Virus record (IMG/VR): IMGVR_UViG_3300030329_002067
Coordinates: 1 to 51,728 of that record
Reading direction: 5' to 3' (one strand)
DNA from: a virus
Length of the DNA stretch: 51,728 nucleotides
Below are positions 1 to 51,728 of the stretch, one piece after another. Each line of letters opens with the position of its first letter. The stretch's first letter is position 1. The notes under the pieces are model-generated. The model had not been told where the DNA came from and did not search any database. It saw only the letters and a list, made by a program, of their open reading frames with translations. Made by a program: the position numbers and the translations under genes.

Positions 1-3
1 TGC

Positions 4-117
4 TCATTTTATGTTCTCCTTAAACTCTTTTTTGGTCAGCCCGTATCTTCTCAGATAGTAGGCATTATTTTTCTCTTCAATTATCTTTGCTCTGTTCTCT
101 GTTAGATTAAATCTCAT
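4..117 (-). CDS. Small hypothetical protein (37 aa)
   Basis: A short basic, helical-looking protein without a family I recognise. Its ATG overlaps the TGA of the upstream gene in an ATGA junction, and GGAGG lies about 8 bases before the ATG. Its own TGA overlaps another ATG at the window edge, with AAGGAG upstream, so the leftward operon continues outside the window. Operon position, two coupled junctions and good ribosome sites support it as a gene despite its size. Confidence 0.6.
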   Translation of the reverse strand: MRFNLTENRAKIIEEKNNAYYLRRYGLTKKEFKENIK

Positions 118-326
118 TCTTCTTCCTCCAATTCTGCAAGTATGCTCAATGTAAGGTCTTCGCCCTCGTCAGACAAAAGACCTGATTTTAACGCTCTATT
201 GCAACATTCGGTCTTATACTCAAGCGTAAAATGCTTGATAGTCGTCTCGTCTGCAAAGGGATGGTCGCCATCTCCAAGCGTGTTAATTATGGTCATCATC
301 ATTGGTCCGTTCTGTTTCTTGGTCAT
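114..326 (-). CDS. Small acidic hypothetical protein (70 aa)
   Basis: An acidic protein ending in a run of glutamates, with no recognised domain. An AGGAG ribosome site precedes the ATG, and the stop is coupled (ATGA) to the next leftward gene. It belongs to the operon that starts at the TATA promoter near 815-841. Function unknown; a small early-type accessory protein is the most that can be said. Confidence 0.65.
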   Translation of the reverse strand: MTKKQNGPMMMTIINTLGDGDHPFADETTIKHFTLEYKTECCNRALKSGLLSDEGEDLTLSILAELEEEE

Positions 327-327
327 A

Positions 328-477
328 TCAAATTCTCCTTATGCTCTGGAAGCATAGAGCGCATAGGGTAGCGCTCTCACCTGCCCGACCGGAATGAAAA
401 TCAGTCGGCATATTGGTCACAACATGGCGAAATATCCTCAAACTAAGGTCGCATCCACAGTTGTCGCAACAGGTCAT
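328..477 (-). CDS. Small zinc-ribbon-like protein (49 aa)
   Basis: The protein opens with MTCCDNCGCDL and has a second CxxC pair (CALC) near its end, so it probably binds one zinc ion. The start at 477 is preferred because GGAGG sits seven bases upstream. A longer reading to 519 has no ribosome site and would overlap the previous gene. Third gene of the leftward small-gene operon. Specific role unknown; such mini-ribbons usually act in DNA, RNA or protein binding. Confidence 0.65.
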   Translation of the reverse strand: MTCCDNCGCDLSLRIFRHVVTNMPTDFHSGRAGESATLCALCFQSIRRI

Positions 478-479
478 GC

Positions 480-641
480 TTAGTCCTCCGTTATCCAGTC
501 GAAACAATCTTGAGAACATAGGCTTAAGGTCCCGATTTTTTCTATCTCGAACTCTTTTACCATGTGGTCAGGGCGAGTATACTCTAATTTCAACATAGTC
601 GATTTGACTAATGGTTTCTCACAAACATCACAGGTCGTCAT
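480..641 (-). CDS. Small zinc-binding protein (53 aa)
   Basis: The 53-residue reading frame has CDVC near the N terminus and CSQDC near the C terminus, a four-cysteine zinc site of the treble-clef or ribbon kind. A GGTGA ribosome site lies about five bases before the ATG, and only two bases separate its stop from the next gene. The run of tightly spaced small frames on this strand makes it likely real. Function unknown. Confidence 0.55.
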   Translation of the reverse strand: MTTCDVCEKPLVKSTMLKLEYTRPDHMVKEFEIEKIGTLSLCSQDCFDWITED

Positions 642-662
642 AGTATCTCACCAAACTCTTTC

Positions 663-794
663 TCATTCTAAATCATGCTCCTCATATACCCACTCGTCTG
701 TTTCAAGTCGAAACTTAAGGCTCGTTTTCAGAACTCTATCACGAAGTCTCGAATAATTAACTCGAATGGTTTTATCATCGTCGGCTTCCGCCAT
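663..794 (-). CDS. Small hypothetical protein, first gene of leftward operon (43 aa)
   Basis: A 43-residue charged protein beginning MAEADDDKT. Its ATG lies 28-29 bases after the start of a TTTATAT box on the minus strand, exactly the spacing of other leaderless viral genes here, and the bases around the start (GTAGTATGGCG) match those at the ArdC-like gene at 6783. It is therefore the promoter-proximal, probably leaderless gene of the leftward operon. No domain recognised. Confidence 0.6.
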   Translation of the reverse strand: MAEADDDKTIRVNYSRLRDRVLKTSLKFRLETDEWVYEEHDLE

Positions 795-814
795 ACTACC
801 ATATTATCGTTTTA

Positions 815-841
815 GGATATAAATGTTTCGGACTCTTGAGT
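815..841 (-). promoter_or_regulatory. Leftward promoter with ACTCAAGAGT element and TATA box
   Basis: Read on the minus strand there is ACTCAAGAGT, three bases, then AAACATTTATATCC. The TATA box is centred near 820, and the start codon at 794 lies about 28 bases further on. The same element at the same distance from TATA occurs at 911, 3695 (minus), 6736 and 9057, so it is a shared regulatory module. Confidence 0.8.
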
Positions 842-887
842 CACGGCTATTTTCGCTCGAGTTGTAGCATAATGTAGTAAAAGGTTC

Positions 888-935
888 GGTAGAGTAAATC
901 TCCCGCTACCACTCAAGAGTCAGAAATGTTTATAA
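888..935 (+). promoter_or_regulatory. Rightward promoter with upstream inverted repeat, ACTCAAGAGT and TATA
   Basis: GGTAG (888-892) and CTACC (906-910) form an inverted repeat around GTAAATCTCCCG. It is followed directly by ACTCAAGAGT (911-920) and a TTTATAA box (929-935). Transcription would start near 957 in GTAGC, giving a leader of about 30 bases before the gene at 988. The unit is back-to-back with the leftward promoter at 815-841, so one regulator could switch both. Confidence 0.8.
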
Positions 936-987
936 CCATCTTACCTAATCTTGTAGCGTAGCCGGAAGGCGGGAGTCATCAGATAAA

Positions 988-1695
988 ATGAGTGATAACA
1001 TGACGAATAGAGTTTTAGAGCAAGAAACAGACCGTGAAGCAGGTAAGAGCATTACTTTGACCTTTACGCCTATTGGAGCAGTATTAGAATCCGAGAAGCA
1101 GAGCAAATTGCAAGAGGGAGATGAAGATGCCGACATATTCTTTATGAGAAACATCAACGCGACCTTCGGGTTCAAGATGTTGAGGAACTCGTGGGATGCT
1201 GAGCACGATACTGCCGGAGGACTTGAGACAACAACCGAATACACTCGCGCAATGAAAATTGGGAATGAGACTAAAACGAGTTTCATAGAATCAGAGTTAG
1301 TGTGGTTCGAGGAAGTGCTTATGCCTCTGCTTATAGACCCAAGTGTGGTGGAGATTATCAACACTCAGAAACAAGTGACTAAAAGAGTTGAGCCATTAGG
1401 CAAATACGAGTACTTCGCTTGGGACGAGACACCAGAGTGGCACGATGATAGAGTAACCCTCGAATACATCGACCTTCGCAATGGTAAGGCCTCGATTCTC
1501 GTTAAAGGCAAGAGCGGTTCCGACATTTCTACTGATGAAGTAAATGGAGCAGTTAAGGGCTACCACCACATCATCATGAGCACCATCAGAAGTATGACCT
1601 GCACAAACGAGGCAGAGTATTCCAGAGATTGCAAGAGTCTGCTTAAGGTGGAGTCACACAGAGTTTGTGAGACAAGTTTCTTAGACGAGGATTGA
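988..1695 (+). CDS. Hypothetical early protein (235 aa)
   Basis: First rightward gene behind the 911-935 promoter. The ATG is preceded by GGCGGGAG about 12 bases away. The protein is mixed alpha/beta in appearance, without signal peptide, membrane segment or zinc site, and has an acidic C terminus. I do not recognise a family. Its place directly behind a strong shared-element promoter suggests an early protein, perhaps acting on host functions, but this is only context. Confidence 0.8.
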   Translation: MSDNMTNRVLEQETDREAGKSITLTFTPIGAVLESEKQSKLQEGDEDADIFFMRNINATFGFKMLRNSWDAEHDTAGGLETTTEYTRAMKIGNETKTSFIESELVWFEEVLMPLLIDPSVVEIINTQKQVTKRVEPLGKYEYFAWDETPEWHDDRVTLEYIDLRNGKASILVKGKSGSDISTDEVNGAVKGYHHIIMSTIRSMTCTNEAEYSRDCKSLLKVESHRVCETSFLDED

Positions 1696-1731
1696 GTTCC
1701 TTTGGGGGGAGGATAGCGGCTCGTTCGTAAG

Positions 1732-1760
1732 CCTCGGCGTGGGTAAATCTCACGCTGAGG
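1732..1760 (+). other. Stem-loop between two genes (leader or terminator)
   Basis: Arms CCTCGGCGTG (1732-1741) and CACGCTGAGG (1751-1760) pair along ten positions with one G-U, closing the loop GGTAAATCT. No T-run follows, so a leader or RNA-processing structure for the gene at 1806 is as likely as a terminator. The loop sequence GTAAATCTC recurs in the inverted repeat at 888-910. Confidence 0.6.
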
Positions 1761-1805
1761 TGAAATATCTTATGCTCTCAGTAGACAAAGGGAGGTGAAA
1801 AATAG

Positions 1806-2726
1806 ATGAGCGAAAAATATGAATTGAGTAAAGCGACTGCGTTTGCAGGTGTCGATAAACCTAAACTCGCAGAATGGCTCGAAGGTATTGAGGAAGATGA
1901 ACTCAATAATGGTTTATCGGTCGTAAATACGATTCGGGGTCTAATAAAGGCTGAGAAGGATAAAAGAGACTTAGCAGAAAAAACTCAGGCCAACGAAGAG
2001 TGGAATGAGCACTGTAAAGAGCCACTATCTGCTCTTAAGAAAGCCGAGAAATGCCATTACTACTATCTCGATTGGGCTTCTGAGACCATTCCCGCAAGAG
2101 GTTGGGGGACTAAATGTGACCAAGTTGATGAGTGGAATGGAGGAAGTGAAGTTGTCCTGAGTAAGATGGACCTTGAAGGAACTCATCATTATCTTGCAAA
2201 CGAGGAAGACCATGTTGAGTTACCGCTTGACGAGAATGACGAAATCACTATCGAGAAAATCTTGGAGCATACTGAGAAACTATACGAGGAAGCGTTAGAT
2301 AATCTCGCTAAGTTTCCAAAAGAAGGTCATAAGAGATATAATCTTAAACTCAGTGGCCGTCCGGAGATTCAAAGGGTAGAGCACAAATTATACGAGTCTT
2401 GTTCGAGATATGGTGATGAGCCATCCAGACTGAGGAATTGTATTTGCTGTGGTCAAAGGAAACTCTACCTATCCTACATAGATAGGGGCGGTCAAGAGAT
2501 GCCCGGAGCACCCGTATATCCTGATGTAGAGTATTGGACTTGTTTCTCATGTGGATGGAAAGAGAAAGGCAATGTCGAATATACGACTGGTGGGGTTGAC
2601 CTTGCCGGACAACCACTCTATGCAGGCATGAGCACACGCGAAGTCGCAGAGATTTGTGTTTGTAATGACCCAGAATACGGTCCTAACGAGTGCATGAATC
2701 CTGAGTGCATGGGAGATTATTACTGA
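1806..2726 (+). CDS. Hypothetical protein with C-terminal zinc ribbon (306 aa)
   Basis: A clear GGGAGGTGA ribosome site precedes the ATG. The first two thirds are charged and helical. From about residue 210 there is a zinc ribbon (CICCG, then CFSCG), followed by further Cys residues near the end (CVCND, ECMNPECMG) that could bind a second metal. No family is recognised; a nucleic-acid-binding early protein is plausible. It ends at a palindrome that opens the structured gap 2726-3055. Confidence 0.75.
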   Translation: MSEKYELSKATAFAGVDKPKLAEWLEGIEEDELNNGLSVVNTIRGLIKAEKDKRDLAEKTQANEEWNEHCKEPLSALKKAEKCHYYYLDWASETIPARGWGTKCDQVDEWNGGSEVVLSKMDLEGTHHYLANEEDHVELPLDENDEITIEKILEHTEKLYEEALDNLAKFPKEGHKRYNLKLSGRPEIQRVEHKLYESCSRYGDEPSRLRNCICCGQRKLYLSYIDRGGQEMPGAPVYPDVEYWTCFSCGWKEKGNVEYTTGGVDLAGQPLYAGMSTREVAEICVCNDPEYGPNECMNPECMGDYY

Positions 2727-3091
2727 CCCTATATAGGGTGGCTTGCGGTAGAGAAATCTTGTGGATAAAAGAAAGGAGAACTCTTCTCTCCGCCCCAGAG
2801 AGAAAAGGTGGTAGGTCTGAATTGCAGCCTCATGCTCATGCCCAGCTCGAGATTTTCCCCGACCTACCGAAAGGAATAGGTGGAGGCTTTCCAACTGCTC
2901 GATGCTTCTACCGCCTCTATTAACCCCTGAGGCTCACTTAAGTGAGAAGGGAAACATCTCGGATAATGGTTTGGACTACCCCGAATGTGTAGCCTCGCCT
3001 CCTTTGTGTTTGCTCCGCCTTGTCCTGTTCTCTTGGGGGACGGAGCCACCCCAAGCAGGCAGTTCTCGCTGAAAGTGCGTGCGAGTGTTAC
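2726..3091. other. Structured convergent intergenic region, candidate ncRNA or terminator cluster
   Basis: About 365 bases between converging genes hold no convincing protein frame but at least five inverted repeats: ACCCTATATAGGGT (2726-2739, perfect); CTCTTCTCTC/GAGAGAAAAG (2781-2807); GGTAGGTC (2810-2817) with GACCTACC (2861-2868); CTCACTTAAGTGAG (2933-2946, perfect); CTTGGGG (3032-3038) with CCCCAAG (3049-3055). The first palindrome contains TATATA and could start a transcript near 2758. The last hairpin lies just beyond the stop of the leftward gene at 3092 and could terminate it. No tRNA cloverleaf was found. Confidence 0.5.
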
Positions 3092-3595
3092 TCAGGCAGT
3101 TTGAGGGGTTGCGGTTTCCTCGGCCTTAGCCTTCTCTTCCGCTTCCTTAGCCTCGGCCTCAGCCTTAGCCTTGTCCTCTGCCATCTTCTCCACAATGGTC
3201 TTAGCCTTAGTGCTCCATGTGGATGGATGTCTCGCGAGCTCAAGTGCCTTCTTCCTGCTCGTTGCTCCTGTCTTCTGAAGAGAAGCAATCTTAAGGTCCT
3301 TTACACCCTTCTCGTGAGTTCCTGTTAGAACGACCGTGTGCTTATCAGGTCGGTTGCCGATAGGAGCGTCTGCATTCTCGGTTAGATAGATTCTCACCTG
3401 CATACCGCCAATCTCTTGGCAACCCTTCTCGCGCCACAGACCATTTATCCCGTAGAGATTATACTTCGAGTGTCCGTGTGTCGCATCACCTTCCGACCAC
3501 TTAGGAATAGGAGGAACTTCTTTCTTCTCATCCTTCTTTGTGGTCTTTTCTGCTTTAGTCGTCTTTGATTTATTGGTCTTTTTAGTTGTGCTCAT
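3092..3595 (-). CDS. Lys/Ala/Glu-rich basic-tail protein (167 aa)
   Basis: A strong GAGGAGGTGA ribosome site precedes the ATG. About 25 N-terminal residues are almost all Lys, Thr and Ser, like a histone-type or linker tail. A compact middle domain of about 90 residues follows (KWSEGDATHGHSKYN onward), then a C-terminal helix rich in Ala, Lys and Glu. The layout suggests a nucleic-acid-binding or DNA-packing protein, but I know no family match. It has its own leftward promoter of the shared-element class. Confidence 0.7.
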   Translation of the reverse strand: MSTTKKTNKSKTTKAEKTTKKDEKKEVPPIPKWSEGDATHGHSKYNLYGINGLWREKGCQEIGGMQVRIYLTENADAPIGNRPDKHTVVLTGTHEKGVKDLKIASLQKTGATSRKKALELARHPSTWSTKAKTIVEKMAEDKAKAEAEAKEAEEKAKAEETATPQTA

Positions 3596-3629
3596 AACAA
3601 TTCACCTCCTCGGGGTTTCGCATTCCTCC

Positions 3630-3662
3630 CGTGTAGTGGCTTCGCCATACTACTTCTACACG
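3630..3662 (-). other. Leader hairpin of the leftward gene
   Basis: CGTGTAG and CTACACG form a perfect seven-base inverted repeat in the presumed 5' leader of the gene at 3595, close to the predicted transcript start (about 28 bases after the TATA-like box at 3670-3678). It may stabilise the message or control translation. Confidence 0.45.
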
Positions 3663-3669
3663 CAAGAAG

Positions 3670-3695
3670 CATATATATGTTTCCAACTCTTGAGT
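3670..3695 (-). promoter_or_regulatory. Leftward promoter with ACTCAAGAGT element
   Basis: On the minus strand GGTAGAG is followed by ACTCAAGAGT (3686-3695), three bases, and AAACATATATATGC. The position of the ATATATAT box relative to ACTCAAGAGT matches the copies at 841, 911, 6736 and 9057. It drives the basic protein gene at 3092-3595. Confidence 0.75.
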
Positions 3696-3770
3696 TACGC
3701 TCTACCGATTATTCCCTATATCTACTCTTACGCGCGTAGGAGCGACTTCTCTAATTACAGATAAAAGATT

Positions 3771-3821
3771 CCGGTAGAGGCGTCTCCCGCCCCGACATGT
3801 AGCGACTTAGAAATGTTTATG
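3771..3821 (+). promoter_or_regulatory. Rightward promoter, degenerate member of the early class
   Basis: CCGGTAGAGGCGTCTCCCGCC is followed by CTTAGAAATGTTTATG, with the TATA-like box at 3816-3821. It keeps the GGTAGAG and AAATGTTTAT parts of the early promoters but lacks a good ACTCAAGAGT. It sits back-to-back with the leftward promoter at 3670-3695 and would drive the gene at 3866. Confidence 0.6.
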
Positions 3822-3865
3822 TGCTTTCAATCCAAATGTGTAGTTATGATGCGTGAGGCGATAAT

Positions 3866-4306
3866 ATGAAAAAATGTGAGGCGATGGGATGCGACAGCGA
3901 GGTTGAGTTATTTTGTAATGACCAATTTTTCTGTGAGGCGTGTGGGGTAGAGTATTCTAAGACTACAGGACACATGACTCAACCTATTATGATGGCTTCT
4001 CAATTAGACGACATGGATGAAGATGAGCGGATGATGCTTGACCCGCTTACAGTCATTGTAGACGACAATGAACACAATCGAGAGCATAAAACATTCTCAA
4101 CATCTGATATAGATACTCATGAGACACTTCTTGTTCAAGAGGGAATTACTATTGTAGGAGAACCTATTGTTATGGCGAGGTGCATATTCTGTGAGGCATA
4201 CGCTATCGGTCACATAAATAAGGTCGGCGGGTGGCTTGCGAGGCATCAGCACTACCACGGATATATTGAGCACAGTGATGACGATGACCATGCACTTGCG
4301 TCGTGA
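3866..4306 (+). CDS. Zinc-finger hypothetical protein (146 aa)
   Basis: The N terminus has a cysteine-rich cluster (CEAMGC, then CNDQFFCEAC) resembling a B-box or AN1-like treble clef. A second site with CIFC and downstream histidines (RHQHYH) looks like a C2H2-type finger. The centre is very acidic and methionine-rich. No exact family is recognised. A GTGAGGCG stretch lies before the ATG. Probably a small regulatory or protein-binding factor of the early region. Confidence 0.7.
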   Translation: MKKCEAMGCDSEVELFCNDQFFCEACGVEYSKTTGHMTQPIMMASQLDDMDEDERMMLDPLTVIVDDNEHNREHKTFSTSDIDTHETLLVQEGITIVGEPIVMARCIFCEAYAIGHINKVGGWLARHQHYHGYIEHSDDDDHALAS

Positions 4307-4317
4307 GTCAAAAACAG

Positions 4318-4324
4318 TTATAAG
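4318..4324 (+). promoter_or_regulatory. TATA box (TTATAAG) before the 4363 operon
   Basis: TTATAAG lies 45 bases before the ATG at 4363. A transcript would begin near GTAG at 4339-4345 and carry a short leader with the AGGAGG ribosome site at about 4350. Confidence 0.55.
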
Positions 4325-4362
4325 AATGGACGGGGTTTGTAGATTGAAAGGAGGCGAAGCCG

Positions 4363-4926
4363 ATGGCTAAGAGCGCAGAAGATGAGATAGAGGAGTGGAA
4401 AGAACCAGAGTTCCCTATGGACTACCTAATTAGAACACAGGAGAATACAATTACTCAAACGAAATACCTATTCTACAAACTCTATGATGTGAGTGATAAA
4501 GGATGGAGTGACGAACAGAAGGAAGAGTGGGGTCATCATGTTAATGAGGATGGTTTCAGAAAGTCCGAGTTGTTCGACAAAGTGCCTGCTGAGCATAGAT
4601 ATGTGGTAGCAATACCCGAGACAGGCGAGTGGAAATCATTTAGAACAAGGTCAGAAGTGACTCAAGACAGGACCGGTGGTGCTATGTACCCTTATGCTCA
4701 ATGGTCAGTTCATGAAACGGCTCGAATGAAATCCTATGGAGCGATAAAATTGATGAGTCTTGCGTGTTCTAAGGTCCTTCCTGAGAATGCAGAAGATGGA
4801 GTTCCGCTTCTCCAACCAAAAGATATAGAGAGAGCAGCACTTATGCTTCTTGACCTTGAAGCGGAGCGAAGGGAACTTATGACCTTAGTATATGACGACT
4901 ATGGGGGAGAATTCAATGACTATTGA
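4363..4926 (+). CDS. Hypothetical protein upstream of SF2 helicase (187 aa)
   Basis: The ATG follows AAAGGAGGCG at good spacing. The protein is charged, with an N-terminal acidic stretch and a C-terminal helical segment rich in Leu and Glu. No motif is recognised. Its last ten bases overlap the helicase gene, so the two are translationally coupled and may work together, for example as a helicase partner or ssDNA-binding accessory; that link rests only on the overlap. Confidence 0.75.
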   Translation: MAKSAEDEIEEWKEPEFPMDYLIRTQENTITQTKYLFYKLYDVSDKGWSDEQKEEWGHHVNEDGFRKSELFDKVPAEHRYVVAIPETGEWKSFRTRSEVTQDRTGGAMYPYAQWSVHETARMKSYGAIKLMSLACSKVLPENAEDGVPLLQPKDIERAALMLLDLEAERRELMTLVYDDYGGEFNDY

Positions 4927-6559
4927 GATAGAAAATCTGCCGAGTGGTGTTTCCGAGCGGCTAAAAGAACTCGATGATACCAAGAGAACAGATATGAGCC
5001 TGTATCTCTGGCAGGAGGGAGCCATTCAAGCGTGGGCTGGAGTGGGAATTGCAAAAGAGCCACTAACAGAGAAACCACTTCCCGATGACCAAGAATATCG
5101 AGGCATCATTTCAGCAGTGACCGGTGCAGGTAAGACCTATGTTGCGTCCGAGTGCGCGTGGGTCTGGCTTCAAGAGCACCCTGTTGGTCGTATAACAGTC
5201 TTGGTCCCTTCAAGAGCATTACAGAATAAGTGGAGAAAAGACATGGCTCAGGCATTTCCAAACATGAGAATAGGTATGATTGGTGGCGGTAGGAGGGATT
5301 TCAGACAAATCTCTATTGTGACCATGAATACGGCCGCGAAAGGTCTTCCAGAGACAGACGGCGACCATCTTATCATCGTTGATGAGTGCCATAATATAGG
5401 GTCCGAGTTCCGACAATATGCTATTCGCAACAACGACCACACTGCAATTTTAGGTCTTAGTGCAACTCCAGCGAGGGAAGATAGCGGTTTGACCGTTGTA
5501 TCACACCTATGCGGTCCGGTCGTGTATGAGTATAAGTATGACCAAGCCCTTGAGGATGATGTTATTATCCCGTTTAGAGTCAGAGCAATTAACATTCCTC
5601 TAACACGCATGGAACGAGCGGAATATGACGACTATACAAATCGAATCCGCAAAGTCTCTTTCATTCTCAAGAAGCGATATGGAGCGGGGACCAATTGGTT
5701 CGCCATGAAAGAAGACCCTAACGAGCCGGATATGGCCTTAACTCGATTTAAGGAGTTATGTATGCGCCGTAAGAGACTTGTTAATGAGTGCCATTTCAGA
5801 TTCGAGTGCGTTGATGAGATTCTTAGGATTCACGACCACAGCAAGACCATGATATTCCACGAGCGCATAGCGCAGTTAGAGTGGATGAATACCAAATATA
5901 GTGCTCAAGAGCTCCCATACATTGCTACCAATGGCGATGACGGTCCGCTTACATGGGAAGAAGTCGGTTTAGAGCAACCGGACACTTCCGAGTGGGAAGG
6001 GATGAACCCCGAGATATATCACGGCGACCGAAGTAAAGGTGAGAATGATAAAGCATTCGAGCGATTTGCCGAAGGCGAGTCAAGACTTCTCCTATCCTGT
6101 AAAGCACTTAGAGAAGGAGTTGATGTGCCTTCGTGCGACTTAGGTATCATGGTGAGCGGGACTAATTCGGCTCGTGCAAGAGTTCAGACGCTTGGTCGTT
6201 GCCTAAGACGGGGAGAAGATAAGACTGAGGCAATAGTTTATGTTCTCTTTGTCCCAAATACGACCGATGCTAAGGGGCTCGCTAACCTAAAATATGGCGG
6301 TAGGCTCCCCGAAGGCACTATCGAGTGGTGGAAATACACTCCAAACAAGGGTCTTAAGAAGATTGGAGAAGAAGAGAAGCCCGAAATACCCAAGAGCCGT
6401 CCTAAAGCGGAGAAGCAGAAACATATATGCGAGTCATGCCACAAGGTCTTTCATACGGAGTCAGCGTCAAAGCCGGAGAATCATCACTGTTCCCCGAGAC
6501 TGACTAAGACAGGTCGTAAGCCGATAGACCTTTGGGGTGAAATGATTGGTCGAAGGTGA
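4916..6559 (+). CDS. Superfamily 2 DEAD/DEAH-type helicase, XPB/RadD-like (547 aa)
   Basis: An ATP-dependent DNA helicase or translocase. Visible motifs are Walker A TGAGKT (about residue 68), the DECH box in IIVDECHNIG (155), SATP (motif III, 181) and the arginine-finger motif QTLGRCLRRG (about 424), with a C-terminal Cys/His zinc site (CESC and HHC, about 504). The order fits the Rad25/XPB and bacterial RadD group. The start at 4916 is chosen because GGGGGAG lies just upstream; a frame opening at 4892 has no such site. Likely role: unwinding or remodelling DNA in replication, repair or early transcription. Confidence 0.9.
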   Translation: MTIEIENLPSGVSERLKELDDTKRTDMSLYLWQEGAIQAWAGVGIAKEPLTEKPLPDDQEYRGIISAVTGAGKTYVASECAWVWLQEHPVGRITVLVPSRALQNKWRKDMAQAFPNMRIGMIGGGRRDFRQISIVTMNTAAKGLPETDGDHLIIVDECHNIGSEFRQYAIRNNDHTAILGLSATPAREDSGLTVVSHLCGPVVYEYKYDQALEDDVIIPFRVRAINIPLTRMERAEYDDYTNRIRKVSFILKKRYGAGTNWFAMKEDPNEPDMALTRFKELCMRRKRLVNECHFRFECVDEILRIHDHSKTMIFHERIAQLEWMNTKYSAQELPYIATNGDDGPLTWEEVGLEQPDTSEWEGMNPEIYHGDRSKGENDKAFERFAEGESRLLLSCKALREGVDVPSCDLGIMVSGTNSARARVQTLGRCLRRGEDKTEAIVYVLFVPNTTDAKGLANLKYGGRLPEGTIEWWKYTPNKGLKKIGEEEKPEIPKSRPKAEKQKHICESCHKVFHTESASKPENHHCSPRLTKTGRKPIDLWGEMIGRR

Positions 6560-6713
6560 GATTCATAGATGCGACTTAGAATTGACCGGCTTCACCTATA
6601 ACTCTAAAAATTGGACCGTTATCGAGGAATACACCTGCAAAGAGTGCGGGGCAAGAGCCACAAAAAAAGTCGAAAAAGTCTACAACATTGACGAGTATTC
6701 AGCCAATCTGTGA
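6546..6713 (+). CDS. Small zinc-ribbon protein, probable TTG start (55 aa)
   Basis: A compact protein with an N-terminal His-Arg-Cys and a CKEC pair, then a helical end with NIDEYSANL. It looks like a half zinc ribbon of a type common in viral genomes. No ATG is available; TTG at 6546 lies just after GGGGTGA, the expected ribosome-site position, and overlaps the end of the helicase gene by 14 bases. A real gene is likelier than not because the frame has coherent composition up to the next promoter. Confidence 0.5.
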   Translation: MVEGEIHRCDLELTGFTYNSKNWTVIEEYTCKECGARATKKVEKVYNIDEYSANL

Positions 6714-6720
6714 TTGTGCC

Positions 6721-6760
6721 GGTAGAGCCTTAGCAACTCAAGAGTTCGCAATGTTTATAT
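6721..6760 (+). promoter_or_regulatory. Promoter of the ArdC-like gene, shared ACTCAAGAGT class
   Basis: GGTAGAG (6721-6727), ACTCAAGAGT (6736-6745) and a TTTATAT box (6754-6760). The start codon at 6783 lies 29 bases from the first T of the box, so the message is predicted to be leaderless or nearly so. Confidence 0.8.
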
Positions 6761-6782
6761 CCTTAATTGATTATTTAGTAGT

Positions 6783-7997
6783 ATGGCGAAAGCAGGAGAC
6801 TTCGGAAGGAAGATGAGCGGTGAAGCCCGTAAAGAGTTTGAGCGCAAACTCGCAGACGACTTCATCTCACAAATCAAGTCCGGCGAGGTTGGTGCTTGGA
6901 GTTCCGGTTGGACTAATCTCGGAGGAGCGGCAATGCCTCATAATCCGAAAGGTCGTCCATACTCAGGCATAAATACGGTCATACTATGGCTTAGAGGTTT
7001 TGATTATAACTCTAATACATGGGGGACCTATAACGCTTGGAAAGAGGTTGCGAGGAAACACGCAATAAAAGAGGGCAATTTTGAGTTAAAAGTTGGCCGA
7101 GACGGAAAACCCTACAAGCACACAACCGAGTGGTTTGGAGTGAAAAAAGGTGAAGAGGGAACGAATATCATTCTCTGGAAACCGCTCACTTACAAAAGCG
7201 AGAAGGAAAATAAAACGACAGGCGAAATGGAGACAACCATAGGCACGACAATGCTTATGCGAGTCTTTACGGTATTCAACCGTGACCAAACAGGATTACC
7301 TGAGATTATCACAGATACCGAGTTAGAAGAAGCAGAGGACTTCAATAGACCAGAACAGGAATTGGAGAACTGCCTAAACTACTATATTGAGAAACCAAAT
7401 AGGAAACTCATAGGTGTTGGTGAGATTTTACCATCAGGAGAAAAAGCCGAAGAACCCGAGTGGGTTATCAAGAGCGGGGAAATCTTGCTCAAACACGGCG
7501 GGGATAGAGCGTTTTATACATCTGGTCGCGATAGGATAGCACTTCCTCTTCGCGAGCAATTCAATTCTAATGCGAGATACCTATCTACTAAGGGGCATGA
7601 GATTATCCATAGCACAGGTCATCCACTTCGACTTAACAGAAATCTTGGAAACTCTTTCGGGAGTGAAGATTATGCTAAAGAGGAGTTGATTGCCGAGTTC
7701 GGAACAGCGTTCCTCATCGGCTCATTCGGCATACAAGGAGAACTTCGCAATGTTGAGTATATCAATAATTGGGCTTCGGTCTTGAGCAAAGAACCAAGAT
7801 TCCTCATTACGGCGGCTCAAAGGGCGCAGAAAGCGGTCAATTATGTTCTTGACCCTTGGCTCGAACACGAGGTATGGCGTGAGCAAGAAATGGAGGTTTT
7901 GGCTGAGAAATTAGAAGGTAAGACCATCGTGATTGAGGAACAGACACTTAACCGACTACACGGAGAACTTCACGATTTGAAGGAGGAAGAAGAATGA
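6783..7997 (+). CDS. ardC: ArdC-like antirestriction protein with zincin domain (404 aa)
   Basis: ArdC-family proteins combine an N-terminal ssDNA-binding domain with a zinc-metallopeptidase domain and protect incoming DNA from restriction. The N terminus here (FERKLADDFISQIKSGE, W..P, GRPYSGINTVIL, YNAWKE) is typical of the ArdC N domain. The zincin signature is HEIIHSTGH at about residue 271, with a downstream EELIAEFG that supplies a glutamate ligand. Its own shared-element promoter and probable leaderless start fit an immediate-early protein that meets host restriction first. The acidic end overlaps the next gene by ATGA. Confidence 0.88.
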   Translation: MAKAGDFGRKMSGEARKEFERKLADDFISQIKSGEVGAWSSGWTNLGGAAMPHNPKGRPYSGINTVILWLRGFDYNSNTWGTYNAWKEVARKHAIKEGNFELKVGRDGKPYKHTTEWFGVKKGEEGTNIILWKPLTYKSEKENKTTGEMETTIGTTMLMRVFTVFNRDQTGLPEIITDTELEEAEDFNRPEQELENCLNYYIEKPNRKLIGVGEILPSGEKAEEPEWVIKSGEILLKHGGDRAFYTSGRDRIALPLREQFNSNARYLSTKGHEIIHSTGHPLRLNRNLGNSFGSEDYAKEELIAEFGTAFLIGSFGIQGELRNVEYINNWASVLSKEPRFLITAAQRAQKAVNYVLDPWLEHEVWREQEMEVLAEKLEGKTIVIEEQTLNRLHGELHDLKEEEE

Positions 7998-8206
7998 GTA
8001 TGCCCCGAAGATGGGTTCTCTATCAGTATATTGAGAGACATCACGCCGAGTCAATGTTAAATAGACCAATAAGCCCCGAAGAGTGGGAGAGATTCCTAAA
8101 GAGATTCCAAGACACATATGCGGAGTTAGCAACTGAGTTAGCATCCGACTGTCTACAAACATGGGATTGGGAGGAAAAAGAAAATGATGACCAGAAAACA
8201 CTTTGA
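7994..8206 (+). CDS. Small helical hypothetical protein (70 aa)
   Basis: Coupled to the ArdC-like gene through an ATGA overlap, with GGAGGAAGA just upstream. The product is a helical protein with several Trp residues and an acidic end. No family recognised. It overlaps the next gene by 23 bases, so the ArdC-like gene, this gene and 8184-8378 form one tight operon. Confidence 0.7.
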   Translation: MSMPRRWVLYQYIERHHAESMLNRPISPEEWERFLKRFQDTYAELATELASDCLQTWDWEEKENDDQKTL

Positions 8207-8378
8207 GAAAATTGCAGAAATACTGAACGACAATACTATGAGAGATGGTAATATAGATAGAGAGGCTGTTAGAGACCTTGCTATATTCTTCGGAGAAGAT
8301 AATCCTAATTTCGACATAGAAAGATTCTGGCAGGCCGCGAGAAAAAAAGTGACCGATTGGATGTTCGAGGATATGTGA
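8184..8378 (+). CDS. Small conserved phage-type protein (64 aa)
   Basis: The pattern MTRKHFEKIAEIL, then LAIFFGEDNPNFDIERFWQAA, resembles a widespread short protein of bacteriophage genomes that begins MTRKHFE and ends near NPNFD.ERF. Its biochemical role is unknown. GGAGG sits nine bases before the ATG. Its presence in a virus with archaeal replication genes shows gene sharing across tailed viruses of different domains. Confidence 0.7.
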   Translation: MMTRKHFEKIAEILNDNTMRDGNIDREAVRDLAIFFGEDNPNFDIERFWQAARKKVTDWMFEDM

Positions 8379-8382
8379 TATT

Positions 8383-8874
8383 ATGGGAGTATTTATAGAG
8401 GAAGTCCCCATATACTACTATGTAGGAGACCCATGTTATGTTATTGACGACAATAGGTGGGATGAGTTTTGCAACCAACTCTTTTCAAAAGATAGTAGGG
8501 GTTATCCGGTCGACATAAAATGGGAACTCGATGGTGATACATACGACATCGAAGTTTGGAATTCTCCCGGAGGTGATGGGGTTTGGGGATTTTCTCAAAG
8601 CGATAGTCTCGGTAATAGTGTTAGCCTCGGCGTCGACGCTGGATTACTTTCTGTTGTGCCGGTAGAGTGTTGTGAAAAAAGAGAAATCGGTTCCTCTTGT
8701 GGTGCTTGGTTCTCACACCGTCCCGATTTAGAGACAGATGATGGACCATTTATGGGAGGTTATGTTCTTCTTAATGGAGAAAAGGATGATGGTTGGACCC
8801 AATGTTGGGAGTGTGGTGAAGAGCAAAGACATGATTTCGACTATTGCGACAATTGCGGATTGGAGGTGGACTAA
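8383..8874 (+). CDS. GDPCYV-type hypothetical protein with C-terminal zinc ribbon (163 aa)
   Basis: The N-terminal segment YYVGDPCYVIDD..W resembles a phage protein type that carries a GDPCYV motif and is otherwise uncharacterised. The middle is rich in Gly and aromatic residues. The C terminus is a clear zinc ribbon, CWECG then CDNCG. An internal CCGGTAGAG stretch in its DNA matches a motif seen before promoters but here is simply coding. It has four bases of spacing from the previous gene and TAAATG coupling to the next. Confidence 0.75.
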   Translation: MGVFIEEVPIYYYVGDPCYVIDDNRWDEFCNQLFSKDSRGYPVDIKWELDGDTYDIEVWNSPGGDGVWGFSQSDSLGNSVSLGVDAGLLSVVPVECCEKREIGSSCGAWFSHRPDLETDDGPFMGGYVLLNGEKDDGWTQCWECGEEQRHDFDYCDNCGLEVD

Positions 8875-9057
8875 ATGAGTGCAAACGAAAATGCGGTAAA
8901 ACTCTGTAAGAGAAACGGGCATAATTGGGATGTCGATATTAACGACGAGTTCGGCGAAGTGACCGTAACTCTTGTATGTCGAAACTGTGAAGCGACATGC
9001 GAGATGGAAGGAGATGTTCGCGCAGACGACGGAAGATTCATAGAGTGGTTATTGTAA
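8875..9057 (+). CDS. Small Cys-rich protein ending in EWLL (60 aa)
   Basis: A 60-residue protein with CKRNGHNW near the start and CRNCEATC in the middle, giving a Cys/His zinc site. It ends RFIEWLL, close to the EWL ending of four replication-block proteins, although one residue longer. GGAGG in the upstream gene's last codons positions its start. Its last bases run into the ACTCAAGAGT promoter at 9057. Confidence 0.7.
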   Translation: MSANENAVKLCKRNGHNWDVDINDEFGEVTVTLVCRNCEATCEMEGDVRADDGRFIEWLL

Positions 9058-9083
9058 CTCAAGAGTCAGAAATGTTTATATCC
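9057..9083 (+). promoter_or_regulatory. Promoter with ACTCAAGAGT element and TATA box
   Basis: ACTCAAGAGT at 9057-9066, three bases, then AAATGTTTATATCC. The start is predicted about 28 bases after the box, near GTAGGGGG at 9105, giving a long leader of about 195 bases before the gene at 9299. Confidence 0.8.
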
Positions 9084-9104
9084 TTCGTCTGCGTATGCGT
9101 AGAT

Positions 9105-9298
9105 GTAGGGGGCTATGAGGCGAAATGAATCATCCTGAGGTTTCACCAACCTCCTTTCTACACATAGTATATTTTCTCGTTCAGAGAGCCTCGCCCCCTA
9201 CACAGGCGGTGAGATTTTGCCGTTAAGAGTGGGTAGATTTGAAAGGATGATGAGAATGTTCAAAAAGTATAGAGAAATAGTAAAGGAGGAATTAAATC
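9105..9298 (+). other. Long structured 5' leader
   Basis: The predicted transcript opens with GTAGGGGGC (9105-9113) and GAGGC (9117-9121), which can pair with GCCTCGCCCCCTAC at 9188-9201. Inside the loop, GAGGTT and AACCTC form a smaller hairpin (about 9136-9152). A 21-residue frame starting at 9247 after GAAAGG overlaps the next gene's GTG and may couple translation. This may be an RNA-level control element or a small RNA made before the operon. Confidence 0.5.
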
Positions 9299-9562
9299 GT
9301 GGAGACAAATAGTAAATACAGAGAATATGAAATCAAGGTAGGAAGACCTATGGAAAATGCTTCGAGACATCAGTTAATGGAGTGTATCAAAGAGTTAAGA
9401 ACTCAATTGAATCATGTATCTGACCTAATTTTCAATTTGGGAGCAAATTCCAATTGGGATAGTGAGTTAGCACTCCACAGGTGGTTAGATGAGAGCATTG
9501 AAAAAGGATTTTATGACCCACCATTTGGTCTTCAAGAGCAAATTACGGGGGATGATAAATGA
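9299..9562 (+). CDS. Small hypothetical protein (87 aa)
   Basis: A GTG start is chosen because AAAGGAGG lies ten bases upstream. The protein is helical with a possible short coiled coil (LMECIKELRTQLNHVSDLI) and no metal site. Function unknown. It is the first full gene behind the 9057 promoter and its long leader, and overlaps the next gene by four bases. Confidence 0.7.
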   Translation: METNSKYREYEIKVGRPMENASRHQLMECIKELRTQLNHVSDLIFNLGANSNWDSELALHRWLDESIEKGFYDPPFGLQEQITGDDK

Positions 9563-9993
9563 GTGCTACAATGATAATCCCGTCAAGAGATTTTACACAT
9601 GACGAGGATGAAATCGGTCTTTATTGGCCGTTAGAAGAGAGGGAGTTCGATGGACTCCCTTTTACTTTCGACACAAGCCGTATTAGGGAATGTCCGGTAG
9701 GCTCTGTGAGCCACTATTGGAGAATACTTCACGGAGATAATGTAGCATTAGATAGAGCGTGGGCTTATTTTAGACCACCAGATTGGGAGCATGGTGTTAT
9801 TTGGGCCGAGGCCCATTGGTTCGGACCTTTAGGTGGTATCATTCCGGTCTATGGCGACACGCCTGCCGACACTAAGTTATATCTCTTTGGTTGTGTCGAG
9901 TGCAAGTGGGTAAAGAGAAATATAGGCATTTGTTATAATGAGAAGATTTGCGAGATATGCAAGTATGGTTGGAGGATTGATTCGAGTGGCTAA
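9559..9993 (+). CDS. Hypothetical protein with C-terminal zinc ribbon (144 aa)
   Basis: ATGA coupling joins it to the upstream gene. The body is rich in Trp, Tyr and Pro and looks like a compact beta domain. The C terminus has CVEC followed by CYNEKICEIC, a four-cysteine zinc ribbon. No family recognised. It overlaps the next gene by eight bases. Confidence 0.75.
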   Translation: MSATMIIPSRDFTHDEDEIGLYWPLEEREFDGLPFTFDTSRIRECPVGSVSHYWRILHGDNVALDRAWAYFRPPDWEHGVIWAEAHWFGPLGGIIPVYGDTPADTKLYLFGCVECKWVKRNIGICYNEKICEICKYGWRIDSSG

Positions 9994-10264
9994 ATTATTG
10001 AGATATATAGGAACGGAGAAGGATTTAGGTCGTTTTCCGACAGAAGTTAATTTTGAGGAAGTTAGAAAAATGGTCGGAGGATATGCTAAACCGATTGTCC
10101 TCGATACAGGCGAAAGAGCATTCGTTAATGAGGATGCAGAACTAATCGACTTACCTTTGAATCCGCTCGCATTTCTCCACCATATTTACACAGGCGGTAG
10201 GAGAATCCATGTTAGAGGTAATGTTGTGACCATTACCGATAAAGAGTGGGAGGATTTTGAATGA
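9986..10264 (+). CDS. Small hypothetical protein, GTG start (92 aa)
   Basis: The start is set at GTG 9986, preceded by GGAGG at ten bases; a longer frame from 9938 lacks a ribosome site and would overlap the upstream gene heavily. The product is a small mixed alpha/beta protein ending HVRGNVVTITDKEW. No domain recognised. Coupled by ATGA to the next small gene. Confidence 0.7.
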   Translation: MAKLLRYIGTEKDLGRFPTEVNFEEVRKMVGGYAKPIVLDTGERAFVNEDAELIDLPLNPLAFLHHIYTGGRRIHVRGNVVTITDKEWEDFE

Positions 10265-10407
10265 CGACATATAAGATAGTGAGATTTAGATTTGATGGAG
10301 ACCATAAAACGATTAAGACCGGCTTGAGTCTTGAAGAAGCGCAGGAGCATTGTAGTGACCCAGACACACAAGGAGAAGGTTGGTTCGACGGTTATACAGA
10401 GGAATAA
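10261..10407 (+). CDS. Small conserved phage-type protein, GWFDGY family (48 aa)
   Basis: A 48-residue frame: YKIVRFRF, a Lys/Arg stretch, GLSLEEAQEHCSDP, then GEGWFDGY. This resembles a short protein widespread in bacteriophages in which LTLEEAQ.HC.DP and GWFDGY are conserved. Its function is not known. It overlaps the upstream stop by ATGA and lies two bases before the next gene. Confidence 0.75.
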   Translation: MTTYKIVRFRFDGDHKTIKTGLSLEEAQEHCSDPDTQGEGWFDGYTEE

Positions 10408-10409
10408 GT

Positions 10410-10625
10410 ATGGGGAGAATGAGTTATTATTGTAGTGCGTGTGGGTTTGAGACACCCGCCGTTGAGGTTGGGGTTAGAGTAAAATCTCTTGGAGAATACT
10501 ATTTCTTTGAGACCGTAAAGGATATGGAAGAGTTCTTAGAGGAAGAGTTTGATAACCATTTAGAGTTTTGTAGAGCAGTGCGGGGCTACTTCTGTTGGAG
10601 CGAATTTGATGGAGAAGAAGAGTAA
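10410..10625 (+). CDS. Zinc-finger hypothetical protein (71 aa)
   Basis: It begins MGRMSYYCSACGFETP with a CxxC knuckle; a later cysteine (LEFCRAVRGYFCW) may complete the site. The end is acidic. ATG 10410 or ATG 10419 could be used; neither has a perfect ribosome site, but the tight two-base spacing from the upstream gene favours coupling. It ends in a pyrimidine-rich tract (10624-10642) that could terminate transcription. Confidence 0.65.
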   Translation: MGRMSYYCSACGFETPAVEVGVRVKSLGEYYFFETVKDMEEFLEEEFDNHLEFCRAVRGYFCWSEFDGEEE

Positions 10626-10642
10626 TTCTTTCTCTCTTATTA
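10624..10642 (+). terminator. Pyrimidine-rich tract, possible terminator
   Basis: TAATTCTTTCTCTCTTATT follows the stop of the last gene of the 9299-10625 operon. Archaeal transcription often ends at T-rich tracts without a hairpin. A new promoter begins shortly after, which fits an operon boundary. Confidence 0.4.
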
Positions 10643-10649
10643 GTGAATG

Positions 10650-10719
10650 CCGGTAGAGTGTTTGAGAAACTCAATGAGCGAGATGTAGGGAGTTAAATCA
10701 TCCGGAGCGAACTCTTATA
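10650..10719 (+). promoter_or_regulatory. Promoter region of the 10742 gene
   Basis: CCGGTAGAG (from 10650) repeats the element found upstream of early promoters. A CTTATAG box follows at 10714-10720, and the GTG at 10742 lies 28 bases downstream, matching a leaderless start. No ACTCAAGAGT is present. Confidence 0.5.
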
Positions 10720-10741
10720 GGAACAGGGGCTAAAAAGAGCA

Positions 10742-10951
10742 GTGCGGGGCTTTCTCACGCGAGGCTACGAAACAGACGAAATGGAAGAGGAAATACCGGT
10801 CACGGTGTGGGAGTGCATCAATTGTGATGCTCAATTCTACCTTATTACAAACATTACTCCAGATTACTGCCCGACTTGTCTAAAATATGGGACTTTGAGG
10901 TTCTTAGATGATATTGAGAACGATAGTTGGAGGCCTCCGGACTCGGAATAA
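10742..10951 (+). CDS. Zinc-ribbon hypothetical protein (69 aa)
   Basis: A small acidic protein with CINCDAQF and CPTC pairs, a rubredoxin-like zinc ribbon. GTG 10742 is preferred because it lies 28 bases from the TATA box, like other leaderless starts here; ATG 10781 is the alternative and would keep the whole ribbon. Function unknown. Confidence 0.6.
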   Translation: MRGFLTRGYETDEMEEEIPVTVWECINCDAQFYLITNITPDYCPTCLKYGTLRFLDDIENDSWRPPDSE

Positions 10952-10953
10952 GA

Positions 10954-10960
10954 CTATATA
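10954..10960 (+). promoter_or_regulatory. TATA box (CTATATA) before a leaderless gene
   Basis: CTATATA starts 29 bases before the ATG at 10983. No ribosome site is present near that ATG, so a leaderless message is expected. Confidence 0.6.
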
Positions 10961-10982
10961 CCGCCTTCAATAACACCCCTAT

Positions 10983-11468
10983 ATGGGAAAACTTAAACAA
11001 AAAAGAGGACCACTACAAACGACTCACCCCCATGAAGAACATATAGTCAGAGAACTTAACACAACTGAGTTTGAGGCCAAACAGGTTTATTTTGGTTGGT
11101 GGAAGAGATATAGCAAAGTTAGAATTGATGAGCCATGCTTAGTCTTTTGGTCGAAAGAACTGAAAAGAAACATTTTAGTTAGAGGCCCCGAAAAGATAGG
11201 TATGTTATTCGGTCAAACCCTGTATGCTGAGGCTATGGATGGGGATTTTGTTATGGAATGTATGCTTGAGGACGGTTTAGAATGGCTCACACTTAATTTA
11301 AGGATAGTCTTAGGTATGGAGGATTGGGTTCATGGTAATGCTAAATATGCAGGTGCAAAAGGGAGTACACTAACATTTTCATTGGTTGGTGGCGGTCCGC
11401 ACCCAACGACACCTTCTTTATGGTTTAATGGTTATGAGATGGATAATGTTTGGAGGGAAGAAGAATGA
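10983..11468 (+). CDS. Hypothetical protein (161 aa)
   Basis: Predicted leaderless gene. The protein has a basic N terminus, several Trp/Tyr-rich strands, a LEDGLEWLTLNL stretch in the middle and a Gly/Pro-rich loop near the end. It has no zinc site or membrane segment, and no family is recognised. It ends in glutamates and overlaps the next start by ATGA. Confidence 0.75.
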   Translation: MGKLKQKRGPLQTTHPHEEHIVRELNTTEFEAKQVYFGWWKRYSKVRIDEPCLVFWSKELKRNILVRGPEKIGMLFGQTLYAEAMDGDFVMECMLEDGLEWLTLNLRIVLGMEDWVHGNAKYAGAKGSTLTFSLVGGGPHPTTPSLWFNGYEMDNVWREEE

Positions 11469-11794
11469 AACCTACAATTCATAGGAGACACAGAGCATAC
11501 TGTAAGATATGCGATACGCCTCTTTCAAGAGAAAACAAAAGAAATAAGAATACGACAGGAATGTGCAGAGAATGTCTAACTAATCCTAAAGTAAGACCTA
11601 AATGTAAAGGATTCAATAAAAGAACCGGAGAACCATGTAGGCAAAGAGCGTCAATGGAACTTGAATGGATTGATGATAAGCACGCAGTAGGTTGGTGTGG
11701 AGTGCATCATAAGATTAAAGAGGGGACTTTTGTTCCAAGCCCACTCCGTAATTTTCCAAATGGAAGGACATGGTCAAGAAAGAAATCCCAATAA
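11465..11794 (+). CDS. Basic zinc-finger protein (109 aa)
   Basis: GGAGG precedes the ATG at 11465. The protein is strongly basic, with CKICD and CREC forming one zinc ribbon, then CKGFNKRTGEPCRQRA and CGVHH forming a second metal site. The second pattern resembles short viral fingers of the type C.......GEPC....-C..H. A nucleic-acid-binding role is likely. It ends this rightward block; a T-rich tract follows in the gap. Confidence 0.75.
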   Translation: MKPTIHRRHRAYCKICDTPLSRENKRNKNTTGMCRECLTNPKVRPKCKGFNKRTGEPCRQRASMELEWIDDKHAVGWCGVHHKIKEGTFVPSPLRNFPNGRTWSRKKSQ

Positions 11795-12158
11795 ATTAGC
11801 GGGTAGTTTAATTCTTTTTATTCTTTCAATCCCCTACTGAAATAATAACAGGGGCGTAGTGCATCGAAACTCCGTATATATTTTATTTCGTGTAGGGTAT
11901 TTATCTACTCTACTGTCTCGTGTGTAGTGTCTATACATCTACATAGGGAAATAAAAGAATTAGTCCAGTAGGGGCGTAGTGCATCGGTTTATTCTTTTTG
12001 TAGTCTACAGAAATAATAAAAAGAATTAATTTGGTGCAAAGGTTCTTAAGTGGATGGTGTATCTGAAGGCCATAAGCCGCACATTGCTAACGAGCAGAAC
12101 AACATTTAGAGATATTAACAACATGAAGGAGATTAACAATTAACGAAGTGGCTTACCA
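11795..12158. other. AT-rich repeat region, candidate replication origin
   Basis: A 364-base gap without a convincing gene. AGGGGCGTAGTGCATCG occurs twice (11850-11866 and 11970-11986), exactly 120 bases apart. CCCCTACTG (11831-11839) is inverted as CAGTAGGGG (11966-11974). AATTCTTTTTATT (11810-11822) is inverted as AATAAAAAGAATT (12015-12027). AT-rich sequence and many GTAG/CTAC steps lie between. It sits just before the MCM-like gene, as iteron-type origins often do. The left T-rich tract may also end transcription of the upstream operon. From 12038, AAAGGTTCTTAAG looks like a promoter. Confidence 0.55.
12043..12050 (+). promoter_or_regulatory. Candidate promoter TTCTTAAG before the MCM-like gene
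   Basis: AAAGGTTCTTAAG at 12038-12050 is identical over 13 bases to a minus-strand promoter candidate at 49066-49078. A start near 12071 would give a leader of roughly 85 bases to the gene at 12159. Confidence 0.4.
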
Positions 12159-13496
12159 ATGGTGAGCAAAATGGATATTTTTCAATCAACACAAAATTAC
12201 TGTGACCTTAACTATCTGATAGACTTAGAGGATAAGATACCTATATTCTTATGTTCTGTTGGCTCGCATATATTCAATTCTATGAACAAGTGCGCTACCT
12301 GCGATTTTACAGAAGGCGAAGAGTTTGTAATCGAACCCTGCCCTATGAGACACCCCAATGCGCCATTCTATACTCCCGGAGCAAGAGCGGCCGACACACG
12401 CCTACACATATTAATGAGAGGCATGAAAGGTTCGGGTAAATCAATCCTAATCGACACATTCTTAGCACAAGGCACGGGTCTTCTTTGGAACGCTAAAGGA
12501 TTCAAGGGAGAGGGCTTCCGAACCATGATAGGTCCTAATAGCGTGACCGAAGCAGGTATGTTTGGCTCGGTAAATGAAGATGGTATTATAGTGGGGCGAC
12601 CACTTGCGCGCGAGATGTGTGGGGGATTCTTAGGTTTTGAAGAGTTCAGCACATTGGTTGATGCGGGGAATAAAGACCATAGCACCGATATGATGAATCA
12701 AATGCTAACCTCAACAGATAATGGTCGTGTTAATAAATCTATGCGAAGTGGTTGGGTGAGATATACAACCCGATATACCGTATGGGGAGGAACTCAGCCC
12801 GGTCGTTTTGAATTAGAATCCGGCCTTGATAGGAGATTTTTCATAATAGATATAGACATGAACCCTGAGAAGGAATTAGCATTTAAGAGGGCAAACCAAA
12901 AACAAGCAAATATGCCCCACGAAAGAAGGCTCAAGATTCATAACCTTAGAGAAGCGATTAGAAAGTTTATGATGGAACGGCAGATGGAGGCTATATTGAA
13001 TCCCCCTGTTCAAGTGCGCTTCGGTCAAGATGTTCAAGATTGGTTAGAAAATAAAGATGTTCGTTCATGGGAGGCAGACTTATTCCGCCGACTTATGTTA
13101 GGGTATTATATGATGCAAGAAGAGTATAATCCTATGCCCGTTTTTGAGATTAAGATAGACGATAAATTAAGAAAGTTTCTTGATGACGCACTGAGAATGC
13201 GAAGAACCGTGATGGATGCAGATATGGAGTTAATCAAATCAACATTTTGGGGGCGCGACCTTCCTAAATCAACATTGGTTAAGGAGGTTGCTAAGATGGT
13301 CACTAACGGGGATTATCAATCAGCGAAGCGTTGGATAGAGGAATCATTAGAAGGTAATTCGTGGTATCGTGAGTTTAAGGCGCAGAAGGAAGGTAGAGGA
13401 AGAAAAGGGATTATGTGCCGAATAGGTTATGAACCTCAACCTGTTCGCAAGAAACCAGAGTTGAATTGGGGCGAGTGGCAGGAGGCCGAGACATGA
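12159..13496 (+). CDS. MCM-like AAA+ ATPase, probable replicative helicase (445 aa)
   Basis: Likely unwinds DNA at the viral fork. Walker A GMKGSGKS lies near residue 88, a Walker B-like GGFLGFEEF near 155, and an arginine-finger region SGLDRRFFIIDID near 219, the order and spacing of MCM ATPase cores. An N-terminal Cys/His cluster (CATC, CPMRH) could bind zinc, and the C terminus carries a probable winged helix (KSTLVKEVAKMV). It is shorter than cellular MCM and lacks an obvious full N-terminal OB domain. Position beside the candidate origin fits. Another AAA+ helicase class remains possible. ATG 12171 is an alternative start. Confidence 0.65.
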   Translation: MVSKMDIFQSTQNYCDLNYLIDLEDKIPIFLCSVGSHIFNSMNKCATCDFTEGEEFVIEPCPMRHPNAPFYTPGARAADTRLHILMRGMKGSGKSILIDTFLAQGTGLLWNAKGFKGEGFRTMIGPNSVTEAGMFGSVNEDGIIVGRPLAREMCGGFLGFEEFSTLVDAGNKDHSTDMMNQMLTSTDNGRVNKSMRSGWVRYTTRYTVWGGTQPGRFELESGLDRRFFIIDIDMNPEKELAFKRANQKQANMPHERRLKIHNLREAIRKFMMERQMEAILNPPVQVRFGQDVQDWLENKDVRSWEADLFRRLMLGYYMMQEEYNPMPVFEIKIDDKLRKFLDDALRMRRTVMDADMELIKSTFWGRDLPKSTLVKEVAKMVTNGDYQSAKRWIEESLEGNSWYREFKAQKEGRGRKGIMCRIGYEPQPVRKKPELNWGEWQEAET

Positions 13497-14125
13497 AAAC
13501 AAGAAAGATGATTGAGGAAAAGTTAGCAACCGTTGGTTCTAAAGGAGATTGGTTCGATGCTCTTAGATGGGTTCTTCAAACTCCTGACTGTCCTATGTGC
13601 GAAGCACCTAATAGACATGAGTTAGAAATGAAGTTATACAGGGGCGAGACTACCGCATCATTCTTAGAACAAAAGTATGGTTGGCTACCCGGCTCAGTAA
13701 ATGTTCATCTAAACGACCATGAAGATTTTGACCCACTAAAGGCGGGGCTTATCGAAGCAATGCGACAAGATACGATAAACACAGTTAATCTCGCTGAAAA
13801 TATGGCTCAAAGACTATCAACATGGATTGATGAATTAGAAGCACAACGGTCCGAAGAATGGATTGATAGCGACTTTATTGCTGACGCAACAAGACTCACC
13901 GCACAGTTAGGCGGTTATCTCAAATTAGCGGGACAATTGAAGAAGGAGATTGGTGTTGATAATCAACTTCTCTTAGCGCAAAAACAATTAGATGAGGTAA
14001 TGTATGTCCTTGTCGATACGCTTAAGCAACACCCCGAATTACTTGACCAAATAGAATTAAGAGTATCAACACTTAAAGCCCCTGTTATGGAGGCACAATA
14101 CACAGTTGAGGATTTAGATGACTAA
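13493..14125 (+). CDS. HTH DNA-binding protein, possible terminase small subunit (210 aa)
   Basis: The start is at ATG 13493 with GGAGG upstream, coupled by ATGA to the MCM-like gene. The N terminus has CPMCEAPNRHELE, then a helix-turn-helix pattern (GETTASFLEQKYGWLPGSVNVHLNDH), followed by a long helical region. This arrangement resembles terminase small-subunit-like proteins of tailed phages, which recognise packaging sites. Its place in the replication block is unusual for that role, so a replication or transcription factor is the main alternative. Confidence 0.6.
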   Translation: MKTRKMIEEKLATVGSKGDWFDALRWVLQTPDCPMCEAPNRHELEMKLYRGETTASFLEQKYGWLPGSVNVHLNDHEDFDPLKAGLIEAMRQDTINTVNLAENMAQRLSTWIDELEAQRSEEWIDSDFIADATRLTAQLGGYLKLAGQLKKEIGVDNQLLLAQKQLDEVMYVLVDTLKQHPELLDQIELRVSTLKAPVMEAQYTVEDLDD

Positions 14126-14450
14126 GTTTAAGTATCTCGATACGGATTACATTCCTACCGAAAAGGATATAGAAGTAATCGCTGATATGATACCTACAAA
14201 GACAGGTAGGGAAAAGTGGAGGAAAAGAAATAAGCATATAGCGACTAAACCTATACCAACAGAATTATTCCCCACACTCGCTAATCTAATGATAGAAGAT
14301 GGTCTTAGATTTGTTTTAGACGACGAAGGTTATCAATGGTTTCACGAGGAATACAAGGTCACCACTACCGCTATTCGTGAAGTATGGGGCTTAACTGAAC
14401 ATCAGTGGAGGCGGTTTATGCGGTGGTGTTATAAGGGGTGGCCTGTCTGA
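14118..14450 (+). CDS. Hypothetical basic protein (110 aa)
   Basis: It overlaps the upstream gene by eight bases. The protein is basic and helical, with a Trp-rich end (VWGLTEHQWRRFMRWCYKGWPV). No known family. It may partner the HTH protein before it, as judged by the coupling only. Confidence 0.7.
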   Translation: MTKFKYLDTDYIPTEKDIEVIADMIPTKTGREKWRKRNKHIATKPIPTELFPTLANLMIEDGLRFVLDDEGYQWFHEEYKVTTTAIREVWGLTEHQWRRFMRWCYKGWPV

Positions 14451-14457
14451 ACACATT

Positions 14458-14568
14458 ATGGACGAATGGGACGAATACTTAAGATTTAAGAATGAACTCG
14501 ATGAACATATTGATAGTCTTATAGAAGAGTTTGAGTCCAAAGAAAAGGAGGAAAATAACGATGGTTGA
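14458..14568 (+). CDS. Very small acidic helical protein (36 aa)
   Basis: A 36-residue frame of almost only charged, helix-forming residues (MDEWDEYLRFKNELDEHIDSL), so a single amphipathic helix or coiled coil. It lies eight bases after the upstream stop and overlaps the next start by eight bases; an AAGGGGTGG stretch lies about 20 bases before its ATG, further than ideal. Translational coupling supports it, but short length limits confidence. Confidence 0.5.
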   Translation: MDEWDEYLRFKNELDEHIDSLIEEFESKEKEENNDG

Positions 14569-15043
14569 AGTGGATAAGTTTGGAGAAATAGAACCGGATG
14601 CAATAGAGTGGAATGCTGATGTATGGATTAACCGTAATAAGAACGACTATTCGATAGTTAGTGTTATGGCGGGTTGTATTGTTGAAAAGGGTAGCGAACA
14701 TCACTTTGATGAGATGGTTAAGAATCTTGGTGCAAAGCATCCCGCAATACTCATAGGGACGGCAATTACTCTTCCCGATTTAGAAGATAGGGACCACCCA
14801 TTACCCGAAACAGGGGGTAGGCATGACCTATTCTTCGCATTCCATAATTTAGACATAATGCGTGTTGCAGTTCCTCGTCTAATGTATGGTATTAGGTGGT
14901 GGTCAGATGTTGTGGATAACGAATGGAATGAATTACCTCTTCACGCCAAAGACTCTTATAGGGAATGGACTATATATCCCGACTATGTTTTTGATACTGT
15001 TGAGTTTGGTGAAAATCAAGTAAGGAGTGCTGAGGAAGAATGA
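14561..15043 (+). CDS. Hypothetical acidic protein (160 aa)
   Basis: The start at 14561 follows AAAGGAGG at nine bases; a frame from 14531 would run through the small gene without a ribosome site. The protein is acidic with a mixed alpha/beta pattern, several Trp residues and no metal site. No family recognised. ATGA coupling to the wHTH gene downstream. Confidence 0.75.
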   Translation: MVEVDKFGEIEPDAIEWNADVWINRNKNDYSIVSVMAGCIVEKGSEHHFDEMVKNLGAKHPAILIGTAITLPDLEDRDHPLPETGGRHDLFFAFHNLDIMRVAVPRLMYGIRWWSDVVDNEWNELPLHAKDSYREWTIYPDYVFDTVEFGENQVRSAEEE

Positions 15044-15330
15044 TTGATAAAGGCTCAAGAAGAAATGCTATTTACGACACAGTTATGAGATGGGAACAGA
15101 CTACCGATAATCACCCATTCACAACGATAGACATAATTAACTCTGGTATCATATCAGATGTTGGTCTAAATGGAAGGATTATCCCGCGAGGGCTAAATCG
15201 TTCTTTTTCAGCGATTAACGCTGGTCTTTCCGAATTAGAAAGAAAGGGCGTATTGATTCAAACAAGAGAACAGGGAAAAGGGGAAATTAGGCAATGGCGA
15301 GTAATATCAAATGGAAGGGCTATTGCATAG
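15040..15330 (+). CDS. Winged helix-turn-helix protein (96 aa)
   Basis: The pattern of helices with SFSAINAGLSELERKGVLIQTREQGKGEIRQWRV fits a winged helix: a recognition helix followed by a beta wing with a basic tip. This is the usual fold of archaeal viral transcription regulators. It overlaps the next gene by 37 bases. It is a candidate regulator of one of the viral promoter classes, but a replication-initiation role is equally open. Confidence 0.7.
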   Translation: MIDKGSRRNAIYDTVMRWEQTTDNHPFTTIDIINSGIISDVGLNGRIIPRGLNRSFSAINAGLSELERKGVLIQTREQGKGEIRQWRVISNGRAIA

Positions 15331-15539
15331 AATGTTGCAAATGGCGACACTCTAAACATACAATTCAAAATATCAGGTCAGGTGAAATGAGATGCAAAAT
15401 ATGTATAACACGACTTCTCATGATATGTCCTGTATGCGAAGGGGAAGGCAAACTCAGTCACAAAGAAGGCAAAGAGCAATGTGGTTCATGTGCCGGACAC
15501 CGAGTTATACCGCAACAACCAATTGAAGAGGTGAAATAA
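15294..15539 (+). CDS. Zinc-finger protein with DnaJ-like CxxCxGxG repeat (81 aa)
   Basis: Two metal sites are visible: CIECC with CKIC, then CPVCEGEGK and CGSCAGH, the latter closely like the CxxCxGxG units of DnaJ and of many viral zinc proteins. ATG 15294 overlaps the upstream gene by 37 bases. A protein- or nucleic-acid-binding adaptor is likely. TAATG coupling to the next gene. Confidence 0.7.
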   Translation: MASNIKWKGYCIECCKWRHSKHTIQNIRSGEMRCKICITRLLMICPVCEGEGKLSHKEGKEQCGSCAGHRVIPQQPIEEVK

Positions 15540-16207
15540 TGGGAGTAATAATTTATGCAGGTGATGATAAGGATTTCAAGACCGGCGATTACATAGTAAT
15601 GTATGGCGAAATAACATCTCCGCCTACTGCACCTAATACAACATATATTCTTCATTGCGAGTCGTTCCCTATGTCTTTGGCGAAAGAATGGGCGGGTTTA
15701 GTGCAATATAGGCTTGTAGTCATCCCACGAAAGGGAATAAGGGGGGTTCGTGAAGGGGATAACATACTAATCCACAAGTCAGCGAAGACCGCCAAAAGTA
15801 ATTACAACTCACCAATCAATGCTATGTTCAAATGGAATGACCGAAACAGAGCATGGAAAACAATGAAACCCGTTCCTCTTGCGCTTGCAGAAGCATTCCA
15901 TAGGGTTAATAGACCGGATGGAATAGAAGAGCAAAGAATAATCAGTAAAGCACGCTATCAGATGGAAGAGGAATATGCAAAGGCCGCTCTTGTGTTCGGA
16001 ATAACCCCAATTCCTAACGACTTCGTGTCTTGGCCTAAAAAGAAAGCAGACGAAGATGATTCAATCCACTTTGGGTTCAGGTCTACCGATGTGTATGCAG
16101 ATATGATAGTTCAGAACGCTCCCGAAGTGCGAAATAAACTTAGAACGATTGACCAAGCACCTTCTACTATCAAGAAACGGAAGGAAACTTTGCTGGAGTG
16201 GTTATAG
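15539..16207 (+). CDS. Unknown replication-block protein ending in LLEWL (222 aa)
   Basis: The start codon overlaps the upstream stop (TAATG). The N-terminal part is a mixed fold with PRKGIRGVREGDNILI; the C-terminal half is helical and basic, with RSTDVYADMIVQNAPEVRNKLRTI and a Lys/Arg-rich tail. It ends LLEWL, sharing the Glu-Trp-Leu ending of the DNA polymerase, the methyltransferase and the GNAT-like protein. I recognise no family. A clamp- or clamp-loader-associated factor is a testable guess from the ending and neighbourhood. Confidence 0.75.
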   Translation: MGVIIYAGDDKDFKTGDYIVMYGEITSPPTAPNTTYILHCESFPMSLAKEWAGLVQYRLVVIPRKGIRGVREGDNILIHKSAKTAKSNYNSPINAMFKWNDRNRAWKTMKPVPLALAEAFHRVNRPDGIEEQRIISKARYQMEEEYAKAALVFGITPIPNDFVSWPKKKADEDDSIHFGFRSTDVYADMIVQNAPEVRNKLRTIDQAPSTIKKRKETLLEWL

Positions 16208-16380
16208 TGGCTTATTTCTTTGAGTTTGTTATCATAGCCTCTCTACTATGGGCTCCAACAATGCGTTTAGTGTGTGCGTTTATAAATACACTCGGATTTT
16301 CTAAGCCGGAAAAATTCTCCGGCGCGAGAGGCGAAGAGGGTAATGATTTGATGTGGTCATCGACTTTTCTTGAACAGTAA
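16207..16380 (+). CDS. Small single-pass membrane protein (57 aa)
   Basis: A GTG overlapping the previous TAG (TAGTG) opens a frame with one long hydrophobic segment (FFEFVIIASLLWAPTMRLVCAFI) and a polar Gly/Glu-rich tail. It looks like a small membrane protein of unknown role. Coupling is the main support; there is no independent ribosome site. The next gene has its own promoter. Confidence 0.5.
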   Translation: MAYFFEFVIIASLLWAPTMRLVCAFINTLGFSKPEKFSGARGEEGNDLMWSSTFLEQ

Positions 16381-16382
16381 GG

Positions 16383-16390
16383 TTTTTAAG
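16383..16390 (+). promoter_or_regulatory. TATA-like box before the 16414 gene
   Basis: A TTTTTAAG box begins about 30 bases before the GTG at 16414, matching the spacing of leaderless viral genes in this window. Confidence 0.5.
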
Positions 16391-16413
16391 CGATAACTTC
16401 TCCGATAACCCAT

Positions 16414-16932
16414 GTGTCTATCAAGAGAAAGTCTTGGGGTTCGCGGGGCGAAAAGCCTCATGAAGACCGGACAGGCTTAAGAGGAAGGACACTTTACTAT
16501 ATGGGAAGAAGAAGTAGGGGAAAGAGGATGACGGCACACAACGCAAGAATAAGAAGGGAACTCATCTATATTCTATGGGATATTGAAGAACCATTGACCA
16601 AACAAGAGATTACAACAGAATTAACGAAAAGGATGAAACTAATCAACACACCATCCCCCATTTCATTAGGCACTATACTATCCCGAAACCCTCAAGTTAA
16701 TTCATCTAATTCCATCATCATTACTACTGGTGACGGTAGAAGAAGGCGCGTTCCGCAGTATGAAATCAATGAAGAGTTAATTCAGCATCCCGATGATATT
16801 ATTCTTACGCTCCCATACAACGCACTAACTAAGAAGGAGAAAGAATCGGCGGTATTGTGTAAAGGATGCGGTAGGAGAAGATACTTCACAGAAGATATGG
16901 AACGATGTTTGCAATGCACTCGTTGCCCTTAA
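16414..16932 (+). CDS. Basic winged-helix protein with C-terminal zinc ribbon (172 aa)
   Basis: The N terminus is rich in Arg, Lys and Gly. A winged helix-turn-helix follows (LTKQEITTELTKRMKL, then PISLGTILSRNPQV), and a zinc ribbon ends the protein (CKGCGRRR and CLQCTRCP). The combination suggests a DNA-binding transcription factor related in layout to archaeal basal-factor-like proteins. GTG 16414 is 30 bases from a TATA-like box; an ATG at 16501 is an alternative start that keeps both domains. Confidence 0.7.
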   Translation: MSIKRKSWGSRGEKPHEDRTGLRGRTLYYMGRRSRGKRMTAHNARIRRELIYILWDIEEPLTKQEITTELTKRMKLINTPSPISLGTILSRNPQVNSSNSIIITTGDGRRRRVPQYEINEELIQHPDDIILTLPYNALTKKEKESAVLCKGCGRRRYFTEDMERCLQCTRCP

Positions 16933-16937
16933 AAATG

Positions 16938-16944
16938 TTTATAA
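16938..16944 (+). promoter_or_regulatory. TATA box (TTTATAA) before leaderless wHTH gene
   Basis: AAAAATGTTTATAA resembles the TATA part of the early promoters but without ACTCAAGAGT. The ATG at 16968 lies 30 bases from the first T. Confidence 0.65.
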
Positions 16945-16967
16945 CTAACTGCTTACCTGCTTAGGTT

Positions 16968-17204
16968 ATGGCGGAATTGCCTCAAAGAACCCCAATGAAA
17001 CAGAGGGCTATGAAGTTTATTCTTTCTTCATGTGATTGTAGGGAGTTATCTACCAAACAACTGTATGAAATGATGATTGAGAAATGGCCTAAATTAGCAC
17101 CTAAGAAAATGACCATAGCAAGATACTGTGGCGAATTAGTAAGAAGAGGACTTTTAACTCAAAGAGTATTTAGAAAAACAAAATTATGGAGTGTGCAAGA
17201 ATGA
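16968..17204 (+). CDS. Small winged helix-turn-helix protein (78 aa)
   Basis: A single winged helix: CRELSTKQLYEMMIEKWPKLAPKKMTI forms the first helices, and IARYCGELVRRGLLTQRVFRKTKLWSV the recognition helix and wing. Probably a DNA-binding regulator. It is leaderless from the 16938 TATA box and is coupled by ATGA to a zinc protein. Confidence 0.75.
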   Translation: MAELPQRTPMKQRAMKFILSSCDCRELSTKQLYEMMIEKWPKLAPKKMTIARYCGELVRRGLLTQRVFRKTKLWSVQE

Positions 17205-17398
17205 AAGAACCAGTGAAAATGAAATGGAGCCTTATGCAAACAGGACAAGATTACGAATGTTATTTCTGTAATGTTGTAATAGATGACCCAGAAGGTATTA
17301 TCTATTATAGAGCGAAAACTTCCTTCCGATGGGAGTCCGTTCCTGTGTGCGAACAATGCTACTATGTTGCAGAAGAAGTAAGAGGGTGGTTTGAATGA
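17201..17398 (+). CDS. Small zinc-binding protein (65 aa)
   Basis: CYFC and CEQC pairs 38 residues apart form a four-cysteine zinc site of a treble-clef type. The start at 17201 overlaps the previous stop (ATGA). It is coupled by ATGA to the clamp-loader gene and may be an accessory of that complex or of the preceding wHTH protein; no direct evidence. Confidence 0.65.
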   Translation: MKEPVKMKWSLMQTGQDYECYFCNVVIDDPEGIIYYRAKTSFRWESVPVCEQCYYVAEEVRGWFE

Positions 17399-18312
17399 AA
17401 GTAATATGGGCTGAAAAGTATCGACCTAAAGTGTTGGATGAAGTATTATCACAGGATGCGGTAGTATCTGAAATGCGAGCGGTGGTTAATGGTGATGCAC
17501 CTATGCAACACTTCCTCTTTCATAGTCCAGAGCCGGGTAGTGGTAAAACCACTATGGCGAGGGTTATGGCCGAAGAATTAGGTTATCAACTCCATGAGTT
17601 CAATGCTTCGACTAAGAAACAAAGGGGGATAGATTTTGTCGAAGATGATATATCCCCTATGTCTCGTATCGGTCAATGGGAAACTATTTTTCTCCTTGAT
17701 GAAGCCGATAGGATTACACCGACTGCACAAGACGCTTTGAAAGGTGTTATTGAGAATGCACAGGGATATTTCATATTGACCTGCAATGACTTAAACAAAG
17801 TGAGTCCTTGGCTCAAATCGAGATGCCAAGTTAGGACCTTCAAACCTATACCCGATGATTTGGTAATGGAGAGACTTAAGCATATCTGTGTTCAAGAAGC
17901 GGTGGAAATGACCGAAGAAGATTTGTTAATAATTATTAACAAGCATGGCGGGGATATGAGAAATGCAATAGGCGCACTTCAAGCGGCCTCTTATCTATCC
18001 CCTATTGATAGACAACAGTTTATCTCTTCTATTAGTGCGCCCGACATTGATGCAGGCAAAGTGCTAACATTACTGACCAAGAACCATGATGTTCAATCAG
18101 CCGTTGATTTACTATCTACTACGCCTGCGCGCGAGGCAATACACCATGTATTCTTGAAAGCGGTAGATGCTAATATGAGTAACATTCCATTGAAGATGCT
18201 TGTTGTTGAGGGGGCAATACAGGCACGCCGAGATATCATAAATGGCGTTCCCGAATCTTATGTAGTATGGGAGTTTTGCAGATTTATTAGTGAATCATGC
18301 AAATGCTTATAA
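17395..18312 (+). CDS. rfcS: Clamp loader ATPase, RFC small-subunit type (305 aa)
   Basis: It loads the sliding clamp onto primed DNA. The opening WAEKYRPKVLDEVLSQ is the RFC-box signature. Walker A (PGSGKTT) is near residue 46, Walker B (LLDEAD) near 99, a sensor region (ILTCNDLNKV) near 128 and the SRC motif (KSRCQ) near 140. The length is close to that of archaeal RFC small subunits but slightly short. No large subunit is seen, so the loader may be a homo-oligomer or use the host large subunit. Clustered with the clamp, ssDNA-binding and polymerase genes. Confidence 0.93.
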   Translation: MKVIWAEKYRPKVLDEVLSQDAVVSEMRAVVNGDAPMQHFLFHSPEPGSGKTTMARVMAEELGYQLHEFNASTKKQRGIDFVEDDISPMSRIGQWETIFLLDEADRITPTAQDALKGVIENAQGYFILTCNDLNKVSPWLKSRCQVRTFKPIPDDLVMERLKHICVQEAVEMTEEDLLIIINKHGGDMRNAIGALQAASYLSPIDRQQFISSISAPDIDAGKVLTLLTKNHDVQSAVDLLSTTPAREAIHHVFLKAVDANMSNIPLKMLVVEGAIQARRDIINGVPESYVVWEFCRFISESCKCL

Positions 18313-18324
18313 GGGGTGGCTTGT

Positions 18325-19602
18325 GTGGAACAAGTAGAATTAACAGGTGATAATGTGACCGAAATAAATGTTGAACAAATAGTAAAAGACCTTGCGAGCA
18401 ACTTAGGTGTTGCCGAAGATAGGTTGAGATTGAAGATGAATGAGGTATTGGCCGAAAATGGAACTGCATGGACCAATGCCGGAAAGGATGAGCAGACTTG
18501 CACTATCCTATCTGCCCGAGTTGCAGGCCGTCAATTAAAGATGACGCAAGAGAAACTTAAGAAGAGTGGGTTGGAACAGTTCGAGGGAATGTTTATCCGT
18601 GTGCCTCCTTACAAGGACTGGGCTCAGATTGCTTACAGAAAGGCAGAAAGAGAACTTACTGCAAGAAACGATGTAAATGACCCTGCTACACAGGCGCAGA
18701 TTAGAAATGGTGCTTTGGTGTATTTCGAGGCTAACGGCGCAGGTTATACCCGACATGCAAATGCCGGTCTAATCAACCGAACCACAATGAATGATGAGAT
18801 TAGTGAAGCGACTGTTGATTCGCTTCCACGCATCCACCACGAGTTGCCTAACGGTGATGCTTTCTACCTTATTTGGAACAACACAACACCGACATTCCCG
18901 TCCGGTGATGCTAACTTCAAGTATGGAGCACCAAGACCTGCTTCTGAAAGAGAAAGGACCTGCCAATTCTTAGGACGAAAGGTTGGTAGCAATGACGAGC
19001 CAGCACTAATTAGCGTTAGAGCAAATGGTAAAACGGCTGATATTCAGCACGCAACATTCCTACCCGGAGTTATTGGGCTTAGACCCGGTCGAGACGGTAA
19101 GGTAGCATACGCTAAAGAATTAAGCGACCTTGTTCCTAACGATGAAGTGGCCGGTATTTTCTCAGCACCACCGTTTGCTATTGGTGATGATGGACCCGAA
19201 GGCATTGTAACTGAGATGTTGGGTGGCCTATATCCTAACGGAGGATTGTTGCCTTCGTTTGCGACACTTGAACAGTATCATACAGACCACAAAGACGATG
19301 ACGATTGGTGGGACCAATGGGTTGGAGTTGTTGGCGAAGTGGTGCATATAGACCCACGCGAGCGCGGTGGATTTACGGTCACATTAGGTGACCTTGACTT
19401 AACGAGCACCGCCGCAGGTCAAGATTTGGTTATTCCAAAATCACAAGAGCACCTTCTTAACTTTGGATTAGGTTCTCAAATACTAATTGTGGGACAAACA
19501 TACAAGAGCCGTGATGACGAGATGCGCTTTACCACGCATGGTTGGTGGTGCGTCGATTCTGTTGAGGCAGTAAGCGTCGATGACGAATCGTGGGAGGACT
19601 AA
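18325..19602 (+). CDS. Probable ssDNA-binding protein, RPA/OB-fold-like (425 aa)
   Basis: It lies between clamp loader and Sak4-like ATPase. The C-terminal half has strands typical of OB folds (VGVVGEVVHIDPRERGGFTVTLGDLDL) and an acidic end with Trp (DDESWED), as in many ssDNA-binding proteins that recruit partners. A helical N-terminal segment (residues 10-50) may oligomerise. Identity is inferred from fold-like pattern, acidic tail and neighbours, not from clear family motifs. GTG 18325 follows AAGGGG; GTG 18316 is a less likely start. Confidence 0.65.
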   Translation: MEQVELTGDNVTEINVEQIVKDLASNLGVAEDRLRLKMNEVLAENGTAWTNAGKDEQTCTILSARVAGRQLKMTQEKLKKSGLEQFEGMFIRVPPYKDWAQIAYRKAERELTARNDVNDPATQAQIRNGALVYFEANGAGYTRHANAGLINRTTMNDEISEATVDSLPRIHHELPNGDAFYLIWNNTTPTFPSGDANFKYGAPRPASERERTCQFLGRKVGSNDEPALISVRANGKTADIQHATFLPGVIGLRPGRDGKVAYAKELSDLVPNDEVAGIFSAPPFAIGDDGPEGIVTEMLGGLYPNGGLLPSFATLEQYHTDHKDDDDWWDQWVGVVGEVVHIDPRERGGFTVTLGDLDLTSTAAGQDLVIPKSQEHLLNFGLGSQILIVGQTYKSRDDEMRFTTHGWWCVDSVEAVSVDDESWED

Positions 19603-19604
19603 GT

Positions 19605-20552
19605 ATGGCGTGGGCTCAAGGTGCAAAGCCGAAGGCGTCGAAACCTTCCGCCCCCACATACTCTGTGGACCATTACAGGGATTTGTTCAATAAGAATGCC
19701 GAGCGCAAACTTGAGACACCTGTTCGTATGGCGTTGGTAGGTAAAGAGAATACTGCTAAGACAGGACTCGCATTATCCCTATCAAGAACACCCGAAGAGA
19801 TTAAGGCAGGCAAAAAGGTCATTCTGTTTGATTTTGATAACTCGGCAGAAGCGACAGTTAATTTTGCTTATCCTAATGACCCTAATGTAATTATTCTAAA
19901 ACTATTCGACGAAACTGATGATTCAATCTTTGAAGAAGATGGAGTAACTGTATCGTGGACCGGCTTAGTCAAGAAGGTTAAAGCCTTTGTGACCATAGCA
20001 GGGGATTTAGTTAGTGATGGAGAAGTGGCCGCAATAGTATTCGACGGCGGTTCAACATACCTAAAGTGGTGTGAGTTTGCTATGCGCGAATCACTATTAG
20101 AAAAGGGAGTCATAGATGATGAAGGGGATTCATTCAATCAGAAAGAATGGCGCGAGCGTAATCAGACATTCCGAGACACACTATACCGTGTTCAAGCCCT
20201 TCCGGTCAATCGTGTATTTTTCACATTCCACTTGAAGGACCACAAACAATATCTTAGTGATGGAGGAGGCAAGAAAGTTCTCATGAAGACAGGAGAAAAG
20301 CCGGATTGGGTCGATGGGACACAACGAAACATGAGCCAACAGATATTCTTATCGAGATACACCAAGAAAGGAGACGACGCGGCAGGGGTCAAAGCAGATA
20401 AGAGTTTGAAAGAAAATGAGTTCATTATCAGAGCAACCATCGAAGAGATGAAAGGGACAGGTAGTGAGTTCGTTGGGACTTCACACGATGTTTTGAGAAT
20501 TAAGGATAACAAGGTTGAATGGAACGGTCTACCTGATTTGGGGTTGATATGA
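19605..20552 (+). CDS. Sak4-like RecA-fold ATPase (315 aa)
   Basis: A RecA/RadA-superfamily ATPase of the kind phages use with ssDNA-binding proteins for annealing and recombination. MALVGKENTAKTGLALSLS is an atypical Walker A near residue 43, AAIVFDGGSTY a Walker B near 141, and FFTFHLKDHK a following strand with polar end. GGGAGG precedes ATG 19605. Its position directly after the ssDNA-binding candidate is the usual partnership for Sak4. The lysine-threonine of the P-loop is kept although the glycines are altered. Confidence 0.75.
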   Translation: MAWAQGAKPKASKPSAPTYSVDHYRDLFNKNAERKLETPVRMALVGKENTAKTGLALSLSRTPEEIKAGKKVILFDFDNSAEATVNFAYPNDPNVIILKLFDETDDSIFEEDGVTVSWTGLVKKVKAFVTIAGDLVSDGEVAAIVFDGGSTYLKWCEFAMRESLLEKGVIDDEGDSFNQKEWRERNQTFRDTLYRVQALPVNRVFFTFHLKDHKQYLSDGGGKKVLMKTGEKPDWVDGTQRNMSQQIFLSRYTKKGDDAAGVKADKSLKENEFIIRATIEEMKGTGSEFVGTSHDVLRIKDNKVEWNGLPDLGLI

Positions 20553-20734
20553 TGGACGACAACGAAAATAGAGATTTTAGTGCTAAGATGACTTCTGTTG
20601 AAATCGACATAAATAGTCTTTTACTTGAACAGAGACAAATGAAAGAAGCAATAAGAGATTTGAAAGAATCTCTTAAAGTAATGGCTGAGCGACTGGCTAA
20701 AGAACATGATGAGCCTCTTATCAAATGGACTTAG
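20549..20734 (+). CDS. Small coiled-coil protein (61 aa)
   Basis: Almost the whole protein is a predicted coiled coil (VEIDINSLLLEQRQMKEAIRDL and on), ending in IKWT. It overlaps the Sak4-like gene by ATGA. It could oligomerise or act as an adaptor in recombination; function unknown. Confidence 0.65.
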   Translation: MMDDNENRDFSAKMTSVEIDINSLLLEQRQMKEAIRDLKESLKVMAERLAKEHDEPLIKWT

Positions 20735-20745
20735 TTCTCACAAGA

Positions 20746-20753
20746 CTTATAAG
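20746..20753 (+). promoter_or_regulatory. TATA box (CTTATAAG) of the sliding-clamp gene
   Basis: CTTATAAGTAAATGC lies 30 bases before the clamp ATG at 20776. The same CTTATAAGTAATGC-like text recurs at 23767 and 27506, a second viral promoter class. Confidence 0.75.
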
Positions 20754-20775
20754 TAAATGCAGGGTGGATTAGAAT

Positions 20776-21615
20776 ATGTTGGCGAAGGCATCAAACATCA
20801 GACGACTATTAGAAGTGACCGCACGAAAGCAATTTGTAAATGGGAAACCTCAGCAACAAGTTATTGGTTGCGTTCTTAGACCTTGGGGTGGTTCAACCTC
20901 TATGACCGAAGTATGCACTACAAGTCTGGTCCGTGATGGGAAAACATCTATCGGACAATTCTCAACCGTATGTGATTGGAAAGAGGGCGAAGACGCTATC
21001 GTTATCCCCGACATTGAAAGGGCTTTAGGAGTCTTATCAGCGCATGGTGGAGATATTCAATTAACACAGGACGGAGGTTCGCTTAGAATTAAGAGCAAGA
21101 ACAAGCAAACAACATTGGTTGCTGAGCCGGGTAGTCTTGCGTTCCCGCACAGTCAAGAGACTATTGCACAATGGGAGGAAAAATCACTATCGCTATCTGA
21201 GCAAATCAATGCTGAAGCAGGTTCATACAAAATGCGAGATGGTTCTGAAAGAAGGGCATTCCTAATGGTTGAGACTTCTGCTTCTATTCTTCACGAGGCT
21301 TTGCAGGCGGATAATATGAACTCGCAGAAATTGAATCAATATACTTTTGTCTATGACGGTCACAATGTATTAGCAGTAAGGACCGGAACAGACTTGAAAG
21401 GTGAAACAGAGACAATTCTAAACGATGATGCACAACAAGAGGTTGAAGCGTTTGAGGCAACCTATGAAGGTGGGCTTGAGCAGGTTCTATCTAAGTATGA
21501 CGGCATGGTCAAACTATACTTCTTAGACTTCCGACCAGAAGGGCAGGGGATTAGGCTAATCGTCGTGTTCGACAACACAGATTGGATTTTCCAAGCGGCT
21601 ATTCTCAAGAGATGA
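20776..21615 (+). CDS. pcn: PCNA-like sliding clamp (279 aa)
   Basis: It encircles DNA and tethers the polymerase and other proteins. The length and the regular strand/helix pattern (IPDIERALGVLSAHGGDIQLTQ, then LRIKSKNKQTTLVAEP and later ILHEALQ) match the two-domain PCNA fold; the last strands (RLIVVFDNTDWIFQAAIL) resemble the C-terminal strands. Sequence divergence from cellular PCNA is large, so identity rests on pattern plus neighbours (loader, polymerase). It is predicted leaderless from its own TATA box, which would allow separate high expression. Confidence 0.75.
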   Translation: MLAKASNIRRLLEVTARKQFVNGKPQQQVIGCVLRPWGGSTSMTEVCTTSLVRDGKTSIGQFSTVCDWKEGEDAIVIPDIERALGVLSAHGGDIQLTQDGGSLRIKSKNKQTTLVAEPGSLAFPHSQETIAQWEEKSLSLSEQINAEAGSYKMRDGSERRAFLMVETSASILHEALQADNMNSQKLNQYTFVYDGHNVLAVRTGTDLKGETETILNDDAQQEVEAFEATYEGGLEQVLSKYDGMVKLYFLDFRPEGQGIRLIVVFDNTDWIFQAAILKR

Positions 21616-21619
21616 TTTA

Positions 21620-22807
21620 ATGAGTATCGAAAGACACATTATTAGAACACCGCTAAAGGAGCGTTATGGCGCACCACCTTTCAGCATACTCGATGCCCGA
21701 CAGGGTTATTGGCAGGACCGAAAGCGTTGGTGGACCCGTAAAGGCATCCGGTCTGAATTAGGCAGGGGCGAGGCACTTATCGCTATGTCTAAGTCGAACA
21801 TGAAGTATATGTTCGGTAAAAAAGAGTATGATGTTGACCAATTACAGAAGGAGGGTATTCTTCTAAGTGATGAGGAAGTGGCTACCGGTGGTGATTCAAA
21901 AGGGAGTGCTAAGACATTCGCTATTGGAGATAAAGCAACATGGAATGCTGAACAAGAAGCAAAGAAAGACTTAAGAGCAATTCCGGGAGGCGGGACAGGT
22001 AAAAATAGTGCTTGGCTCCATAAGAAAGAAGATGGTTCGATGGGCGCGGCTCTTCAAGATGAAGATGCTTTCAAGAATAGAGCAACCGGCACTTCGATAT
22101 TTGACCCTGTGCTAACTGAGTTAATGTATGATTGGTTTTGTCCCGATAATGGTAGCATTCTTGACCCGTTCTGTGGTGGTTCAGTTAGGGGGATAGTAGC
22201 GGCTCATGGTAATCATCAGTATGCAGGTATGGAGTTGCGTTCTGACCAAGTACAGGCTAATAGGATTCAAGGATTAGAGATTTTAGGTAATACAGACTAT
22301 CCTATGCCTAATTGGGTTGTTGGAGATGCTTTAGACATTCAAGAAAAGATTGGAGACAAATGGGATATGATTTTCTCATGCCCCCCGTATGGTGACCTTG
22401 AGGTATATTCAGAAGATGATAGGGACTTATCCACTATGGAACATCATGAGTTTCTCGATACATACCGCACCATCATTCAGCGTTCTGTTGAAATGCTCAA
22501 GGATAATAGATTTGCAGTATTCGTTGTTGGAGATTTTAGAAATGAAGATGGCTTCTATCGTAATTTTGTTAGCGACACTATTGACGCATTCCAATCAGCA
22601 GGTGCTACACTATACAACGAGTGTATTCTAATAACCGTTGCAGGTAGCCTTCCAATTAGAGTCCATAAACAATTTGCTAACAACCGCAAACTCGGTAAAA
22701 CACATCAGAATGTGCTTATCTTTTTCAAGGGCGACCCAAAGACTATACAGGATGAGTTCCGTTATCTTGATGTTGAAGATAAGACTGAGGATGTCGAATG
22801 GCTTTAG
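21620..22807 (+). CDS. DNA amino-methyltransferase (N6-adenine or N4-cytosine), ending VEWL (395 aa)
   Basis: It transfers methyl groups from SAM to DNA bases. SAM-binding motif I is ILDPFCGGSVRG (about 178) and the catalytic motif IV is SCPPY (about 252), so motif I precedes IV. The N terminus (PPFSILDARQGYWQDRKRWW, then KGIRSELGR) is typical of phage-encoded orphan methylases. No restriction enzyme is adjacent. It ends DVEWL, like the polymerase and the downstream GNAT-like protein it overlaps by ten bases. Probable roles are protection from host restriction and possibly post-replicative marking. Confidence 0.85.
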   Translation: MSIERHIIRTPLKERYGAPPFSILDARQGYWQDRKRWWTRKGIRSELGRGEALIAMSKSNMKYMFGKKEYDVDQLQKEGILLSDEEVATGGDSKGSAKTFAIGDKATWNAEQEAKKDLRAIPGGGTGKNSAWLHKKEDGSMGAALQDEDAFKNRATGTSIFDPVLTELMYDWFCPDNGSILDPFCGGSVRGIVAAHGNHQYAGMELRSDQVQANRIQGLEILGNTDYPMPNWVVGDALDIQEKIGDKWDMIFSCPPYGDLEVYSEDDRDLSTMEHHEFLDTYRTIIQRSVEMLKDNRFAVFVVGDFRNEDGFYRNFVSDTIDAFQSAGATLYNECILITVAGSLPIRVHKQFANNRKLGKTHQNVLIFFKGDPKTIQDEFRYLDVEDKTEDVEWL

Positions 22808-23760
22808 ACTTTAGCGAGTTCGTGCCTTTAACAATAGATAATTACAGAGCCTTTAGGAATGGGCTTTATCGTGCCTACCGGCATCCACGATACTATCAAT
22901 CCCCGCTTAGGTTAATGCACCAACCCCATGTGTTCAAGGTAGGGTATGTTGATGATGACTTGGTCGTTCTGAAAGACAGACAAATAATGGGAACACAGGT
23001 TCTCTATTCTATACTGCCCCCTAATAATTGGGAGGTTATAGAACGATTAACAGAAGGAGGTGTTCCCTGTTTTCTAAGTGATGAAGATGTATTCAACGCT
23101 CCTAAGAAACACGGTCTTATTCCTGTGAAAGACAACATAGAGTATGTCTATCATCTTTCTGCTTTCTCAGATAGATACGGGGTGAATAAGAATCAACTTA
23201 GAAGGCCATGTAATAAGGCTGAGTCGCTTCGCGAGTCGGGCGCGATTACTATTGAAGCGCATTGGGGCAATGTTCCCTATGAAACGCTTGAATCATGTAA
23301 TACTTTGACCGCCAAATGGTTAGGGCAGAGGAATAAGAAAGCATGGAAACCTAACTTCTTTATTGACTCGTTCAATGCTTATTCTAAATTAGAAACTTCT
23401 CTTCTTCTGACTGTTATGCAGGGGGATAGATGCTTAGGCTACCACCTATCACATAGGGTATGTAATGGTTTAATCTATGATGTGGCCTGTAAAGATTATG
23501 AGGACACACCGATTAAGGATATGACCCCTGTCCTTCTTCACTATGCTTCTAAGGCGTGGGCTGAGAAATACCCTTCGCAGGTTGAATACACAAGGGTTAA
23601 TAGAGGAGCGGCAGTTAGGGGTGCTTCGAGTAAAACTGCTAAGGACAAACTAAGACCGCTATTGAAGAATCAGATATACAAGACAGTTCCTCCTATCAAA
23701 ATGACTAAAGAATTGAAATCATCATACTTTGAAGTAAAGCGTAATGTCGAGTGGTTATAG
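22798..23760 (+). CDS. GNAT-fold-like protein, possible base or lipid acyl/aminoacyl transferase (320 aa)
   Basis: It overlaps the methyltransferase gene by ten bases and also ends in VEWL. The pattern of an N-terminal substrate segment and a C-terminal half with RCLGYHLSHRVCNGLIYDVACKDYED and MTPVLLHYASKAWAEKY resembles double-GNAT or LPG-synthase-type (DUF2156-like) acyltransferases. Phage GNAT-fold enzymes such as Mom modify DNA bases, and the coupling to a DNA methyltransferase makes a DNA-modification role attractive. Fold assignment is by eye and tentative. Confidence 0.55.
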   Translation: MALDFSEFVPLTIDNYRAFRNGLYRAYRHPRYYQSPLRLMHQPHVFKVGYVDDDLVVLKDRQIMGTQVLYSILPPNNWEVIERLTEGGVPCFLSDEDVFNAPKKHGLIPVKDNIEYVYHLSAFSDRYGVNKNQLRRPCNKAESLRESGAITIEAHWGNVPYETLESCNTLTAKWLGQRNKKAWKPNFFIDSFNAYSKLETSLLLTVMQGDRCLGYHLSHRVCNGLIYDVACKDYEDTPIKDMTPVLLHYASKAWAEKYPSQVEYTRVNRGAAVRGASSKTAKDKLRPLLKNQIYKTVPPIKMTKELKSSYFEVKRNVEWL

Positions 23761-23766
23761 CAAAGC

Positions 23767-23774
23767 CTTATAAG
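23767..23774 (+). promoter_or_regulatory. TATA box (CTTATAAG) before the 23828 operon
   Basis: CTTATAAGTAATGCC at 23767-23781. The start would fall near GTAGTAAG at 23796, giving a leader of about 30 bases with GAAGG before ATG 23828. Confidence 0.7.
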
Positions 23775-23827
23775 TAATGCCTTTGTCGGGTAATAGTAGT
23801 AAGCCCATAGGCAGAAGGCCATAACAA

Positions 23828-24124
23828 ATGAAACTTAGTTTAGTAATAGAGACAGAAGAAGAAACGACAACAGTTCCGATAGAACCGAATGCGCGAGTAA
23901 TCATAGATGGAGTGTACTATGTTCTATCTACCGGTATCGCTATGCGAAACCCCACCGGACATAAGCCATATAGAGATAAGAATTGGCTAAACGCTATGTA
24001 TGTTGATGAAGAACTCACTTTGAAAGAAATAGCCGACGGTTGTGGCGTAAGCCCAATGACTATCAATCAGTGGCTCTTCAAGCACAAGATACCAAGCCGA
24101 CCAAGAGGGAGGCGTAAGGAGTGA
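23828..24124 (+). CDS. Helix-turn-helix protein (98 aa)
   Basis: The C-terminal half carries a clear HTH (LTLKEIADGCGVSPMTINQWLFKHKIP) followed by a basic tail; the N-terminal part is a small beta domain. It is a likely DNA-binding regulator or a site-recognition factor. It overlaps the deoxyribosyltransferase-like gene by four bases, which might place it in the same modification function. Confidence 0.75.
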   Translation: MKLSLVIETEEETTTVPIEPNARVIIDGVYYVLSTGIAMRNPTGHKPYRDKNWLNAMYVDEELTLKEIADGCGVSPMTINQWLFKHKIPSRPRGRRKE

Positions 24125-24624
24125 GCGTCACATTTTATTTATGTGGACCGATACTTAGTGAAGATGAAAGGTGGCGTTCCCTTCAATGGCGAGAAACCGC
24201 CTATGATATTCTATCATCAAGAGGCTTCAATGTTTTCAACCCTATGGTAAGTGAGGAATATGGGAATGTTTATTATGATGAGCAATTTAAGGAATTGATT
24301 GTTCCACGAGATAAACTAATGATAGACCGTTCAGATGTAGTAATTGTGAATTGGATTCCTAAAGAAATGAGTATAGGGACTTGCATGGAAGTCATGTATG
24401 CTCATCAAAAGGGGAAGAAGGTAATATGGTTCGCAGAAGACCAACCACTTGCTCTTGAACTTGAAGAAAATCCTTGGGTCATAGCACACAATGATTGGGA
24501 GTTTGTTAGACCGTTTGATGCCGACTGTATTAGAGATATAGCAGATTGGTTTTCGTGCTTCAAGAATAAACCTATGGTCAAGTTTTTGAATACTGAACAC
24601 AGTCGTCCTCGTGATATGTGTTAA
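24121..24624 (+). CDS. Nucleoside 2-deoxyribosyltransferase-like protein (167 aa)
   Basis: The pattern YLCGPI near the start, WRETAYDILSSRGFNVFNP, then RSDVVIVNWIPKEMSIGTCMEVMYAHQKGKKVI is the layout of the nucleoside 2-deoxyribosyltransferase and related DUF4406-type family: a Rossmann-like fold, an Asp that follows the second strand, and a glutamate in GTxxE. Such enzymes cut or exchange N-glycosidic bonds of nucleosides, and relatives occur in phage nucleotide or modified-base pathways. The start is GTG, coupled to the HTH gene. Confidence 0.7.
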   Translation: MSVTFYLCGPILSEDERWRSLQWRETAYDILSSRGFNVFNPMVSEEYGNVYYDEQFKELIVPRDKLMIDRSDVVIVNWIPKEMSIGTCMEVMYAHQKGKKVIWFAEDQPLALELEENPWVIAHNDWEFVRPFDADCIRDIADWFSCFKNKPMVKFLNTEHSRPRDMC

Positions 24625-24625
24625 T

Positions 24626-24633
24626 CTTATAAG
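24626..24633 (+). promoter_or_regulatory. TATA box (CTTATAAG) of the DNA polymerase gene
   Basis: CTTATAAG begins 29 bases before the GTG at 24655; no ribosome site is present, so the polymerase message is expected to be leaderless. Confidence 0.7.
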
Positions 24634-24654
24634 CAACAACGCTTACGCCCCTAT

Positions 24655-26856
24655 GTGATAGTGGATAGCATAGGTTCGAGACGCATAGCAGTTAGGTATC
24701 GTGACCCGATTACACTTGACCGCAAACAAGATATTATAGACGACATATATCCTTATGCTTTTCTTCGTGAAGAAGAGGCAGATTTAGTTAAGGCCGTTAA
24801 GAAAGAAGAGGGCTTCAAAGGTGCTTATGGGGAACGATTGACTAAGGTTACTCTAAGGGACCCATTTGAAGTTAGCGATTTAAGAAATAAGTTTTCTCAG
24901 ACATGGGAAGCACAAATACCTTTCACTAATAGAGCCTTAATTGATAGTGGAAAACATTACGACTTTTACAAGCACCGTGTTTGGTATGTTGACCTTGAAT
25001 GGAATGATAGGGAAGAGGTAACTGTTGCGACTGTGTATGATAATTACATGGGGAAATACCTAACATGGTTTGTATCGCCTCCCGGTCAAAACCACCCACC
25101 ATTAGTCAGACAGTTAGGAGATAGAGTATTCAACCCACCGCTAAAGTCATTCAAGACCGAAAAGGAATTACTCGATGATTTCTTTCATGTGATGATGAAG
25201 AAGGACCCCGATGTATTGACCGGTTGGTTCTTCATGGGTGCTGATATGAAGGTCTTATTTGATGCGTGCAAGAGACACAATTGGAATGCAGGTAAGCGTA
25301 TGAGCCCTCATGGTTCTGTTCGCTATCAGTTTGACGACTATTCACAATGTATCAAGGGCAGAATTACTATTGACCTTATGACTGTATTTTGCAGGTTATG
25401 GCGTGTGAAGAACGGACAACTACCGGGTCAAAGTCTGAAAGATGTATCGCAGTTTGTTTTGCAGAATGACGAAAAGTTTGACCTTGAAGATGGTCACGAT
25501 ACTTATTACACGGACTTAGGTAGATACATAGACTATAACATACAAGATGTCGCTTTGTTGCCTAAATTGGATAAGATGCTTAATTGTATCGACCACTTTC
25601 TTAATCTTCAACATATTGTGCAATGTGATTTCATTACCACTCCTTGGGTCACAAGATTAGCAACCGTCCTTCTGTTAAGAGATGAAGAGTTTGATAGAAG
25701 GATTCCAACTAAGCCCCAATTCCCTTATGAGGATTATCAAGGTGCAGATATACAGGAAGCGGTAGCAGGTTTGTATGAAAGCGTCGCCATTATGGATATA
25801 CGAGCAATGTATCATAGTAATGTGGTTAAGTATAACATATCATGGGAGACTATTCTTAACGAACAGGAGGGGATATTTGATACAGATGCCCCAACGGGCG
25901 CATTAGGTCGTGCTATGAACCTACTTACCGACTTAAGAAATGAATACAAGGCTAATATGAAGGCTTCGACAACCAAAGAAGAAAAGGTTAAGTGGGATTC
26001 GGCTCAATACGCCACGAAGTCATTAGTTGCATCCCTTTATGGAGTGTGTGGTGATAGCCGATTCGGTATGTATCACCCTGCGGTAGCGGCGGCGATTACT
26101 CGCACATCAAGAAATACGCTTGGTGAATTACGAGACAAGTGTATAGAATGGGGTTGTGATGTTATCTATGGTCATACTGATTCAGTTTTCGTATGTGTTG
26201 AATCCCCAGAGGCCGGTATGGAAATGATGAATTGGATTAATGAAGAAATGGCTCCGATAGAAACTGAGTTTGAAAAGTATTGTGAGCGTATGTTGCTTAA
26301 GGCTAAGAATAGATACGCAGGCAAGGTCACATGGACTGATGGTTCTTATCACGAACCCGACTATTATGTGAAGGGGATTGAATCTAAACAAGCACGAATG
26401 CCTCAGGTAATGAAGGACGCTATGAATACTACAATAAACTCTATGCTTGATGGTAAATCTGAACAATGGGTCAATGATAGACTAACTAATCTTATCCACG
26501 ATATGGTCGATGGTAAAGTATCATTAGACGACTTGAAGATGAAAGGTAAATTGAAGAAGGACCTAAAAGATTATAGGACCATAGCAGGTTCGGCGGCTGG
26601 AGCAATGTGGGCTAATACCCACTTAGGAAAAGAATATCGCAAGGGCTCTTACTTTTGGGTGCTTCTCGATAATACCGGCAGGTTTATAGCATTTGACTCT
26701 ATCGCAGAACTACCTAAGACAGTTGCGATAGGGTATGAGGTGATGATTCAACGATACATAATAGAAAAGGTCAAACCTTTTTATGAAATAGCATCGTGGG
26801 AAATGAGCCAATTGCATGACGCAATGAAAGGAAGGAAAACAGTAGAGTGGTTATAA
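24655..26856 (+). CDS. polB: Family B DNA polymerase with 3'-5' exonuclease (733 aa)
   Basis: It copies the viral genome. Exonuclease motif I is YVDLEW (about 110), a motif II region is GWFFMGADMKVLFD (about 189), and motif III is YIDYNIQDVALL (about 291). Polymerase motif A is MDIRAMYHSN (about 379), motif B KSLVASLYGVCG (about 454) and motif C IYGHTDS (about 503), which has His where the family usually has the first Asp of DTD. The C terminus is TVEWL; archaeal PolB enzymes often end with a clamp-binding motif containing a WL pair, so this tail may bind the viral PCNA. Leaderless GTG start. Confidence 0.95.
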   Translation: MIVDSIGSRRIAVRYRDPITLDRKQDIIDDIYPYAFLREEEADLVKAVKKEEGFKGAYGERLTKVTLRDPFEVSDLRNKFSQTWEAQIPFTNRALIDSGKHYDFYKHRVWYVDLEWNDREEVTVATVYDNYMGKYLTWFVSPPGQNHPPLVRQLGDRVFNPPLKSFKTEKELLDDFFHVMMKKDPDVLTGWFFMGADMKVLFDACKRHNWNAGKRMSPHGSVRYQFDDYSQCIKGRITIDLMTVFCRLWRVKNGQLPGQSLKDVSQFVLQNDEKFDLEDGHDTYYTDLGRYIDYNIQDVALLPKLDKMLNCIDHFLNLQHIVQCDFITTPWVTRLATVLLLRDEEFDRRIPTKPQFPYEDYQGADIQEAVAGLYESVAIMDIRAMYHSNVVKYNISWETILNEQEGIFDTDAPTGALGRAMNLLTDLRNEYKANMKASTTKEEKVKWDSAQYATKSLVASLYGVCGDSRFGMYHPAVAAAITRTSRNTLGELRDKCIEWGCDVIYGHTDSVFVCVESPEAGMEMMNWINEEMAPIETEFEKYCERMLLKAKNRYAGKVTWTDGSYHEPDYYVKGIESKQARMPQVMKDAMNTTINSMLDGKSEQWVNDRLTNLIHDMVDGKVSLDDLKMKGKLKKDLKDYRTIAGSAAGAMWANTHLGKEYRKGSYFWVLLDNTGRFIAFDSIAELPKTVAIGYEVMIQRYIIEKVKPFYEIASWEMSQLHDAMKGRKTVEWL

Positions 26857-27227
26857 TGAAAGGACAGAGAACAGGCAGAAAACCTACCGTAAAGCAGGTA
26901 ATGAGGCAAGACCTTAAAGAAATGCAAGAAAAGGTCACATTGATAGAAGAAAAGCACAATCAGTTAGTGAGTGTGTTCATTGATTTCAGCAGACACGCTG
27001 AAAATATGACGACACTTTTGCATCTTCATCTATTAGATGCCGGTCTTGCAACCAAAGAGGAATGTTCGGGTTGCGGAATGGCCGTAATCTATCCCCATAA
27101 GTTTGAGGATATACAAGCGCACCCCGTATGTCCTAATAGAATAGACCCAGAAGGTAATGAAGTGGCCGAGTGTATGACGGGCTTTGACCACATCGAAAAC
27201 CCTTTCTTATCAAACGAGGAAGAATAA
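26856..27227 (+). CDS. Coiled-coil protein with zinc site (123 aa)
   Basis: The ATG shares a base with the polymerase stop (TAATG). A basic N terminus is followed by a coiled coil (QDLKEMQEKVTLIEEKHNQLVSV) and a C-terminal CSGCG with further Cys (CPNR, CMTG). It may accompany the polymerase as an oligomeric adaptor. No family recognised. Confidence 0.7.
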   Translation: MKGQRTGRKPTVKQVMRQDLKEMQEKVTLIEEKHNQLVSVFIDFSRHAENMTTLLHLHLLDAGLATKEECSGCGMAVIYPHKFEDIQAHPVCPNRIDPEGNEVAECMTGFDHIENPFLSNEEE

Positions 27228-27264
27228 ACCTAAACTAAGTCGTGGTTGTTATAGTCTCGAAGAT

Positions 27265-27516
27265 ATGGGACTTGACTTACAGGTATTCAAAGAGTATTTA
27301 ATTGAAGGTAAAGAAGTCGAGTCATGTTATATGGAAAACCACTCTGGTGATGAAAGGACCGGCTTCTGTATAGACATAACCCACAAGGGAATATCAAACT
27401 ATTCCGAGATGGATTGGGTAGGGCTTGGTGTGTCGGGAATGATGACCGTTATGACGCTATACTTCATGCTTCTATATTTCATAAATAGATATTCCACTCG
27501 CAAGGCTTATAAGTAA
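27265..27516 (+). CDS. Small membrane protein (83 aa)
   Basis: The N-terminal 50 residues are polar and acidic with two cysteines. A single C-terminal membrane segment (GMMTVMTLYFMLLYFI) with a basic end suggests an N-out or tail-anchored protein. ATG 27265 is chosen; an upstream TTG at 27184 would overlap the previous gene. Function unknown. Confidence 0.55.
   Translation: MGLDLQVFKEYLIEGKEVESCYMENHSGDERTGFCIDITHKGISNYSEMDWVGLGVSGMMTVMTLYFMLLYFINRYSTRKAYK
27506..27513 (+). promoter_or_regulatory. TATA box (CTTATAAG) of the Cas4-like gene
   Basis: CTTATAAGTAATGC starts 29 bases before ATG 27535 and overlaps the end of the upstream gene. A leaderless message is predicted. Confidence 0.7.
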
Positions 27517-27534
27517 TGCTATGTCTGCCTAATC

Positions 27535-28455
27535 ATGGAGTCATCATACAACCCCTATGAATGTATCGGGGACACTAAACTCCGCGTTAGCAAGTCATCC
27601 TTTATGTCCGCTCGACAATGCCCCCGCAGGTATTGGTGGAATAAGGTAGCCCTACCAGATGTTCGTATGCCGGAAACTGAGTTCCAGATTAAGGGAACGA
27701 TAGTGCATAAGGGTGTCGAAGATTTGTATAACACAGATAACTCAATAATCAAAGACCTCTATAAGGTAGATAGGGGCGAATTACTACTTGAAGAAACACA
27801 TATACGAGCCTTGTTGCCCGTAGCAACAGAGTATGACGACTGTTTTGACGAAATCGCAGTTATGGAGACACAACGCTTGGCTTCATGGGGTCCCGACTTC
27901 TTCCTTCCCATTGAGGCAGAAATGAAGAAAACAGTATATGACCCCGAACATGATGTTGTTATGGTTGGTATGTGGGATGGTCTTATGAAACACCCCGATG
28001 GTGGTCTATGTATAATGGAATTGAAAACAGGTGACCTAAGCACAGGTAAATTAAGCAGAGTGCGAAGGGAATTATGCTTCTATACTCGTATGCTTAGACT
28101 ATTAGGTTATGAGCAAAAGTATGGGCCGGTGACTCACATGATGTTGATTTCCTCAGATTGCACAAACCATAAGACCGCCACAACATTAATGTCGAGTAAA
28201 AGAAAAGAAGTATTCTTAGGTGATGAAAAGGGTATTACTGTGATAGAGAAATTAGGAAAGCGAAGTCATACTGCATTCGAGAAAGACTACGCAAGGACTA
28301 TTGAAACTATCCGGTCATTAACATGGAAGCCTAATTGGAGCGAATACTTCTGCGCTAACTATTGCGACTTCTATCTATCATGTGATGAAGAATTACATGG
28401 AGAAGGTGAAAACCCAACGCTCGGACCTGATTACTATGTGGAGCAAAGAACATGA
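27535..28455 (+). CDS. Cas4/RecB-like PD-(D/E)XK nuclease with Fe-S cluster cysteines (306 aa)
   Basis: A nuclease that trims DNA ends in recombination or replication. Visible are SKSSFMSARQCPRRYWW (first cluster cysteine near 28), KGTIVHKGVEDLY (conserved His), GMWDGLMK (catalytic Asp near 148), MELKTGD (Glu-x-Lys near 161) and CANYCDFYLSC (three cysteines near 272-282). Four cysteines in this arrangement bind a 4Fe-4S cluster in Cas4, AddB and Dna2-type enzymes. No CRISPR array is present, so this is a viral replication/recombination nuclease and not an adaptation protein. Confidence 0.87.
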   Translation: MESSYNPYECIGDTKLRVSKSSFMSARQCPRRYWWNKVALPDVRMPETEFQIKGTIVHKGVEDLYNTDNSIIKDLYKVDRGELLLEETHIRALLPVATEYDDCFDEIAVMETQRLASWGPDFFLPIEAEMKKTVYDPEHDVVMVGMWDGLMKHPDGGLCIMELKTGDLSTGKLSRVRRELCFYTRMLRLLGYEQKYGPVTHMMLISSDCTNHKTATTLMSSKRKEVFLGDEKGITVIEKLGKRSHTAFEKDYARTIETIRSLTWKPNWSEYFCANYCDFYLSCDEELHGEGENPTLGPDYYVEQRT

Positions 28456-28634
28456 CCGATAGCACAGTAAGGGAAGTCTGCGAGGCTTGCGGAAAAGAGA
28501 CTTGGTGGAACATTAGTAATGTCTTTTCAGTAGCAATGCAAGAAGGCAAACCTTTATCCCCTTCTTTAGTTAGGGTTTGTTCAGAATGCGGGGCGGTTGA
28601 AGGATATGACGGACCTACTAACCTTTCCTCGTGA
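28452..28634 (+). CDS. Small zinc-ribbon protein (60 aa)
   Basis: CEACGKETWW and CSECGAVEG form a regular zinc ribbon. It is coupled by ATGA to the nuclease gene and overlaps the primase gene by 29 bases. It could be a small subunit that helps primase or nuclease bind DNA; no direct evidence. Confidence 0.65.
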   Translation: MTDSTVREVCEACGKETWWNISNVFSVAMQEGKPLSPSLVRVCSECGAVEGYDGPTNLSS

Positions 28635-29622
28635 AATCGGGCTTAAGAGACAAGTATGCAATTCACGCCTTGACTTCAAGGAGTATATCCGTAAGTTAAA
28701 TGGTAAGGCTGACCTTTACACAAGCCTATATGGGTTCAGAGATATCAACGATAAAGACAATACCGCCATTATGGATAGAGCATGGTGGGACTTTGATGCT
28801 AACGACCGATACACAATAGAACAAGTCAAAGACGATGTGGCGACACTTCTTACACGATTAGAAGGAGATGTTCGCTTGGTTGCAACCGGAAGAGGTTTTC
28901 ACATACACCAACTGTTCAACACCGCTGTCGATTCCCGAACATGGAGGCATACCATTGACCGCTATCAAAGAAAGATGGCCGAAGGGCTCCCAACATTAGA
29001 TGGGGTGGGTTATCCCCGAAAACTATGTCGAATACCGCACACCTATAACGCTAAAAGGGGGCGTTTTGCGGTAATGGTGGATGCAAATACTTTCAAGACG
29101 ACTCCACACGCGACTCCTATCCCAAATAGGCCGAAAGAATCACCCGTTGCACACCTTCACCCTTACTGGGGAGAAGCACGCCAACACAAGGGTGAGTTTT
29201 GTATTCAATTATGGGCGGCGGAAAATCCTGTCGAACTTATGGGGGATTGGAATGTTCAACAAGTGACCGTGATTGAAGGAACACAAGAGGCTATTCCTAT
29301 GATACCCTGTTTGCAACGAGAAATAGAAGTATCGAATCCCCCACACCACATACGCGTCGCATTAGCACAACATTTATTTGAGCATCTTCGCAACTTTGCT
29401 GAGCCAACTGCCCTGACCGCTGAACAGAAAGAGAGAATGATTGATATTGCGGTTGCATTTATTCAAAATCTCGACTGGCAAGACTATAACGAACAGGTCA
29501 CACGGAAAGCACTAAATACTCTTGTGTCCTACGGACGGTCTACTTCTTGCGCGTGGTTTTGCAAGAGGGGCTTATGCCCTGCACCATGTTGGAGAGATGA
29601 CGGAACAAGACGAGAGTTTTAG
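28606..29622 (+). CDS. priS: Archaeo-eukaryotic primase, small-subunit type (338 aa)
   Basis: It makes primers for the polymerase. The catalytic motif WWDFDAND (about 61) gives the metal-binding Asp pair, and VATGRGFHIHQLF (about 94) the second motif with nucleotide-binding His. KLCRIPHTYNAKRGRF matches the third region. A Cys-rich end (CAWFCKRGLCPAPC) could bind zinc or help template binding. ATG 28606 is preferred over a TTG nine bases earlier. No large subunit (PriL) is seen, so it may act alone, as in other viral AEPs. Confidence 0.85.
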   Translation: MTDLLTFPREIGLKRQVCNSRLDFKEYIRKLNGKADLYTSLYGFRDINDKDNTAIMDRAWWDFDANDRYTIEQVKDDVATLLTRLEGDVRLVATGRGFHIHQLFNTAVDSRTWRHTIDRYQRKMAEGLPTLDGVGYPRKLCRIPHTYNAKRGRFAVMVDANTFKTTPHATPIPNRPKESPVAHLHPYWGEARQHKGEFCIQLWAAENPVELMGDWNVQQVTVIEGTQEAIPMIPCLQREIEVSNPPHHIRVALAQHLFEHLRNFAEPTALTAEQKERMIDIAVAFIQNLDWQDYNEQVTRKALNTLVSYGRSTSCAWFCKRGLCPAPCWRDDGTRREF

Positions 29623-29788
29623 AAAGCATTTTTATAGGTCGTGTTCTCCTATAAGGGTTGTGCATCAAGACCCGTGTTATCGGTGTGGTCACACCTTCGT
29701 TATGCCTATTCATGGCTCGAAAAAGTGTCTGACTTGCTTTATTGTAGTAGACTCTTGTTCAGAAGGTGCTCCATCATACCTAAATTAA
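29597..29788 (+). CDS. Small zinc-binding protein (63 aa)
   Basis: It overlaps the end of the primase gene by 26 bases; GGAGAG lies before ATG 29597. CYRCGHTF and CLTCF form a zinc ribbon after a short helical N terminus. Role unknown; possibly a primase partner by position. Confidence 0.6.
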   Translation: MTEQDESFRKHFYRSCSPIRVVHQDPCYRCGHTFVMPIHGSKKCLTCFIVVDSCSEGAPSYLN

Positions 29789-29796
29789 ACGATAGT

Positions 29797-29804
29797 GTTA
29801 TAAG
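29797..29804 (+). promoter_or_regulatory. TATA box (TTATAAG) of the ERCC4-type nuclease gene
   Basis: GTTATAAG lies about 28-29 bases before ATG 29826 and after the upstream stop. A leaderless start is predicted. Confidence 0.65.
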
Positions 29805-29825
29805 CAGTCGCCGCTACCCATATTT

Positions 29826-30341
29826 ATGGGCGACATACCTGACGACTTGCTCGTTGTTGATGATAGGGAAAATGATAAGGTAATTCATAAACTCATTATG
29901 TCTTTAGGTGATGCTAAAACTGACCCTAATGGTAAAGTATTTGTTACTCGTCTTAAGACAGGCGACTACATATTAGGGGATTGGATTATTGAAGCGAAAG
30001 AAATTAAGGACCTATCTGCTTCTATAATAGGACAAGGCCGGTCAAGAACAATAGCGGCTCAACTAAGGGACATGAATACCTTTGCGCTCACAGAAGGAAA
30101 AATACCTTATCTCGTTGTGTATGGAGAAACAAAAGACCTAAAGCCGTTCTTCGCTAAAGGAGCAAAGGGTGGTAAGCAGAATGCGGTCATACAGAAAGCG
30201 CGTATGAAGAATAGAATCGCGAGTTTCAAAAAGACCTTTTTGTTCCGTTTTCCCGCTACCAGATATTTTGAATTAGAAACTCTTAGTGACTTCGTGGATT
30301 TCTTAATAGAAGCATACAAGCAAAAGATTAGTCTCAAGTAA
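29826..30341 (+). CDS. ERCC4/XPF-type nuclease (171 aa)
   Basis: A structure-specific endonuclease for flaps or branched intermediates. The ERCC4 motifs are VDDREND (about 10), RLKTGDYILGDWIIEAKEIKDL (GDY about 45, then the E-x-K of the core) and the later SASIIGQGR with basic residues. The Lys-Thr of the usual ERKT is replaced by AKEI, keeping Glu and Lys. It consists of the nuclease domain alone, without helicase or HhH domains. Its end overlaps the end of the leftward tail gene by eight bases. Confidence 0.85.
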   Translation: MGDIPDDLLVVDDRENDKVIHKLIMSLGDAKTDPNGKVFVTRLKTGDYILGDWIIEAKEIKDLSASIIGQGRSRTIAAQLRDMNTFALTEGKIPYLVVYGETKDLKPFFAKGAKGGKQNAVIQKARMKNRIASFKKTFLFRFPATRYFELETLSDFVDFLIEAYKQKISLK

Positions 30342-33300
30342 GCGAATCTTCATTGGGCTTCTTTGTTGCATTGCTACCGCGTGTTCCTATTCTATCATAA
30401 GACACATTACCACTCGAATCAAAGGTTGCGTCAGAAGTCTTAGATTTCCAAGCATCAGAAGTGTTAGTCATCCACCCTTTAGTTAGGTCTTTTGACTTAA
30501 GTTTGCTTGATGTGCTTATCTTCCCCAAGCCTCTATTCTGTGCGTTTTCGTTGAAAGATACTTCTATACCTTTGACTGTTAGTGAAGAGAATGGGCTATT
30601 ATCTGCGCCGTCTGCAATATCCATTAACCCACCTCCGGGGACCCTGCCTATTGTGACCTTTATTCTATTACCATGCTTATCTGCACCATCAACTCTTCTA
30701 ATTGAAAATAATTCTATTCTTTGTGCAGTATCATTAGATGTAATATCAATTCTCTTGTTGTGCTTATAGCCGGTTTCTATACACTCAAGTAAAGCATATA
30801 GTGTGTATGTGCTACCACCACCTGTTGATGGGGCTTTAACATTTGCAGTGACCTTAATTCTATCGTTAGATACTGAGGATGGAACTGTAATAATTGCTGA
30901 ACCTTCGTGATAATCTGCTTGTATTGGTTTTCCACTTTCCAATCCTGAGGTTACTCCGGGTAGGATAAACCCATCAGCACCAATCATAGCACTACCACTG
31001 CTTGTTGATTTAGTCTGTCCTATTGCTTCTTTAGAGGTTGTTCTGATATTATTTTTCACCGCGTTTCTATTTCTATTAATCCCTAAGAATCCGCTATCTT
31101 CATTTTCACTTGATAAGTCCCCTTTTCCACTAATAGTATTCATAGCACTTTTGCTCATTTTACTTAGATTTATTTTACCGGATGTCGAAACTGCACCTTT
31201 TCCATCCCCACCTTCTTGGTCTGGAGCACCCGATATGTTGGATTTCCTATCGAAAACAGTAGTATCTATTGTGTGCGAAGAACCTATACCTCCTCTGTTT
31301 GGTGGGATAAGGCCACCCCAACCCGGAGCATATCCATCATTCCAATTATCTCCCGGTAGGAAAGGAATACCTCCATAACCGCCTCCCGGATTTACAGGTC
31401 CGCCATTTGAAGGTGGATTGCTTGGTTGTGGGGTTGAAGAGCCTCCGCCACCACCAATACCGCCTATTGTTCTAAACTGTGATTCGTCTTTTAGTAATCT
31501 CAAATTAACTACTTCTGTGTCTTGCTCATTTTGCTTCCAACTTATACTTGTTAATGTTAGGTCAGTATTTAGGTTCAAATGACTATCGTTATAAGATACA
31601 ACAGTTCCGACTTTCCAAACCATATCATCAACAATTTCAACAGTAGGCGCGTAGTATAGTGCTCTTGGTCTTAATTGCCAAAGTGGTCCCTGTCTGCCTC
31701 TTGAATCTTCGCTACCATGTGGCCTGTAATAAAGGGATAATCCAAGTGGGAAAGCCGAGGCTTCATTGACCGCATTACCATGTGATAAGTCAAGAACCGA
31801 TACATCAGTTGAAGGAAGGGTTGTTACTCTATTTCCTCTATTTGATTTAGAAGAAGTGGTGTGGTTGCTTCTATACTTCAATAGGTCAACGCAGTATTCT
31901 TTGTTGAAAGACACTATCATTTTAGCCCCACTTGGTGCTCCGTATGATGTTGGGAATGCAATCTCATGAAAACCATTCTTTGTAATATCGAGATACGAAA
32001 TCTTAGCAGAAGTTAGGGGGTTATTGCCTGTATATCCCTGCCTTCTTTGTGCATCAAAGTGAGAATCTATTAACCAAAGCCTAAACTCGGCGGCGTTAGC
32101 AGTATTGGATTTGTGAGTAATAAACATTCTTAGTTTCTGTCCTGACCCAGCACTTACTTTTGGTGTCCCTCTTGGGATATGCACTATCTGAACCGCTTTC
32201 TCTATACAATGAATACCGTATGGTGTATATTGACCATACCAATTAGTTTCGTGCGTATCGTATGTGTCGCAACCACCCCCGCCATGATACCCACTACCTG
32301 ATTCAAGATACTCCATGCTTCTTTGTGACCCTATTAGATTACTATTGGTAGCATCTAAGTTTCCGTCCATAGCATTTTGCCTACCACCAATAATTTGACC
32401 AGTCATATTACCATGTGGATAGAAAGTTCCTCTGTTCACTCCTGTTATATCAGAAAGACATTGGACTAAAGGTGTGGATATATACCCATACAGACCGCCA
32501 CTAAACATAGCGTTAGGATTGTTTGTGTCTCCAATAATTGTTGCCTTAACTGCAACCGCCTTATCTTTAATTCGTTCTAACTCCTTTGCCCCAACCGCCT
32601 TTGCTTCTGCACTACTTCTTGTGTTTGGTAGGTTCATTATTTTGAACTTGATTTGCGAACCGTCTAAGATTGGTGTAGGATAATCAATAAATGATTCACC
32701 GTTATTATAGAATACTCTAACATGAGTAAATTGTGCTCTTGCTTCTGAACTTACTTCTGATTGGTGAAGATTGCTTCTTGTTAATGCTTCGCCCGAATCA
32801 TAGGATGGTCTAAACTCAAACTTTCCGTTTCTTCCTATCATATAGTTATATGCGTTATAAGTTCCTCCAACCCCTTGTCCTGAGTTTGCTTGAATGCTTG
32901 CAAGTATTTGAAAAGTAGTTTTGCCTCTTCCATCAGTGACCGAACCGTATGAATCAGTTGCGGTATCATAAGCAACAGGAACATTGTTAATATCGTAAGA
33001 TGTGGGGATTGATGCTCCGGATAACCAAGACTTAACTTTGTGGGTTTGGAAAAGTAATCTTATCTTATCGTCCTCATAATATGTTCCGCACTCTGGCGAT
33101 TCAACATACCCTTCCATAACTAACATACCGAACAAACTTAAGTTAGAGCTCCAATTCCCAAAGAAAGTATGTTCCGTTTCGTGACCGAGTTCTGATACAT
33201 CGTTCAATCCTAATTCGGTATCTGCGTATGCAATTGCTACTGCTTCATCATAAGTAGTGGTCACACTTACTTTTTCTGCCCCAAGGTCAATGTATAGTCT

Positions 33301-36300
33301 TGCTGAAGTAGATGAATCTTCATCATAATTATTAACAAAACAACCTCCCATTTTGTAAGTCCAACTATGCTGTGTATCTTTATCTCCTTTAAGAACTATC
33401 ATTCCACTATTTCTTATGTCTGATAAATAAGAGCCGTGGTAGTTAGGGGATGAATCAACAATTGCAAAAGGCTCTTTATTCATATCTGATAATAATTTGG
33501 TTTCATATCTGATATAGAACTCATAGTTAGGGTCGTAAGGGTGGCGATACTTTGCATTATATGGGTGCGGTCCTGCTTCCCACCAATAAGAATCAATAAG
33601 AGCCGCCTCACCTGCGGTTGAAAAATCATAATCTGATATTGTCTTAACACCACCAGAGGATTGTCCTATGCGACCGTTATTAGTCATAGTATTTAGATTG
33701 AAAAACTTGCTTGTATCAATTGCTATTGGTGCTCCTGCTTTCGATTCCCAATTATGCAGATGGCTCATTGTTGTTATTTTGTTAGAATAATTTGCTGACC
33801 AAGCAGAACCGGAATGTGGGTCTGTTCCTGTTAATTCCCATATATCAGCATCTTGACCTATTGCTAATTCTGTAATATCCTCTTGCGAGTGCGAATAGAC
33901 TACCTGCAAACTGTATTGTTCTTCGCTTGGATATAAAAGACCAAACTTAGTTTGTCTCCCTCCTCCGTCTGCATCTGCGCTACCATCATTCCGCATATCA
34001 GCCCAATTAAGCCAAATGTGATTGAAGTTATTTCGTATTTGTCTAAACCTACCTTTTGCCCCAATAGCATGGCTATCTTTTAGAAACTTAACACCGCTAA
34101 TTTCAACCACACCACCATAGACTTTACAGATAGGAATGTTAGTATCGGGGAATGTTCCACCGGATATAGTCGGTTTATTGCTGTTGTTAGGGTTTGTTGC
34201 ACTTCCTCTAACTAACTTAAACTTCCATCCATTAAATCCTCCGCTTACTGCATCTTCTGTTGTTTCTCCAGTAGCCACAGGATGCCTATTAGATGTTTGA
34301 GAATGATTAGAATAAGCATATTCGGCGGGGAATATAGTAATTGTTGAATGGTCGGCGGCTTTATCAAGAACCCTATACCACCTGTATGATACTAAATCCC
34401 TATCTTCTCCATAAGGGTTATTAGGGTTATAACGACTATTAACTTCGTCAGTCACAGGTTGTGTTCTTGTTCCTTGTGTATTCCCAACGAAAATAATGTT
34501 CCCAATTTCTATTCCTTGGAACATTCTCGAACCACTAACTGCCGCGTCGTTATGACTATGGAAGTAATCAGCATCTTTTGTCCTATCTTTATCCCATTTT
34601 GTTTTACCTGTAAAGTTATAACTCGTTGGGTTTTTGGCCGCAGTTAGGGTTATCGGACCGGGATATGTAATGTTTGCTCCCTTATCTTTCATTACATATT
34701 CGCCAGTGTTAGGGTCAATAATATTTCTAATTTCATCTTGTTTAATCTCGACTATTTCCCAATGGGTGAAGTTTTCGTCTGTCTTATCATGGCAGGTCAC
34801 TATCTTTGCTGAACGACCAACCCCAACATCTAATGAACCATCGGGGTTTTCAATTTCAAATATCAGACCGCCGTTGTTCATAAACTGTTTTGAAGAATGA
34901 GCATTAGCCCTTGAAGGTATGCTAATTAGTGGGTCTGTTCCTATATCAGCAACCCGTGAGCCTTTATCTATGTATCTTCTATCTTTGAAGTTTTCATCAA
35001 TAAGTGGGGGTGTTGCGTTATTAAGCCTAAGAGTTGTGCTTGAACCATTTGTGAATGCTGATTCTAATGTAAAATACTCGCTATATTGGGTGATATATGG
35101 GTTAATATCACTAAGTCCTGTTGTTTCTATTTCTTGATAAGCCCATTCGCTTGTAGGATTAGTATGACCATTAAAGTATAATCTGATATTTCCTTTTCTT
35201 GCGATTTCGTCTGCTGGAGGACTATGAACTCCTGCGGCTCTTTCTTCTATTATACCGAATACCATTCTAAACCATAGAGAAGATGCTATATCGTGCATAT
35301 ACGATGCGTGAGCGGCTCGGTATTGTTGTCTTGGTTGTCTTGCAGTTGGTGGGATAAATACTGCTTGGCAGGAGCTCATTACGGGGAATATGAATGTGCT
35401 AATGCTTGCTAAGTTAGATGCTATCAAAGTTGTTAATGTTGTCCCCGAACCAGAGGGTTGTGCTAAGATAGTAACTCCTGTAAGTTTGTTATTGCTTTCA
35501 TCAATACCGCGCCACCTAAACAGACCTTGTGATGCGCTCGCCGGTCCAAACCTCGCCCAACCGGAAGGAGGGAACATACCTATGGTGCTACTTGTAATTG
35601 TTAATTCGATGCTATCACCGCTACCGCTTTGTGCAGTAATATACACACCTAAATTAGTATCGGCATTCAAGAAAGCCTGCAATTCGGAACCCATGTGGAT
35701 AGGTGATAAGCCCTTTGTTATCGGACTATCCGGTATATGTTTCGGGTCCTGCTGGTCAATATCATTCCCCCTAACAAACGCGCTAAGGTGAGCATCATCT
35801 TGTCCTGTATATGATATACCGGTCCAAGAATTATAGTTATGGTCAGTTTTATTGTGCATCCTGTAAAAGTCCATAAGTGTTAGAATCTGACTTCTATACT
35901 CTGTTTGGGCTTGGTTTGTTGATAGATATTCTAATGCAAAATCATAATTATACTGTGAAGGACTCGCCCCACCGGAACTTGGTAATTGGTCGCCTCTAAA
36001 GAAGGCCATGTATGGACCTACCGTGACTAAACCATGTGGGTCGTGCATATAGTTTGTAGTGCCTCCTTTTAGAGGAACTATACCTATTGGCTTGAAACTG
36101 TAAGAAGCAAATCCTCTATAATCTGTAGAACTTTCTGTTGTTTCCGCGTTTAGAATATCTTGCATATTCTTTGTGGTGACCACAGAAATCATACTGTCTC
36201 CCGATTCTCCCGGATTGTTAGCAATGGATGAGAAATGGTCATAAATGTATGCCTTGTGTGCTATCGTTCCGTGAGGAACACCATCTATTGATTCTGTATA

Positions 36301-39300
36301 ATCCTCAGAACCGTAATAACCACTCCATTGTCTGCCTTCGATAGCATCCCATCTACCTAAACCTTTTGTAATGTCTTGTGTTATAGCGTTAAGACCATTG
36401 GCCGTGTGGTTAATAAAATTACCTTGACTCCATCCACTATAAACATACGGTGATGTAGCCCCTAAAGTAAAACCTAAGCCCCCTTTATCTGTTGGTCTTG
36501 TGACGATAGAGTAAAAGTGAGCACTTTCATCTCCTAAGTGTCCGAAAATAGAACCTACACCCGATGCGTATTCAAAGCAGAAGTGGTGGTCATCTATTAC
36601 TTTCTTAACGACTACATCTAAACCATCTTTACCTGCGCTTGTTGTAGTGAAAGCGTTTGAGCCATACGCCCCATTGATAGTAAATGTATCATTGACTTCA
36701 ACACCATGCTCTATACAATGTGCTATAATGTAATTTTTTCCATGACTTCTACCATCACTAAAACCTATAATTTTCTTAGTATTCCACATTCTCCAAATGT
36801 TTTTATTACTACTTTTAGCGGTTGGTGCAGTATTATACACATCGGGTTCAACGGAAGGACCGAAATCATCTTGACCAACATACATTTGAATTGGGTTGCC
36901 GGAATGAAGCCTTGTTCTTTGGTCATATCTCGCCGCATAATATCCCGATATTGCTCCTATCTCAGTTGTTGATGCTTGGGGATGCTTCGCCCTTGTCTGA
37001 TGGTCTAAACCTAATGATTTTGAACCACGAAGAAGTGGTTTTGCTCCAAAGTAAAAGTTATCGCTAACCATCTGTGCTTCTGATGCTCTATATTCGTAGT
37101 CTGTTGATATTGTCTGTTCATTTTGACCAACTTCCCAATAAGGCATTATACCATCTAACCTGCCTATTGCATCACGAGCAGTAATAACAATTTCTCGTGT
37201 TTTAGACTTAGCATTTTGCCTAACCTTCACTTGGTCCATAAAACCTACCCATTGGGTAGAATCAATACCATGCTTGAAAAGAATAACCATCCATTCAGAA
37301 GGAGCAGACTGAAAAATATCTTGGACTTGTCTTTCATTCCCGTCATCAATCACATTTAATTTGAGGTTTGAAGCCATGTTTATAGTAGAAGTATAACCAA
37401 TTTCTTTTATTCCCATATCACTTCCGGCTTTGACCGTGTTAGGGCTATTCCTAACAGGATTTGTGAGCTCATTAACAATACCTACCCTATCAATTAAAGT
37501 CCATAATGTTCCTGACCTTTCTGACTTTACACCCCAAAACTTACCTGCGCTCAAATCATATTCGTTGCCTGCGTTATCAGGAGTATATGTTGTATCTTTT
37601 TGCAAAGAAGCATGGTCTATATGATAACCATATAGGTCACTTGCTGACCAATTACCGCCGGATGGTTTAGTCTCAAAGTTAAATGTTCCGGCCTCAAACC
37701 CATCAACATAGACCTTGTATCGTTGGTTTGTGAAGTCCATCACAACATCAACATCGAGCCACTGTTGCCACTCATTAGAATAGTTAGGTGTGCTAACTGT
37801 GCTTGTTGAATCATAGTCTATAAAAGATTGTTTATGGACCGTCGCTATGTTAGAATCAAGAGCACTTACTCTTACTTGGTTAATGTCTTTCATTATTTTT
37901 TGACTTTCGCTTGTTGGGTGAGGTTGTAATTCAAACTGTATTGCTGATATAGAATGTGAAGGATTATGGTCTGTTCCACTTGGGGTATATCTATTACCAT
38001 TTGAACCCATCAACAAACGGGATGAATCGAAGCCGACTCGTATGATGTAGTGGCTTATTCTATCGCTATCGGGTAATCCGTTGTCTTTGATATTTAGGGG
38101 ACAGAATCTAAGGTGGAATGTATCACCATCAGCAACGCAATTCAAATCACCATCATAGGTTATTACAGGCTCGAACCACTTTCTAATATCAACATTATTC
38201 TCTGATGCACCACCGCCTATGTATTCTGAATTAGTGGATTTAAACTTGCTAACATCGAGCAATTGGTTTCTGCTAAGACTGTATAATTTGGTAATTTTAT
38301 TCTGTGCGAGGTTTATTTCTTGAACAACACCGAACTCATCATGTTTTCCTATCTGCACTATATCTCCTACGCGTAGGTGATGTAGTTCTCTTTTGTTGCC
38401 TGTGTAAGTCCATATACCATCTGAACCAGTAGGGTCAACACTTCCATTTATTCTATGTGTTGCAGGCATTGTGTGTCTAATAGCGAGAAATGGTGTTCGG
38501 GATGGGGATTTAATTTCAGCACCTAAAATATGTGCTTCTTCTTGGTTAGCATCCCAATCTGTTATTGTTAGTATATCACTTGCGCTCGTATCTATTGTAA
38601 ATGAGCCTGTTGTGCTTGCGCTTGCGCTATGAAAAACATCAATGTCTTGACCGCTATCGTTGAATACTGACGAAACATCAATACTAACACCATTTAGAGT
38701 TCCTCCTCTGGCTACACTATATGCGTTACTCTGTGCGTTAGTAATACCTGCTAATTGACTAAAGCGATAACCAGTAGCATTTACTGCTCTTGCGTATGAA
38801 GAATCAATATCACCGTTGTTAATGAAGTATTTTCCACCGGCCATAAAGGATGGAGACATTAGTATATAGTTATCTAACTCGCCTTTTCCTCCTAATTTGA
38901 ATCTATTACTATGGGTGTGCGAATCAAGAAACTCGTTGTTAATCTTTGCTGAATATGCTCTTCCTTTACCTAATCGAGTAACATCTATTGTTAGCCATTC
39001 AGCCATAGTTAGGTTGTGTAATTCTTTAATGTCGTTAGTGACCATACCACCACTATAAACAGTTGAACCATTGTATGTTGCTATTCTATCGGGGTATGAC
39101 CATCGGTAATGGGGATTTAATCTCGCTTCTGCGTTAAGGGGATTTCCATAATGGCTACCGCTAACACTAAGATTGTTTGAATCTGCTTCGGGAAGCGAAT
39201 ATGCTCCTGTAAAATCTTCCCAATATCCCGCAAGCCATACTTGATAATCTTCTGCGAATGGTTGCCCTGTGGTATATTTTCTCGTCTGAGCCCCATTTAA

Positions 39301-39318
39301 CATTGCATACCGAGTCAT
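30334..39318 (-). CDS. Giant tail hub/fibre protein (2994 aa)
   Basis: Probably the central tail-tip protein that carries host-binding domains. Residues about 385-580 look like a LamG/lectin-type beta sandwich (WQQWLDVDVVMDF, YKVYVDG). Residues about 650-720 (NLKLNVIDDG, WVGFMDQVKV, ITARDAIGRLDG) resemble phage tail-hub or gp37-like domains, as does the part near 2165-2260 (GKFEFRPSYDSGE, IDYPTPILDGSQI). A Gly/Pro-rich linker lies near 2622-2676, followed by a C-terminal beta domain. GAGGGAAGGGA precedes the ATG. It follows the tape measure gene, the usual order. Individual domain borders are approximate. Confidence 0.8.
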   Translation of the reverse strand: MTRYAMLNGAQTRKYTTGQPFAEDYQVWLAGYWEDFTGAYSLPEADSNNLSVSGSHYGNPLNAEARLNPHYRWSYPDRIATYNGSTVYSGGMVTNDIKELHNLTMAEWLTIDVTRLGKGRAYSAKINNEFLDSHTHSNRFKLGGKGELDNYILMSPSFMAGGKYFINNGDIDSSYARAVNATGYRFSQLAGITNAQSNAYSVARGGTLNGVSIDVSSVFNDSGQDIDVFHSASASTTGSFTIDTSASDILTITDWDANQEEAHILGAEIKSPSRTPFLAIRHTMPATHRINGSVDPTGSDGIWTYTGNKRELHHLRVGDIVQIGKHDEFGVVQEINLAQNKITKLYSLSRNQLLDVSKFKSTNSEYIGGGASENNVDIRKWFEPVITYDGDLNCVADGDTFHLRFCPLNIKDNGLPDSDRISHYIIRVGFDSSRLLMGSNGNRYTPSGTDHNPSHSISAIQFELQPHPTSESQKIMKDINQVRVSALDSNIATVHKQSFIDYDSTSTVSTPNYSNEWQQWLDVDVVMDFTNQRYKVYVDGFEAGTFNFETKPSGGNWSASDLYGYHIDHASLQKDTTYTPDNAGNEYDLSAGKFWGVKSERSGTLWTLIDRVGIVNELTNPVRNSPNTVKAGSDMGIKEIGYTSTINMASNLKLNVIDDGNERQVQDIFQSAPSEWMVILFKHGIDSTQWVGFMDQVKVRQNAKSKTREIVITARDAIGRLDGIMPYWEVGQNEQTISTDYEYRASEAQMVSDNFYFGAKPLLRGSKSLGLDHQTRAKHPQASTTEIGAISGYYAARYDQRTRLHSGNPIQMYVGQDDFGPSVEPDVYNTAPTAKSSNKNIWRMWNTKKIIGFSDGRSHGKNYIIAHCIEHGVEVNDTFTINGAYGSNAFTTTSAGKDGLDVVVKKVIDDHHFCFEYASGVGSIFGHLGDESAHFYSIVTRPTDKGGLGFTLGATSPYVYSGWSQGNFINHTANGLNAITQDITKGLGRWDAIEGRQWSGYYGSEDYTESIDGVPHGTIAHKAYIYDHFSSIANNPGESGDSMISVVTTKNMQDILNAETTESSTDYRGFASYSFKPIGIVPLKGGTTNYMHDPHGLVTVGPYMAFFRGDQLPSSGGASPSQYNYDFALEYLSTNQAQTEYRSQILTLMDFYRMHNKTDHNYNSWTGISYTGQDDAHLSAFVRGNDIDQQDPKHIPDSPITKGLSPIHMGSELQAFLNADTNLGVYITAQSGSGDSIELTITSSTIGMFPPSGWARFGPASASQGLFRWRGIDESNNKLTGVTILAQPSGSGTTLTTLIASNLASISTFIFPVMSSCQAVFIPPTARQPRQQYRAAHASYMHDIASSLWFRMVFGIIEERAAGVHSPPADEIARKGNIRLYFNGHTNPTSEWAYQEIETTGLSDINPYITQYSEYFTLESAFTNGSSTTLRLNNATPPLIDENFKDRRYIDKGSRVADIGTDPLISIPSRANAHSSKQFMNNGGLIFEIENPDGSLDVGVGRSAKIVTCHDKTDENFTHWEIVEIKQDEIRNIIDPNTGEYVMKDKGANITYPGPITLTAAKNPTSYNFTGKTKWDKDRTKDADYFHSHNDAAVSGSRMFQGIEIGNIIFVGNTQGTRTQPVTDEVNSRYNPNNPYGEDRDLVSYRWYRVLDKAADHSTITIFPAEYAYSNHSQTSNRHPVATGETTEDAVSGGFNGWKFKLVRGSATNPNNSNKPTISGGTFPDTNIPICKVYGGVVEISGVKFLKDSHAIGAKGRFRQIRNNFNHIWLNWADMRNDGSADADGGGRQTKFGLLYPSEEQYSLQVVYSHSQEDITELAIGQDADIWELTGTDPHSGSAWSANYSNKITTMSHLHNWESKAGAPIAIDTSKFFNLNTMTNNGRIGQSSGGVKTISDYDFSTAGEAALIDSYWWEAGPHPYNAKYRHPYDPNYEFYIRYETKLLSDMNKEPFAIVDSSPNYHGSYLSDIRNSGMIVLKGDKDTQHSWTYKMGGCFVNNYDEDSSTSARLYIDLGAEKVSVTTTYDEAVAIAYADTELGLNDVSELGHETEHTFFGNWSSNLSLFGMLVMEGYVESPECGTYYEDDKIRLLFQTHKVKSWLSGASIPTSYDINNVPVAYDTATDSYGSVTDGRGKTTFQILASIQANSGQGVGGTYNAYNYMIGRNGKFEFRPSYDSGEALTRSNLHQSEVSSEARAQFTHVRVFYNNGESFIDYPTPILDGSQIKFKIMNLPNTRSSAEAKAVGAKELERIKDKAVAVKATIIGDTNNPNAMFSGGLYGYISTPLVQCLSDITGVNRGTFYPHGNMTGQIIGGRQNAMDGNLDATNSNLIGSQRSMEYLESGSGYHGGGGCDTYDTHETNWYGQYTPYGIHCIEKAVQIVHIPRGTPKVSAGSGQKLRMFITHKSNTANAAEFRLWLIDSHFDAQRRQGYTGNNPLTSAKISYLDITKNGFHEIAFPTSYGAPSGAKMIVSFNKEYCVDLLKYRSNHTTSSKSNRGNRVTTLPSTDVSVLDLSHGNAVNEASAFPLGLSLYYRPHGSEDSRGRQGPLWQLRPRALYYAPTVEIVDDMVWKVGTVVSYNDSHLNLNTDLTLTSISWKQNEQDTEVVNLRLLKDESQFRTIGGIGGGGGSSTPQPSNPPSNGGPVNPGGGYGGIPFLPGDNWNDGYAPGWGGLIPPNRGGIGSSHTIDTTVFDRKSNISGAPDQEGGDGKGAVSTSGKINLSKMSKSAMNTISGKGDLSSENEDSGFLGINRNRNAVKNNIRTTSKEAIGQTKSTSSGSAMIGADGFILPGVTSGLESGKPIQADYHEGSAIITVPSSVSNDRIKVTANVKAPSTGGGSTYTLYALLECIETGYKHNKRIDITSNDTAQRIELFSIRRVDGADKHGNRIKVTIGRVPGGGLMDIADGADNSPFSSLTVKGIEVSFNENAQNRGLGKISTSSKLKSKDLTKGWMTNTSDAWKSKTSDATFDSSGNVSYDRIGTRGSNATKKPNEDSLT

Positions 39319-39327
39319 TCCCTTCCC

Positions 39328-42192
39328 TCAGTTATAAGTCATATCCGCCGCTACACCATGTAGTGCGCTCATTTGTAATGCTCCGCTATCTTTTAGCCTT
39401 TCCTCTATTGCTTCTATCACTAAATCTGCCGCTCCTTCGTATGTGACCCCACTAAAGTTATTGGTCACAAACAGTTCCGGTGCGAAATATAGATTCTCAA
39501 CTCCGTTTTGTTTCAACTCGTTGAATAAAGCGGCATCCATTGAGCTCCTTCTGCCCCCAAAGAATAAATCTAATCTTTTATCTGAAAATGATTCCATAGC
39601 CTGCTCTCCTTCTTTTAAGGTATCGTTAAAGTCCTGTATTCCCTGCATATCTTGTTTGAGCTCTGCTTGCATTTTTTCATGCTCAGCCATCATTCTTTCC
39701 ATTTCTGCTTCGTTTGCTTTTAATTCTGCCTCTATTTCTGCTAATTCATCATCTAACTCGCTTGTTCCGAATAAATCATAGTGTTTAGCAAGATACATTG
39801 CGGCTACAGCAAGAACAACTGATAGTCCCAAAGTAGCAACAGCGGTCGCCGCACTAAGTTTCATCATTGCGGCGGTAGCCGCGTAAGTCATTGCTATCAT
39901 TGGAACGAAAGCAAGGCTCATCAAGAACATTTGTGCTTCTGCGGTTTCCGCACTATCCCCCATCATTGCTACCATAAACGAAGCACCCATTAAAGCCATT
40001 GAAGTCTGCATACTCAGTTTCATCAAATGTTGTTGAGTAAGCATTCGTTGTTGTTGCACTTTAGTTAATAACTGTTCTGCTCCTATTACCCCTAATGTGC
40101 TTCGAGTTTCCATTCCGTCTAACATTATTTGCATTTGCTGTAAGTCTATTGATTGCAAACGCTTCATATTACTCATGTCTTCTGTTTCAGCCCCTAACAG
40201 TTTTGTTATTGCGTTTTGAAGACTCGCCCTTGTTTCTTGGTCCATTACCTTAACTAAGTGTTCTCTGTTTTTAGCAGTTAGGAAAGTCTGCATCCCTTCA
40301 TGCTCTAAAACATCTAATTTGAACTTTCCTAACTGTATTTCCATTAAAATTAAATCAATCTCTTTTTGTAAGTCTGCTTGTCTCATTGCAGACTCTTGTC
40401 TTTCTACTTGCGAGGCGGTAGAACTTATACCATAAGAAATTAACTCTGCTTCCATTTTCATCTTTAATGTCTTTAATTCGTCTTGTTTGGCAAGAACCTT
40501 AGCTCTCGTCACATCAATAAGAGCAAGTTCTCCAGTGAGTTGTGTTTGTAATCTTGTTAAGGTTTGGCTTTGCATAGTATTATTTAGAGCAAAATAATTT
40601 AGTTGAGCGGAATTTTGAGCATTAAGAGCCTTAGACATAGCAAATAGAGCATTTAACTCTTGTATTCTTAGATTAACATTGTGAGCATTTATTATTGATT
40701 GATTCTTTAGTATTTTTACTTTCATTTCCTCTGTCTCAAGACCCATTGAGCTCATCATAGTTAATAACTTCTGACTTTCGACATGATTTAATTCTGAACG
40801 AACCTGTGCTTGTGATAGCATCAATAGACCTTGTTGTTGTATTGTCTGTTGTTTTGTTTGCGCTAATAGAGTTTTTGCGGCTACCCCAACTACAGTTATT
40901 GCTAAAGAGAATTGTAGTAATGGTTTCATTACTTCATAAACAGCACCCGCAACGAGCAACCATTCTTGACTCCATTGGACTAACCTATTATCCATTAGTG
41001 CATTTTGAGACTGCACTTGCAAATACTGAATCCTAATCATTTGTAAATTAGTGGGGATTAGTTTCTTAGCCATTTCATATTGAATTGATTGTATAGCCCT
41101 TTCATACTGTTGGATATTATACATTGCGTTCTGTTGGAAAGTATCAAACTCTTCTAACGCGCTGTTTGCAGAGTTTTGGGAACTTGTTTGAATCTGAAGT
41201 GCGCGGTCATATCCTTCCATCAATTTGATAAATCTAACATAGTGGTGAGCACCCGCAACTGCGATAGCAATGTTAGTTTGTTGGGACGAGGATAAAGAAT
41301 CCCATTGTGGTTCTAATTGGCTCATTACCTCCATTAGAGTGAACATATTACCTGCTTCGTCTTTGACCTGAACATTGTATTCTGCTAAGACCGCGTTGTT
41401 ATTAGAGCGGTCCGAGGCAAGACGGGCAAGCATCTGTTTGATAGAACGACCAGCCTTAGAAGATTGTTCGCCTTGTTCGATAAGTGTTGCACCGAGGGCT
41501 ATTTGTTCATCTAATGATGTATTTACGAGCGTTGCGGCCGAAGCGTATTGGTTAAGAGCCTGTATCATGCCTTGTATCGTTGCACCGCTTGTATTTTCCA
41601 CTTCGTTAAGTCTATCTACCAAGCGGATAGTATTTTCTAAAGCAATCATTCTTTCTTCATCTTCTGTTAGCATTGCTCTTTTTTCATCACTAATGCCCGA
41701 ATAAATGAATCCTGTTTGCATCTGTAATTGCATAAGAGCCTGCATAGCCGCGTCGGTTTCCATCATACCGACCGCACCAAGCAACATAGAACTTGTTGTG
41801 ACCGCCATCTGTGCATCATCACCCCCAATCTGCATTTCTAACTGCTTCATCGTGGCGGCGGCCTCGAGTGATTCGGCGGCAGACTGATTAAACGCCGCCC
41901 CTATGTCTATGATTTGCTTTTCAAGGGCTTCTGCTTCGTGTATGTTATCATCAAAAAACTTCTCAAAATGTATTCTGGCTTCTTCAATAGGTTCTGCTAA
42001 ATCCATTAGAGCATCGTTCCATTGTTGAATACCCATGAACACTTCCTCGAAAGCAATCATCATACCTTCGATAGCGTCTGTGAATACTGCGGTCATTACC
42101 GCACCCAGAGCATTAGCATCGTCTAAGATTTGTTCAGACTTAATAGATGCGTAGACCGTGAAAAAGGTCCTTGCACCACCCATTTTCGCCAT
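39328..42192 (-). CDS. Tape measure protein (954 aa)
   Basis: It sets tail length and lies inside the tail tube. It is long, mostly alpha-helical and rich in Gln, Met, Leu and Ala, with repeated coiled coils and hydrophobic stretches (ALMGASFMVAMMG, MSLAFVPMIAMTYAATAAM, VATLGLSVVLAVAAMYLA near residues 730-810) typical of tape measures that also help DNA entry. It sits between the tail-assembly chaperones and the tail-tip gene. At about 1.5 angstrom per residue the tail would be near 140 nm. GGGGTGA precedes the start. Confidence 0.87.
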   Translation of the reverse strand: MAKMGGARTFFTVYASIKSEQILDDANALGAVMTAVFTDAIEGMMIAFEEVFMGIQQWNDALMDLAEPIEEARIHFEKFFDDNIHEAEALEKQIIDIGAAFNQSAAESLEAAATMKQLEMQIGGDDAQMAVTTSSMLLGAVGMMETDAAMQALMQLQMQTGFIYSGISDEKRAMLTEDEERMIALENTIRLVDRLNEVENTSGATIQGMIQALNQYASAATLVNTSLDEQIALGATLIEQGEQSSKAGRSIKQMLARLASDRSNNNAVLAEYNVQVKDEAGNMFTLMEVMSQLEPQWDSLSSSQQTNIAIAVAGAHHYVRFIKLMEGYDRALQIQTSSQNSANSALEEFDTFQQNAMYNIQQYERAIQSIQYEMAKKLIPTNLQMIRIQYLQVQSQNALMDNRLVQWSQEWLLVAGAVYEVMKPLLQFSLAITVVGVAAKTLLAQTKQQTIQQQGLLMLSQAQVRSELNHVESQKLLTMMSSMGLETEEMKVKILKNQSIINAHNVNLRIQELNALFAMSKALNAQNSAQLNYFALNNTMQSQTLTRLQTQLTGELALIDVTRAKVLAKQDELKTLKMKMEAELISYGISSTASQVERQESAMRQADLQKEIDLILMEIQLGKFKLDVLEHEGMQTFLTAKNREHLVKVMDQETRASLQNAITKLLGAETEDMSNMKRLQSIDLQQMQIMLDGMETRSTLGVIGAEQLLTKVQQQRMLTQQHLMKLSMQTSMALMGASFMVAMMGDSAETAEAQMFLMSLAFVPMIAMTYAATAAMMKLSAATAVATLGLSVVLAVAAMYLAKHYDLFGTSELDDELAEIEAELKANEAEMERMMAEHEKMQAELKQDMQGIQDFNDTLKEGEQAMESFSDKRLDLFFGGRRSSMDAALFNELKQNGVENLYFAPELFVTNNFSGVTYEGAADLVIEAIEERLKDSGALQMSALHGVAADMTYN

Positions 42193-42194
42193 AC

Positions 42195-42455
42195 TTAATC
42201 ACCCCTTGCTTTTCTACGAGCTGCTCTTCTCTGATTCCTACGAGCCACTGCTCCTTTAGCACCACCGGCTAAATCCTTTGTTTTGCGACCAGACTTTTGG
42301 TGTGCTTCGTTAATCTGCTCATTTATTTCAGCCGCTATTAAAGAGTCTAACATCATTCTTGCGTGACCGCCATTAGGATTTCCCCATCTTTCAGCAAACT
42401 GTGATGGCGAAACACCCTTAAATGTAGAGCATACTGCGGGTAATAGTAAACTCAT
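42195..42455 (-). CDS. Tail-assembly chaperone-like protein, second (86 aa)
   Basis: It is coupled by ATGA to the preceding chaperone-like gene and ends just before the tape measure gene, the place of the second tail chaperone (gpT-like) in siphoviruses. It opens with a globular stretch (SPSQFAERWGNPNGG) and ends in a strongly basic tail (ARRNQRRAARRKARGD). In many phages this product is made by a frameshift; here a normal ATG start is available. Confidence 0.6.
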   Translation of the reverse strand: MSLLLPAVCSTFKGVSPSQFAERWGNPNGGHARMMLDSLIAAEINEQINEAHQKSGRKTKDLAGGAKGAVARRNQRRAARRKARGD

Positions 42456-42814
42456 CTGACCAAAGGGACCGCGCCTTCATCCTCTTCACCCCTAATGAAA
42501 GACAAAAGAGGGACGATTTCTTCTGAAAGCAGTTCGTCTACATCACACTGAGTCCCATCTTCAAACTTTCCAACGCACAGAGGAACAAGTGTTCTAATTT
42601 GAGAATCCAAACCTGCCCCATAGTCTTCTACCATATCGAAGAACTCATCCTGTTGTTCTTCGGTCCATTGTGTTGGGTCTGTTCCGAAATGTCGGCATTT
42701 ACGAAGAGCTCGTGCGTGCGCCGTTTCTAATGGTAATTTTTCAAGGCCGGATGCTTGGCGAACCCAGACCTTTTTTCCGTTTTGCAATTCAAATAATTTA
42801 CTTTTTATCGGCAT
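42452..42814 (-). CDS. Tail-assembly chaperone-like protein, first (120 aa)
   Basis: An acidic helical protein between the tube-side genes and the tape measure gene, the usual position of the gpG-type chaperone. Features are LFELQNGKKVWVRQASGLEKL at the start, a middle with CRHFGTDPTQWTEEQQDEFFDMV and a C-terminal acidic part. ATG 42814 is preferred; a GTG nine bases upstream is possible. It overlaps the upstream gene by 17 bases. Confidence 0.65.
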   Translation of the reverse strand: MPIKSKLFELQNGKKVWVRQASGLEKLPLETAHARALRKCRHFGTDPTQWTEEQQDEFFDMVEDYGAGLDSQIRTLVPLCVGKFEDGTQCDVDELLSEEIVPLLSFIRGEEDEGAVPLVR

Positions 42815-43061
42815 TCTTCTCACTCTTCTTTACTTTACTTTTCTTTGGCTTGGCTTTTGCCTTTGCCTTTTCTTCAACCTCTTTTTTCAAGGCTTCTAAT
42901 TCTGCCGCTTCTTCGGCCATTCTCGCTTCGATAAGTTTCTTATATCGTGCAGGGCGACCGCCGGACAATTTGTATAGACGCTTTTTCTCGTCCATCTCGA
43001 ACTTTCTTGAACCCCCTCTAATAGAAGGGTCGTGCTTATTGAACTTGTTATCTTTAGCCAT
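42798..43061 (-). CDS. Lys-rich hypothetical virion-block protein (87 aa)
   Basis: GAGGTGG precedes ATG 43061. The first 50 residues are basic (KDNKFNKHDPSIRGGSRKFEMDEKKRLYKLSGGRPARY), then a coiled-coil helix leads into a Lys/Ala tail. It lies between the tail tube and the chaperone genes. It may be a tail or head accessory; no family recognised. Confidence 0.65.
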   Translation of the reverse strand: MAKDNKFNKHDPSIRGGSRKFEMDEKKRLYKLSGGRPARYKKLIEARMAEEAAELEALKKEVEEKAKAKAKPKKSKVKKSEKNADKK

Positions 43062-43072
43062 ACTTAACCACC

Positions 43073-44134
43073 TCATGCAAGCGGGGCGGCTGATTTTGTG
43101 CTTTTCCATACTGCCTTAGACATTGCGCCCACTCCTTCATCAAATAACGCAGTAAAACCAACAGACATTGTTTGCCTGTCTCTTCCGGTAATAGTCGAAT
43201 CCGGCGCATCGTATTGAACCTTGAATAAGTCAATTTGAAGACTTTCATTTGTTCCGCCTTCAAAGAAAAGGCTTATTGCAGGGTCACTGGTAGTCCCATT
43301 AACCAATAGACCGGCCGCTAACTGCTTATAGAAAGGCTCGTTAGTTACATCAGCCAATGTGCCTGCATCGTGAATAACCCTATTAAACTCGATTGTCCCT
43401 GTTATTTCACGCATACCTGCGACGGGGAATCGGGTATATGAGTTATTACCTAAAGCGACTGCTGACTCAATATCACGGTTTAGATTGATAGTTAATTCAA
43501 TAGACTTAACGAGTTTGGTTCTTTCACCCGAAACAGAAGCGAGTCCTTGAAACGCAACATGGGCTCCTTCAAAGTGGAATGCGTCTGCGGTGTGGAAATC
43601 GTTATCTCCGGGAGCGGTGTCGGCGTGTTCTGCGGTATTATCTTCACCGCACCCAACAAACTCTGCTGAACACATTACATACTCGTTAATGTTAGCACCA
43701 ATAGTCAAACTGTTTAGGACCTGACCGGGGAATCTGTGTGACCTTCCTTCACGGCCAATAACGCAGGTTAGTGAGTTCCATCCTGTATATGCGCCACCTG
43801 CAAGAGCCGCCTTAACATCTGATGCCGCCTCCTCTAAAGTGTGGGTATAAGGTGCGCTTGAGCCTGTGGTAGTAGATTTACCAAAAGCGTTAGCCAATAG
43901 TTTTCCGGTGAACTCGTCACCAAGCATAGCCCAAGAAATTGAACCCGCGCTTGTCTCCATTCCAATGGTTGTTGCTCTTGGACCGTATCTTGATACATCA
44001 CTTCGGGTCATTATTTCAAATTGTGGGGAAAACGATTCGTCGTCAATCTCACCATACTTTAGTGCGCTGACGATTGTCGTTCCGTAGGTTGCTTCTGTGT
44101 TTATTGCGAAAAATCGGTCTGCCATATTAGCCAT
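43073..44134 (-). CDS. Major tail tube protein (353 aa)
   Basis: It forms the stacked rings of the tail. The pattern FAINTEATYGTTIVSALKYGEI, then SRYGPRATTIGMETSAGSISW and GKLLANAFG matches the Phage_tube_2-type tail tube family, and repeated strands with NSYTRFPVAGMREITGTIEF continue the beta fold. GAGGT lies seven bases before ATG 44134. Gene order (terminator, tube, chaperones, tape measure) is the standard siphovirus order, which strengthens the call. Confidence 0.8.
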   Translation of the reverse strand: MANMADRFFAINTEATYGTTIVSALKYGEIDDESFSPQFEIMTRSDVSRYGPRATTIGMETSAGSISWAMLGDEFTGKLLANAFGKSTTTGSSAPYTHTLEEAASDVKAALAGGAYTGWNSLTCVIGREGRSHRFPGQVLNSLTIGANINEYVMCSAEFVGCGEDNTAEHADTAPGDNDFHTADAFHFEGAHVAFQGLASVSGERTKLVKSIELTINLNRDIESAVALGNNSYTRFPVAGMREITGTIEFNRVIHDAGTLADVTNEPFYKQLAAGLLVNGTTSDPAISLFFEGGTNESLQIDLFKVQYDAPDSTITGRDRQTMSVGFTALFDEGVGAMSKAVWKSTKSAAPLA

Positions 44135-44183
44135 GTCTATACCTCGGCTTGTAGTCTTATCACGAGCCAGCACCTATTTAGTA

Positions 44184-45260
44184 TCACCGTATAGTCATCC
44201 GTTCTCGACGCATGTAGACAACAGTTAAGTTGTGTATGCACACCATTTCGTCGTTGTCTAATTTAGTATCTAAGGCTAATTGATAACCGACTATACTATC
44301 TTTTGAACCGTTTAGTCCTGTTGCGGTATAGAGTTCATCGAAAACATCACCCATGATTCTTAGACCTAAGCGATATGACTCTTGATAGTCTGTTCCTTTG
44401 GTTGTGACCATAATGTTTGCTTCATTTTGAGTCTGTATGCTTGTTCCCCCTAAAGTCTCGAACTCATCTGAACCTGTGCCTGCGACTATTACATGAATAG
44501 TGGGTGGGGATAAGCGCATTATCATAGAAGAAGAAAGGTCATACCCATATACTATGCTTGAATCCGGTAGTTCTTTGATATTTCCTCGCTTACTATTCCT
44601 AAGTGTGTCTCGTATAGCAAGACCTAATCTGTTAAGTGTTGATTGATAGAAAGCAGACATTCCTAATTCATCGGGATTGAATGCTCCATGATGCGTTGCA
44701 TATACAGAACCCCACTTAGTTTCACCGTCATTACTGCCCCATGTTATGTCCCTGCCGGTAGTATCTGCCGTTCCGACCGCGCTTAGGTATCTTTGCGTTC
44801 CGAAATCATCTTCCATAATCTCGTGGATATACATATTAGCATTGCCGTCTGCATCTAATGTTAGCCTAATGGTTGTGATATATGGCTCAACTTCTGCTTT
44901 TGTTAAGTCTAAATCAGTAAAAGTAGAGGTTGTTGCTCCCACTATTTTTAGCCCTGTGGCTGTTCCTGTGGATTGGACTTCAACGCGATGTGAGTCGCTT
45001 CTGAGTCGAATAAGAGTCGTTCCGTCTGCGGGTATATCTGATGCGTTAGGATAGAACATTGTTGCTAAGATAGTCAAATCATCAGAACTTGATGGGGTGA
45101 CCGAATAGTAAGCACTTGAGGTTATTTTCCAATAATCTCCTTCTGCCGCTCCTGAACCCGATGCGGTCCATGCTTCGTTATGATTAGTATTGCTCGGTGA
45201 AGTTGGATTTTCACCATTGATTCTGCTCGTCCAAAACTGTTCTGTTGTTGCTATCGCCAT
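44184..45260 (-). CDS. Fusion of lectin-like domain to tail terminator protein (358 aa)
   Basis: The C-terminal 155 residues (from QSTLNRLGLAIRDTL near 204) have the alpha/beta layout and position of tail terminator or completion proteins, which cap the tube and join it to the head. The N-terminal 200 residues instead form a Ser/Thr-rich beta domain (YWKITSSAYYSVTPSSSDDL, HRVEVQSTGTATGLKIVG, TIRLTLDADGNANMYIHE) like a concanavalin/LamG fold. Terminators are usually 120-160 residues, so the extra domain is unusual and may be exposed on the virion neck. GAGGTT precedes the start. Confidence 0.65.
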   Translation of the reverse strand: MAIATTEQFWTSRINGENPTSPSNTNHNEAWTASGSGAAEGDYWKITSSAYYSVTPSSSDDLTILATMFYPNASDIPADGTTLIRLRSDSHRVEVQSTGTATGLKIVGATTSTFTDLDLTKAEVEPYITTIRLTLDADGNANMYIHEIMEDDFGTQRYLSAVGTADTTGRDITWGSNDGETKWGSVYATHHGAFNPDELGMSAFYQSTLNRLGLAIRDTLRNSKRGNIKELPDSSIVYGYDLSSSMIMRLSPPTIHVIVAGTGSDEFETLGGTSIQTQNEANIMVTTKGTDYQESYRLGLRIMGDVFDELYTATGLNGSKDSIVGYQLALDTKLDNDEMVCIHNLTVVYMRRERMTIR

Positions 45261-45261
45261 T

Positions 45262-45966
45262 CTAATAACCTCTGTTTGCAGTTGGGCTAATCTTTACATC
45301 TGCTGATTTACCAACACCGATATTTTGCTCTAAGACTCTATCTATATTTGAAAGCCACTTATTGATAACTTTTTCTCGAGCCTTTTGCATATACGCTATT
45401 CTTGGATAACCTGCGTGTGTAAATGATTGCGTTCCATAAGATGCTTCTCTGTGGATAGTAAATGGTGCTCTACCTTGTTCATAGTATTGGGCTATTTTAC
45501 CTTCATAGGTTCTACCGGTTCTTGCTCTTGAACCACGCACACCTGCGCTTGTGAAGTTATCTGGTCTTTCTTGGTCTTGGCTCCACATAGATACCGATAC
45601 TCCATTTCGTTCTGTTGCACTATCCCTTGTTTCAGCAACTCGCAGTGACCTTGCTATTTTCTTTGTTGCAACTTCTGACTCGCTGCTCCAAAAACCTGTA
45701 TCTTTTCTTTCCCATTGCTTTCTTTCGCTCGAAAACTGCCTATCAGAATAACTATATAGGTGTGCTTTAGTTTGCGCCATAACTTCTCGCATCCATTGTT
45801 GAAGATACTTATTCATAACCTTCGGTCCAACATCTTTTAGTTTTCTCGCATACTTGATAGTTTCTGCGGTATCTGCTACCATCTTCATGTGCAGACCTCC
45901 CCTATCACTTGATACATTTCTTATGTATCGGGAAGTGGTGCTCATTCCCTGCTGAATACGGGGCAT
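45262..45966 (-). CDS. Neck protein, HK97 gp10-like (234 aa)
   Basis: It is placed between the connector and the tail terminator, where head-tail joining (neck) proteins lie. A helical N terminus (ADTAETIKYARKLKDVGPKVMNKYLQQWMREV) is followed by a basic loop region and a C-terminal helix (MQKAREKVINKWLSNIDRVL), like gp10-type proteins. The ATG overlaps the previous stop (TGATG). The call depends on order and general pattern. Confidence 0.65.
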   Translation of the reverse strand: MPRIQQGMSTTSRYIRNVSSDRGGLHMKMVADTAETIKYARKLKDVGPKVMNKYLQQWMREVMAQTKAHLYSYSDRQFSSERKQWERKDTGFWSSESEVATKKIARSLRVAETRDSATERNGVSVSMWSQDQERPDNFTSAGVRGSRARTGRTYEGKIAQYYEQGRAPFTIHREASYGTQSFTHAGYPRIAYMQKAREKVINKWLSNIDRVLEQNIGVGKSADVKISPTANRGY

Positions 45967-46502
45967 CAGATAACACCACCGAGGTGAGCAAGTCTTGTTA
46001 GAGATTCTTTGGTTCTTTGTCTTAGCGCAGAAGCCCTCATGCCTTCACCTTCGGTTCTTTGGAATGTTGATTCATCCTCTAAATAAATTGAAGCCGCAAG
46101 GTCAGCGCATATTTCACGAAGAACATGAGCCATTTCGCCTTCTTGAACGGTCACACCGGATGCGTGGTCAAGCGTAATACCGGTCACGCCTGTTAATTGA
46201 TTAGAGGATTTACCAGTCCATTGAAATGAATCACCATCAATGTTCCCTTTGCCTGAGTTAGAAAAAGAGGTTCCGCTTACTAAATCTACCGTTGTGCTTT
46301 CGGGTGTATGTGCTCCACTAAGCGTTGATTCGCCTATTTCTTGTGAAGGTGTTGCCCTGCCGTAATATTTGAACTCTTGGTCTATTTCTATTGTTGCCCT
46401 GCGAATGTGGCTTAGTATTTTTGTATTAGCCTGCACACGCTGAGCACTATTTAGACCAAGACGGAGTCCTACATCAGCAACAGAACAATACATCAATCTC
46501 AC
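45966..46502 (-). CDS. Head-tail connector/adaptor protein (178 aa)
   Basis: The opening CSVADVGLRLGLNSAQRV and the helix IRRATIEIDQEFKYYGR, with a C-terminal helical stretch (HVLREICADLAASIYLEDES), match the connector (gp6/gp15-like) proteins that sit under the portal. A Ser/Thr/Gly-rich beta insertion of about 60 residues (TVDLVSGTSFSNSGKGNIDG) splits the two helical parts and resembles tail-spike-like decoration. GTG 46502 or ATG 46493 could be the start. Confidence 0.65.
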   Translation of the reverse strand: MRLMYCSVADVGLRLGLNSAQRVQANTKILSHIRRATIEIDQEFKYYGRATPSQEIGESTLSGAHTPESTTVDLVSGTSFSNSGKGNIDGDSFQWTGKSSNQLTGVTGITLDHASGVTVQEGEMAHVLREICADLAASIYLEDESTFQRTEGEGMRASALRQRTKESLTRLAHLGGVI

Positions 46503-46795
46503 TCTTCTTCATCGGGACAATCTTCTTTATCACAAGTTCTCTTATTGTGTCCTGTTTCGCCACAGACAGAACACTTGCGAGCAGATTTCAAGGCTTCATC
46601 AACCTTTTCAACATTCTCTACTATCTTATCTATGTGTTCTTCTGATTCCTCAACAGTATCAATAATTTCATCAAGGGTTATTTTTCCGTCAGCGTTAATT
46701 TGTTTGTATTTCTTTAGAGCCCAAAGACCACCAAATCCTACTGCCGCCGCTAATCCAAGCCATACTTCTAATTCCACTCCTGCTATTGTTACCAT
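46499..46795 (-). CDS. Membrane protein with C-terminal CCHC zinc knuckle (98 aa)
   Basis: One membrane segment (VWLGLAAAVGFGGLWAL) near the N terminus, a coiled-coil-like acidic helix (DEIIDTVEESEEHIDKIVENV), then CSVCGETGHNKRTC, which fits the C-x2-C-x4-H-x4-C zinc knuckle exactly, and an acidic end. Such knuckles usually bind single-stranded nucleic acid. Membrane anchor plus knuckle is unusual in tailed viruses. ATG 46795 with GGTGA is preferred over GTG 46804. Confidence 0.7.
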   Translation of the reverse strand: MVTIAGVELEVWLGLAAAVGFGGLWALKKYKQINADGKITLDEIIDTVEESEEHIDKIVENVEKVDEALKSARKCSVCGETGHNKRTCDKEDCPDEEE

Positions 46796-46800
46796 TTTTA

Positions 46801-46971
46801 TCACCTATATTCTATTTGTTTGACCGCACTATACGGTATGAAGGAAAGAGGCCTTGTATCGCCCCTATCCTTGAATATTTTATATCCGTGAGGTGTTTCT
46901 TCTATGAACACATTTGTGTAGCATTTTTCCGGCGGGTGATAAACAACCTTGCCGAACCTAACCTCACTCAT
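46801..46971 (-). CDS. Small hypothetical protein (56 aa)
   Basis: GGGGGAAG lies right before ATG 46971. A compact small beta protein (VRFGKVVYHPPEKCYTNVFIEE) with a mildly basic end. No family recognised. It overlaps the upstream membrane protein gene by eight bases. Confidence 0.6.
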   Translation of the reverse strand: MSEVRFGKVVYHPPEKCYTNVFIEETPHGYKIFKDRGDTRPLSFIPYSAVKQIEYR

Positions 46972-47350
46972 CTTCCTCCCCCTTCTTTGTCTGAACAACC
47001 GAAGAAGGCATTAGCGGGGATATTGTTTCTGTCCCTGTGACCGTAAATCTATCCATTTGTAATTCGTGTGCTTTCTTTTGTGCAACCAACTCCATGTTGT
47101 GTGCGTTAATTGAAGGAATTAATTGAATCTCTGCTGTCTGCTGTTGCTTCCACATATCGAGCGCATCCTTAATTATCAATAGAGCAGGCCCTCCTATAAT
47201 TGCTATTAGTGTTGTATAGCCATCGAGATTATCTAAAACTGCTTGGTTGTGCATTCCCGCCCAAATAATATAACAGGCAAAAACAACCCACGATAATACT
47301 ATTGGGGCTCCGATTATTATTATAAATCTATCATTAAACTTAGTGCTCAT
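46964..47350 (-). CDS. Two-span membrane protein, holin-like (128 aa)
   Basis: Two hydrophobic segments (FIIIIGAPIVLSWVVFACYIIWAG and LIAIIGGPALLIIKDAL) are followed by a polar helical tail with an acidic end. The topology fits class II holins or membrane-remodelling proteins; position in the virion block just before head-tail genes suits lysis or membrane interaction. A GAGGCGTAGGG ribosome site is present. Holin identity is a guess from topology. Confidence 0.6.
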   Translation of the reverse strand: MSTKFNDRFIIIIGAPIVLSWVVFACYIIWAGMHNQAVLDNLDGYTTLIAIIGGPALLIIKDALDMWKQQQTAEIQLIPSINAHNMELVAQKKAHELQMDRFTVTGTETISPLMPSSVVQTKKGEEDE

Positions 47351-47417
47351 CCCTACGCCTCATACTATACTAATTACTGCAAGTGGTCCTTGACTCTTAT
47401 GAAGGTAGCCCTAATAA

Positions 47418-47879
47418 TTAACGATATAACCACCCTGTATTAAACTCTCCACCATCCCATGTATCGAACCAATCTTGGTCAAGAATAAAGTTTATTTTGG
47501 CTATGAACTCTTCTTTATCCTCCGAATTGCATAATAATTCTTCATAAACTGACCCAACTTCATAGTCATTGTAAGTTATAGGGCTCACATACATTTTGAA
47601 TCTTGTATTATTAACCATGTCCCCATTCGAGTGTTCAGCGACCCCTATTATTTTCAGATAATGTATGCCGAAGCCATCATCAACCCTGCCCTTGTCGACA
47701 ACTTCTGCTATTATGTATATACAATCCGGAGGAATATCATCGGTGAAATGGTAGGTAACTCTTTCAAATGCCGAACTATGGTGAGCAATTAATACCAAAA
47801 TTACTATTGCTATTGCTCGCATTGATAATTCTTCAATAATATATCTATTGGGGATAAGTGACTTTAGTTTTTCTAACAT
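47418..47879 (-). CDS. Membrane-anchored or secreted hypothetical protein (153 aa)
   Basis: A hydrophobic segment near residues 19-33 (MRAIAIVILVLIAHHSSAF) looks like a signal anchor or signal peptide. The remaining 115 residues form a soluble acidic domain with one cysteine pair (CIYI, LLCN). It may be displayed outside the cell. ATG 47879 is used; a GTG three bases earlier is an alternative. Function unknown. Confidence 0.6.
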   Translation of the reverse strand: MLEKLKSLIPNRYIIEELSMRAIAIVILVLIAHHSSAFERVTYHFTDDIPPDCIYIIAEVVDKGRVDDGFGIHYLKIIGVAEHSNGDMVNNTRFKMYVSPITYNDYEVGSVYEELLCNSEDKEEFIAKINFILDQDWFDTWDGGEFNTGWLYR

Positions 47880-48124
47880 CACATTACCAACCCATCTATA
47901 CCATAGACAGAGGCAATAATCGCTAACCCAATTTTCATAAACTTGAACCCTTCTTTCAATATCTGATTAGTGACCGCTTGTGTTTCATAAAGAGCAGACT
48001 GTTGAACATGAAGTGATGCTAAACCATCACCCATTTTTTCAATTAATTCATCATGTTTGTCTAAACGCTTCTCTATATTATCAAGCCGTAAATCTTGAAC
48101 TGCTGGACCTTGCGCTCGGCTCAT
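47879..48124 (-). CDS. XhlA-like coiled-coil membrane protein (81 aa)
   Basis: An amphipathic coiled coil (LRLDNIEKRLDKHDELIEKM and on) is followed by a C-terminal hydrophobic span (FMKIGLAIIASVYGIDGLVM), the plan of haemolysin XhlA-type proteins that help holins or attach to membranes. With the neighbouring two-span protein it may form a lysis unit. Coupled to the next gene by overlapping stop and start. Confidence 0.65.
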   Translation of the reverse strand: MSRAQGPAVQDLRLDNIEKRLDKHDELIEKMGDGLASLHVQQSALYETQAVTNQILKEGFKFMKIGLAIIASVYGIDGLVM

Positions 48125-48157
48125 TAAGCCTAAGAGGGTCCAAGACTTGTATGAACT

Positions 48158-48739
48158 CTACCTAAATCGGGGTCCACGATACCAACCGACAAGACTTGTC
48201 CTACCGCCACCCAAAATAGGCTCAACGCAGTGCTCCTGATAAGAAAGGAATGCTATCATAGTCCCTCTTTTCTTAACCATATTAGGGTCAGGATTTTGGA
48301 TATGCTTAAACTTAAAATCTCCCCCTTGATATTCTTCGGGGTCTGTTAATTGAAGAACCAATGATATTTTTCTATGTGTTCCATGCTGATTCGACCAGTC
48401 TATGTCGTGATGCCATCCATAGTGGTAGCCTATATCTTTGTATTCAGTAAATTGTAATTCCGGTAGATAAGATAAATCCATATTGAAATGCTCGTTAGCC
48501 TCCTTAGCATAGTTTTCAAAAATCATATTTATCCAATCATGTTCGTCATCTTTTGGGACCCATCTAATCTGTGTCTTTCTATTAGGGTCTTCATGTATAG
48601 GGTCTTCACCTGCCCTAAATGTTGTTGCGTTTTTGCTCGGTAATTCAAGACACGCTTTGATTATTTCATCACATATCTCTGGGGCTACCGCTGATTCCCA
48701 TACTAACCAATCGGGGAATTGTTGCATTGTATCACGCAT
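48158..48739 (-). CDS. 2-oxoglutarate/Fe(II)-dependent dioxygenase (193 aa)
   Basis: A prolyl-4-hydroxylase-like (PKHD-type) oxygenase. The iron ligands are H and D of YGWHHDIDW (about 108) and the distal His of QEHCVEP (about 169); the Arg of GGGRTSLVGW (about 180) binds 2-oxoglutarate. Viruses use such enzymes to hydroxylate proteins or bases. Nearby is a fibre with long Gly-X-Y repeats, so prolyl hydroxylation of the collagen-like part is an attractive possibility. ATG 48739 is favoured because it overlaps the previous stop. Confidence 0.85.
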   Translation of the reverse strand: MRDTMQQFPDWLVWESAVAPEICDEIIKACLELPSKNATTFRAGEDPIHEDPNRKTQIRWVPKDDEHDWINMIFENYAKEANEHFNMDLSYLPELQFTEYKDIGYHYGWHHDIDWSNQHGTHRKISLVLQLTDPEEYQGGDFKFKHIQNPDPNMVKKRGTMIAFLSYQEHCVEPILGGGRTSLVGWYRGPRFR

Positions 48740-49043
48740 CCGTCGCGCCATCGTATGCAGATAATGTCTTAAGATGTTCATAACCTGCTTTCACAATGTT
48801 AAATTGATTTGCGCTTGTGTTGGTCAAATCTATTACTGCACTTGCGTTAAACATTCCAATTAACGGTTTTCCTTCATCTCTTGAATCTTTGTCTTTACTA
48901 ATCTCTATATCCCAATAAACAATACAGGAAGTAGGGTTGCTACCTATCCTTTTTCTTAAGTCTATGTTGATATTTGATATTCTATGGTAAGCCCCAGTAG
49001 CATTAAGTCCTCCCGGAGTTGTATAGTCACATATCAAAGCCAT
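48732..49043 (-). CDS. Hypothetical protein (103 aa)
   Basis: Leaderless-type start: ATG 49043 lies 30 bases from a TTCTTAAG box on the minus strand. The protein is a compact beta/alpha domain (GAYHRISNINIDL, SCIVYWDIEIS) resembling small phage structural or head-decoration proteins, but no family is certain. Confidence 0.65.
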   Translation of the reverse strand: MALICDYTTPGGLNATGAYHRISNINIDLRKRIGSNPTSCIVYWDIEISKDKDSRDEGKPLIGMFNASAVIDLTNTSANQFNIVKAGYEHLKTLSAYDGATDA

Positions 49044-49065
49044 AATAACACCCAATCAGCCACTC

Positions 49066-49073
49066 CTTAAGAA
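49066..49073 (-). promoter_or_regulatory. Leftward TTCTTAAG promoter candidate
   Basis: On the minus strand AAAGGTTCTTAAG occupies 49078 down to 49066, thirty bases before ATG 49043. The same 13 bases precede the MCM-like gene at 12038-12050. A third viral promoter type is possible. Confidence 0.5.
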
Positions 49074-49080
49074 CCTTTCC

Positions 49081-49626
49081 TTACTCTCCCCAAAAACCAA
49101 TGTTTGTAGTGTATTGTGAGTATCTATCTCTAATTAGTTTTCTGTAATTTTCCATAGTAAGAGAATTGTCGACTAACCATGTATCACCCCAAACAGTATC
49201 AAAAGATGAGCCCGAAGGGGGATTCCATGTTTCAAAATCAGCGACAACTAAATTGAATGTTTCATCTTTAGCGCAATGCTCCCATACTAAATCCACCACA
49301 TCTTGTTCGAGTTCAACAATAGTGACCGAAGTCACATTTGGGTTATCAATTAATGGTTGATGAATCATACCTATTCCAAGCCCCCCAATCAAAACATCTC
49401 CTGTTGCGTTATCCCAAAGCCATTTATGCTCGCTGTATTCTGCTTCTGAATCTTGCATTATAGGCATAGGGCAAGCATCTTTTATTAGAACAGTATATTT
49501 ACTATGTGATTCTCCTTTTAAAGAAAGATACCTTTTCCAATATCTTGATTCAGTCTCATTAGTATAGTGTCTAATCAAATAATTACCCGATATACCTTCG
49601 GGGATATTAACTTCTATTCTGGTCAT
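49081..49626 (-). CDS. SAM-dependent methyltransferase, spermidine-synthase-like fold (181 aa)
   Basis: Motif I GDVLIGGLGIGM (about 75) and the following VTIVELEQDVVDLVW, where Glu binds the ribose, give a class I Rossmann methyltransferase; NLVVADFETW and FDTVWGDTW follow. The layout is closest to spermidine-synthase-like proteins common in marine phages. The substrate is unknown; its place beside fibre genes and an oxygenase hints at modification of virion or host surface molecules. GGAGTGA precedes the start. Confidence 0.75.
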   Translation of the reverse strand: MTRIEVNIPEGISGNYLIRHYTNETESRYWKRYLSLKGESHSKYTVLIKDACPMPIMQDSEAEYSEHKWLWDNATGDVLIGGLGIGMIHQPLIDNPNVTSVTIVELEQDVVDLVWEHCAKDETFNLVVADFETWNPPSGSSFDTVWGDTWLVDNSLTMENYRKLIRDRYSQYTTNIGFWGE

Positions 49627-49630
49627 AAAA

Positions 49631-50206
49631 TCACTCCGTAAAGTTATAGGTTATAGTAATTGCGGAAGAATTAGTGCTTCCGGCAGAGTTAGTCGCAGTT
49701 GCTTGTATATCAAACTCGAGCGTATCTCCATCAGCAGGGAATGTTAAACCACCTCTACCCCCTCCAAATGCTATTTGTATATATTCGCCTATGTTATCAC
49801 TTGAGCCTGTTTCATCTTGGGTTGTTGATGCTGTTCCTTGAATTGATGCGCTCGTTCCATTACTTAGAGAAGTATTGATTGTTAATCCTACTATATCCCA
49901 AGCATAACTTGTTGCCCCTGTTGCTCTGATATATCCTTGAAAGTTAATAATCGCACTATTCGCGCAACCTGTGTAAATATCTCCCCAAGCGGATATTTCA
50001 ACATCTCTATCGGCTGAACCTGTGCTAAACTCGGAACCATCTAAGGTCATTGTTTCGTTATTACAATTTGCTTCTCCTGATGCAATCGCATTATTGTAAT
50101 TACCCGAAGATGATGTAGCGATGCTAACACCTGTTGGTGCTGAGCCTGCTCCACTATTTGCGCTTTCGGCTATACAACCAACAATACCTAAATTAATCGA
50201 AGCCAT
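49631..50206 (-). CDS. Ser/Thr/Gly-rich beta-structural virion protein (191 aa)
   Basis: A protein of repeated short beta strands rich in Ser, Thr, Gly, Ala and Asn (IATSSSGNYNNAIASGEANC, ending SAGSTNSSAITITYNFTE), probably secreted-type or a virion surface domain with an immunoglobulin-like look. No signal peptide is clear. It lies between fibre and methyltransferase genes, so a fibre-tip or decoration protein is likely. GGTGAG precedes the ATG. Confidence 0.6.
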   Translation of the reverse strand: MASINLGIVGCIAESANSGAGSAPTGVSIATSSSGNYNNAIASGEANCNNETMTLDGSEFSTGSADRDVEISAWGDIYTGCANSAIINFQGYIRATGATSYAWDIVGLTINTSLSNGTSASIQGTASTTQDETGSSDNIGEYIQIAFGGGRGGLTFPADGDTLEFDIQATATNSAGSTNSSAITITYNFTE

Positions 50207-50210
50207 TTAC

Positions 50211-51728
50211 TCACCCCACGAAGAACCATGTATTAGCGGCGACACAAACATAGGTTCTCGCTTTATCGTCAGATATGGCGGTGTGGCTACTTGGGATAGT
50301 GCTATTACTTGTCCCAAGACCGGGAGTAAGGTCTGAGCCTGTATTGTTAATGATAGTGTATTGTTGACCCACTTCTGCGGTTGCGGGTAGGGTAGGCGCA
50401 CCGCTACTTGTGCAATACACATACGAACCCGATTGTTCATCTGTTAATGTTGTCGAACCTGTGACCGCAACAACACTAATTTTGTTGGCTACTAATCCGT
50501 TAGCATTTCCTTTGAACCAAGTTACTCCACCATCACCGGAAGTTATCAATAATTGGTTATCACCTGTGGGGTCAGAAACATCACCACTACCGATAACTAA
50601 ATTGTTTGAGCCGGTTGTTATGTTATCCCCTGCTTCTGAACCAATACAGGTATTCTTGTCGCCAGTGGTCACTAAATATGCGGCTCGATAACCTATGGCG
50701 GTGTTGTAATCTGAACCATCATCGGGTGTGTATAGAGCCTGTCTTCCTATGGCTATGTTATAATTAGCACTTCCATTGATTGCATACAAAGCACTATCGC
50801 CAATACCGATATTGTAATCTCCCTCAAATGTTCCATCACCGCCATAAGTAGGCATATCTCCTATGAATACATTTTTCGTAGCACTTGCAGTTCCTCTTGC
50901 TCCGGCCCCATAACCAATACAAACTGAATTAGTGGATAAAGACCAAATACCCGCCCAAAAACCAAGTGCGGTAGAGCCGAATCCTATATTTTTACCGGCA
51001 GAAGAACCAACGGCAACTACCCTGCTATCTGTGCTATTAGTTACTCCGGCCTGTTTTCCAATAAAGACTGAATCTGTTGCTGTGGTTATTGCAGTTCCGG
51101 CAGACCACCCTAATGCAGTATTATTCATCCCGCTGGTCAAAGCATCTAAGGCTTGAATACCAACACCTGTGTTATAGACCGCACTACTTAGTGTTCCATG
51201 ATTTTGATGCCCTAACAATAGACTACCCGTAAAATCCGTTCCGCCGGACTTACCATCTGTTAGGTCGTCTATATCACCGGCAACCCCACTTGGGCCAGTA
51301 GGACCTGCGGGTCCCGTTGGACCAGTAGGACCAGTGGGTCCTGCGCTTCCATCTGAGCCGTCACTACCTGCTGGACCTGCCGGTCCGGTGGGGCCAGTTG
51401 GTCCCGTAGGACCTGTGCTACCGTCAGAACCATCACTACCCGCAGGTCCGGCTGGTCCCGTTGGACCAGTTCCTCCTGTTGGTCCGGTGGGGCCGGTAGG
51501 ACCGGTTGCACCAGTAGAGCCTGTTATGTCTGCAATTTCAGACCATGAGCCCGATGCTTTCTTGTAAATCTTATCGTTGCTTGTATTGAAGTGGAAGTCT
51601 CCGTTTGAACCCCCACTTGGGGTTGTATTGCTTGAAGTCCATGTTGCTCCATCTGCTCCCGCAGAACCGTTGCTTCCCGATGGTCCGGTTGGACCTGTCG
51701 GACCAGTAGGGCCAGTAGGACCTGTGGG
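50211..51728 (-). CDS. Collagen-like and YadA-head-like fibre protein, 5' end outside window (at least 505 aa)
   Basis: The frame is open from the right edge of the window, so the start is missing. The visible N-terminal part has Gly-X-Y collagen-like runs ([22 protein letters not shown]) that form trimeric stalks. From about 51220 leftward, short repeats such as [24 protein letters not shown] and NTAIGYRAA match the beta-roll repeats of YadA-head and trimeric autotransporter-like fibres. A C-terminal beta domain ends in WFFVG. A host-binding fibre or spike is the natural role. Confidence 0.85.
51288..51522 (-). repeat. Tandem collagen-coding repeats
   Basis: Two nearly identical cassettes encode [20 protein letters not shown]-type units back to back, and further Gly-Pro-Thr units occur at 51665-51728. 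The DNA repeats are imperfect (GGTCC/GGACC/GGCCC variants), which suggests selection on protein with room for slippage or recombination that changes stalk length. Confidence 0.8.

Follow-up and report, generated by a model that had tools for sequence, protein, structure and literature searches.

A conserved intergenic element heading the replication genes of a probable archaeal tailed virus is a candidate replication origin

The current analysis identifies a 222-bp intergenic block (11808-12029) at the head of a run of replication genes in an uncultured virus. Judged from its sequence, this block appears to be a cis-acting DNA control element, and we consider the replication origin of the virus to be its most likely role, albeit with less than even confidence. 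A preliminary description of this DNA had also proposed an origin here. Its proposal is partly supported: bounded conservation, unique repeats, an easily melted tract and a suitable position favor it, whereas there is no skew shift and the neighboring gene is not detectably MCM. Beyond the existence, conservation and origin-like character of the element, we infer its mechanism.

The window, i.e. the whole stretch of DNA analyzed, is the complete IMG/VR virus record IMGVR_UViG_3300030329_002067 (51,728 bases). Its family B DNA polymerase (PolB) is closest among phage records to that of HVTV-1 (23% identity) and hence to haloarchaeal tailed viruses, and archaeal-looking BRE/TATA-type promoters occur upstream of the element; together, these features suggest that the source is probably an archaeal tailed virus. 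The terminase of a relative has its best matches among bacterial phages (24% identity). The collections searched yielded only six related records, and three of these (L003, L004 and L007) contain the full element, yielding four full copies for comparison, two of which are nearly identical. A fifth relative, L005, has only the right part of the element, because its contig begins inside it. The related record G002 (IMGVR_UViG_3300030104_003872) carries a nearly exact repeat of ~98 nt at both ends (approximately bases 1-98 and 75193-75290) and runs colinearly with the window if circularly permuted. Its circular map of ~75.2 kb implies that the window is without roughly 23 kb, including the likely portal, capsid and terminase genes. 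IMG/VR searches with the 18-mer CCCCTACTGAAATAATAA, the gapped pattern GTGTAGGGT...CTACATAGGG, the right-hand block and a back-translation of WGGTQPGRF all recovered these six records and otherwise only chance hits. Two further records (L011 and L012) were rejected as homologs, as they have the 18-mer alone in common within unrelated contexts, as was L038, which matches neither the window DNA nor its translation. GTDB genomes yielded no match for protein or DNA; in phage records, no protein matched at E <= 10, and the DNA matches were short and attributable to chance. Elsewhere, the window encodes an ArdC-like antirestriction protein (ArdcN plus zincin, 6783-7997) and a protein (22798-23760) matching the phosphatidylglycerol lysyltransferase C-terminal domain, while its right end (51267-51728, minus-strand reading) consists of collagen-like Gly-Pro-rich repeats; long, repetitive fibre-like genes occupy the matching place in G002.

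The features of the element and its immediate surroundings are as follows.

11808-12029, no strand assigned: candidate origin of 222 bp, an intergenic control element conserved in relatives, from alignment and record hits
11808-11848, plus strand: left arm of the outer inverted repeat, 78% complementary to 11989-12029, overlapping the invariant 27-nt run
11811-11819, plus strand: ATTCTTTTT, copy 1
11824-11850: invariant 27-nt run TTTCAATCCCCTACTGAAATAATAACA, from alignment of relatives
11834-11845, plus strand: box 1, CTAC-T-GAAATAA, from pattern search
11850-11866, plus strand: first 17-mer AGGGGCGTAGTGCATCG, conserved core RGGGCGTAGT, from motif search and relatives
11883-11895, minus strand: box 2, CTAC-AC-GAAATAA, from pattern search and relatives
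11939-11954, plus strand: box 3, CTAC-ATAGG-GAAATAA, from pattern search and relatives
11970-11986, plus strand: second 17-mer AGGGGCGTAGTGCATCG, from motif search and relatives
11983-12032, no strand assigned: candidate unwinding site, the 50-bp tract with the lowest stability in the element, from nearest-neighbor stability
11989-12029, plus strand: right arm of the outer inverted repeat, from repeat search
11991-11999, plus strand: ATTCTTTTT, copy 2
12005-12016, plus strand: box 4, CTAC-A-GAAATAA, from pattern search and relatives
12018-12026, minus strand: ATTCTTTTT, copy 3
12151-12167, plus strand: hairpin GCTTACC-AAT-GGTGAGC, just 5' of the start codon of the 12171 gene and covering its likely ribosome-binding site

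The intergenic gap holding the element had been placed at 11795-12158; its start is correct, whereas its end rather falls at 12170, since the start codon common to the relatives is located at 12171. The element begins and ends where its own outer inverted repeat does. Two nested inverted repeats reported earlier, CCCCTACTG/CAGTAGGGG (11831/11966) and AATTCTTTTTATT/AATAAAAAGAATT, are indeed present and proved to be parts of longer 16-nt and 41-nt inverted repeats. The element further contains two GGGCGTAGT cores as well as all three ATTCTTTTT copies of the window. As originally described, two identical 17-mers lie exactly 120 bases apart (11850 and 11970). They are direct rather than inverted copies and occur nowhere else in the record, even at 3 mismatches (0.06 expected). 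Among the relatives, the site, the core and a spacing of 118-120 bases are all conserved, and the strict part of the 17-mer amounts to RGGGCGYAGT with a trailing CG in most copies; the exact identity of the two 17-mers does not extend to the relatives and is apparently a feature of the window's lineage. The pattern CTAC-N(1-5)-GAAATAA has four matches in the window, all of them in the element within 183 bp (three plus, one minus), versus an expectation of 0.21, which is descriptive because the pattern was picked post hoc, after viewing the sequence. Four of the five copies in G002 are likewise inside the element. In the AT-rich tract at 11983-12032, stability is so low that a mere 0.06% of the window's 50-bp positions are less stable. 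On sequence evidence, what look like repeated protein-binding sites adjoin an easily melted tract.

The conservation of the element is both high and sharply bounded. Identity to the window is 99%, 83% and 79% in L003, L004 and L007, respectively, which is about the same as that of the neighboring gene (97%, 87% and 79%), and the longest invariant run is 27 nt in the element versus 20 in that gene. In comparison, identity is 83%, 44% and 30% over the 118 bases preceding the element (30-45% in the two divergent relatives) and 97%, 59% and 39% over the 121 bases on its downstream side. Furthermore, the upstream gene of L004 and L007 is a different gene from that of the window. As the upstream gene has been swapped while the element is retained, the element travels with the downstream genes, and its position at the head of the replication-gene run is kept though upstream genes change.

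A location directly 5' of the replication run is equally what one would expect of a promoter or operator of the replication (middle) operon, in which case TATA-like GAAATAA(T/A)AA boxes together with sites for a viral transcription factor would drive the genes from 12171 onward and replication would start elsewhere. We regard this as a possible but somewhat doubtful explanation. The boxes do resemble BRE plus TATA, and a conserved short word, GCAAAGGTT (12036-12044), roughly 22-30 bases past box 4, could mark a transcript start. The genes upstream possess a promoter/operator family of their own, comprising five exact copies of ACTCAAGAGT (an ACTC-AA-GAGT inverted repeat) at window positions 832 (minus), 911 (plus), 3686 (minus), 6736 (plus) and 9057 (plus), each followed within a few bases by a GAAATGTTTATA-type BRE/TATA box and several with GTAG-containing leaders. 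This ACTCAAGAGT plus GAAATGTTTATA family spans ~0.8-9.1 kb and is not represented by any intact copy at 11.8-12.2 kb, so that the replication run, if it has a promoter of its own, would have to use a different one. Conversely, a 222-bp stretch bearing four boxes and extended, nested inverted repeats exceeds the usual size of a promoter, several other promoter-bearing gaps match the relative over only ~30-75 bases, and the boxes are found at no other gene of the window.

The region also has considerable folding potential. Relative to dinucleotide shuffles, its single-strand fold has a z of -4.4 on the plus strand and -4.3 on the minus strand, and the element is the top plus-strand fold outlier among the window's GC-corrected 220-nt tiles. 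Alignment-based folding (alifold) gives z values of -5.2 on the plus strand and -5.5 on the minus strand, with conserved pairing that beats column shuffles on both. One interpretation would be a structured RNA, i.e. a plus-strand folded leader of ~220 nt, or a separate RNA, regulating the replication operon. In its favor are the plus-strand z values, three compensatory pairs, an excess of G-U over A-C (11 vs 3) among the departures from Watson-Crick pairing in the plus-strand window structure, and the separate hairpin on the ribosome-binding site. However, the minus strand folds as significantly, and pairing that is significant on both strands is as expected for conserved DNA inverted repeats. 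The compensatory double changes (3 of 65 pairs among four full sequences, with 5 of 500 shuffles scoring as high) all come from L007. Using Watson-Crick-only structures from the window, changed pairs that are still paired number 10 of 18 in L007 and 4 of 11 in L004, none of the latter being compensatory. The G-U excess is itself partly compositional, given the abundance of G and T on this strand (the G x T product is 1.4 times A x C). There was no Rfam match at the gathering score and no tRNA, and since the sequence upstream of the element is not conserved, a separate RNA would lack a conserved promoter there. Nor are the 17-mers explained by RNA pairing, as they are direct copies with a common invariant core. 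The covariation and G-U pattern would accordingly lend weak support to an RNA, which we consider unlikely. In five records, the hairpin at 12151-12167 occurs once per genome and in an identical position, with a varying loop; it suggests control of translation of the 12171 gene, possibly as a translational operator.

Returning to the replication origin as the favored role, several tests were aimed at origin-specific signatures. GC skew had been set beforehand as a criterion that could refute an origin, and neither an extremum nor a change in strand asymmetry was found at the element. On the circular 75-kb G002, the skew minimum is at ~38.5 kb and the maximum at ~69.0 kb, with the element at 51.0 kb being neither, while fourfold-site skew of plus-strand genes is about equal upstream (-0.094) and downstream (-0.068) of the element. 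The skew extremes of G002 coincide with the change in main gene direction; skew in this genome follows gene direction, and not every viral origin has a skew shift. The earlier impression that the region resembles no archaeal ORB is borne out by a motif scan, in which no ORB expression from the literature stood out at the element. For the common motif TCCA[CG]T[TG]GAAA[TC][GA]AAGGGGT, from the motif list of PMC4164010, the best site in the element matches 12/20 and 98 window sites score higher. The Cdc6_C domain (PF09079) was not found in the six related records at E <= 10, although orc1/cdc6 could come from the host. Taken together, the skew, ORB and Cdc6 results argue against a standard archaeal chromosomal origin and leave skew without value as evidence for an origin here, whereas a viral origin appears compatible with them.

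The replication run following the element includes three genes of particular relevance.

12171-13496, plus strand: opening gene of the replication run, encoding a P-loop ATPase of 441 aa with Walker A GMKGSGKS, recognized by motif with no family match
17395-18312, plus strand: clamp loader small subunit, same run, phrog_168 at E = 1.4e-44
24655-26856, plus strand: family B DNA polymerase, same run, PF00136 at E = 2.2e-33

The first of these had been described as MCM-like, for which profile searches, including a genome-wide one with PF00493, gave no support. Profile searches with the 12171 protein gave no significant match in Pfam, PHROGs, NCBIfam or PDB sequences, and neither the window nor the six relatives gave a match to PF00493 (MCM) at E <= 10. 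At a loose threshold, Pfam returned weak hits only (DUF6762, E = 0.02; AAA_29, E = 0.05), and a halovirus MCM used as a comparison likewise produced only a sub-threshold hit. The MCM likeness is confined to the Walker A motif and a GGTQPGRF...DRRFF stretch, read by eye. AlphaFold2 modeling of the protein with six close homologs yielded a mean pLDDT of 39.6, making the model too poor for a fold search. From its sequence, the product is best called an unclassified P-loop ATPase.

Another conceivable role is that of a DNA packaging start or a recombination site. The circular map of G002, with its ~98-nt end repeat, indicates that the genome may be circularly permuted, gene content shifts right upstream of the element, and the contigs of three of the six relatives (G003, G004 and G006) end at window equivalents 11943, 12146 and 12222, which is within or just 3' of the element and borders the variable upstream region. 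Contig ends can nevertheless stem from strain variation upstream, the likely terminase large subunit gene of G002 (29.9-31.4 kb) is ~20 kb away from the element, and no integrase was present among the window proteins scanned, all of which renders this role quite improbable. A mobile element with terminal inverted repeats was also considered and rejected, given that each genome has a single copy and that all relatives with the element have it in the same position.

As a candidate origin, the element exhibits parallels to several known systems. In lambda-type (O protein) and other iteron-type origins, short repeated sites lie by an easily melted tract near replication genes. The element similarly has several short repeats next to such a tract and close to replication genes, but its sites, unlike lambda-type iterons, do not form an evenly spaced tandem array; they are spread across the 222 bp, face both ways and are nested within long inverted repeats. 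In archaeal chromosomes, origins at which Orc1/Cdc6 binds ORB sites are intergenic and contain an AT-rich tract and repeated sites (PMC4164010, PMC3528665). The element shares an intergenic location, an AT-rich tract, repeats in both orientations and adjoining replication genes with these origins, but differs from them in having no special ORB score, no Cdc6_C in its relatives and no skew extremum. The origin of the pleolipovirus SNJ2 is a short hairpin downstream of the rolling-circle nickase Rep-Arvir (PMC13107129). Like the element described here, it combines conserved inverted repeats with an adjoining replication gene, and SNJ2 is an archaeal virus, as ours presumably is. The present element, however, precedes a P-loop ATPase gene, and the virus encodes PolB and a clamp loader of its own. 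The magroviruses (Aoguangviridae, Apasviridae) and haloarchaeal Druskaviridae are tailed, encode PolB (and clamp loader) and transcribe replication and virion genes oppositely (PMC10768690, PMC12999244). Our virus resembles them in PolB, clamp loader and opposite replication and virion transcription, the magroviruses being compared by description only, whereas its circular map (~75.2 kb) is smaller.

On balance, an origin is favored by conservation equal to that of a coding gene and far above the flanks, by boxes and 17-mers restricted to the element in the window, by the clamp loader and PolB following in the same run and by equal pairing potential on both strands, while the lack of a skew extremum, of ORB and of Cdc6_C in the relatives count against it. 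In such an origin, a virus-encoded initiator, possibly the adjoining P-loop ATPase or another protein of the run, would bind the repeated boxes, and the inverted arrangement could let the bound proteins bring the two ends of the element together. The AT-rich tract at ~11983-12032 would then be opened, and the opened site would load a helicase and the viral polymerase. A role as promoter, operator or leader RNA would produce a largely similar pattern, and a promoter region or a leader RNA accounts for the data almost as well as an origin does. Combined promoter and origin roles are possible. A dual-purpose promoter-origin of a new type, in which a plus-strand transcript (~220 nt) folds and primes replication (an R-loop origin) and an adjacently encoded P-loop initiator of a new family recognizes the element, strikes us as a long shot.

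In the ICTV profiles examined here, marine archaeal tailed viruses are described with replication genes but with no mapped origin (PMC10768690, PMC12999244). The sharply bounded element and its conserved ATPase neighbor constitute a concrete candidate origin/initiator pair. If the element is instead a promoter region or a leader RNA, it would define the control of the replication operon in this group of viruses.
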